From an uncultured Bacteroidota bacterium (GTDB taxonomy: Bacteria; Bacteroidota; Bacteroidia; Bacteroidales; UBA12481), in contig CAIXHD010000604.1 in NCBI GenBank assembly GCA_903919065.1, positions 1 through 35,342 of the forward strand: DNA of 35,342 bases. Direction: 5' to 3'. Positions within the stretch are counted from its first letter, which is position 1. Each line of letters opens with the position of its first letter. This document shows, one piece after another, positions 1 to 35,342 of this stretch. A model generated the notes under the pieces. It did no database searches, was not told the DNA's origin, and worked only from the letters and a program-made list of their open reading frames with translations. The translations under genes and the position numbers were made by a program.

Positions 1-294
1 ACTGACTCCTTTGATAATGGTAAACCAGGCAAGAATACTATCACCCGACAATGGACTTATCGAAGGAGATCCATCATTGACCGATGATTCCAGCAGCTTT
101 AGCTTGTCAACTCCATTCCAGCCAATTTCCATTTGCACAACCAGGGTATCTGCTACTTTGATTATTGCATCCTTGCCGGTAAATCCAGGTCCGGCTACAA
201 ATTTTATGGTAGGATTACCATTATCCTTGGCGCAGCCCGTAATCATTATGAAAACAAGGATTACAGAGAGACCTGTAAGAATTCTATTATTCAT
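1..294 (-). CDS. Lipoprotein of unknown function, 3' end cut by window edge
   Basis: The frame opens at an ATG (294-292) and stays open to base 1, giving 98 codons with no stop, so the gene continues outside the window. The first 21 residues form a lipoprotein signal: a short basic start (MNNR), a hydrophobic stretch, and the lipobox I-T-G-C with Cys21. The mature part starts with KDNGNPTIKFVAGPGFTG and looks like a beta-rich extracytoplasmic domain; I do not recognise the family. The start lies 2 bp after the stop of the ModE-like gene, so the two are probably co-transcribed and perhaps translationally coupled. Translating the opposite strand gives an equally long open frame with no recognisable features, which I treat as a shadow. 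Confidence 0.75.
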   Translation of the reverse strand, partial: MNNRILTGLSVILVFIMITGCAKDNGNPTIKFVAGPGFTGKDAIIKVADTLVVQMEIGWNGVDKLKLLESSVNDGSPSISPLSGDSILAWFTIIKGVS

Positions 295-296
295 TG

Positions 297-677
297 TTAT
301 TGTTTATTAAGATCATGAAAAAACTTCTTTGTTGTCCGATAAATGGCTTCATCAAAATCTTTATGAAGCTGAGCAAAGGCTTCCACTAATTCCGTTCCAT
401 CAGCAGTCAAACGTGACAGGCCGCCATCTTTACCTCCGCGAATTTTTATCACCAGCGAAAACCCAATGAATTTCTCGGCTTTTCGAATATCACCCCACGC
501 TTTACGATAGCTCAATCCCAGTGATTCCGCGGCTGACCGTAATGTGCCGGTGTCCTGTATTCCCTTGAGTAATCTAACCAGCTTATCATCCAGCCTTCCA
601 CCGGATTCCTGATTGGTGAGCCAGACACCATATTCCAGAAAAACATTATAATATTTTGACCCTTTTGGACCAGCCAT
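297..677 (-). CDS. ModE-like winged-helix transcriptional regulator lacking the oxyanion-binding domain
   Basis: This 126-residue protein matches the N-terminal DNA-binding domain of the molybdate regulator ModE: a helix-turn-helix around residues 35-70 (LLKGIQDTGTLRSAAESLGL, then SYRKAW) followed by a wing with the Gly-rich RGGKDGGLSRLTADG segment typical of this family. Full-length ModE (about 260 residues) also has two MOP/TOBE domains that bind molybdate or tungstate; these are absent here, so the protein cannot sense the oxyanion in the classical way. It follows ppnP by 9 bp and precedes a lipoprotein gene by 2 bp. The location just beyond the tungstate transporter genes suggests that it controls the AOR/Wtp operon or its divergent partner. 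That target assignment is inference. Confidence 0.85.
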   Translation of the reverse strand: MAGPKGSKYYNVFLEYGVWLTNQESGGRLDDKLVRLLKGIQDTGTLRSAAESLGLSYRKAWGDIRKAEKFIGFSLVIKIRGGKDGGLSRLTADGTELVEAFAQLHKDFDEAIYRTTKKFFHDLNKQ

Positions 678-686
678 AGCTTTAAT

Positions 687-968
687 CTATTGATAAAGAC
701 ATCGATAGGAGGTATCTTCTACTACCCTTACCTGGAATTTTACATCCTTCTCGACCCTGAAGGTTTCAAACTCCCGGTAATCGCGCCAATCAGTGTCGCC
801 GGGGAGTAAAACACTCAGCAATCCAGATGTAACGGTCATGTATTCAACGGTGGAAGTTCCGAATACGTATTCACCCGGTGCCATTACCCCAACAGTTGCT
901 GGTCCGTCCTGCGTTGTGAAGGCTATCGATTTAACCTTTCCGTCGAAATATTCATTTGTTTTAAACAT
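687..968 (-). CDS. ppnP: Pyrimidine/purine nucleoside phosphorylase PpnP (DUF1255/YaiE family)
   Basis: The 93-residue protein has the full PpnP signature: NEYFDGKVKSIAF at the start, the ATVGVMAPGEYVFGT core strand region, EYMTVTSGLLSVLLPG in the middle and the FQVRVVEDTSYRCLY end. Length and motifs match the single-domain cupin family of about 94 residues. The E. coli relative cleaves several nucleosides by phosphorolysis to base plus ribose-1-phosphate in the cytoplasm. It is the first gene of a short unit with the ModE-like regulator and a lipoprotein, and its own -7 promoter box lies just upstream (986-993). Nothing links it functionally to tungsten, so it may be a housekeeping gene sharing the transcript. 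Confidence 0.9.
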   Translation of the reverse strand: MFKTNEYFDGKVKSIAFTTQDGPATVGVMAPGEYVFGTSTVEYMTVTSGLLSVLLPGDTDWRDYREFETFRVEKDVKFQVRVVEDTSYRCLYQ

Positions 969-985
969 ATAAGCCGATTTTCACA

Positions 986-993
986 CAAAGATA
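986..993 (-). promoter_or_regulatory. Bacteroidota -7 promoter box TATCTTTG upstream of ppnP
   Basis: Reading the minus strand, TATCTTTG matches the Bacteroidota consensus TAnnTTTG exactly and ends 17 bp before the ppnP ATG. No good -33 TTTG is visible; that region is occupied by the 7-bp repeat tract. It would start ppnP, the ModE-like gene and the edge lipoprotein independently of the wtp genes. Confidence 0.5.
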
Positions 994-1003
994 ATAGAAG
1001 ATG

Positions 1004-1073
1004 GGAATCGGGAATCAGGTATCAGGTTTCGGGTTTCGGGTATCGGGTTTCGGGTGTCGGGTATCAGGTGTCA
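1004..1073. repeat. 7-bp tandem repeat, ten degenerate units (core TCGGGTN)
   Basis: Ten consecutive heptamers run from 1004 to 1073: ggaatcg, ggaatca, ggtatca, ggtttcg, ggtttcg, ggtatcg, ggtttcg, ggtgtcg, ggtatca, ggtgtca. The final unit contains the wtpC stop codon (TGA, 1073-1071), so the tract abuts the coding region exactly. A related heptamer tract lies inside the glycosyltransferase gene at 18556-18590. The spacing has no CRISPR-like spacers. Confidence 0.85.
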
Positions 1074-2129
1074 CAAATTGATGTACCGGAGCGCTGAAGC
1101 CTTAAAGCTGGCATAAACCTGATCGCCGGTTTTTATGGAGAGCCGGGAAATTCCTTCAGAGGTTAACAGCGAATACAATGAAAAGCCTACATCCATGACC
1201 ACCTCGAAACCATGGGGTGCCGGAATAATGTCGGTAATCGTCCCAAAAAGTTGATTAGCCGCACTGGTCGCAACAGGCTCTTTTGATAAAAAAACAGCAT
1301 CCATAGGGACTACGAGATATCCTTTTCCGTGAACTTTTTCGGTATCAAAATTCAAAGGGATATTATTCTCTGTCCAGGCTTTTATCCGACCATCCTCCTT
1401 ATCTCTTAATAAGGTAACGGGTATAAAGTTTCGGATACCGGTAAAACTGGCGATAAACGGGCTAACCGGATTCATCAGTACTTCAAGTGCAGGGCCAAAC
1501 TGTATCAGGTTACCCTTTTCCATAATACCGATACGTGAAGCCAGGCTGATCGCTTCCTGATAATCGTGTGTAACATGAATAATGGTCTGACCACTGCGGT
1601 TCAGGGTTCTAAGCACTGATTTTATTTCTTTTCTGATACGGGTATCAAGGGCTGATAAAGGTTCATCGAGAAGCAGGCAAGCCGGCTCGGTTGCCAAAGT
1701 CCTTGCCAAAGCAACCCTCTGCTTTTCTCCGCCGGATAAGCCATCGGGATATCGGTCAACAATATTTGTTATCTCGAGCTTCTCGGAAAGTTCACTTATC
1801 CTGTTCGAAATCTCAACCTTGGTCATGCTCCTGCATCTCAATGGAAAGGCAAGATTTTCGCGGACCGTCAAATGGGGAAACAAGGCGAGATCCTGAAATA
1901 CCATGCCAAAAGGCCGGCTGCTGATCGGCTCATCAGTAAGATTGCGGTCATTAAGAAAAATCGCACCCTGGTCCGGTTTTATCAGTCCTGCCAGTATCTC
2001 AAGCAATACGGACTTCCCGGAACCGGAATCGCCGAGCAATACGATATATTCACCCTCCGAGATTTCCAGGGAAATATTGTTAAGATCAAAGCTGCCGAAT
2101 CGCTTAGATATGTTTTCGATTCTGATCAT
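1071..2129 (-). CDS. wtpC: Tungstate/molybdate ABC transporter ATP-binding protein
   Basis: This 352-residue protein has all ABC ATPase motifs: Walker A GDSGSGKS (residues 33-40), Q-loop near Gln79, signature LSGGEKQR (131-138), Walker B CLLLDEP (151-157) with Glu156, and the H-loop HVTHD. The C-terminal third (about 280-350) fits the TOBE/MOP-type domain of ModC/WtpC proteins, which can bind oxyanion and regulate transport. It energises uptake through the permease encoded just upstream, with which its start overlaps by 26 bp, indicating translational coupling. The substrate call (tungstate over molybdate) rests on the WtpA-type binding protein and the AOR in the same run. Transcription of the run appears to end in or after the 7-bp repeat; no hairpin terminator is visible there. 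Confidence 0.9.
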   Translation of the reverse strand: MIRIENISKRFGSFDLNNISLEISEGEYIVLLGDSGSGKSVLLEILAGLIKPDQGAIFLNDRNLTDEPISSRPFGMVFQDLALFPHLTVRENLAFPLRCRSMTKVEISNRISELSEKLEITNIVDRYPDGLSGGEKQRVALARTLATEPACLLLDEPLSALDTRIRKEIKSVLRTLNRSGQTIIHVTHDYQEAISLASRIGIMEKGNLIQFGPALEVLMNPVSPFIASFTGIRNFIPVTLLRDKEDGRIKAWTENNIPLNFDTEKVHGKGYLVVPMDAVFLSKEPVATSAANQLFGTITDIIPAPHGFEVVMDVGFSLYSLLTSEGISRLSIKTGDQVYASFKASALRYINL

Positions 2130-2901
2130 TTGCTGATTTATTAGCTAAAAGCCGCAATGCCACAAAGAAAATTAGGCAGACAAGAAGGAATAATGCTGCC
2201 ACCGGCCTTGCATATTTTAGTCCGAATGAGTTAAATCGATCCCAGATAAGAACCGGAGTAATCATGGGATAATAGGCAATGATGACTACTGCACCAAACT
2301 CGCTCAATCCACGGGAAAACATCATAATCATTCCAGAAATGATACTCCTTTTGGCAAGCGGCAGGCTGATTTTTCGAAAAGAATTCCAACTGGAAGCACC
2401 GAGATTCATTGCAGCCTTCTCAAGCCGGACAGGAACCTGTTCAAAACCATTCCGGGCTGACTGTATAAGGAAGGGTATGCTTACAAATGCCATGGCCAGT
2501 CCAATTCCCAATGGATGCCCAACAAAATCAATTCCGACAGAAGAAGCTGCCTTACCCAGAAATGAATCCCTTGAAACCAGGCCAAGCAGGGCGATCCCGG
2601 CAGCTGAATGGGGGATTACAATGGGCAGGTCGATCAATGACTGAACCAGACTTTTCCCTTTAAAGCTTCTGCGCGCCAGCATGTAGGCCAGTGGTATAGC
2701 ACCAATGGAAAAGAACACAGTGGTTAGTAATGAAATAACAAGTGTTAAAAGAATACTTCCGGTAACCGCTTTATCCTGAACCGTTTCAAAAAACTGCAAA
2801 GGAGTAGTTTTAAGAAATATACCGGCAAGCGGAGCGATGATAAATAAAAGGACCAGCCCTCCCAGAACAGCAAAAACCCACGATAATCCCGATCGGTTCA
2901 C
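2104..2901 (-). CDS. wtpB: Tungstate/molybdate ABC transporter permease, GTG start
   Basis: A 265-residue membrane protein with about six hydrophobic segments and the binding-protein-dependent permease loop EKAAMNLGASSWNSFRKISLP (the EAA motif, around residues 160-180), which docks on the ATPase. It matches ModB/WtpB-type permeases in length and order of segments. The start is GTG at 2901-2899: an in-frame TAA lies two codons upstream and the next Met is deep in the protein. The gene sits between the duplicated-fold lipoprotein gene (30 bp away) and wtpC (26-bp overlap). It should form the inner-membrane channel of the WtpABC importer. Confidence 0.9.
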   Translation of the reverse strand: MNRSGLSWVFAVLGGLVLLFIIAPLAGIFLKTTPLQFFETVQDKAVTGSILLTLVISLLTTVFFSIGAIPLAYMLARRSFKGKSLVQSLIDLPIVIPHSAAGIALLGLVSRDSFLGKAASSVGIDFVGHPLGIGLAMAFVSIPFLIQSARNGFEQVPVRLEKAAMNLGASSWNSFRKISLPLAKRSIISGMIMMFSRGLSEFGAVVIIAYYPMITPVLIWDRFNSFGLKYARPVAALFLLVCLIFFVALRLLANKSANDQNRKHI

Positions 2902-2931
2902 TTCTTAAAATTTGGCACTAAATGTAGCAAG

Positions 2932-4002
2932 TTAAAGACCTTGTACCAACCTGATCTCTGCTATTGATTTTATGGCCCTGTCTGAGAAGAAATCCGCCGT
3001 GAAAAGGCAGGAAAATTTACCCCCGTCTTTGCCTTCACCCCTGTTCTGAACCAAAACCGCAGCACCGTCATTACGATTCAAAATCTCAGAATAGCTGGCA
3101 GCGCAGCGATAACCATCCACTCCGGCAATTGCAAACAAGCCATTCCTGATCAACGACTGATCCGGCTTCAAATTTTCAGAAAGCATATCCTTAAGATTGG
3201 CTCCCTGGGTTAAGGTGATCCCGTGTATACCCATTCCACGACCATAAAACACATGTTCAAACTCGTGGTTTATAAGACCTTCTGGTAGTTCTTTGACCTG
3301 AATTGCGGACACGCCGGCACCTTCAATATTGAGGGCTGGTGACCACATTTTTATATCCCGATTAACGATATATTTTATTGATATGGATCGGATAATGATT
3401 TTGGTAGGATCTGAAATGTTTCTTTCAGTAATCAGGTCTGGTCCGACAATCAGGCGAACACTCTTCGGTAGTGGCCATTTATCCTTGGATTTGGTAGGAA
3501 CAATACGAGTAACCTTGTTGGCAATGATAATTTCATGAAGATGACTGGAATAGTAGATCTCACCCCAGCTGAAAACAACAGAATCTCCAGCCGCGTTATA
3601 AACAACCACGTATTGATCAATTATCGGGTTAAACTCTTTCGCATTTTTTTTCACAACTTTCGCTTGGTTCAAAATATCATAAAGCGATACTCCGTCGTAG
3701 CGATACGCGCCGACAAACTGAATCTCACCATTTTCAATCCTCGTTTCTTTAACAATCAAGGTTCTTTTTGGTAAAACTGAAAGATCAACCTTATTTACCC
3801 CCGCAACTTCTCCCGAAATTTCAATCTCCCCCGAACCCGGAAGAGTGATTGCAGGTTCGTTGTCATAGAAATCATTTGTACGGTCAGTGGAGTCAACACT
3901 GGCCACAGGATCGGTACTTTTTCCAACCGGGTTAGCGACAGGCTTGCAGGAAGCCAATAAAGCCAACATCAGCAGCCCTGTACTAAAAATTTTAATTCTC
4001 AT
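2932..4002 (-). CDS. Lipoprotein with two tandem molybdopterin-oxidoreductase-like (SUOX-fold) halves
   Basis: A 356-residue lipoprotein: hydrophobic signal then lipobox L-A-S-C with Cys19. I chose ATG 4002 over an upstream TTG because it starts the signal peptide directly. Residues about 55-205 resemble the sulfite-oxidase-type molybdopterin fold: EIEISGEVAGV, then YDGVSLYDILNQAKV, a YVVVYNAAGDSVVFSWGEI strand pair and LRLIVGPD...IRSISI. Residues about 215-350 appear to repeat the plan (GITLTQGANLKDML, LFAIAGVDGYRCAASYSEIL, CLFTADFFSDRAIKSIAEI). The Cys that binds molybdenum in true sulfite oxidases is not evident, so this may be a binding or handling protein rather than an enzyme. It lies between wtpA and wtpB, strongly suggesting a role in extracytoplasmic tungstate or molybdate, or cofactor, handling. 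The function is inference. Confidence 0.7.
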   Translation of the reverse strand: MRIKIFSTGLLMLALLASCKPVANPVGKSTDPVASVDSTDRTNDFYDNEPAITLPGSGEIEISGEVAGVNKVDLSVLPKRTLIVKETRIENGEIQFVGAYRYDGVSLYDILNQAKVVKKNAKEFNPIIDQYVVVYNAAGDSVVFSWGEIYYSSHLHEIIIANKVTRIVPTKSKDKWPLPKSVRLIVGPDLITERNISDPTKIIIRSISIKYIVNRDIKMWSPALNIEGAGVSAIQVKELPEGLINHEFEHVFYGRGMGIHGITLTQGANLKDMLSENLKPDQSLIRNGLFAIAGVDGYRCAASYSEILNRNDGAAVLVQNRGEGKDGGKFSCLFTADFFSDRAIKSIAEIRLVQGL

Positions 4003-4063
4003 GGTCTTCAATAATTATAATATATCGTTATGTAAAATTAAACATATCGGTGGAGAAAAAAAT

Positions 4064-5059
4064 TTAGATCGGCTTATTCTTCAACAATCCCGCTCTCTCC
4101 TGGCTTTTCAGCGAATACGATGGTTCAATTGATGTCTGGCCGGATTGTTCAATAATCACCCTTCCCTTCCCGGGATCAGTGATGAAGCGTACAAATTTTT
4201 CTGCCAGTAAAGGATTTATGGCATTGGATGGAATGGTCATACCATAAATAATTGAAGTCCCCAATTGGGTTTCCACTGTTCCAGGGCTGGCTCCCCTGAC
4301 ATCCACCTGCACACCGGCATACCATTGATCCAATTGGGGATTGCTGAGGTTAATTGAATCTGAGAACTTTAGGTATTTAAAGCCATGCTGGACTGCAACC
4401 GACCGATAATTAAACATATAATCGATGGACTGGCTCTCTAATAGGGCATTCAGGTCTGTTTCCTTTCCCCGGATGTACCGTGTATCTTTTTCAAGCAACC
4501 TTTTCCAATCCCTGCCTCCTATATAAAATTTATCAGCCAGCTTAAGTGCGAGTACTGCTCTATAGCCGCATGGATCTGAATCAGGATCACTGCGACCATA
4601 GGCAATTTCCGGATCGATGAGGATATCAAACCAGTTATACTGATTGATCTGATCAGCCCTTCTTGATTTCTCTGTATAAGCTAAACACAGTTCATTAGCA
4701 GCGAATAAAATATTCCACGATGCATAGGCTGGGATAACCATTTCATCTATAAGATTATAATCTGCCAGGGCAAGAACATCACAGATCTGGTTCAATTCAG
4801 TGATCTTTCTGATGCAGGTTATACTTCCGGCAGCTTCAAGCTGTACCCTGACCCCGGGATTTTCCTTTTCGAAGGCAGCTGCCAGATTTTTCATTGGCAC
4901 CGACAAGCTGCCTGCATGGAAGACCGAAAGTACCTTATTATCAGACGGCTGTTTTGTTGAGGACGTGCATGACCAGAACGAAACAATAGCAATGAATAAT
5001 AGGACTGGTTGAAGACTCCGCAGTTTATAAAGCCCTTTCTCAGATTGCAGGTTTGCCAT
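4064..5059 (-). CDS. wtpA: WtpA-type tungstate/molybdate-binding lipoprotein
   Basis: The 331-residue protein is the solute-binding part of the transporter. A hydrophobic signal ends at S-F-W-S-C (Cys31). Family motifs follow: VFHAGSLSVP (about 47-55), the AAGS segment near 78, ITELNQICDVLALADYNLIDEM, and YGRSDPDSDPCGYR (about 154-167). Archaeal WtpA/ModA proteins coordinate the oxyanion metal with an Asp from the last motif and a Glu; the matching Glu is Glu200 in GKETDLNALLE, followed by the IDYMFNYRSVA segment. The start at 5059 was preferred over a longer frame because the latter would lie deep inside the rhamnosidase gene. The ATG overlaps the last 20 bp of that gene, so translation is probably coupled. 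Confidence 0.92.
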   Translation of the reverse strand: MANLQSEKGLYKLRSLQPVLLFIAIVSFWSCTSSTKQPSDNKVLSVFHAGSLSVPMKNLAAAFEKENPGVRVQLEAAGSITCIRKITELNQICDVLALADYNLIDEMVIPAYASWNILFAANELCLAYTEKSRRADQINQYNWFDILIDPEIAYGRSDPDSDPCGYRAVLALKLADKFYIGGRDWKRLLEKDTRYIRGKETDLNALLESQSIDYMFNYRSVAVQHGFKYLKFSDSINLSNPQLDQWYAGVQVDVRGASPGTVETQLGTSIIYGMTIPSNAINPLLAEKFVRFITDPGKGRVIIEQSGQTSIEPSYSLKSQERAGLLKNKPI

Positions 5060-7484
5060 ATTCGGGTATCTCAAAAACATAACGGCCGGGAATATCCAGA
5101 TTGAATTTTCCCGTTTTCTTATTCCTCGCGGCTTTCCAACCATCTGGAGCATATTTGTTCAATACTTTAGCTCCGTCACCTGCCGGTAACCAGCTCGTAT
5201 TTATTCCATCAGGGATAACAAATTCCATCAACAGACTTGTCCCCTCCCATTTCCAGCTGCTAACCAGTATACCGCCTTGAAAAAATTTCTCCGAATGCAA
5301 CGAGTCCAATCCTGAAACAGGCTGAGGTCTGAGGACGACGCTGGTTATTTGCGGATTTTCCGTATCCGGTTGAATTCCGCCAAGCCATTTTATATACCAT
5401 TCCGATACAGATCCGAACATCGGGTGATTTTGAGAATAAGTGTTATCGCTCTCTTTCCACGTCTCCCAGAGTGTTGTGGCTCCATTATCAATCATGTATT
5501 TCCATCCCGGGAAACCTGATTGATTCACTACCCTCCAGGCAATATCCGTTCGTCCATGCGATGAAAGCACCTCTAGCAGATACTTTGTACCAAAAATACC
5601 GGTAGTCACATGATAATCGGCATTCTTCAATACTTCGAGAAGTCTTCCCAAAGCAACTTTCTGTTCTTCGGAATTCAAGACCCCGGATACCAGCAGGGTT
5701 GCCAGTAAAGTCTGCTGATTGGGAACTTCGATTGAAGGAGTATCCCAGAAAAGATCAAGAATCCGTTCACGAATTTTTAATGACAGTTCATGATACTTTA
5801 CCATTCCTTTTTTATCCCCGCTAACCTTGGCAAACCTTTCCATAATACAGGCTACCTGATAGTAATGGCAGGTCCCGGTAAGTTCTACCGGTACTTTTGC
5901 CAGGCTTTCATGATCACTTAACCCATTGTCAACAACAAAGCCCGGGTGAATTTTAGCAACCTTTTCCATCCAGGTCTTATCGGTCTCATATAATTCTTTT
6001 ATCAGGGAATAATCACCGTAATGCACCAACAAAGCATCCTGCAAAAACATGAAAGCTGATTCCCAGCTCAATCCGCAATATTCGATTCCGACAGAAGGAG
6101 CGGTATCTACAAAGCGATCTGGCTTCAGGGCATCTATCCAGTCGAAAATCATTTTGCGATAGATATCTTGCATATCGAAATTATAGATGAATGCATCGGC
6201 AGTGGCATTAATATCGCCACCATAACCGAACTTCTCACGTGCCGGGCAATCCGACTGCACACTCTGCAGGTTGCTTAAAAAAGTCCACTGGCAAGTGCTG
6301 TTCAATTGATTGAGATAGGTTGAGGAACTGTTGATCAATCCAGCATTTTCAACAGCCGAGCTAATCCGTCCTGCCTTAACATCAGTATTGGTCAGATTCT
6401 GCCTGAGACCTGAAATTTCGGCATACCGGAAACCGTGAAAGGTAAAACGAGGCTGAAAAACCTCTTCACCAATGCCTTTAGCAATATAAACATCCTCCTG
6501 TTCGGCAACGGCAGGGGCACCCGGACCACCCACTCCGGCCCTTTTGATTTGGCCGCAAACTGTTGTCATCGGATTTACGGAGCCATCCGGATAAAGGAGC
6601 TCTCCATAGCGGATCCTGATGGTATCGCCCTTTTCCGCATGAATTTTTAGTCTGATTAAAGCCGTACAGTTCTGCCCAAAATCAATGATACGATTACGAT
6701 TTTCAGCTATTTTAATGGATACCGGATCCAGCCACCTGGTTATACGGATAGGCGGGAATTCGGAAAGTTCGCAGATACCTCCCGGACCGTTGGTCACAAC
6801 TGCTTTGTCCCAGCCATTGAAACCCGAGTTTACGCCATTCCAATTGTCCACTTCTTTTCTTGCATCATACCATTCACCGAGATACACATTATTCCGGGTA
6901 ATTGGTCCAGGCTTGGTTTTCCATTTATCCGAAGTATAGAATTCCACCTGACTGCCATTTTTTAATGTCACCACCATGCGGGCAATAACACACGGATTTC
7001 CAACGGGCAGATCCTTCCTTATGTTCCGCCCACCCCACATACGCAAAGGCAATGGATTATAGAATCCGTTTCCCAGGATTATACCCCAGGAATTATTTCC
7101 TTTTTGGACCATTGATGTTACATCCAGGTGAGCAACATAAACCCGTTTAGCGTAATTGGTCCATGCAGGATCAAGTTGCCTGTCACCTACCCTTTTACCA
7201 TTCAGCCAGGTTTCATAATAACCTGCTGCCGTTATCCACATTTCCGCTTTCTCAACTGATTCATCTATGGCGAATTCGCTTTTAAGCAATGGGGCCGGGT
7301 CATCCAGATAAAAGAGACTATCGTATTCAGGAATCTTCGAAGTGCCGGAAATCCAGGCTGCATCACCAAAGAGATTCTGGTTACCTGAAGTTTTGTCGGA
7401 TTTCTGTTGGGGAACAGAGCAAAGGCCAGTATGGAATAGAAACAATGCCAGGCCAGCTGTTAAAAGGACAATGGTTTTTTTCAT
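5040..7484 (-). CDS. Secreted alpha-L-rhamnosidase, glycoside hydrolase family 78
   Basis: An 814-residue enzyme with a signal peptide (MKKTIVLLTAGLALFLFHTG). The N-terminal part has GH78 carbohydrate-binding landmarks (WLNGKRVGDRQLDPAWTNY near 93-111; ILGNGFYN near 136-143; HGFRYAEISG near 350-359). The (alpha/alpha)6 catalytic domain has DCPAREKFGYGGD: Asp412, Glu417 and Asp424 have the same spacing as the acidic residues of Bacillus RhaB. TTLWETW supplies the predicted general base Glu674. It should release terminal L-rhamnose from plant or bacterial polysaccharides outside the cytoplasm. Its position is odd: 29 bp after a MATE gene and overlapping wtpA, inside a tungsten operon, with no other sugar-degradation gene nearby. 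Confidence 0.93.
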   Translation of the reverse strand: MKKTIVLLTAGLALFLFHTGLCSVPQQKSDKTSGNQNLFGDAAWISGTSKIPEYDSLFYLDDPAPLLKSEFAIDESVEKAEMWITAAGYYETWLNGKRVGDRQLDPAWTNYAKRVYVAHLDVTSMVQKGNNSWGIILGNGFYNPLPLRMWGGRNIRKDLPVGNPCVIARMVVTLKNGSQVEFYTSDKWKTKPGPITRNNVYLGEWYDARKEVDNWNGVNSGFNGWDKAVVTNGPGGICELSEFPPIRITRWLDPVSIKIAENRNRIIDFGQNCTALIRLKIHAEKGDTIRIRYGELLYPDGSVNPMTTVCGQIKRAGVGGPGAPAVAEQEDVYIAKGIGEEVFQPRFTFHGFRYAEISGLRQNLTNTDVKAGRISSAVENAGLINSSSTYLNQLNSTCQWTFLSNLQSVQSDCPAREKFGYGGDINATADAFIYNFDMQDIYRKMIFDWIDALKPDRFVDTAPSVGIEYCGLSWESAFMFLQDALLVHYGDYSLIKELYETDKTWMEKVAKIHPGFVVDNGLSDHESLAKVPVELTGTCHYYQVACIMERFAKVSGDKKGMVKYHELSLKIRERILDLFWDTPSIEVPNQQTLLATLLVSGVLNSEEQKVALGRLLEVLKNADYHVTTGIFGTKYLLEVLSSHGRTDIAWRVVNQSGFPGWKYMIDNGATTLWETWKESDNTYSQNHPMFGSVSEWYIKWLGGIQPDTENPQITSVVLRPQPVSGLDSLHSEKFFQGGILVSSWKWEGTSLLMEFVIPDGINTSWLPAGDGAKVLNKYAPDGWKAARNKKTGKFNLDIPGRYVFEIPEYGKPAI

Positions 7485-7513
7485 CAGAATAATTTATCTG
7501 ATAAAAATAGGAT

Positions 7514-8968
7514 TTATTCGGGGGTTACAACCTGAAATGTTTCAACAGCACGAGTCATTTCTTCGTTATCCGGGCCTGGATGAGGTTTTCCTCCGGCAAC
7601 TTTATCCGGATCTTCCTGACCCAGTTTTTTCATCTGCCACCACAAGAAGAATCCTGTTATCAATGCTGAGGTAATATCAGCAAAAGGACTGCATAGCCAT
7701 ACACCCCGAAGTCCATACCATTGCGGCAGAATCAGCAGAGCAGGTACTAAAATGATCAATGATCGAAGCAGAGAAAGGAATGTGGCAGTTTTTGCTTTCC
7801 CAATATTCTGAAAGAAATTTGCTGCAATGACCTGAAAACCCACCAACGGCAGTGCAGCCATAAAAACCCGGAGTCCTTTATCAGCAATATCGAACAACAC
7901 AGGATCTGATGAATTAAACAATCTGACAATGAAATGAGGAAAGAGCTGAACGATCAGCCAGCCGAAAACTCCGATTCCTGTCGCCGCAAAAATACCGTAC
8001 CTGACGGTCAGCTTTACACGGTCGAAATTTCGTGCACCAAAATTAAATCCCACGATTGGCTGGCTTGCCATATTAATGGCGACCATCGACATAACTAATA
8101 GCTGAGCAACAGAAGCAATGATCCCTAATGCTCCAACAGCAAGATCACCTCCGTATTTTATCAGTTGATTCATGAACAAGGCATTAACCGCGCTTGATCC
8201 CAATTGCATGAAGAACGGCGCCATGCCGATTGAAAGAATAAGGCTGATGATTTTCCAGTCAGGTTTAATATTGGGCCAGCTAAGTTTGATGAGTGCACGC
8301 TTGCTTAGAAAATGGGCTAAAACCCACACATCCAGCCCCATCATGGCAATGACAGTCGCCAAGGCTGCACCCTTAACACCCATGCCCAGAACAAAAATAA
8401 ATATCGGACCTAAAGCAATATTGATTCCACCACTCACCAGCATCGAGAACATAGCAATCTTTGCATTTCCTTCTGCCCGTATCACATTATTCAAACCGAA
8501 ACCGACCAGTTGAAAAACACTGCCAAGCAAGATTATCCCGAGATAGTCCTGAGCATATTTAATTGTTTCCGCAGTAGCTCCAAACAATTTCAACATGGGT
8601 GTTTTGATGGCAAATCCGATGCCGGTAACCAAAATACCAACCACTACCATCATAAAGAACCCATTGCCGAGAACCTGCTCAGACCGTTTAAAATCACGCC
8701 GGCCCATGTTGATTGAAACCTGAACTCCGGTACCCATACCGATAAGCATTCCGAATGCCATCACAATAAGCATGATTGGAAAAACGACGCTAAGCCCTGA
8801 AAGAGCCATGGATCCTACACCGTGCCCAATAAAAATGCGATCCACAATATTGTAGGTCGCATTTATAAATATTCCCACAAAGGCAGGAAGAAAATATTTC
8901 CACATGAGCCGGGGTATCTTTTCCTCTCCCAGCTCCTTGCTCTTTCTGGTTAAACGATCATCAGGCAC
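7514..8968 (-). CDS. MATE family multidrug/cation efflux protein, GTG start
   Basis: A 484-residue polytopic protein with about 12 hydrophobic segments in two similar halves, typical of MATE antiporters. Conserved parts include GEEKIPRLMWKYFLPA at the start, ATYNIVDRIFIGHGVG (about 38-53), and GFNFGARNFDRVK in the second half. MATE proteins expel organic cations using sodium or proton gradients. GTG at 8968 is used because an in-frame TAG lies three codons upstream and the conserved N-terminus begins soon after it. The C-terminal 35 residues form a charged tail. The gene starts 9 bp after the AOR stop, so it belongs to that transcript. Its substrate is unknown; export of an AOR-related aldehyde or cofactor precursor is only a guess. 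Confidence 0.93.
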   Translation of the reverse strand: MPDDRLTRKSKELGEEKIPRLMWKYFLPAFVGIFINATYNIVDRIFIGHGVGSMALSGLSVVFPIMLIVMAFGMLIGMGTGVQVSINMGRRDFKRSEQVLGNGFFMMVVVGILVTGIGFAIKTPMLKLFGATAETIKYAQDYLGIILLGSVFQLVGFGLNNVIRAEGNAKIAMFSMLVSGGINIALGPIFIFVLGMGVKGAALATVIAMMGLDVWVLAHFLSKRALIKLSWPNIKPDWKIISLILSIGMAPFFMQLGSSAVNALFMNQLIKYGGDLAVGALGIIASVAQLLVMSMVAINMASQPIVGFNFGARNFDRVKLTVRYGIFAATGIGVFGWLIVQLFPHFIVRLFNSSDPVLFDIADKGLRVFMAALPLVGFQVIAANFFQNIGKAKTATFLSLLRSLIILVPALLILPQWYGLRGVWLCSPFADITSALITGFFLWWQMKKLGQEDPDKVAGGKPHPGPDNEEMTRAVETFQVVTPE

Positions 8969-8977
8969 CTTAAACTA

Positions 8978-11134
8978 TTATTCCTGATAGGGTGTCACCA
9001 CCTCAATCAGCTCAGGCAAATCCATCCCGATATTTTTCAAATGCTCAATGGTTGGCACTCCGTTTGAATTCCATCCCCGGCGCTTATAAACTGCATCAAG
9101 AAGCTGCTCATAACGACCTTCGCGATAAGCTCTCAGTGCTTTTTGCTTTTCTTCGGATGTTTTACCTTCCGGATTAAACCCAACCTGCTCTTTAAGCTGC
9201 TTATCATACCTTTCAGCCCTGCTTTCGTACTCCTCAATCGTTACCGGACCAGCAGCACGGAATGGTTGTGCATCATGTTTCCGGGTTCCCAACCCACGGC
9301 GCAGGTTAAAAATTCGCTGGAAATTATAAACACGTTCAGAATCTTCGATCAGGCGCTTTTTATCAAATTCCCGACCTGTAACGGCTTTATAAATAGTAAC
9401 GTAATTATCCACATGTTCGGGAACTTTTGCAGGTTCATCAGTTTCAGCATTATTCGCGGGCTCCACATCATTCCACGGCAATTTGCAGAGGCCAACGAGT
9501 CCGAACCACGTGCGGAACATTGGGAAATAGTGCAGTGCCTCAGCTTTTTTCTCGAAAGTAGGAATCTGGTTATTAACCATATCCATAAAAATCAACCAGG
9601 CTTCATCATGTTGCGGTCCTTTGTTGGTCATGGCAAAACCGCCCTGCTGGGCTAAAGACTCTTTTGAAACATATTCGGAGTACTCCAGTCCCTTGTTTTC
9701 CATACCGATATCCTGCATGAATCCCGGATCACCCCAGCCTCTTTCCCCAAAAATCTCTTTCATTTTACGGATACCCAATCCGGCAATAAGACCGAACCCT
9801 TCGCCACGCGCTACCCTGTGCAATAATTCTATGGCACCTTCAGTATTGCCAAAGTTCAGTTCCAATCCTCCGGTGCGCTCTTTATTAATGACCCCGGCCT
9901 CATAACATTCCATGACAAATGCCATGTTGGTAGCCCAGCTGATCGTATCCATCCCGTAGGTATCGCAATAGAAATTAGCCTCAATGATGTAGTCCGGATC
10001 GAAAATCCCGCAATTGGAACCCAAACCGGCAGCATTTTCATATTCCGGTCCGTCAACCAATACATCCTCACCTTTGTAGGGACCGGTTTTTACGATATAA
10101 TGGTTAACTGCTTTGGCACAACCCATATTGCATCCAATCCAGCATCCATCTGGTGTTCCCTGCTGAAACCTGGCTTTCCATACCTCTGAATCAATCAGAT
10201 AGGCATCCTTATGAGAGCCGTATTTATAGTTCATGGTAGGCAGTAAATCATAGTCATTCATGATTTCCATTAAATGGGCCGTACCCTTGGTTCTCATTTC
10301 GCACTGAGTATCATCCAGTTCACGGATCTCGGCATTAAATCTTTTACCTCTTTCCATGATTGCCGGAAGATCAACCACATTATTCAGATTTCCCTTTACT
10401 CCTCCGATTTTGCAAACCAGGGCTTTAACTTTTTTATTCCGAAGAACTGCACCAATGCCTCCCCTGCCCGCCTGCTTCAAACGGATCCGGCCCTTTTTTC
10501 TATCCCAGAAACTAAAATTCAACATACCAAGCCAGGAATGTTCAGCGGCCATACCCGTGGAAATAACCGAGACATTATGCTTGCTTTCTTCATTGTCTGC
10601 ATACATCTCTGTCAGGATCTCGCTGAGCAGGTGGCTATCCAATGGTTCTTCGGGCGCCTCCTCTATTCGGACAGTACCGTTGGTCCCATCCAGAATAATA
10701 ATAATATCTCTCTTGGCTTTTCCCTGAAGCTCAATAGCATCAAACCCGGAGAACTTGATAAACGGCCCGAAATATCCTCCGGCATTGCTGTCGGTTGCCG
10801 AATTACTTGCCGGGGATATAGTAACAACCAAAGATTTTCCCGTACCGGAATACTGAGTGATTCCTGCAATGGGACCAGATGATATCACGATCTCATTCTC
10901 CGGATCATCCCATTTGGTATCCGATTTTGTGGCTTCCCAAAGCAACTTGAGCCCGTATCCTTTCCCACCGATGAACTTTTCTTTCATCATTAATGGTACA
11001 TCCTTGATTTTAAAAGTATTGTCTGAGATATTCAGATGCAATACCTTGTCCGTATACCCCTTGTCTAATGGAGTCACATCATACTTGAATTCAGATAAGA
11101 GGACGTGTTTCCCGAGCATTTCCTTGATATTCAT
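8978..11134 (-). CDS. Tungsten-dependent aldehyde:ferredoxin oxidoreductase family protein
   Basis: A 718-residue AOR-family enzyme. The family's N-terminal pterin domain is clear (FIGGKGYGLKLLWEA at 54-68; SPASNSATDSNAGGYFGPFIKFSGFDAIELQGKA at 108-140, shown here as two joined motifs near those positions). The 4Fe-4S ligands appear as C331-x3-C335-x3-C339 and C550 in FGLVGLC; classical AORs use C-x2-C-x3-C. Members oxidise aldehydes to acids, or reduce acids, with ferredoxin and a bis-pterin tungsten cofactor in the cytoplasm. At 718 residues it exceeds the usual 600-620, with extra N-terminal (about 45) and C-terminal charged segments. ATG 11134 is preferred to an upstream GTG, which would overlap the promoter. 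No small ferredoxin subunit gene is adjacent, and the substrate cannot be read from the sequence. Confidence 0.9.
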   Translation of the reverse strand: MNIKEMLGKHVLLSEFKYDVTPLDKGYTDKVLHLNISDNTFKIKDVPLMMKEKFIGGKGYGLKLLWEATKSDTKWDDPENEIVISSGPIAGITQYSGTGKSLVVTISPASNSATDSNAGGYFGPFIKFSGFDAIELQGKAKRDIIIILDGTNGTVRIEEAPEEPLDSHLLSEILTEMYADNEESKHNVSVISTGMAAEHSWLGMLNFSFWDRKKGRIRLKQAGRGGIGAVLRNKKVKALVCKIGGVKGNLNNVVDLPAIMERGKRFNAEIRELDDTQCEMRTKGTAHLMEIMNDYDLLPTMNYKYGSHKDAYLIDSEVWKARFQQGTPDGCWIGCNMGCAKAVNHYIVKTGPYKGEDVLVDGPEYENAAGLGSNCGIFDPDYIIEANFYCDTYGMDTISWATNMAFVMECYEAGVINKERTGGLELNFGNTEGAIELLHRVARGEGFGLIAGLGIRKMKEIFGERGWGDPGFMQDIGMENKGLEYSEYVSKESLAQQGGFAMTNKGPQHDEAWLIFMDMVNNQIPTFEKKAEALHYFPMFRTWFGLVGLCKLPWNDVEPANNAETDEPAKVPEHVDNYVTIYKAVTGREFDKKRLIEDSERVYNFQRIFNLRRGLGTRKHDAQPFRAAGPVTIEEYESRAERYDKQLKEQVGFNPEGKTSEEKQKALRAYREGRYEQLLDAVYKRRGWNSNGVPTIEHLKNIGMDLPELIEVVTPYQE

Positions 11135-11164
11135 AAAACTCTGTTTATTTTCATTCCAATTTGA

Positions 11165-11172
11165 CAAAAATA
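11165..11172 (-). promoter_or_regulatory. -7 promoter box TATTTTTG of the AOR-wtp operon
   Basis: On the minus strand TATTTTTG matches TAnnTTTG exactly, 30 bp upstream of the AOR ATG at 11134. It overlaps the rejected upstream GTG start at 11176, which supports the ATG choice. No clear -33 TTTG is visible. It faces away from the matching plus-strand box at 11265. Confidence 0.55.
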
Positions 11173-11197
11173 GCACTAAATCGGTCCGTAAGCATCT

Positions 11198-11219
11198 ATC
11201 ATTTGATGATTTATATCAT
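11198..11219. promoter_or_regulatory. Nested inverted repeat between the divergent promoters; candidate operator
   Basis: ATCAT (11198-11202), ATGAT (11206-11210) and ATCAT (11215-11219) alternate with 3- and 4-bp spacers, forming two overlapping dyads around the central ATGAT. The element lies between the two outward-facing TAttTTTG boxes of the AOR operon and the DUF364 operon, where a shared repressor or activator would sit. The ModE-like protein encoded at 297-677 is a candidate binder; that link is inference. Confidence 0.4.
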
Positions 11220-11264
11220 TATGCATGTTCATACATATCGATGCTGTTAATCAGATTCTTTACC

Positions 11265-11272
11265 TATTTTTG
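11265..11272 (+). promoter_or_regulatory. -7 promoter box TATTTTTG of the DUF364-ThiF-ThiS operon
   Basis: An exact TAnnTTTG match lies 15 bp before the ATG at 11288, which implies a leader of roughly ten bases. The -33 region has no strong TTTG. It is the mirror image of the AOR promoter box 93 bp away. Confidence 0.55.
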
Positions 11273-11287
11273 ATCTATATTTATACT

Positions 11288-11980
11288 ATGAAAGATCCTG
11301 TAACACTTCTATACGAAACCTATCCTTTTGATGCTGAAAAAATTCTGGCATCAGCTTGCGGCGAGGCTTATGTGGCTGTCATGCTTGCCAGTGGAAGAAT
11401 AGGGGTTTGTTCAACATTGGGCAAACCAATCGAAACTGATCCGCAGGTACTAACTTCTCCTGACTTAAAAAACAGGGACCACAGGATGCTGGTGACCGCT
11501 TATGCCAATGCACATATTAATTATGAAATTGAAAATCCGATCCCGGGAGACATATTCGAACAGGTCGATTTTGCCAGCAAGAAAAGTACCGTGATGATCG
11601 GCTATTTTCCACCTCTGGTCGAAAAATTCCGGAAAGATGGCATTACACTTTTTCCTTTCGATCAGCTGAAAGATTATCCTGATCTGACTCCACAATCACA
11701 ATTGGAAGAAAAACTCAGCAAGGCAGATTGTGTAATCATTTCTGCCACTGCACTGATAAATTCAACTTTTACAGAAATCATTAATCAGGTGAAACCCGGA
11801 TCTGATATTTTCATGCTCGGTCCGTCGACTCCGCTTTATTCAGGATTGATATCGGAATACAGGGTTTCAAAACTTTTTGGAATGACCTTCAGATTATTTG
11901 ATTTTGAAGTTCTTGGGCTGATTGGAAAAGGAATGGGAACTCAATCATTCAGTAAAAAAAGCTATAAAGTATCGCTATAG
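11288..11980 (+). CDS. DUF4213/DUF364 putative heavy-metal chelation protein
   Basis: The 230-residue protein fits the DUF4213-DUF364 family. The N-terminal half (about 1-80) contains GEAYVAVMLASGRIGVCSTLG; the C-terminal Rossmann-like half has VMIGYFPPLVEKFRKDG, ADCVIISATALINSTFTEI and IFMLGPSTPLYSGLI. A family member of known structure combines an enolase-like N-terminal fold with a Rossmann-like domain, and a metal-chelation role was proposed; the reaction is unknown. I chose ATG 11288 over a frame opening at 11225 because the extension is hydrophobic, unlike the family, and would include the -7 box. It is first in an operon with ThiF- and ThiS-like genes and divergent from the tungsten enzyme, which suggests tungsten or cofactor handling. 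That role is inference. Confidence 0.8.
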   Translation: MKDPVTLLYETYPFDAEKILASACGEAYVAVMLASGRIGVCSTLGKPIETDPQVLTSPDLKNRDHRMLVTAYANAHINYEIENPIPGDIFEQVDFASKKSTVMIGYFPPLVEKFRKDGITLFPFDQLKDYPDLTPQSQLEEKLSKADCVIISATALINSTFTEIINQVKPGSDIFMLGPSTPLYSGLISEYRVSKLFGMTFRLFDFEVLGLIGKGMGTQSFSKKSYKVSL

Positions 11981-11983
11981 GTA

Positions 11984-12565
11984 ATGAACTGGCTGACTAT
12001 TAAAGAAAAGCTCGGGAAAAAAAGTGCCGGTATTGCCGGAGCCGGTGGACTCGGATCCAATTGTGCCGCGGCGTTGGTCCGTGTTGGGATCGGCAGACTG
12101 GTGATCTGTGATTTCGACATCGTTGAAGAATCAAATCTTAACCGTCAGTTCTATTTTCATGATCAGATTGGGCTCGCGAAAACTGAGGCATTAAAAACCA
12201 ACCTGTTAAGAATTAATCCAAAAGTGATTATCGAATCGCACAGGATAAGATTAACTTCTGACAATATTCCTGAACTTTTTCACGAAGTGGATGTTTTATT
12301 TGAAGCTTTCGACCATGCTGATCAGAAAGTTATGATCATTGAATCAGCTCTGACTGTCTGGCCGGAGCGACCATTGATCATCGGATCGGGAATGGCAGGA
12401 TTTGGAGATTCCAACTCAATACATTTGCGAACGGTTGGGAACCTTTACATTTGCGGGGATGAAATTTCCGAGGTTGCTCAGGAATTGCCACCTCTGGCAG
12501 CACGTGTCGGTATAGTGGCAAATATGATGGCTAATACCGGAATTGAAATCTTGTTAAAAAAATAA
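11984..12565 (+). CDS. ThiF/MoeB-like adenylyltransferase, short (family 2) form
   Basis: A 193-residue E1-like enzyme with the nucleotide-binding GAGGLGSNCAAALVRVG (residues 19-35), the acidic CDFDIVEESNLNRQFYF segment carrying the conserved Asp and Arg, and DVLFEAFDHADQK. It would adenylate the C-terminal Gly of a ubiquitin-like sulfur carrier. It lacks the C-terminal zinc ribbon (two CxxC) and rhodanese domain of MoeB/MoaZ proteins, and matches the short ThiF family of about 200 residues. Its likely partner is encoded at 13725. It starts 3 bp after the DUF364 gene. No thiC, thiG or thiH is in view, and the AOR operon is divergent, so I favour a role in the tungsten-pterin cofactor over thiamin, without proof. 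Confidence 0.85.
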   Translation: MNWLTIKEKLGKKSAGIAGAGGLGSNCAAALVRVGIGRLVICDFDIVEESNLNRQFYFHDQIGLAKTEALKTNLLRINPKVIIESHRIRLTSDNIPELFHEVDVLFEAFDHADQKVMIIESALTVWPERPLIIGSGMAGFGDSNSIHLRTVGNLYICGDEISEVAQELPPLAARVGIVANMMANTGIEILLKK

Positions 12566-12575
12566 ATTCATAAGA

Positions 12576-13721
12576 ATGAAAACATGCCTAAAGATTCTTA
12601 GTGTTTCCCTTTTGATTCTTTCAATAATGTCTTCCTGCAATTCAGGAAAAAAAGCATTACAACAGGGAAATTATGCTGATGCCGTTCTTAGTGCCGTTCA
12701 ACGCTTGCGGGATAACCCGGACAGTAAAAAATCCGGCGAGACACTTGATCAGGCTTATCCTTTGGCAATCAGTACATTCAAACAAGAAATCGAAGAATTA
12801 CTGCAAAGTCAGGATCCTTTTAAGTATTCAGGAGTTGCCGACCGTTATGAGACCATGAACCGAATGGCTGATGAGATCCGTCATTGCCCGGCCGCTCTTA
12901 AAATTGTCAGTAATCCGGAAACCTTTTCCTCGGAGATTGCCGGTGCCCGACAGAAAGCTGCTCCCGAAGCTTATGATGCCGGAATCAACCTCCTTCAACA
13001 GGGGACAAGACCGGCTGCCAGAGATGCCTATTACCAGTTCCTGAATGCCGACAAGTATGTCCCGGGTTATAAGGATGTGAAACAAAAAATTGTTCAGGCC
13101 AAGCTGGATGCAACCTTGAAAGTTGTGGTTGAACAGGTTCCGGTTCCTGGCCGTTATAAATTAAGTTCTGATTTCTTTTATGATCAGGTATATACGCTCC
13201 TGAACAAAACCAGCAGGCGGGAATTCGTTGAATTCTACAGCCCTGAAACTGCCAAGCAGCTGCCTTATGTTGATGAGATCCTCAGGATGGAATTCGATGA
13301 TTTTGTCGTTGGCTCAACCTATGATAAAGACTCCGAAAAAGAATTTACCAGTAAGGATTCGGTAAAAACAGGGTCAGCGACCATCAATGGACAAAAGGTC
13401 GATGTATTTGACCGGGTAAAAGCCAAACTGACCACTCACCGCCGCGAGGTTGTTTCAACCGGAGTCCTCATGGTTCAAATTGTGGAGGCACGTACAAATA
13501 AGCCAAAAGCTTCCCAAAAATTCCCAGGCACATTTACATGGTTCAGCGAATGGGCCGGCTTCAATGGCGATAGTCGGGCACTCACTCAGCAACAACTTGA
13601 AATGTGCAAAAGAAAACCTGTCATGCCTCCACCACCACAGGACCTTTTCCTGGAATTCACAAAACCGATCTATGAACAGCTTAAGGGATTCCTGAGCAAC
13701 TATTATAAGAATAATCAATAG
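12576..13721 (+). CDS. Uncharacterised lipoprotein between thiF- and thiS-like genes
   Basis: A 381-residue protein with a lipoprotein signal (lipobox M-S-S-C, Cys21). After the Cys come helical, TPR-like stretches: KKALQQGNYADAVLSAVQRL (about 25-44) and AYDAGINLLQQGTRPAARDAYYQFLNADKYVPGYKDVKQKI (near 133-173, two joined repeats). The second half is probably beta-rich (VVVEQVPVPGRYKLSS; VVSTGVLMVQIVEART) and it ends in a Pro-rich MPPPPQD segment and a helix. I do not recognise a named family; its features fit an envelope-associated TPR protein. It is tightly packed in the operon (10 bp after thiF, 3 bp before thiS), so it is co-expressed with the sulfur-carrier pair, although a lipoprotein cannot directly join that cytoplasmic chemistry. 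Confidence 0.75.
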   Translation: MKTCLKILSVSLLILSIMSSCNSGKKALQQGNYADAVLSAVQRLRDNPDSKKSGETLDQAYPLAISTFKQEIEELLQSQDPFKYSGVADRYETMNRMADEIRHCPAALKIVSNPETFSSEIAGARQKAAPEAYDAGINLLQQGTRPAARDAYYQFLNADKYVPGYKDVKQKIVQAKLDATLKVVVEQVPVPGRYKLSSDFFYDQVYTLLNKTSRREFVEFYSPETAKQLPYVDEILRMEFDDFVVGSTYDKDSEKEFTSKDSVKTGSATINGQKVDVFDRVKAKLTTHRREVVSTGVLMVQIVEARTNKPKASQKFPGTFTWFSEWAGFNGDSRALTQQQLEMCKRKPVMPPPPQDLFLEFTKPIYEQLKGFLSNYYKNNQ

Positions 13722-13724
13722 TTT

Positions 13725-13928
13725 ATGGATATCCAATTAAATAACAATCCAGATCAGCTGCCTGGTGACTCTCTCTCCATCAGGGAAATCCTTACGATAA
13801 AAAACTTCACATTCCCGAACCTGGTAGTTAAAATCAATGGTCAGCTGGTCAGGAAGCCTCAATACGATTCTGCGCTGGTACGTCATGGCGATGTAGTGGA
13901 AATCATTCACCTGATCAGCGGAGGATAA
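13725..13928 (+). CDS. ThiS/MoaD-like sulfur carrier protein
   Basis: The 67-residue protein has the small ubiquitin-like layout of ThiS: SIREILTIKNFTFPNLVVKI early, the NGQLVRKPQYDSALVRHGD turn, and a DVVEIIHLISGG end. The C-terminal Gly-Gly is the site of adenylation and thiocarboxylate formation. It is the natural partner of the ThiF-like enzyme of the same operon and could supply sulfur for thiamin thiazole or, as the divergent tungsten enzyme suggests, for the pterin dithiolene. The length is typical (about 65-70). It is the last gene before a strong terminator. Confidence 0.88.
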   Translation: MDIQLNNNPDQLPGDSLSIREILTIKNFTFPNLVVKINGQLVRKPQYDSALVRHGDVVEIIHLISGG

Positions 13929-13950
13929 TTTAAAATGACATAAGGAATTG

Positions 13951-13990
13951 GTGCTGCATTTTTTAAAAAAAGTTGCAGCACTTTTTTTTT
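13951..13990 (+). terminator. Rho-independent terminator after the ThiS-like gene
   Basis: A perfect 8-bp stem, GTGCTGCA (13951-13958) with TGCAGCAC (13974-13981), encloses an A/T-only loop and is followed by nine T residues (13982-13990). It ends the DUF364-ThiF-ThiS transcript 23 bp after the last stop. The next gene starts only 21 bp beyond the T run. Confidence 0.9.
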
Positions 13991-14011
13991 CACCTCGTCC
14001 TGTTATTGAAA

Positions 14012-14563
14012 ATGGAAACAAAAAACGGACATAACATCATCCACAAGGAGCTCCTGGAAGCCTGCAAGAAAGGTGACTCCAGAGCTCAGATGGAGATCTA
14101 TCGTCTTTACTATAAACCCATGTATCATGTGAGCCTTAGAATTCTGAGTGATACCATGGAAGCTGAGGATGTGATGCAGGAAGCATTTCTGGTTGCCTTC
14201 AGGAATATTCGCTCGATAGATCTGAACATCAGTTTTGGTGGATGGTTAAAAAGGATCGTCGTTAATCGATCACTCGATGCCCTGAGAAGGAGAAAGCCCC
14301 AGATGGAACTCGTTCCCGATTATCCTGATGAGCTGCTCCCCGATGAGGGATATATGCCGGATGAAGGAAGTATCGATGATAAGGTGGAAAAGGTTCGACG
14401 GGCGTTGGAAAGGCTTCCCGAAAAGTACCGGTTAGTCCTTACGCTTAATCTTTTCGAAGGATATGACCACGATGAAATCGGGCAAATACTCGGTGTCACA
14501 GCTTCAACAAGCAGAGCACAGCTTTCCCGAGGAAAACAAAAGTTGCTCCAGCTGATATCTTAA
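14012..14563 (+). CDS. ECF-type RNA polymerase sigma factor
   Basis: A 183-residue sigma-70 family protein with region 2 (YRLYYKPMYHVSLRILSD, then AEDVMQEAFLVAFRNI, about 24-65) and region 4 (LERLPEKYRLVLTLNLFEGY, then HDEIGQILGVTASTSRAQLSRGK, about 130-180), and no region 1 or 3, as in RpoE-like ECF factors. ATG 14012 is chosen because the longer frame would begin inside the terminator stem. It heads a three-gene unit with a membrane protein and a DUF4097 protein, a layout common in Bacteroidota in which the second protein is the likely anti-sigma factor. The regulon is not apparent from the sequence. Confidence 0.93.
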   Translation: METKNGHNIIHKELLEACKKGDSRAQMEIYRLYYKPMYHVSLRILSDTMEAEDVMQEAFLVAFRNIRSIDLNISFGGWLKRIVVNRSLDALRRRKPQMELVPDYPDELLPDEGYMPDEGSIDDKVEKVRRALERLPEKYRLVLTLNLFEGYDHDEIGQILGVTASTSRAQLSRGKQKLLQLIS

Positions 14564-14577
14564 GAAATTAGAAGAAA

Positions 14578-15144
14578 ATGACCATGAAAACACTCGATGA
14601 TTTTTTAAAGGAGAATAAGGAAATGTTCATGAATGATGAGCCACCGGCAGGTCACTTCGAACGCTTCGAAGAAAAGCTGAAAATGATGCAGCGTCGCAGC
14701 AAAATCAGACTGATCAGCAGAATTACCAGTATCGCAGCCATAGGACTGATTATGATTGCCTCCTCAATATTTGTCTATGACCGATATTTCGATAATGAAC
14801 CCATTTTGCTGAATCTGGGAGATATTAATCCTCAGATGCAAAAAGTAGAATTCTATTACACTAACCAGATTAATGACCTATCCGTGGGAATTGATACCCT
14901 TTCCGCCGGTTCGCAGGAAAGCCTGAAAAAAATGATGGCCGATGAACTGGCAGAGATGGATTCGATACACCGCGATCTTCAAAAAAAGCTTGGCACACAT
15001 CCGGGAGATGAACGTGTGGTTAATGCAATGATAACCTACTACCAGACAAAACTTGGAATGATGAAAAGCTTTTTAAATACACTGAATCAAATCAATCAAA
15101 ACAATAATTCTAAAAATGTCAATCATGAAAGCACATTACTTTAA
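14578..15144 (+). CDS. Membrane protein, probable anti-sigma factor partner
   Basis: A 188-residue protein with a cytoplasmic N-terminal segment containing DEPPAGHFERFEEKL (about 20-35), one transmembrane helix (about 46-66, ITSIAAIGLIMIASSIFVY) and a helical periplasmic part. The PPxGHFERFexKL motif is common in short Bacteroidota proteins encoded directly after ECF sigma factors. It has no zinc-binding HxxxCxxC motif, so it is not a classical ZAS anti-sigma factor; the role is inferred from order and topology. It begins 14 bp after the sigma gene, and its end overlaps the start of the DUF4097 gene. A second ATG two codons in is an equally possible start. Confidence 0.75.
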   Translation: MTMKTLDDFLKENKEMFMNDEPPAGHFERFEEKLKMMQRRSKIRLISRITSIAAIGLIMIASSIFVYDRYFDNEPILLNLGDINPQMQKVEFYYTNQINDLSVGIDTLSAGSQESLKKMMADELAEMDSIHRDLQKKLGTHPGDERVVNAMITYYQTKLGMMKSFLNTLNQINQNNNSKNVNHESTLL

Positions 15145-16144
15145 ATCAACTCTGCTCCTGTCAGTACTATTGGCTGCCAGCTTAAGTCTGGGTGCTCAGG
15201 CCTTGAGACAAGAGGATACCAAGGAGTTCAATGCCACCAGCTCAACTGAACTGTCCATTGATAACCAGTTCGGGAACATAACAGTCACAGACTGGGACCA
15301 GAATAAAATCACGGTTACCTACATTGTTGAAGTAACCAATTCCGACGAAGCCAAAGCCAAGAAACTGATGGAGAAAATCAAAATCGAATTCAAGGAAGAA
15401 GGCAACAAGATCATTGTGAAGACCAATATTGGTGAACATGGTAATCTTAACATTCACAATGGAAAAGGGGAGAAAAACTCATTCAGGATTGATTATTTCG
15501 TAAAATGCCCGAAGAACATTAAGGTCCAACTCGATAATCAATTTGGTGATATGGTTATCGGTTCTCTTACCGGGCCATTCAAGGCAGATCTGCAGTTCGG
15601 CAATCTGAAAGCTGTCAGCCTTACCGGTGCCGATACAAAAATCGACATGCAATTCGGTGAAGTAACCATAGGAACCATGAAGGATGCTAAAATCGATATT
15701 CAGCATTGCGAGTTCCTGAAAATCACAGATTGCGCTAATTTATCAGTTAATGCACAGTTTACCGAAATCGAAATTGGTACAGTAAATTCACTTAAGGCCG
15801 ATCTTAACAGCTGCCAGCTGAGTATTGATGGACTCACCGAAATGCTCAATCTTGATGCCAACCTCGGAAGTGTAAAAATCGGAAATGTTGCAGCGGGGTT
15901 CAAATCCATCACTGTTGACCAGAATATGGGCGACCTGAGTATCGGCATCGATCCAAAAGCAGGGTACAAGCTGACAGCCGAAGTGAATATGGGATCAATC
16001 AAAGTCCCTGAAGGCATGAAACTGTCCAAAGAAAAGGAAGATGGTTTGCCGGGAGTCACTGCTGAAAAAGTAACAGGAACGTTCGGTTCAGGAGGTTCAA
16101 CTGTTAAAATTAATACCAATCTGGGTTCCGTTAAAATCAAGTAG
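15125..16144 (+). CDS. Exported DUF4097 (putative adhesin-like beta-helix) protein
   Basis: A 339-residue protein with a cleavable signal peptide (MKAHYFKSTLLLSVLLAASL, cleaved after about AQA). The mature part is a series of short strand repeats ending in Asn/Gly turns (DNQFGNITVTDWD, DNQFGDMVIGSL, DLQFGNLKAVSL, DMQFGEVTIGTM, DANLGSVKIGNV, NTNLGSVKIK), typical of DUF4097/GIN-domain right-handed beta-helices. It is likely periplasmic or at the cell surface, and it is a frequent companion of ECF sigma/anti-sigma pairs in this phylum. ATG 15125 starts the signal peptide directly; ATG 15116 adds three residues. Either start overlaps the preceding gene (by 20 or 29 bp). Confidence 0.85.
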   Translation: MKAHYFKSTLLLSVLLAASLSLGAQALRQEDTKEFNATSSTELSIDNQFGNITVTDWDQNKITVTYIVEVTNSDEAKAKKLMEKIKIEFKEEGNKIIVKTNIGEHGNLNIHNGKGEKNSFRIDYFVKCPKNIKVQLDNQFGDMVIGSLTGPFKADLQFGNLKAVSLTGADTKIDMQFGEVTIGTMKDAKIDIQHCEFLKITDCANLSVNAQFTEIEIGTVNSLKADLNSCQLSIDGLTEMLNLDANLGSVKIGNVAAGFKSITVDQNMGDLSIGIDPKAGYKLTAEVNMGSIKVPEGMKLSKEKEDGLPGVTAEKVTGTFGSGGSTVKINTNLGSVKIK

Positions 16145-16171
16145 CCCAATCCAAACCAACATATCACCTGA

Positions 16172-16208
16172 CCGGCTGCGGAGATCTTGCTCCTGCAGCC
16201 GGTTTTTT
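16172..16208 (+). terminator. Rho-independent terminator after the DUF4097 gene
   Basis: CCGGCTGC (16172-16179) pairs with GCAGCCGG (16195-16202); GGA and TCC extend the stem past a one-base bulge. Six T residues follow (16203-16208). It lies 27 bp after the DUF4097 stop and closes the sigma-factor unit. Confidence 0.92.
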
Positions 16209-16261
16209 ATAACAAAACGATCAACCGTTTGTTATACTTTTATCTAAACAAAACAAAAAAG

Positions 16262-17890
16262 ATGATCAGTATTTCCACCCCTCCGAATCCCGTTAATGAA
16301 GAAGTCCGAACTTATAAGCCAGGTTCTCCTGAAAGGGCTGAAATTGTTGAAACCATCCGCCTGCTGAAAACGCAGATGACCGAAATACCCATGGTGATTG
16401 GTGGGAAAGAAATAAAAACAGGTGTTCTTGATGAGATCAGGGCGCCACATGATCATCAAACTATTTTAGCCAGATATCATTTGGGAACAGGCCAGCACGT
16501 AACACAAGCTATTGAGGCTGCCCTTGCCGCACGCCAAAAATGGTCGGAAACATCCTGGGAACAGAGAGCATCTGTTTTCCTCAAGGCAGCAAGCCTGCTT
16601 TCCGGACCCTTCCGCTACAAAATCAATGCGGCAACCATGCTTGGCCAGTCAAAAAATATTCATCAGGCTGAAATTGATGCAGCTGCTGAATCCATTGATT
16701 TTCTGAATTTCAATGTGAAGTTCATGGCTGATATTTATGCAATTCAGCCTGATAACAACAGATATACATGGAACAGGCTTGAACAGAGACCGCTCGAAGG
16801 ATTTATCTATGCGGTAAGCCCATATAATTTTACATCGATAGCACTTAACCTCGCTACAGCGCCCGTTCTTATGGGCAACGTTGTAGTGTGGAAACCCGCC
16901 CAAACGCAGATATACTCAGCGAAAGTGCTGATGGAAGTATTCAAGGCGGCAGGCTTGCCCGACGGTGTACTCAATATGGTATTTGCCCCGGGTAAAGAGG
17001 CTGCCGATGTTGCATTGAGCCACCCCGCTCTGGCCGGCATTCATTTCACAGGTTCGACAGAAGTATTTCAATCACTTTGGTCCGCAGTTGGCAACAATAT
17101 AAGGAATTACAGAACTTTCCCCCGTCTGGTTGGCGAAACCGGAGGCAAGGATTATATACTTGCACATCCCAGCGCCAGACCAATTGAGGTGGCAACAGCA
17201 CTGTCGAGGGGCGCCTTCGAATATCAGGGTCAGAAGTGCTCAGCTGCCTCTCGGGCCTATATCGCTGAATCGTTGTGGCCGAAAGTTCTTTGCCATCTTC
17301 TTGATGATCTGCGTCAATTCAAAATGGGCAGCCCTGAAGATTTCTCGAATTTTATTAACGCAGTGATCGATGAAAAGGCTTACGACAAACTGACCGGCTA
17401 TATTAAGGATGCTAAAAATGATCCTTCCGTGGAGATTGTGGCAGGAGGAAATTTCTCAAAAGAGACAGGTTATTTTATCGAGCCAACGGTTATTCTTACC
17501 CGCGATCCGGATTATGTGACCATGCATACCGAACTCTTCGGACCCGTATTAACTATCTATGTTTATCCTGATGATCAGTTTAACGAAACCATTGATCTGG
17601 TCGACAGTACGTCTCCATATGCCCTCACAGGAGCAATCTTTGCAACAGATCGATATGCAATTGATGAAGCCAGCAGACGACTAGTTAATTCTGCCGGTAA
17701 TTTTTACATCAATGACAAACCGACCGGGGCAGTTGTTGGCAGGCAGCCTTTTGGCGGTTCACGGGCATCCGGGACAAATGACAAAGCCGGAAGCATGCTT
17801 AACCTGTTGAGATGGGTTTCTCCGAGAACAATAAAAGAATGTTTTCTTCCGCCGGTAGATCATACTTATCCTTTCCTGTCGAATCAGTAA
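16262..17890 (+). CDS. pruA: Delta-1-pyrroline-5-carboxylate dehydrogenase (L-glutamate gamma-semialdehyde dehydrogenase)
   Basis: A 542-residue aldehyde dehydrogenase of the ALDH4 type. It oxidises glutamate gamma-semialdehyde to glutamate with NAD in proline breakdown. Visible landmarks are GFIYAVSPYNFTSIALNLA (180-198), the FTGSTEVF nucleotide loop near 262, the general base Glu292 in LVGETGGKDYIL and the nucleophile Cys326 in YQGQKCSAASRAYI. The N-terminal NPVNEEVRTYKPGSPER segment and the total length match eukaryotic/Bacteroidota PruA rather than a PutA fusion, so a separate proline dehydrogenase is needed. ATG 16262 is used because the longer frame begins with TTG inside the upstream terminator. 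The fused oxidoreductase at 20321 may supply the first step. Confidence 0.95.
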   Translation: MISISTPPNPVNEEVRTYKPGSPERAEIVETIRLLKTQMTEIPMVIGGKEIKTGVLDEIRAPHDHQTILARYHLGTGQHVTQAIEAALAARQKWSETSWEQRASVFLKAASLLSGPFRYKINAATMLGQSKNIHQAEIDAAAESIDFLNFNVKFMADIYAIQPDNNRYTWNRLEQRPLEGFIYAVSPYNFTSIALNLATAPVLMGNVVVWKPAQTQIYSAKVLMEVFKAAGLPDGVLNMVFAPGKEAADVALSHPALAGIHFTGSTEVFQSLWSAVGNNIRNYRTFPRLVGETGGKDYILAHPSARPIEVATALSRGAFEYQGQKCSAASRAYIAESLWPKVLCHLLDDLRQFKMGSPEDFSNFINAVIDEKAYDKLTGYIKDAKNDPSVEIVAGGNFSKETGYFIEPTVILTRDPDYVTMHTELFGPVLTIYVYPDDQFNETIDLVDSTSPYALTGAIFATDRYAIDEASRRLVNSAGNFYINDKPTGAVVGRQPFGGSRASGTNDKAGSMLNLLRWVSPRTIKECFLPPVDHTYPFLSNQ

Positions 17891-17909
17891 ATCCGAAAAT
17901 ATTTTGAGG

Positions 17910-17917
17910 TATATTTG
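17910..17917 (+). promoter_or_regulatory. Possible -7 promoter box TATATTTG before the DivIC-like gene
   Basis: An exact TAnnTTTG match ends 9 bp before the ATG at 17927, so the transcript leader would be only a few bases long. There is no clear -33 box. Read-through from pruA, whose stop is 37 bp upstream of the ATG, is the alternative. Confidence 0.35.
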
Positions 17918-17926
17918 CACCAGAAG

Positions 17927-18241
17927 ATGAATAAAAAATTCTGGCATACGGTTTTATCATTCCTGGTTAACAAGTACTTCATCAGTCTTGTAATATTTTT
18001 GGTTTTGATCATCTTCTTTGACCAGCATAACCTCGTCGATCGTTTCAAATCAAAGCAGCATCTGAATCAATTGAAAAGAGATACGGTTTTCTATCAGGAA
18101 AAAATTCGCAAAGACAGGGAAGCCATCAAGCTTTTAAAAACAAATCCTGCGAACCTCGAAAAGTTTGCACGGGAAAAATACATGATGAAAACACCTGACG
18201 AAGAAGTGTTTGTGATATTAAAAAAGGAAGAGACTAAATAA
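17927..18241 (+). CDS. DivIC/FtsB-like septum formation initiator
   Basis: A 104-residue bitopic protein: a short basic N-terminus, one transmembrane segment (about 14-33, NKYFISLVIFLVLIIFFDQ), a coiled-coil (HLNQLKRDTVFYQEKIRKDREAIKLL, shown over two heptad stretches) and the conserved NLEKFAREKYMMKTPDEEVFVI end typical of FtsB/DivIC. Such proteins link the early and late divisome at the inner membrane. ATG 17927 is preferred to a TTG four codons upstream. The end overlaps the convergent glycosyltransferase gene by 8 bp. Confidence 0.88.
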   Translation: MNKKFWHTVLSFLVNKYFISLVIFLVLIIFFDQHNLVDRFKSKQHLNQLKRDTVFYQEKIRKDREAIKLLKTNPANLEKFAREKYMMKTPDEEVFVILKKEETK

Positions 18242-19577
18242 TTTTTCTATTACCCCGACTCTTTTCAAATTCCCGGTAATTCTCAAGTAAATCAGCCGCC
18301 GATTCAGCCTTCCGGATCCCCAAAATTTCAGCAAGTTTTGATGCTTCTACTAATACAGGTGATTTTGAATAGTATTTTTTGTGGCTCTCATTCAGATATT
18401 TCAAAATCATAAATCCATTAAACCAGGCAAAGAATTTATCCCGAAAGGTTGACTCACTGGCAGAATCGCGTTGCATTTCCTGAATTTTTAAAGAGGCATG
18501 TTTGCCTTTCATAAATTCAGCCAATCCGATAGATATTTTCTCCCATTCAGCATCCAGTTGTCGGTTGTCGGTTATGGGCTGTGAGTTATGGAGTTGGCTG
18601 ATGCGGGCCATTTCCCAATATTCGCCTACCCGGCCAAACAGTTCCGTCATAGGCTGGAAACTTTCGAGGCAATATACGTCAAGAACTTCCTCATTTTGAA
18701 TTTGCCGGGTTATCGAGGCTCCGGTACCAAAGGATACCCGATCAGACTCCCTGGATGAAGGGTAAACTGTCATTTCATGTAGTTCCCAAAAATTCCGAAG
18801 GTGAATGCATTTATGAAGAAAATAGAAATCCTCGCCAGCCTTATCCCTTCCCATTCCGTTTACCCTGATATATGTTCTGGCCCGCACAGAGAAGCTTGAC
18901 CCCACAGTATGCATGCTGTGAGGATGTCCTGTTGCTTCAACAGCCAGCCTCATATACCTGAGATACAACTCATACTGGGCAATCGAATGATATATTTTTG
19001 GATTAAGGTCTCCTCTCAGAGGATGTTCAAAATAGATATTTGCCGTATGTGCCCGAGGCTTTCTCTGGTAGAATTCAACGATTTTCTTCATGTAATCAGG
19101 ACTACATGCTGAATCCGCATCAAAAGACAAGATCACACCATCCTTTCGTCCAACGGCATTAAACCTGAATACAGCCTGGTCCATCGCCATCTTCCTCGCC
19201 AATCCAACGCCTGCGTGGCGGGCCGGCATATCTGGATTCCAAAGGCAATGGATGCTGACATCATTGCGCATTAGATTATCATTGATCTGCTGAGCTGCAG
19301 CCAATGACTGCCTGCTGGTCTCAACTACATCGGCGCGAGAATATTCAGGGTAATTAATATTGACAATAATCTCCCACTTAACTCCCGGAGGATCACAGGC
19401 GAGTAATGAATGCAGACTACCCGCCAACCCGGGTTCTTTAAATGCCGGTATGGTGACAATCAAAAAAAGATCCGGATCTGGTTCAGGCAAACCCTTCACC
19501 GATCCGGATCCGTACCTTTCCAGGTAAAGATCTGCAAAGCCGATCTTACTTCGAGTTAGTTTTCCGATAGGTTTCAT
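18234..19577 (-). CDS. Family 2-like glycosyltransferase
   Basis: A 447-residue protein with the GT-A fold of family 2 enzymes: LFLIVTIPAFKEPGLAGSL (about 37-55) as the first strand, and the metal/sugar-nucleotide DxD site in ILSFDADSACSPDY (about 148-161). The later part contains HTVGSSFSVRARTYIRVNG and GEDFYFLHKC, resembling the acceptor side, then a mostly helical C-terminal region. No transmembrane segment is obvious. The donor and acceptor are unknown. Its start overlaps the end of the OmpH-like gene by 32 bp, so the two form one minus-strand unit. A 7-bp tandem repeat is inserted in frame near codons 326-337, encoding NSQPITDNRQL. Confidence 0.82.
   Translation of the reverse strand: MKPIGKLTRSKIGFADLYLERYGSGSVKGLPEPDPDLFLIVTIPAFKEPGLAGSLHSLLACDPPGVKWEIIVNINYPEYSRADVVETSRQSLAAAQQINDNLMRNDVSIHCLWNPDMPARHAGVGLARKMAMDQAVFRFNAVGRKDGVILSFDADSACSPDYMKKIVEFYQRKPRAHTANIYFEHPLRGDLNPKIYHSIAQYELYLRYMRLAVEATGHPHSMHTVGSSFSVRARTYIRVNGMGRDKAGEDFYFLHKCIHLRNFWELHEMTVYPSSRESDRVSFGTGASITRQIQNEEVLDVYCLESFQPMTELFGRVGEYWEMARISQLHNSQPITDNRQLDAEWEKISIGLAEFMKGKHASLKIQEMQRDSASESTFRDKFFAWFNGFMILKYLNESHKKYYSKSPVLVEASKLAEILGIRKAESAADLLENYREFEKSRGNRKII
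18556..18590. repeat. 7-bp tandem repeat inside the glycosyltransferase gene
   Basis: Five heptamers run in register: agttgtc, ggttgtc, ggttatg, ggctgtg, agttatg. The TCGGTTN phase resembles the TCGGGTN tract at 1004-1073. Because three units make 21 bp, the reading frame is kept; the minus-strand product is NSQPITDNRQL. Confidence 0.75.
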
Positions 19578-20166
19578 TCAGGCGGTCGAGCACCTGCTTG
19601 GTTATGTTCATATAATTATCAGCATAAAGAAGTCCACCTCCAAAGGTGTTACTCAGCACCAGGTTGTAGCCCAATTTGGCGTTTATTGAGTTAACCGCGC
19701 TTAGCACCGAATCATGAAGTTGAATGGTAACATCCTGTTCGTCCCTTGCAAGCGTATTCTGCATATCATTCTGCAAATTTTGTAAAACCTGCTGCTTCTC
19801 GGTAAGTTGCTTCTGCCTCGCTTCAGCATCCCATGAAGTGATCAGCTTTTTCTCAATTTTGTATTGAAAATCCGTCACTTCTTTTTGAAAAGACTCTCCT
19901 TTCCCGGATAATTCCTTTTCAAGACTCGACTTCTTGGACAAGAGCCTGTCAGTCACTATTTTGTAAAAATCATAATTAGCCAGAACTGAATCTACAAAAA
20001 CATAAGCGATTTTTACTTCCCCAGGTTTACCAAGCAAGACACCTTGCTGAACAGGTTGATTTTCAACCTCTTTATCCTTTTTCCCTGAAAAATGCAACAC
20101 AAACAGCACGATCACTGCAAAAGCCAGGATACCGCTGAATATTCGGTTTGAATTCTCTTTAATCAT
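19546..20166 (-). CDS. OmpH/Skp-family periplasmic chaperone-like protein
   Basis: A 206-residue protein with an N-terminal hydrophobic signal or anchor (about 9-25, FSGILAFAVIVLFVLHF), the OmpH start KIAYVFVDSVLANYDFY (about 53-70), and a long charged coiled-coil region (about 78-140, rich in Lys, Glu and Gln) ending in LGYNLVLSNTFGGGLLYAD, as in Skp/OmpH proteins. Skp-like proteins form tentacled trimers that carry unfolded outer-membrane proteins across the periplasm. The anchor may be uncleaved, since no clear signal-peptidase site follows. It leads the minus-strand pair with the glycosyltransferase and has its own -7 box at 20200-20207. Confidence 0.85.
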   Translation of the reverse strand: MIKENSNRIFSGILAFAVIVLFVLHFSGKKDKEVENQPVQQGVLLGKPGEVKIAYVFVDSVLANYDFYKIVTDRLLSKKSSLEKELSGKGESFQKEVTDFQYKIEKKLITSWDAEARQKQLTEKQQVLQNLQNDMQNTLARDEQDVTIQLHDSVLSAVNSINAKLGYNLVLSNTFGGGLLYADNYMNITKQVLDRLNETYRKTNSK

Positions 20167-20199
20167 CTATCAATCTGGTTTTTAAAATTTCTTGAATCA

Positions 20200-20207
20200 C
20201 AAAAATA
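20200..20207 (-). promoter_or_regulatory. -7 promoter box TATTTTTG before the OmpH-like gene
   Basis: Minus-strand TATTTTTG is an exact TAnnTTTG match 33 bp upstream of the ATG at 20166. A TTTG lies 14 bp further upstream, closer than the usual -33 spacing. It diverges from the plus-strand box at 20286. Confidence 0.5.
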
Positions 20208-20285
20208 CATTTTTTCTCGTGCAAATGGTGCCGCTTATCATGTCAGTGGCTGATAAACATCATGGATGTTAAGTTTTGCCCTCTC

Positions 20286-20293
20286 TATTTTTG
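20286..20293 (+). promoter_or_regulatory. -7 promoter box TATTTTTG before the fused oxidoreductase gene
   Basis: An exact TAnnTTTG match ends 27 bp before the ATG at 20321. It supports that start over a TTG at 20276, which lies upstream of the box. No strong -33 element is visible. Confidence 0.5.
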
Positions 20294-20320
20294 AAGCCAC
20301 TAATCATACCTGATACTTCC

Positions 20321-23300
20321 ATGCTAAAAATTACGGAACATCCCATTCTGGATATCGAGATACGAAAAACCAGCGAATTCCTTTTTGAAGGAAAACCGGT
20401 GACAGGTGATATTGGCCTGACCATAGCGGCAGCCCTTCACCAGGCCGGACACCCTGTTCACAGCCATAGTCTGAGTGGCAGGAACCGGAGCCTGGAATGT
20501 GGTATCGGCAAATGTGGAGCCTGCGAAATGCTGGTCGATGGGAAAGTGAAGCGGATTTGTATTACCCGAATTGATGGAGTGAAAGAGGTCAGTGAGGTTC
20601 CGCGTGATTACAGGCCAAGTCCAACTCCTGTGGAAAAAAACACCCCAACCCGTGTTTATCGCACTACCGTTACTATAATAGGAGCAGGTCCTGCTGGTCT
20701 TGCTACGAGGGAAATTCTGAATCAGCATGGAATTGACAATCTGGTTATCGATAACAATGACCGGATCGGAGGGCAATTCCTGATGCAAACACATCAGTTT
20801 TTCTTTTTCGAAAAGGAAAAGAAATTTGGCGGTATGCGCGGTTTCGATATTGCAAAAACTCTTGCCGGAGAGAATCTCGATGGAATATTTCTTGACTCGA
20901 CTGTTTGGGATATCCTCGAAGGGAGAAGACTTGCCATAAAGAATATCAGTACACAAGAGATATATTATGTAGATACGGAATATCTGGTTATTGCTACTGG
21001 TGCTGTTCCATTCATGCCTGCTTTCGAGAATGATGATGTTCCCGGAGTATACACCGCAGCAGTGGTGCAGAAAATGATGAATACCGAGTTCACCCTGCTG
21101 GGTAAAAATATTCTCACAGTTGGTGCCGGAAACATTGGATACCTGACTTCATACCAGCTCATGCAGGCAGGTGCCAACGTGAAAGCAATTGTTGAAGCCA
21201 TGCCCCGCGAAGGAGGATTTCCTGTTCAGGCAAACCGCGTTAGGCGCCTGGGTATCCCAGTAATTCTTAATCACCTGCTTATTAAAGCCATTCCCAATGA
21301 GGACAGAACAGGAATCATTGGCGCAGTGATTGCCGAATCGGAAAATTTCCAGCCCGTTCCGGGAACTGAAAAAATTATTGAAGGAATTGATGCTATAAAT
21401 ATTTGTACCGGGCTTGTTCCTGATGATCAGCTCCTGATCAAGGGCAAAGAGGTATTTGGAAGAAAAGTCTATGGTGCCGGTGATGCAATCCGCATCGGGG
21501 AAGGTACCAGTGCAGTTTTAAGGGGAAAACAGGTTGCCTATGAATTGCTTGAAGAAATCGGGGAACGTTTTAATTATGATGAATACCTGACAATTTCTAA
21601 GGAATACATTGATAGTCAGCAGCATCCGATCAAGGTGATTGAAAAACCTGATGTTCCGGATTCAGTCAGGATGAACCAGAAAGGTTTTGTCCAGATCGAC
21701 TGTTTATATGGCTTTGCCTGTAATCCATGCGAATTTGCCTGTCCTCACGGTGCCATAACAAAAACCTCCACCAGCACAGTGCCCGAAATTGATTTCGAAA
21801 AATGCATCGGCTGCATGGATTGCGTTTACCAATGTCCGGGCCTTGCAATTTTCGGATATAACCTTAAGAAAGACTGGCTTTTTCTGCCGATTGAATATTC
21901 CACTGAAGCCGGTTCTTCAGTATTTCTGGTCGATAACGATGGAAATAAACTTGGTACGGGAGTGATCGACAAAATTCTGAAAAAACCGAACAAAACAGAT
22001 ATTGCCCGTGTCAGGTCGCTGGATATTCATGGGGAAGACCTGGTTAAAGTCAGGGGATTCATTGTTCAGGAAAAATATCCTGAGCCTCTGTTAATCCAGC
22101 CCGTTGAAATGAAAATCGAAAACCCGGTTTACGTTTGTCATTGCGATGATGTGACTTATGATGAGATACTGAAAACCATTGGCGACCGAAAATTCATTTC
22201 AGTGGATGAGATCAAACACACCACCAGGCTGGGAATGGGTGCATGTCGCGGCAAACGATGCATTAAAAGACTGAAAACAGCCCTTTACTCCAGTGGCATT
22301 CAAATCGTCGGAGACGCAACTCCCAGGGGTCCGCTGTCAAACCAGATAGAAATGGGTGAATTGTACCCGAAAGAGGTACCTGAAAAGATTAATATTATTC
22401 CTCAGGGTCGCATGCCCCGAATTCTAAAAGCAGCTTCGGTAGTCGCCGGTGGTGGAATCGGTGGATCAGCTCTCTTCCGTTATCTTTCGGAAGCAGGGCA
22501 GAAACCAGTTCTGATCAATTTCGGCCGTGGGGCATCATGGAGGAATATCGCTGGCGGACGTCCGAATTTCAGTGTACCTGAGCTTTCCGATATAGCACGG
22601 AAAAATCTGGAAATTTTCAAGGAACTGGATAAGATAAAGAATATCGATTTTCGCCCGATAGATTATGTGACCTTTGCTCACGACGATCAGATGTTTAAAG
22701 CGTTAGAGGCTTCCATGGCCTGGTCAAAAGCCGAAATGATCGGTCCTGGTGATTACAAGTCACGGATATCACCGTTTATTAACCCAAAACTTGGTCAGGA
22801 TTATCAGGCGGCACTTATCACGCACGATTGCTGGCAGGCAACCCCGGGCAGGGTTATCGACCTGGTCAGGAGGCTCGGCCTGGATAATGGAGGCACTATC
22901 TTTGAAGATTGCAAATTGATTGATGTTCACAAATCAGGTAACGAATACATCCTCCTGGTTCAGAATCACGATAAGGAATATATTGAGATACACACTCCGG
23001 TTTTCGTAAATGCCATGGGTCCTGAAGGACACAAGATCGCCCGTAAAATGGGAATTGAAACTGGCATGTATGCTGTTAAACATCAAGCATTTATTACAAG
23101 AAGATTACCCATGTTGGGCGTAGGTGGCGCACCACTGCCCATGGTTATAGATCGCCGCCGATACAAAGGATTCTCCGCAGTATATGGTCAGCAACTTGGC
23201 GAAACAGGCCAGGTCATTGGATGTGCTTCCCCTGCGACAGATCCCCAGGAGGCCGGAAAAAATCTGAAAATAAACTCTCAGGATTTCCTCGAAATAGCAT

Positions 23301-23557
23301 CAGAGATTTTCGTTAATTGGATACCAGATCTTTCATCGGTCGGATTCCAGGCAGTATGGGCCGGTTATTATGTTGAACCGCGTATGATCCTGGACCCTGA
23401 GGAAGGACTGTTCCTGGGATTACGCGGGCAAGGGTTCATGCTTGGCCAGTATCTGGCAAAAATGTATGTAGATAAACTTATGGGCCAGCCAGTTCCTGAA
23501 TATTTCGTGCAGCTATCCATGAAGGGCGACGGTTTGCCGGAAAAAGCTTTTAAATAA
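20321..23557 (+). CDS. Multi-domain iron-sulfur flavoprotein: fused HcnABC/hydroxyproline-dehydrogenase-like oxidoreductase
   Basis: This 1078-residue cytoplasmic protein joins modules that are normally separate subunits. In order: a 2Fe-2S domain (C60, C65, C68, C80); an FAD site IIGAGPAGLATREIL (119-133) and an NAD-type site TVGAGNIGYLTSYQL (266-280); a dicluster ferredoxin (C467, C470, C474 with C461 or similar; C495, C498, C501, C505); a BFD-like 2Fe-2S motif (C606, C608, C642, C647); and a DadA-like FAD amine oxidase (about 704-1065, starting VVAGGGIGGSALFRYL). Separate versions form hydrogen cyanide synthase, D-hydroxyproline dehydrogenase and archaeal dye-linked proline dehydrogenase. 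With pruA 2.4 kb upstream, oxidation of proline or hydroxyproline is the best guess; sarcosine or another secondary amine is possible. It has its own promoter. Confidence 0.85.
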   Translation: MLKITEHPILDIEIRKTSEFLFEGKPVTGDIGLTIAAALHQAGHPVHSHSLSGRNRSLECGIGKCGACEMLVDGKVKRICITRIDGVKEVSEVPRDYRPSPTPVEKNTPTRVYRTTVTIIGAGPAGLATREILNQHGIDNLVIDNNDRIGGQFLMQTHQFFFFEKEKKFGGMRGFDIAKTLAGENLDGIFLDSTVWDILEGRRLAIKNISTQEIYYVDTEYLVIATGAVPFMPAFENDDVPGVYTAAVVQKMMNTEFTLLGKNILTVGAGNIGYLTSYQLMQAGANVKAIVEAMPREGGFPVQANRVRRLGIPVILNHLLIKAIPNEDRTGIIGAVIAESENFQPVPGTEKIIEGIDAINICTGLVPDDQLLIKGKEVFGRKVYGAGDAIRIGEGTSAVLRGKQVAYELLEEIGERFNYDEYLTISKEYIDSQQHPIKVIEKPDVPDSVRMNQKGFVQIDCLYGFACNPCEFACPHGAITKTSTSTVPEIDFEKCIGCMDCVYQCPGLAIFGYNLKKDWLFLPIEYSTEAGSSVFLVDNDGNKLGTGVIDKILKKPNKTDIARVRSLDIHGEDLVKVRGFIVQEKYPEPLLIQPVEMKIENPVYVCHCDDVTYDEILKTIGDRKFISVDEIKHTTRLGMGACRGKRCIKRLKTALYSSGIQIVGDATPRGPLSNQIEMGELYPKEVPEKINIIPQGRMPRILKAASVVAGGGIGGSALFRYLSEAGQKPVLINFGRGASWRNIAGGRPNFSVPELSDIARKNLEIFKELDKIKNIDFRPIDYVTFAHDDQMFKALEASMAWSKAEMIGPGDYKSRISPFINPKLGQDYQAALITHDCWQATPGRVIDLVRRLGLDNGGTIFEDCKLIDVHKSGNEYILLVQNHDKEYIEIHTPVFVNAMGPEGHKIARKMGIETGMYAVKHQAFITRRLPMLGVGGAPLPMVIDRRRYKGFSAVYGQQLGETGQVIGCASPATDPQEAGKNLKINSQDFLEIASEIFVNWIPDLSSVGFQAVWAGYYVEPRMILDPEEGLFLGLRGQGFMLGQYLAKMYVDKLMGQPVPEYFVQLSMKGDGLPEKAFK

Positions 23558-23576
23558 CCAGAACTTTTTAGCCCGC

Positions 23577-23605
23577 GGATTGTTTAGGTTTTAAGTAAAC
23601 AATCC
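23577..23605. promoter_or_regulatory. Perfect 10-bp inverted repeat in front of the superoxide dismutase gene
   Basis: GGATTGTTTA (23577-23586) and TAAACAATCC (23596-23605) are exact reverse complements separated by 9 bp, ending 4 bp before the SOD ATG. A near-consensus TAggTTTT lies across the left arm and loop (23585-23592). It could be an operator over the promoter or a leader hairpin that hides the start codon. It lacks a T run, so it is a poor terminator for the upstream gene. Confidence 0.65.
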
Positions 23606-23609
23606 TGCA

Positions 23610-24332
23610 ATGAATAAAAGAGAATTCCTTAGAACTTCAGCCCTCCTGGGAGCCGGACTGGCTGCCGGAGTAGCCAATATCAGCCGTGGAGCAACCCCCG
23701 GTGGTTTCACTTATAATGCATCCGGACTAAACCAGGCTGGGGAATATGTACTTCCTGCCCTGCCTTATGCTTATAATGCTCTTGAGCCCTATATTGATGA
23801 GGCAACAATGAAACTTCATCACGACATTCACCATGCCAGTTATGTAAAAGGGTTGAATGCGGCAACGAAAAAAATTGCCGAGGCTTTGGACTCAGGTGAT
23901 TTCAGTTTGATCAAGCATTGGGAAAGAGAGCTTGCATTTCATGGTGCCGGCCATTTTCTCCATAACCTGTTCTGGAATAATATGGGCCCATCGGCTGGCA
24001 AAAGAAGCCAGAAGCTGGAGGATTATATCACCAAATCTTTTGGATCTTTTGACCGGTTTACTGCACTTTTTAAGCAGGCAACTACATCCGTTGAAGGCAG
24101 CGGCTGGGGAATTCTCGCCTATCAGCCAGAATCAGACCGTCTGGTAGTGTTGCAAGCCGAAAAACATCAGAACCTTACCCAATGGGTGACTACCCCGATT
24201 TTGGTATGCGATGTATGGGAACATGCTTATTACCTTAAATATCAAAATAAAAGAGCGGATTATATAACAGCATTCATGCAGGTAATAAATTGGGATGCAG
24301 TTTCGGAAAATCTTGAAAGGGCGATAAATTAA
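23610..24332 (+). CDS. Exported Fe/Mn superoxide dismutase
   Basis: A 240-residue SOD with the four metal ligands visible: His70 in MKLHHDIHHASY, His118 in HFLHNLFW, and Asp201 and His205 in CDVWEHAYYLKY. The GAGH segment before FLHNLFW resembles Mn-type enzymes, but Fe or Mn use cannot be settled here. Residues 1-30 are an extra N-terminal signal: MNKREFLRTSALLGAGLAAG resembles a Tat signal, with Lys-Arg in place of Arg-Arg. This would put the enzyme in the periplasm or outside the cell, whereas most bacterial Fe/Mn SODs are cytoplasmic. Export of a metal-loaded protein fits Tat. A perfect inverted repeat lies just before the start, and a strong terminator overlaps the stop. Confidence 0.93.
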   Translation: MNKREFLRTSALLGAGLAAGVANISRGATPGGFTYNASGLNQAGEYVLPALPYAYNALEPYIDEATMKLHHDIHHASYVKGLNAATKKIAEALDSGDFSLIKHWERELAFHGAGHFLHNLFWNNMGPSAGKRSQKLEDYITKSFGSFDRFTALFKQATTSVEGSGWGILAYQPESDRLVVLQAEKHQNLTQWVTTPILVCDVWEHAYYLKYQNKRADYITAFMQVINWDAVSENLERAIN

Positions 24333-24359
24333 AAAAGGCGGTTGGGAGCCGCCTTTTTT
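24331..24359. terminator. Terminator overlapping the SOD stop codon, possibly bidirectional
   Basis: GGCGG (24337-24341) pairs with CCGCC (24349-24353); flanking A6 (24331-24336) and T6 (24354-24359) extend the stem and give a T run in both directions. The SOD stop TAA (24330-24332) lies in its left arm. Confidence 0.9.
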
Positions 24360-24634
24360 CCAACAACACTTGTCATGTCCCCACAATCAAGAACCACCTT
24401 ACAGATAAGAAGAAGTTGAGAAAAAAGATTTGTTGCAACTAAGCCTAAAATCCCTCTATCTAATCTCTTTAATTTTTCCCTTGGTAACTTCCCTTACCTT
24501 ACCTTTTGCTCTATAAAGATACATCGCTAAAATAAAAACGACAAATCTTTTGTGTTAAATCCTTTTGGATTTGACGAATATTGGTCAAAAAGTTTCTAAC
24601 CCCAATGATTGTCTGATATTTAAAAAAAACTGTT
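24360..24634. other. Gene-free spacer with one weak hairpin
   Basis: Between the SOD terminator and the convergent nitroreductase stop I see no convincing gene, tRNA or promoter. The stretch is AT-rich. One stem-loop stands out: AAATCC (24557-24562) and GGATTT (24567-24572) around a TTTT loop, extended outward by a T-G wobble and two pairs to 24554-24575. It has no T run. Short open frames on the minus strand over the SOD end look like shadows. Confidence 0.5.
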
Positions 24635-25213
24635 TTATGACACTTTGGGGAAAATCAGAATCTCATCCATGGCTCTCTTCGGAACATGATGCGTCTGTTC
24701 CAGATCGCGCCAATAGCGAATATTACCATCTTTAACCTCTTCTACCACCACCCTTTCAACTGGTTTACCAAGTGCTATAACCAATAAAATCTCCAGATGT
24801 CCGGGTATTTGAAAAAGTGAGCGCACCTCCTCACGGCGGATGGACCCGATCATGCAACCACCAAAATTGTTCTCAATGGCACCCAATAAAATGGTTTGAG
24901 CACATATTCCGAGATCAATCTCAAATTTCGCACCCAAAAGGGTATCTCCCAAAATAATAATATAAGCTGTTGGCTGCTCATTTTTGACAGGCCCATCCCA
25001 CTCTTTCAGGTATCCTGCCCAGGCAAGAAATGGAAATAATTGATCACAATCATCCGGTTTGGTAATTGGCATAAACTTAAGCGCCTGCTGATTCCTGCCG
25101 GAAGGACATAACCGGGCTAACCCGATAAGTTTTTCGACAGTTTTTGCAGGAACTTTTATTTTACCGTTGAACCTTCTATTACTGCGGTTTTTTAAGACTA
25201 ATTCAGCTAACAT
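24635..25213 (-). CDS. Nitroreductase-family FMN protein
   Basis: A 192-residue nitroreductase-like protein. It has the N-terminal FMN-binding KNRSNRRFNGK (about 8-18, family pattern RRSxRxF), CPSGRNQQALKF (about 36-47), the mid-protein DLGICAQTILLGAIENNFGG and GCMIGSIRREEVRSLF helix, and the LLVIALGKPVE strand. These enzymes use FMN and NAD(P)H to reduce nitro groups, quinones or flavins; the natural substrate is unknown. ATG 25213 is used because the longer frame starts with TTG inside the divergent promoter region. It is transcribed away from the corrinoid operon, 49 bp between starts, so the two may share regulation. A flavin reductase that helps activate the corrinoid is conceivable but unsupported. 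Confidence 0.85.
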   Translation of the reverse strand: MLAELVLKNRSNRRFNGKIKVPAKTVEKLIGLARLCPSGRNQQALKFMPITKPDDCDQLFPFLAWAGYLKEWDGPVKNEQPTAYIIILGDTLLGAKFEIDLGICAQTILLGAIENNFGGCMIGSIRREEVRSLFQIPGHLEILLVIALGKPVERVVVEEVKDGNIRYWRDLEQTHHVPKRAMDEILIFPKVS

Positions 25214-25230
25214 ATCTAGTGAAGGATTTA

Positions 25231-25238
25231 TATATTTG
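25231..25238 (+). promoter_or_regulatory. -7 promoter box TATATTTG of the corrinoid methyltransferase operon
   Basis: An exact TAnnTTTG match ends 24 bp before the ATG at 25263, within the 49-bp divergent gap. There is no room for a cobalamin riboswitch between this box and the start. Confidence 0.5.
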
Positions 25239-25262
25239 TCATCAATCAAAATTTTGATCAAT

Positions 25263-25934
25263 ATGAACCCTGAAGAATTGCTTGCTAAGATCGCAAATTG
25301 CGTTGAAAGAGGTAAAGTTAATAAAACATCCCCCTACCCACCTGATTTAAAAGGGCAGGATGGCGCCGATGAACTTAGTGCCCAAGCACTGGTTGAAGGC
25401 ATAGCTGCCGATCAGGTTCTGAGCCTTGGCCTTGTTCCCGGCATGCAGATTGTCGGGGTAAAGTTCCGCGAAAACAAAGTATTCGTGCCGGAAGTTCTCA
25501 TGGCCGCAAAAGCAATGAGTGCCGGGATGAAGCACCTCAAACCATATTTCACGTCGGGTGCTGTAAAACGCAAGGGGATATTCATAATAGGTACCGTCAT
25601 GGGCGACCTTCATGATATCGGAAAAAATTTGCTGGGTATGATAGTTGAAGGTGCAGGATGGCAGGTTGTTGACTTGGGAATTGATGTTCCCGCAGCCAAA
25701 TTCATTGCTGCAGTCGACGAGTACCCGGGTGCATATGTTGGGTTAAGCTGCCTGCTTACTACCACTATGTTGAACATGGAGAAAATCGTAACTGAAATGA
25801 AAGCTGCCCGTCCGGATACAAAAATCCTCATCGGCGGAGCCCCTGTTACCGATGATTTCCGCAAACGCATCGGTGCTGACTGGTATTCACCGGATCCTCA
25901 GGGAGCTGTTGAATTCCTGAATAAAGTCGGATAA
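25263..25934 (+). CDS. Corrinoid (methyl-carrier) protein, MtaC/MtbC/MttC-like
   Basis: A 223-residue cobalamin-binding protein. Residues about 1-95 form the helical cap (MNPEELLAKI; LSLGLVPGMQIVGVKFRENKVFVPEVLMAAKAM, over two helices). The C-terminal Rossmann-like domain has the base-off signature D115-x-H117-x-x-G120 in MGDLHDIGKNL, SCLLTTTM in the middle and GGAPVT near the end; His117 is the predicted lower cobalt ligand. It should shuttle a methyl group between a substrate methyltransferase and an acceptor in the cytoplasm. ATG 25263 is preferred because the longer frame would run through the divergent promoter. It is the first gene of five tightly packed ones; the next starts 1 bp after its stop. 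Confidence 0.93.
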   Translation: MNPEELLAKIANCVERGKVNKTSPYPPDLKGQDGADELSAQALVEGIAADQVLSLGLVPGMQIVGVKFRENKVFVPEVLMAAKAMSAGMKHLKPYFTSGAVKRKGIFIIGTVMGDLHDIGKNLLGMIVEGAGWQVVDLGIDVPAAKFIAAVDEYPGAYVGLSCLLTTTMLNMEKIVTEMKAARPDTKILIGGAPVTDDFRKRIGADWYSPDPQGAVEFLNKVG

Positions 25935-25935
25935 T

Positions 25936-27009
25936 ATGCCTGCCACACCCCGGGAAAACCTTATCCGGGCCGCACGCCGGCAGGGATTCGATTGGATTCC
26001 TATCGATATACTTCTGTGTGACTCGCAAATTGAAGCCTTTAAGAAAACTTACGGAGATATCGATTATTTCGATTGGTTCGGTGTGGATTTCCGTTGGGTA
26101 ACGCTTACCGAACACCCGGGTTACCAAAATGGCCGTGAGCTTTACATCAGGGAAATACTTCCTCCGGATACAGAAATTGATGTAATCGGAGTCGGCCATT
26201 CAAAAGGTTCCGAAGCTGCCTATCATATGACCCGGATGCATCATCCCCTGCAAGGCAGCGATTCAATTCAGGAAATCCGGAATTTTCCAATGCCCGTATT
26301 TAACAGAGAGGAAAACCAACCACTTTTCGACCAGGTAAACTCTCTGCACCAAAAAGGATTGGCTGCCATGTGTGCCATGCAGATGACTATCTGGGAAGCT
26401 GCCTGGTATATTCGTTCGATGCCTGACCTTCTCATGGATATGATGCTCGAGGATGAAAAAGCCACTGTTCTTCTGGATCGCATTACCGAATATGCAATAC
26501 GGAGAGTAAAACTCTACACCGAAGCTGGTGTTGACATTATATCAATGGGAGATGACGTTGGAATGCAAAGCGGCCCCATGATGAGTGTCGAACTATGGGA
26601 ACAGTGGATCAAACCCCGTTTTAAAAGCGTTATTGATGCTGCACGCTTGATTAATCCTGAAGTGTTGGTCTTTTATCATTCATGTGGCGATGCAACTGCT
26701 TTTATTCCCGGCCTCATCGATTGCGGAGTTGACATCCTGAATCCGATCCAGCCGGAATGTATGGATTACAGCAAAATCCATGAGCAATACAGCGATAAGC
26801 TTTCTTTTTGGGGGACCCTCGGAACTCAACAATTGTTGCCTTTTGGAACGGCTGAGCAGGTAAGGGAAGTTTCCATCGACCGTATCCGCTCTGCCGGAAC
26901 CAAAGGCGGCCTCATCCTCGGACCTACCCATCTGGTGGAGCCGGAAGTACCATTTGAAAATCTCGTGGCAATGAAAAATGCCGCACTCGAACTTTTTCCA
27001 AGAATCTGA
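25936..27009 (+). CDS. Uroporphyrinogen decarboxylase-family methyltransferase
   Basis: A 357-residue TIM-barrel protein of the UroD family. It is not haem-pathway UroD: instead of that enzyme's N-terminal active-site residues it has the YHSCGD motif (His248-x-Cys250), the His-x-Cys zinc motif of MtaA/MtbA-type corrinoid methyltransferases. The family's third ligand Cys is replaced by GPTHLVEPEVPFENL. It most likely moves a methyl group from a small substrate to the corrinoid protein encoded 1 bp upstream; the methyl donor cannot be read from the sequence. A variant of this type without PGC is common among substrate-side UroD methyltransferases, while its neighbour keeps the PGC form. Confidence 0.85.
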   Translation: MPATPRENLIRAARRQGFDWIPIDILLCDSQIEAFKKTYGDIDYFDWFGVDFRWVTLTEHPGYQNGRELYIREILPPDTEIDVIGVGHSKGSEAAYHMTRMHHPLQGSDSIQEIRNFPMPVFNREENQPLFDQVNSLHQKGLAAMCAMQMTIWEAAWYIRSMPDLLMDMMLEDEKATVLLDRITEYAIRRVKLYTEAGVDIISMGDDVGMQSGPMMSVELWEQWIKPRFKSVIDAARLINPEVLVFYHSCGDATAFIPGLIDCGVDILNPIQPECMDYSKIHEQYSDKLSFWGTLGTQQLLPFGTAEQVREVSIDRIRSAGTKGGLILGPTHLVEPEVPFENLVAMKNAALELFPRI

Positions 27010-27011
27010 TT

Positions 27012-28634
27012 ATGAAAGGTAAAGATCTGGTTTTGCATGCCCTTAAAGGTGGGCAGTGTTCTACTATTCCATGGGTTCCCTTTGTAGGTGTCCATGGTGG
27101 TCATCTGATCGGAAAAAATGCAAACGAATATCTGCATTCAGCTGATTTAATGGTGAATGGGATCAGTAAGGCCATTGAACTATATGAACCTGACGGTATC
27201 CCTGTATGTTTTGATCTCCAGATCGAAGCTGAAGCACTCGGTTGCAAGCTGGGATGGGCCGATGAGAATCCTCCGGCAGTACTTTCCCACCCTCTCTCCG
27301 GGCTTAGTAATATCAGCAGCCTTAACCCGATTTCGCCCGATCAGGGAAGAATACCTGTGGTTCTTAAAGCAACCCGGGAGCTGAGAAAAAAATATCCGGA
27401 TATAGCCCTTTATGGCCTGGTAACCGGACCGTTTACCCTTGGACTCCACTTGTTGGGTACCGAGATATTCATGAGAATGTTCGAAGATCCTGCATCCATT
27501 CATGAACTTCTTGATTTCACCTCCGGGGTTACCCGGTCAATGTCAAAATATTTACTGGATGCTGGTTGCGATATCATCGCAGTAGTGGATCCGATGACCT
27601 CGCAGATCGGCCCCGACCAATTCACCGAGTTCATTCACAAACCCGTCAAATCTGTTTTTGACGATATCCGTCAGCAAAGCAAATACAGTTCGTTTTTTGT
27701 ATGTGGACATGCGCAGCAAAATATCGATGTCATGTGTAAAACCGGACCCGATAATATCTCGATCGATGAAAATATTCCTTTGGATTTTGTAAGAAATATT
27801 TGCCAGGGTTATGGAATTAGTTTCGGCGGTAATTTGCAGCTGACATTGGTTATGCTCATGGGAACACCTGAAGATTGTCAGCGAAATGCTGTGGACTGCA
27901 TGGATATTGCCGGAAATATTGGATTCATTCTGGCCCCCGGTTGCGATCTGCCAATGAAAACTCCAATAGCCAATCTCAAGGCTGTTGGCAGCGTTATCAG
28001 AGACTCTTATCAACAGGACATTATCAGAACGCTGGAACACAAACCTGACAAAACCAAGATTTTGAATCTTGGCGAATATGGGAAGACTGATCGGGTTATT
28101 GTCGATATTATTACCCTTGATTCAGAATCCTGTGCTCCCTGCCAATATATGGTTGAGGCTGTTAAGGAGGTAGCTCCCCATTTCGAGGGTTTAGTGGAAT
28201 GGCATGAGCATTCTATAAAAAACCTCGAAGGAGTGACTTTCATGTCGTCCCTTTTTGTTAAAAATATTCCAACCATCTGCATCGACGGAAAAATCACTTT
28301 TGTCTCACAAATTCCGCCACGTAATGAGCTAATTCGAGCCATCCAAAGCAGGATCAATGAGAAACTCAAAATCAGGCTACGGGTTAAGCAAGGCGAAATT
28401 CTCCTTCTTGGAAAATCATCAGAAGAGATCGCACCACTGCGCGAAAAAACACGTCAGGCTATAGCAGAGCTTGGCGTTACCATTGAAGTTCGCGAAGAAA
28501 CCGACCCCCTGATCATTCAATCTCTCGGCGTTACTCAAACCCCGGCGCTGGTTTCGGTTAAGTACAAAATTCGCAGCGAAGCCGGTCAACCCGGCACAGA
28601 TGTTATTAAAGAATGGATCAAGGAAATCATCTGA
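27012..28634 (+). CDS. MtaA-like methyltransferase fused to two thioredoxin-like domains
   Basis: A 540-residue fusion. Residues 1-345 are a UroD/MtaA-type barrel (start KDLVLHALKGGQ; GLVTGPFTLGLHLLG near 135-149; FILAPGCDLPMKTPIANLKA at 305-324). Two zinc Cys are present, Cys231 and Cys311, but the His two residues before the first Cys is Phe229 (FFVCGH); His233 might substitute. Residues 362-445 form a thioredoxin fold with the active site Cys374-Ala-Pro-Cys377 and cis-Pro420 (VKNIPTICIDG). Residues 458-540 form a second such fold with cis-Pro511 (TQTPALVSV) but no Cys pair. It starts 2 bp after the previous gene and overlaps the next by 22 bp. Redox activation of the corrinoid or of the zinc thiolates is a plausible but unproven role. 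Confidence 0.85.
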   Translation: MKGKDLVLHALKGGQCSTIPWVPFVGVHGGHLIGKNANEYLHSADLMVNGISKAIELYEPDGIPVCFDLQIEAEALGCKLGWADENPPAVLSHPLSGLSNISSLNPISPDQGRIPVVLKATRELRKKYPDIALYGLVTGPFTLGLHLLGTEIFMRMFEDPASIHELLDFTSGVTRSMSKYLLDAGCDIIAVVDPMTSQIGPDQFTEFIHKPVKSVFDDIRQQSKYSSFFVCGHAQQNIDVMCKTGPDNISIDENIPLDFVRNICQGYGISFGGNLQLTLVMLMGTPEDCQRNAVDCMDIAGNIGFILAPGCDLPMKTPIANLKAVGSVIRDSYQQDIIRTLEHKPDKTKILNLGEYGKTDRVIVDIITLDSESCAPCQYMVEAVKEVAPHFEGLVEWHEHSIKNLEGVTFMSSLFVKNIPTICIDGKITFVSQIPPRNELIRAIQSRINEKLKIRLRVKQGEILLLGKSSEEIAPLREKTRQAIAELGVTIEVREETDPLIIQSLGVTQTPALVSVKYKIRSEAGQPGTDVIKEWIKEII

Positions 28635-29599
28635 AAAAAATTCCATTTATCCTTGTAACCGGATTCCTCGGAAGCGGGAAAACTTCGCTGTTACTGGATT
28701 TTGTCCGGAAATATTCCGATAGGATGCGAATCGCATTGATCCAGAACGAATTCGCACCCGGCCATGTTGATGGATTCACTTTAAAACAAACCGGCAAGCC
28801 CTTTGAGCTGCTGGAAATAAATAATGGCAGTGTTTTTTGTGCCTGCCTGCTTGGTGACTTTATTTCCCGTCTTGAACCGTTCATTGACCAACATCATCCG
28901 GATGTTATTCTGCTTGAAGCCACTGGCCTGGCCGATCCGGTTTCCCTTGGACAAGTGCTGCAAGCACCCGGGTTGTCTGATAAAATTTACCTGGCTGGTT
29001 CCTGGTGCCTGTTGGATGCACTCAATTTTCAACGGGTCATTCAATCCATTTCCCGCGCACGCCATCAGATTAGAATTGCAGATGTTGTTTTGATTAATAA
29101 AATTGATCTTATCCACGGTACCTCCGAAATCCGTGCAAAAATTCTTGAGATTAACCCCTTTGCAAAAATCATCGAAACCACCTTCGGAAACATTGATGAA
29201 CTCCATTTATTAGATTTACTAAATTTCGCCTCTAAGAAGTGTCATCCCGACGAACGTCGGGACCCCGTTCCTAACCACGAAATTCCCGATGGAAACATTT
29301 CAGAACCCCGCCCTAACCTTTCCTCCTGCGTTGTCCGCTCAACTCGCTATTTCGATGAAGGGCTGGTACGAGATTTCATCCTGCAGCATTCTCAATACCT
29401 GCATCGCTTAAAAGGCTATATTCGTATTGATGAATCTAATACAATGGCTATTCAAACTGTCTTTACCCAAATTTCTATTACAATTGTATCCGGATATGAA
29501 GGACCGTGCGAAATCATTGCCATCGGTCCGAACCTGGATAACAGGGAATTTTCTAAACAGCTATTATCACTGAAGAAAAATGAAAACAAAACTCACTGA
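28613..29599 (+). CDS. COG0523 (CobW/P47K) GTPase, possible metal or cofactor chaperone
   Basis: A 328-residue G3E GTPase. Walker A is GFLGSGKTSLL (17-27), Walker B/switch II is LEATGLADP (101-109), and the guanine-specificity motif NKID is at 162-165. The usual metal-binding CxCC is altered: NNGSVFCACLLGDF, with Cys76 and Cys78. The C-terminal CobW_C-like domain follows (YLHRLKGYIRIDE). The linker between domains contains an inserted palindromic repeat, giving CHPDERRDPVP (about 210-220). COG0523 proteins deliver zinc, cobalt or other metals, or aid cobalamin enzymes. Here it sits among zinc-dependent methyltransferases and a corrinoid protein, so loading or reactivating those is likely. It overlaps the flanking genes by 22 and 20 bp. 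Confidence 0.85.
   Translation: MDQGNHLKKIPFILVTGFLGSGKTSLLLDFVRKYSDRMRIALIQNEFAPGHVDGFTLKQTGKPFELLEINNGSVFCACLLGDFISRLEPFIDQHHPDVILLEATGLADPVSLGQVLQAPGLSDKIYLAGSWCLLDALNFQRVIQSISRARHQIRIADVVLINKIDLIHGTSEIRAKILEINPFAKIIETTFGNIDELHLLDLLNFASKKCHPDERRDPVPNHEIPDGNISEPRPNLSSCVVRSTRYFDEGLVRDFILQHSQYLHRLKGYIRIDESNTMAIQTVFTQISITIVSGYEGPCEIIAIGPNLDNREFSKQLLSLKKNENKTH
29245..29262. repeat. Palindromic repeat inserted in the COG0523 GTPase gene
   Basis: TCCCGACG (29245-29252) and CGTCGGGA (29255-29262) are perfect arms around AA. It is GC-rich compared with its surroundings and encodes HPDERRDP in the interdomain linker. Such palindromes occur dispersed in many bacterial genomes and sometimes lie in frame within genes. 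Confidence 0.7.
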
Positions 29600-30464
29600 A
29601 CGACTGATTAAAGGCGAAATCATTATATCTGATGGAGCATTGGGAACCATGTTGCAGGAAGCCGGACTGGAACCTGGAGTTTGTCCTGAAATCTGGAATG
29701 CTGAATTTCCAGATCGGGTTGAAAAAATAGCTAGGGCATATTCCGAGGCTGGTTCACAAGCCGTGGAAACTAATACTTTTGGTGCCAACCGGTTTAAACT
29801 TAGTCATTACGGGCTGCAGGACAGAGTGGCTGAACTTAACAGAAAAGCCGTGGAGATTACCCGAAGGGCTGTTGGTCCGGATGGAATTGTTCTTGGATCG
29901 GTAGGGCCGACCGGAATTCTTCTGATGATGGGTGATGTTAGCGAAGAGGAGCTTTATGAAGCTTTTAAAGAGCAATGTGTTGCTCTTGCTGAAGCCGGCG
30001 CTGATGTTATTTGCATAGAGACAATGACAGCAATGGACGAAGCAACACTTGCAATAAGAGCGGCAAAGGAAAACACCTCTCTAGAGGTGATTTGTACCAT
30101 GACCTTTGATAAAACCATTCAGGGGGATTTCCGAACCATGATGGGCATATCCCCTGAAGATATGACCATTGCACTAAAATCGGCAGGCGCTGATATTGTT
30201 GGAACAAATTGTGGGAATGGAATGGAAAACATGATCGCAATTGTTGAAGAAATCCGCCGTACTGATCCGTTGATACCAATCCTTGTGCATGCCAATGCCG
30301 GAAAACCTCATTTCCACGATGGGAAAAACATATTTGATGAAACACCAGATATCACTGCCTCTTTCGTCCCAAGCCTGATTAAGGCAGGCGCCACCTGCAT
30401 CGGAGGTTGCTGCGGAACAACACCGGAGCATATCAGGAAAATGAAGCAAATCGTAAATATTTAA
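29580..30464 (+). CDS. Homocysteine S-methyltransferase domain protein (MetH N-terminal type)
   Basis: A 294-residue protein equal to the homocysteine-binding barrel of cobalamin-dependent methionine synthase. The zinc ligands are Cys211 in GTNCGNG and Cys277-Cys278 in IGGCCGTTPEHI. The N-terminal ISDGALGTMLQEAGL (17-31) and ETNTFGAN (63-70) are typical. It should transfer the methyl group from the methylated corrinoid protein to homocysteine, giving methionine. The cobalamin, folate and activation domains of MetH are absent, so it must work with the separate corrinoid protein of the same operon. It overlaps the GTPase gene by 20 bp, and its stop codon overlaps the stop of the convergent adhesin-like gene. 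Confidence 0.93.
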   Translation: MKTKLTERLIKGEIIISDGALGTMLQEAGLEPGVCPEIWNAEFPDRVEKIARAYSEAGSQAVETNTFGANRFKLSHYGLQDRVAELNRKAVEITRRAVGPDGIVLGSVGPTGILLMMGDVSEEELYEAFKEQCVALAEAGADVICIETMTAMDEATLAIRAAKENTSLEVICTMTFDKTIQGDFRTMMGISPEDMTIALKSAGADIVGTNCGNGMENMIAIVEEIRRTDPLIPILVHANAGKPHFHDGKNIFDETPDITASFVPSLIKAGATCIGGCCGTTPEHIRKMKQIVNI

Positions 30465-33400
30465 TACCCGCACTTTATTATAGCTAATCGTTCAGCTCTT
30501 CCCTGATATAGCATCCTCACAAAATAAACTCCTTTTTGTGCATTATGGGATCTCCATATCACGAAGTTTGTGCCCCGGTTGAATTCGGTTTGATCTATTT
30601 GGCCAATTTCCCGTCCAACTATATCGTAAACCTGGAGAATTACCAGTCCGGCTTCAGGCAGATTAAACTCAATGGTTGTTTGATAATTAAAGGGATTGGG
30701 AAAGTTTCGCAGCTTCAGATCATAATTGACTGGATCAGGAAGAAAATCAACTCCTGATGACTTTTCAACAATTATGGTAACGATTCCTTGATCGCAGCTT
30801 GTCGGGTTCAGTATTTCACAAACCTGGTAAACTAATGTATATGTGCCAGAAATTGCATTTTCCGCTACAACAACCGAAGTTCCCTGCAGCTTGATTTTGT
30901 CACTTGAGGAATTCACAAAAGTCAGAGTAACCTTGGTTGCATCAATCACAGAGGATCCGTACTTATCATTGGACAAAACGTTTATAACAGCAATGCCTCC
31001 CTGACCTTCCATAACATCACCATGATCATCAACAACATCCAGTAACAAAGATGGACCGGAATTGAGAACGGGCACTATTATAGACGCAGTTGCACAATTG
31101 CCTGGAGACAACTTATCGCAGATCTGGTAAACCAGTGTATAAACCCCGGTTGGAGTCTCCGGATCAACAATAACATCGGGTCCCGACAATCTGACCTTCG
31201 GACTGGTGGAACTCACCATTGACAAGTTCACCAGATCAAGAGTAGCATTGGAGCAAGTTGAAGCATCGTTTGATAAAATGTTTACTACAGATACACCTCC
31301 ATAAAACCCGTTAATAATCACGCCTTCATCATCAATTGCGACAATTCTACTTGGTAATTGAAGAATTACTGCCTCTCTGGACTCTGATACGCATCCGTTA
31401 CTGGTTTGAGCTGTGACATAATAAGTTCCAGGCTCCAGGCTATTAAAAGAAGTGTAATTCTGATAAAGAATTCCATTAATACTGTAGGTCATGCCGGTTC
31501 CTATCGGTCCGGTAATCTCGATGGTACCAGTGGGTTTATTACAGTCAGGTTGTATAGAATAGAATGTCGGTGTAGCAGGAGGAGAATTTATCTCAGCATA
31601 GGTTACAGCCGTTAATGAAGATAATAAATAATTATCAGCATCAGGTCCACTCAGTGCCAGCCCTGTGGCAATCACTATCTTATCTGTACCTGGTTCTGAA
31701 TCAATAAAATTGGCTGCTCCCACTTCCAGGCTAACCAAATCCGGGGAAATTACTCCCATAGCCATTTGATTTATTAGGGTAGCCGTCGTTAATCCATCAT
31801 AACATTTACTCGATGCCGATATAAATGAAGTTATTGGAAATCTTGAGATAGTGTAAACAAGTGTCGCATTTCCGGTACCACTCGGATTGGTTGCTCCCAA
31901 ATAAATATTGTATATTCCTGCTGGTGTTTTTGCAGAAATTGAAATCAAACCGGTGCCATTATCAATGGTTATATCAGAAGGTAATCCACTGGCGATAAAG
32001 CTGGTTGGCATACCGGAGGCCGTTATTTGATAAGTTGATCCGGAACCATAGGTAGAGCCGCCGATCAGGTTGCTCGTTATAACAGGAGGAGTTTCATTGA
32101 TGATCAGTCTTACTTGCGTTCTTGCTGCGCTGATACAACCAGTAGTAGTGTTTCTGGCTTGTGCCCAGGCACTATAGGTACCCGCATTTTTTTCCAAAGG
32201 TGCTGTCGCTTCTATTCCGCCTGTAGAAAATGCGTACCAATCGACAACTTCTCCAGCCGATACGTTTGCGGTGGCGGTATGCAATAATCCATCGTAAGCT
32301 ACCATAACACTATTGGCAATTGGTTCTGATGGTATGGGATTCAACGTTACTTTCACCGGTGTACGTGTTAAACTTGTGCAATTTGATCTTATACTTCTTG
32401 CCTCTGCGTAAAAGACTCCCGGTTTCGTTGGCGTGTAACTCGAACTGGCAGTTAAAACAGGCGTACCACCAGTTAAATCCTCATACCAATCAACGGTATT
32501 TCCATCATCTACCGTTACCCGAATTGGAGCAATTGCATTACCTGAACAATATTCCTGGTCACCACTGCTTATCGGAAGAGCCACTATTGGGCAAATACAT
32601 ACCGGAGCAACAACAGTTAACTGGCTTAGGCAACCATTATCAGCTGTAACGGTGGCAGTCAAATCGGTTCCAGCTGAAATACCAGATATTTTCCAGATGT
32701 TTTCTGATTCGTTCACTACCACTCCGGCTGTGGAACGAACGGTACCAGCATTAACAGCTATTAAAACAGAATAAGTCAGGTAATCATCAGAACAGGTTGG
32801 TGGAGTATGAATCGTGATGGTTGGAAGAGGATATATATTTGCTGTAGTGGTTTTTTCTATTTCCGCCAAAGAATAATTATCAACCCCAAGTCCTTTAATA
32901 GTTAATCCTTGTGCTGCAACTACTTTGCCGATTCCGGGAGTTGCATCGATAAAATTAACATTGGTTGCTTCGAGAGTCAGCACATCAGGTGAAACCACTC
33001 CTAAAAGAGTCAACATATTAAGCGTGGCAAGTGTATTGCCATCGAAGCATTTACTGTCAGCTGCAATCATTGGGGTCACAACCGCCTTGTTAATAATAAA
33101 TTTCCCTGCCGTAAAATTCAGCCTGTAATTAGCATTCAAGGAAAGGGTTCCCTGGCTGATTTCATATTCACCCACATTTTCTCCCTGTTCGCGGTTCAGG
33201 GAACCGACAAAACTGTCGCTGTTTTTTAATTCCGGGAAATAGGTAAAGATTAGCGAAGGATCTTCTTCCCCATATTTTTTGGTTTTGGCTTCAGCGGTGA
33301 CATCCACACTTACCGGGCTAACAGTGTAATGCAGAATATTGCTTCCGGTGCCGGTAGCGTTTGTTGCTGAAAGAATTATATCAAAATCTCCGGCCACAAC

Positions 33401-35342
33401 ATTTGATGCTATTTGAATCAATCCTGTTGACGTTTCGACAGACATCCCGGCAGGTAATCGCTCCACAGCAAAGCTGGTTGGACTATTGGTCGCTAAAATC
33501 TGATATGTTGATGAACTTCCATAAAAAGAACTTGCAGTAAGTGAGCTGATGACAATCGGAAAACCCAGAGTCACCTGGAGTGTTCCTTTAATATAATCAA
33601 CGGAATAATTAGACAAACCAGACCCAACTGCATCCGTAACTACAATATCATAAGGTCCGGCAGGCGCTGTGGAAGAAGCTCCTGTACTGGCAATTGCAAC
33701 CCCTGAAACTATATCGGAATTGATCAACCCTGAAACAGCAAACTCCGTTCCGGTAAAAGTGTAAGAAACGCCAAACTCTTTATTGAAGCTGTTGGCAGTA
33801 ATAGCCAGTGGTTTTGGCTGGATGGTAATAGCACCCGAAGAGAATTCAAAGTCATAGTTAACTGCCATCAACGTTCCAATACTTGCATTTATACTTACCG
33901 GACCTGAAGTCACCTGGGTCAAATTCGAATAACTGGTTGCAATTTCAGGAGATCCTGCAACAGAAGATAATTCCGTTTCATTATTCACAAAACCACTCAG
34001 CGTGAAGGACAGTTGAGGAATTGCATCACCATAGGTAACAATCTGGCTACCTGCCGTTACCTGAAGATGTGCTTTACTGATTACAAAACCTAAGGCTGAA
34101 GAGCTAGCTTCTGTGTAATTTGTATCTTCAGTCACTTTCGCAATTACCTGATAGTTACCGGTATTGAAAGGTGCTGATGAAGTGGGTCCATAAACAGTGT
34201 TTTCTGTTCCGGAATAGATAAAGGTAATTGATCCTTCAGATCCTGTCACTGTAGCTGATGCCGGACCTTGTTCACGACCCGTATAGGTAAAAGCTGTCAA
34301 CCCTGACACGGAAATAACTGAGACAGCCCGGCCTATTGACAAAACGACCTGAGTTCTGTTAGCACTTACATATCCGGTGGTGGTATTTCTCGCTTCAGCC
34401 CAAGCAGTGTAAATAGCTGATATTATTCCACTTGGAGCAGTTGTAATACTACCACCGGATGAGGCAGAATACCAGTCAACTATTTCGCCAGAAGCAACAG
34501 TTGCAGAAGCAGAATGTAATAAGCCATCGTAAGTGGCTGTGGAATTATTGGCAATTGGAGCAGCTGGTATGTTGGGCTCAAATATCGCTGAAATTGATTT
34601 ATCAGCATCCATCGTCACCTGGATAGTTTCTGAATTTCCGGTAGCATCACCGCTCCAAAGTGAAAAATGATATCCTTCTCCCGATGTCACTGTTAACTCT
34701 ACATTTGAGCCCGCCAAATAAGACAATTGATCCGGATTCCTTCTGATAGTTCCATTTACCGCTATTGTGCTTAATGCGTAACTGTTCACCGACCACTGCG
34801 CATACAGGGTAATGGCGCCGGTGATGGTGATATTGGCTCCATTGACATAGGCCGTTCCTGATCCGTTGGCCTGGGTGTTCCAGCCGGTAAAGCTGTAACC
34901 GGTTTTCGTGTAGGTGTTGCTGGTCAGTGGGGTCGAAACACTGTAAACGATGCTTTGATTGCTCATCGTCCCGCTGCCGGTATTTGAATCAAAAGTCACA
35001 TCGTAACTGTTGGTTGACCACTGCGCATACAGCGTGATGGCGCCGGTGATGGTGATATTTGATCCGTTGACATAGGCGGTTCCCGATCCGTTGGCCTGGG
35101 TGTTCCAGCCGGTAAAGCTGTAACCGCTTTTCGTGTAGGTGTTGCTGGTCAGTGGGGTCGAAACATTATAGACGATGCTTTGATTACTCATCGTCCCGCT
35201 GCCGGTATTTGAATCAAAAGTCACATCGTAACTGTTCACCGACCACTGCGCATACAGGGTAATGGCGCCGGTGATGGTGATATTGGCTCCATTGACATAG
35301 GCCGTTCCCGATCCGTTGGCCTGGGTGTTCCAGCCGGTAAAG
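30461..35342 (-). CDS. Giant T9SS-exported adhesin-like protein, N-terminus cut by window edge
   Basis: At least 1626 residues; the frame is open to the window end, so the start is outside. From the N-terminal side: InlB B-type repeats of 75 residues (GYSFTGWNTQANGSGTAYVN, ITLYAQWS), a divergent InlB repeat (VELTVTSGEGYHFSLWSGDA), Ig-like YDGLLHSATA-type domains, MBG domains (VTYGDAIPQLSFTLSGF; KYGEEDPSLIF), He_PIG-like Ig domains, two YDG domains (SKCFDGNTLATL; SKCYDGLTTATL), two domains with NGFYGGVSVVNILSNDAS or similar, and a C-terminal T9SS type A sorting domain (FPNPFNYQTTIEFNLPEAG; VYDIVGREI; KGVYFVRM). It should pass the outer membrane by T9SS and be anchored or released. A role in adhesion is inferred from the domains. 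Confidence 0.9.
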   Translation of the reverse strand, partial: FTGWNTQANGSGTAYVNGANITITGAITLYAQWSVNSYDVTFDSNTGSGTMSNQSIVYNVSTPLTSNTYTKSGYSFTGWNTQANGSGTAYVNGSNITITGAITLYAQWSTNSYDVTFDSNTGSGTMSNQSIVYSVSTPLTSNTYTKTGYSFTGWNTQANGSGTAYVNGANITITGAITLYAQWSVNSYALSTIAVNGTIRRNPDQLSYLAGSNVELTVTSGEGYHFSLWSGDATGNSETIQVTMDADKSISAIFEPNIPAAPIANNSTATYDGLLHSASATVASGEIVDWYSASSGGSITTAPSGIISAIYTAWAEARNTTTGYVSANRTQVVLSIGRAVSVISVSGLTAFTYTGREQGPASATVTGSEGSITFIYSGTENTVYGPTSSAPFNTGNYQVIAKVTEDTNYTEASSSALGFVISKAHLQVTAGSQIVTYGDAIPQLSFTLSGFVNNETELSSVAGSPEIATSYSNLTQVTSGPVSINASIGTLMAVNYDFEFSSGAITIQPKPLAITANSFNKEFGVSYTFTGTEFAVSGLINSDIVSGVAIASTGASSTAPAGPYDIVVTDAVGSGLSNYSVDYIKGTLQVTLGFPIVISSLTASSFYGSSSTYQILATNSPTSFAVERLPAGMSVETSTGLIQIASNVVAGDFDIILSATNATGTGSNILHYTVSPVSVDVTAEAKTKKYGEEDPSLIFTYFPELKNSDSFVGSLNREQGENVGEYEISQGTLSLNANYRLNFTAGKFIINKAVVTPMIAADSKCFDGNTLATLNMLTLLGVVSPDVLTLEATNVNFIDATPGIGKVVAAQGLTIKGLGVDNYSLAEIEKTTTANIYPLPTITIHTPPTCSDDYLTYSVLIAVNAGTVRSTAGVVVNESENIWKISGISAGTDLTATVTADNGCLSQLTVVAPVCICPIVALPISSGDQEYCSGNAIAPIRVTVDDGNTVDWYEDLTGGTPVLTASSSYTPTKPGVFYAEARSIRSNCTSLTRTPVKVTLNPIPSEPIANSVMVAYDGLLHTATANVSAGEVVDWYAFSTGGIEATAPLEKNAGTYSAWAQARNTTTGCISAARTQVRLIINETPPVITSNLIGGSTYGSGSTYQITASGMPTSFIASGLPSDITIDNGTGLISISAKTPAGIYNIYLGATNPSGTGNATLVYTISRFPITSFISASSKCYDGLTTATLINQMAMGVISPDLVSLEVGAANFIDSEPGTDKIVIATGLALSGPDADNYLLSSLTAVTYAEINSPPATPTFYSIQPDCNKPTGTIEITGPIGTGMTYSINGILYQNYTSFNSLEPGTYYVTAQTSNGCVSESREAVILQLPSRIVAIDDEGVIINGFYGGVSVVNILSNDASTCSNATLDLVNLSMVSSTSPKVRLSGPDVIVDPETPTGVYTLVYQICDKLSPGNCATASIIVPVLNSGPSLLLDVVDDHGDVMEGQGGIAVINVLSNDKYGSSVIDATKVTLTFVNSSSDKIKLQGTSVVVAENAISGTYTLVYQVCEILNPTSCDQGIVTIIVEKSSGVDFLPDPVNYDLKLRNFPNPFNYQTTIEFNLPEAGLVILQVYDIVGREIGQIDQTEFNRGTNFVIWRSHNAQKGVYFVRMLYQGRAERLAIIKCGY
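34791..35342. repeat. 225-bp tandem DNA repeats coding for InlB-type repeats
   Basis: Units begin at 34791, 35016 and 35241 (exact 225-bp steps, 75 codons); the third is cut by the edge. Over its visible 102 bp, unit 3 differs from unit 1 at a single position, while unit 2 differs from both at several, so the order is A-B-A. The array continues beyond the window. Confidence 0.92.

Follow-up and report, generated by a model that had tools for sequence, protein, structure and literature searches.

Organization of the locus

Five open reading frames, designated A to E in that order, were identified on the forward strand at positions 25263-30464 of the window (the whole stretch of DNA analysed, 35,342 nucleotides from an uncultured Bacteroidota bacterium). 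The ORF and Pfam analyses bore out the gene content given in a preceding sequence-only reading, and also its spacing, with gaps of 1 bp (A-B) and 2 bp (B-C) and overlaps of 22 bp (C-D) and 20 bp (D-E). The genes, and the domains of C discussed below, are as follows:

24635..25261, minus strand: nitroreductase-family flavoprotein (Pfam Nitroreductase), divergent from A; role uncertain
25263-25934, plus strand: A, 223 aa (Pfam B12-binding_2 and B12-binding)
25936-27009, plus strand: B, 357 aa (Pfam URO-D)
27012-28634, plus strand: C, 540 aa (Pfam URO-D and Thioredoxin_3)
27012..28031, plus strand: C residues 1-340, MtaA-like barrel of the UroD fold, zinc-site His missing (F229)
28092..28373, plus strand: C residues 361-454, first thioredoxin fold (Pfam Thioredoxin_3, NCBIfam HUIPC Trx)
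28131..28142, plus strand: CAPC redox/thiol motif of C (C374, C377), invariant in 79/79 sequences
28383..28628, plus strand: C residues 458-539, second thioredoxin-like fold, Cys-free (TIGR00412 match, AlphaFold model)
28613-29599, plus strand: D, 328 aa (Pfam cobW and CobW_C)
29580-30464, plus strand: E, 294 aa (Pfam S-methyl_trans, 238 bits)

The nitroreductase gene also adjoins A at other loci (L059, L060, L062, L063, L064, L073), this synteny being seen only in the family of the window. The start codon of D (ATG at 28613) lies within the 3' end of C, and the 22-nt overlap was seen again in several phyla. As this ATG falls in the codons of a conserved Glu-Trp, the overlap alone is a weak sign of translational coupling. 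A riboswitch scan of the locus identified no cobalamin or SAM riboswitch near the operon, while six relatives checked yielded a single cobalamin riboswitch, approximately 4 kb upstream of C (L157). Promoter and terminator scans at the operon gave no signal above chance level.

Predicted gene products

Protein A is a putative stand-alone methyl carrier of the MtgC/MtbC-like corrinoid proteins, its top NCBIfam model being MtgC_2 (189 bits, against a cut-off of 370). It provides the separate B12-binding module with DxHxxG of a split cobalamin-dependent methionine synthase, the residues of its corrinoid-ligand motif DLHDIGK (D115, L116, H117, D118, I119, G120, K121) each being at least 97% conserved among 52 sequences. 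No other stand-alone methyl-carrier corrinoid protein was found in the window genome, and the same was true of the 99% complete genome G300. A second stand-alone corrinoid protein is encoded in the window genome on contig C359, within a sensor-kinase/FIST cluster; it was not taken to be a methyl carrier.

Protein B, a UroD-superfamily protein, is likely to be the methyltransferase on the methyl-donor side (MT1) in this clade. Its site consists of HSC followed by (T/S)H replacing the third Cys (H248, C250 and H332 in family members), and differs in this from the His-Cys-Cys zinc site of CoM-type S-methyltransferases. An orthologue with 55% identity adjoins A in a Chitinivibrionales MAG (L142).

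Protein C appears to be a methyltransferase-related fusion without prior study, and no name for a family combining an MtaA-like barrel with two thioredoxin folds was found in NCBIfam or in the literature searched. The solved fold closest to the AlphaFold model of its barrel is that of MtaA (PDB 4ay7; TM 0.91 by target length, 1.9 A, 23% identity), as in the MtaA/MtbA/Mlp class. The His-Cys-Cys zinc site of that class is altered, with alignment to 4ay7 placing Phe229 where the zinc His is expected (Phe229-Cys231-Cys311) in 79/79 sequences, while the Cys, Glu and Cys of the metal site (C231, E253, C311) are invariant. Retention of these three MtaA active site residues suggests catalysis, and given the loss of the zinc His found in the thiol methyltransferases of the superfamily, the chemistry of C may differ. 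C is also unlike MtaA in its thioredoxin extensions, and CoM is not expected to take part. The first of these extensions matched PDB 1nho (E 1.5e-4), in agreement with the predicted secondary structure. The second, with an ArsE/MTH895-like match, is lacking in some Bacteroidota orthologues (L068-L071).

Protein D is, by its sequence, a predicted COG0523/CobW G3E GTPase. It keeps the Walker A motif GxxGxGKT of the COG0523 metallochaperone GTPases, but has CxC instead of the usual GCxCC, within a motif GSVFCxCL; N70, G72, S73, F75, C76 and C78 are each at least 97% conserved (n=67). Protein E is predicted to be a stand-alone homocysteine S-methyltransferase corresponding to the N-terminal barrel of MetH. 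Its best PDB match was Thermotoga maritima MetH (1q7m, 4e-50), compared to 2e-19 for BHMT and 3e-16 for homocysteine S-methyltransferase 5dml, and it has the three zinc cysteines of the homocysteine barrel in a split methionine synthase (Cys211, Cys277, Cys278; at least 97% conserved, n=46).

Distribution and linkage of the genes

Orthologues of C were identified in 15 of 149 related genomes. None was found among 296 Bacteroidota sampled across the phylum, which returned distant UroD proteins only; it was the relatives picked by order and family, unlike this phylum-wide sample, that yielded orthologues. Within a species-level genome collection, relatives of C were encoded in 426 stretches from at least nine phyla (as named in the records), with 80 of these loci being retained for analysis. 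Where C was flanked by at least 6 kb in both directions (31 loci), D was present in 29, A in 25 and E in 19; a further UroD gene occurred in 15, and 12 had a stand-alone MetH activation domain.

Conservation of the gene order beyond one strain had been set beforehand as a test of the sequence-only reading, and the order A-B-C-D-E was found to be kept in the genus and family of the window, with the core recurring in at least nine phyla, an arrangement far beyond chance. Other Bacteroidota showed the order A-C-E-D-activator, among them the isolates Mariniphaga and Draconibacterium (in which the activator lies elsewhere), and C-D-A-UroD-E-activator was identified in KSB1 and an unclassified MAG. 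Many loci of Planctomycetota, Lentisphaerota and Calditrichota carry C-D without a nearby E or A. These distributions point to C-D as the constant core of the module. Between A, C, D, E and the activator, protein distances are correlated (r 0.78-0.90; highest value of 500 permutations, 0.37).

E clusters with these genes in differing orders and in separate parts of the C tree. As E and the activation domain are clustered with A, C and D in lineages that are not related, the earlier proposal of a methyl route from a corrinoid protein to homocysteine gains support.

Reductive activators and full-length MetH

The sequence-only reading had noted the absence of an activator. This stands for the window, within which no RACE or MetH activation-domain gene was identified, but not for the genome: the search that had been proposed for RACE and full-length MetH found both, on contigs C503 and C573 respectively. 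The reductive activator of a split methionine synthase is thus represented by RACE on another contig and, in relatives, by a stand-alone PF02965 activation-domain protein adjoining A, C, D or E. A specific profile search did not find the latter in the window's family. RACE lies within the locus of some relatives (L065, L069, L070).

RACE and the stand-alone activation domain complement each other across C-positive genomes. One or both were present in 41 of 42; the remaining genome, an 80% complete MAG, had neither, compared to six expected under independence. The suggestion that the thioredoxin fusion and the GTPase substitute for an activator is therefore not upheld. Nor can the operon be described as self-contained, given that RACE and full-length MetH are encoded elsewhere in the genome and that B is dispensable, being lacking in most orthologous clusters (e.g. 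L061, L063). Full-length MetH was also present in most C-positive genomes; the operon as a replacement for MetH was rejected on these grounds, and methionine need not be its purpose.

Comparison with described systems

Searches for literature on this gene set returned related systems only. Corrinoid-to-homocysteine transfer has precedents in MtgCDE and MesA-C, contrary to the earlier statement that known corrinoid systems deliver methyl groups to CoM or folate (PMC5764234, PMC12478193, PMC7857596). In the split methionine synthase of Phaeobacter and Ruegeria, MtgC is common to a demethylase and the homocysteine methyltransferase MtgE (PMC12478193, PMC5764234). This glycine-betaine methyltransferase system, MtgBCDE, and the module described here share the families of their stand-alone corrinoid protein and homocysteine methyltransferase, and have separate activators. 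They differ in that neither the pterin-binding MtgD nor an MttB-type MtgB was found in the window, the donor side here being UroD-type, that C-D has no counterpart in MtgBCDE, and that a full-length MetH is also encoded in the window genome. Among the eight window proteins scanned (20276-30464) there was neither a PF00809 pterin (methyl-folate) module nor an MttB-family PF06253 donor enzyme, and PF00809 was absent from the 25 most frequent families listed for 66 neighbours in relatives.

Folate-independent methionine formation from methyl-corrinoid proteins has been predicted for MesA-C, which are MetE-like (PMC7857596), while E, which has a corrinoid protein of its own in the cluster, is a barrel of the MetH type (PF02574). 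Type 1 mlp clusters (PMC10418091) resemble the module in having MtaA/MtbA-related UroD proteins and a stand-alone corrinoid protein without a folate methylase. RACE is a core gene of these clusters and lies elsewhere in the window genome; in C the zinc His is absent and two thioredoxin folds are attached, and D and E are additional.

Proposed function and alternatives

From the gene content, linkage, residues and folds observed, we infer a corrinoid methyl-transfer module in which A receives methyl groups from UroD enzymes and E hands them on to homocysteine around a C-D core, a reading given a probability of approximately 0.55. The methyl group would be carried by A. It would be moved from the donor to Co(I)-A by enzymes of the UroD type: B in this operon, different UroD homologues in relatives and probably some encoded elsewhere in the window genome too. 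Methionine would then be formed by E from methyl-A and homocysteine with no folate step, beside the ordinary MetH and not in its place. Oxidised A would be rescued by RACE encoded elsewhere (window genome) or by the stand-alone MetH activation domain (most relatives). For C, a methyltransferase of the thiol type (S, Se or a similar soft atom) working with the same corrinoid protein is probable; the attached thioredoxin fold would supply or reduce the thiol. D would probably serve C as a GTPase that delivers metal or acts as a gate.

An mlp-type S/Se methyl transfer is an unlikely alternative with several points of contact: C and the c10 partners are MtaA-like, belonging to a branch that includes S/Se methyltransferases (PMC10418091), the thioredoxin fold of C is related to the HUIPC selenoprotein family, and methyl recycling to methionine was itself proposed in that study. 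However, the clustered RACE is missing from the window locus, the His-Cys-Cys site has lost its His in C and has His for the third Cys in B, and no selenium gene was seen near the window. The constancy of C-D (29/31), which persists without a nearby A or E, and the helper role that a thioredoxin fold and a G3E GTPase would both fit, could instead indicate a separate ancient unit for metal or thiol maintenance of corrinoid proteins (e.g. repair or reactivation of Co(II) or thiol-blocked corrinoid), with B and E as donor and acceptor add-ons. This is considered improbable, as all but one of the 42 C-positive genomes already have an activator of the RACE or activation-domain type and C keeps Cys231, Glu253 and Cys311.

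It is very improbable that E is unrelated in function to its neighbours and methylates homocysteine by itself from betaine or S-methylmethionine. E matched the PRK07534 'betaine-homocysteine methyltransferase' model at 248 bits, below the cut-off of 338, whereas the structures of BHMT and of stand-alone homocysteine S-methyltransferase are much poorer matches than MetH, related proteins form the homocysteine module of split methionine synthases (PMC5764234, PMC12478193), and E is repeatedly linked to A and the MetH activation domain. Detoxification, by which the barrel Cys and the CAPC thioredoxin of C would bind and demethylate methylated As or Hg and pass the methyl to A, would fit the ArsE-like match of the second thioredoxin fold and the Glu-Cys-Cys site without His. 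With no ars or mer family among the annotated neighbours (most frequent families listed), it is scarcely to be expected.

An extension of the corrinoid-to-homocysteine module is put forward tentatively. The His-less MtaA-type barrel with thioredoxin folds (C) and its own CxC-type GTPase (D) may be the constant part of an unrecognised system of many anaerobic phyla, in which UroD-type demethylases of polysaccharide degraders, acting on methylated sugars or similar compounds, would feed A and, through E, homocysteine. As cultivable Mariniphaga and Draconibacterium carry the module, its function is testable.

Families commonly labelled 'uroporphyrinogen decarboxylase', 'CobW' and 'betaine-homocysteine methyltransferase' are brought together by the module, which recurs in many uncultured anaerobes. 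If the proposed function is correct, UroD-type enzymes would feed methyl groups from the environment into methionine in these bacteria by a route independent of folate, and a corrinoid methyltransferase would be added to the clients of COG0523 GTPases.

Gene content of the five-gene set and its flanks

Five adjacent ORFs (A to E) were identified on the forward strand, with coordinates and spacing as described in the sequence-only reading, and their products were assigned with Pfam and NCBIfam models. They are listed here with neighbouring genes that lie beyond the set.

20276-23557, upstream: SoxA/BFD/DAO-like flavoprotein, 1093 aa
23610-24332, upstream: Fe/Mn superoxide dismutase
Upstream, divergent: nitroreductase-family gene
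25263-30464, forward strand, in order:
A: stand-alone corrinoid protein, nearest models MtgC/MtbC
B: URO-D (UroD-type) methyltransferase, weak matches to MtaA/CmuA
C: URO-D protein with stronger MtaA-type matches than B, and a thioredoxin domain
D: COG0523/CobW GTPase
E: homocysteine S-methyltransferase
30461-35239, reverse strand: repetitive protein, 1592 aa

The flavoprotein consists of a SoxA-like part (2Fe-2S, pyridine-nucleotide oxidoreductase, 4Fe-4S, BFD) fused to a DAO domain, is syntenic upstream of A in the family of the window (loci L059, L060, L064 and L073; 77-92% identity), and is perhaps an N-methyl-amino-acid, proline or opine dehydrogenase. The leader-like N terminus of the superoxide dismutase (MNKREFLRTSALLGAGLAAG) suggests export. 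The 1592-aa protein, with tandem repeats like YDVTFDSNTGSGTMSNQ...GYSFTGWNTQANGSGT, is probably secreted, its C-terminal tail resembling a secretion signal.

Conservation and gene order

Orthologues of C were found in 15 of 149 related genomes. The order A-B-C-D-E is maintained in the genus and family of the window, with B missing from two loci, at which C directly follows A. A profile-guided scan of a species-level genome collection gave 443 matching stretches, and a relative of C is encoded in 426 of them. Conservation is far wider than could be told from the sequence alone. By record titles, the best 80 of these 426 belong to Bacteroidota, Planctomycetota, Lentisphaerota, Fibrobacterota, Calditrichota, Spirochaetota, Sumerlaeota and Raymondiibacteriota, together with one Chlamydiota-labelled MAG and the unranked KSB1 and SAR324 groups; as most records are MAGs, single phylum labels may be wrong. 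Named strains among the 80 are Mariniphaga sediminis, M. anaerophila and Draconibacterium aestuarii.

At the 31 loci where C is flanked by 6 kb or more on each side, the genes nearby encoded D (29 loci), A (25), E (19), an additional UroD protein (15) and a stand-alone MetH activation domain (12). The usual Bacteroidota order is A-(UroD)-C-E-D-activator. In two MAGs, one of KSB1 and one unclassified, it is C-D-A-UroD-E-activator, and more UroD proteins lie nearby. At many loci outside Bacteroidota only C-D lie together. E is thus associated with the system in more than one gene order and on separate branches of the C tree. The pairwise distances of the components are correlated, at levels well beyond those of permuted data. 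In Mariniphaga and Draconibacterium (L120, L127, L139, L145), A-C-E-D is followed downstream of D by a succinate dehydrogenase/fumarate reductase operon (cytochrome b558, flavoprotein, iron-sulfur subunit).

Corrinoid proteins and reductive activation

The draft genome to which the window belongs, as contig C604, measures 5.46 Mb in 621 contigs, and Bacteroidota MAGs are its closest named relatives. It encodes a full-length MetH with an open frame of 1263 aa; another S-methyl_trans protein, a short one, sits at the end of a contig. Counting B and C, there are 16 URO-D proteins. One RACE-type activator, carrying ferredoxin, middle and ASKHA domains, is also encoded. The corrinoid proteins of the genome are MetH, A, one that belongs to a sensor-kinase/FIST cluster, and a weak match that falls short of the cut-off; in a congener (G300, 99% complete) MetH and A were the sole ones found. 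Given these inventories, neither genome seems to have a stand-alone methyl carrier other than A.

The extra gene of relatives codes for the MetH activation domain (PF02965) as a stand-alone protein, which carries an RxSPGY motif; three of its C-terminal cysteines are conserved. With a specific profile, no stand-alone activation domain was found in the family of the window, the sole matches being MetH's own domain. Across 42 C-positive genomes, with weak partial activation-domain matches scored as absent, 14 had only the activation-domain protein, 16 only RACE, 11 both and one neither (6 expected if independent; Fisher p 0.001, indicative since the genomes are related). The one exception is an 80% complete MAG. 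RACE lies inside the same gene cluster at L065, L069 and L070. It had been proposed that the thioredoxin fusion C and the GTPase D fill the activator role; the distribution of the two activators argues against this, and for a need of A for a conventional reductive activator. Two genomes (G457, contig C78, L143; G464, contig C161, L157) carry 805-aa open frames with B12-binding_2, suggesting MetH without an activation domain; apart from the stand-alone protein adjoining E, neither genome has a PF02965 protein.

Active sites and a possible methyl donor

The three zinc cysteines are retained in E, whose best alignment is to T. maritima MetH; BHMT and other stand-alone homocysteine methyltransferases match far less well. 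A retains DLHDIGK. The motif typical of COG0523 is GCxCC, whereas D has GSVFCxCL. The model of C (mean pLDDT 87) comprises an MtaA-type barrel followed by two thioredoxin folds, the closest structure being 4ay7 (1.9 A). Aligned with MtaA, Phe229 of C replaces the His of the HxC motif; Cys231, Glu253 and Cys311 are invariant across all 79 sequences, and so are the two cysteines of CAPC, Cys374 and Cys377. B retains HSC, with His332 at the third-Cys position. In the UroD superfamily, S/Se methyltransferases have His-Cys-Cys and O-demethylases substituted sites (Kountz and Balskus, PMC10418091); by this rule B resembles a demethylase acting on hard atoms, and C is unusual.

The UroD paralogues of the genome often adjoin sugar genes (GH123, GH43, GH20, arabinofuranosidase, sulfatase, GlcNAc epimerase and sugar transporter), and more than half of 14 retain HxCG. 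At two C loci (L164:5092-11629 and L169:277-7239), L-rhamnose isomerase, UroD, alpha-rhamnosidase and C form a single gene run, and rhamnosidases and RhaT occur among the neighbours of other C loci. As donor chemistry, methyl-sugar demethylation is only a lead: the evidence is circumstantial, and in this carbohydrate-rich genome the sugar-gene neighbours are counted without a background rate. Paralogues on seven contigs (C24, C23, C306, C206, C125, C147, C363; L079, L084, L085, L087-L089, L091), most with HxCG, have genes for glycoside hydrolases, a sulfatase, sugar transporters or sugar regulators as neighbours; they are candidates for methyl-sugar demethylases of an uncharacterised kind.

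Proposed methyl relay

The most economical reading of the five-gene set is a corrinoid relay, in which a UroD-type enzyme would pass the methyl group to A, and E would transfer it from A to homocysteine. In Ruegeria and Phaeobacter a demethylase and a homocysteine methyltransferase share one corrinoid protein (PMC12478193, PMC5764234), and the folate-independent synthases MesA-C are predicted to use corrinoid proteins (PMC7857596). Unlike these, the window has UroD-type donors and the additional C-D, and apparently lacks a pterin module. The sequence-only reading holds as an observation, its interpretation being supported only in part. The set is best classed as a novel version of corrinoid methyl transfer whose constant core is uncharacterised. 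Because MetH is also present, its physiological purpose may lie in disposing of methyl groups or salvaging them, and not in supplying methionine.
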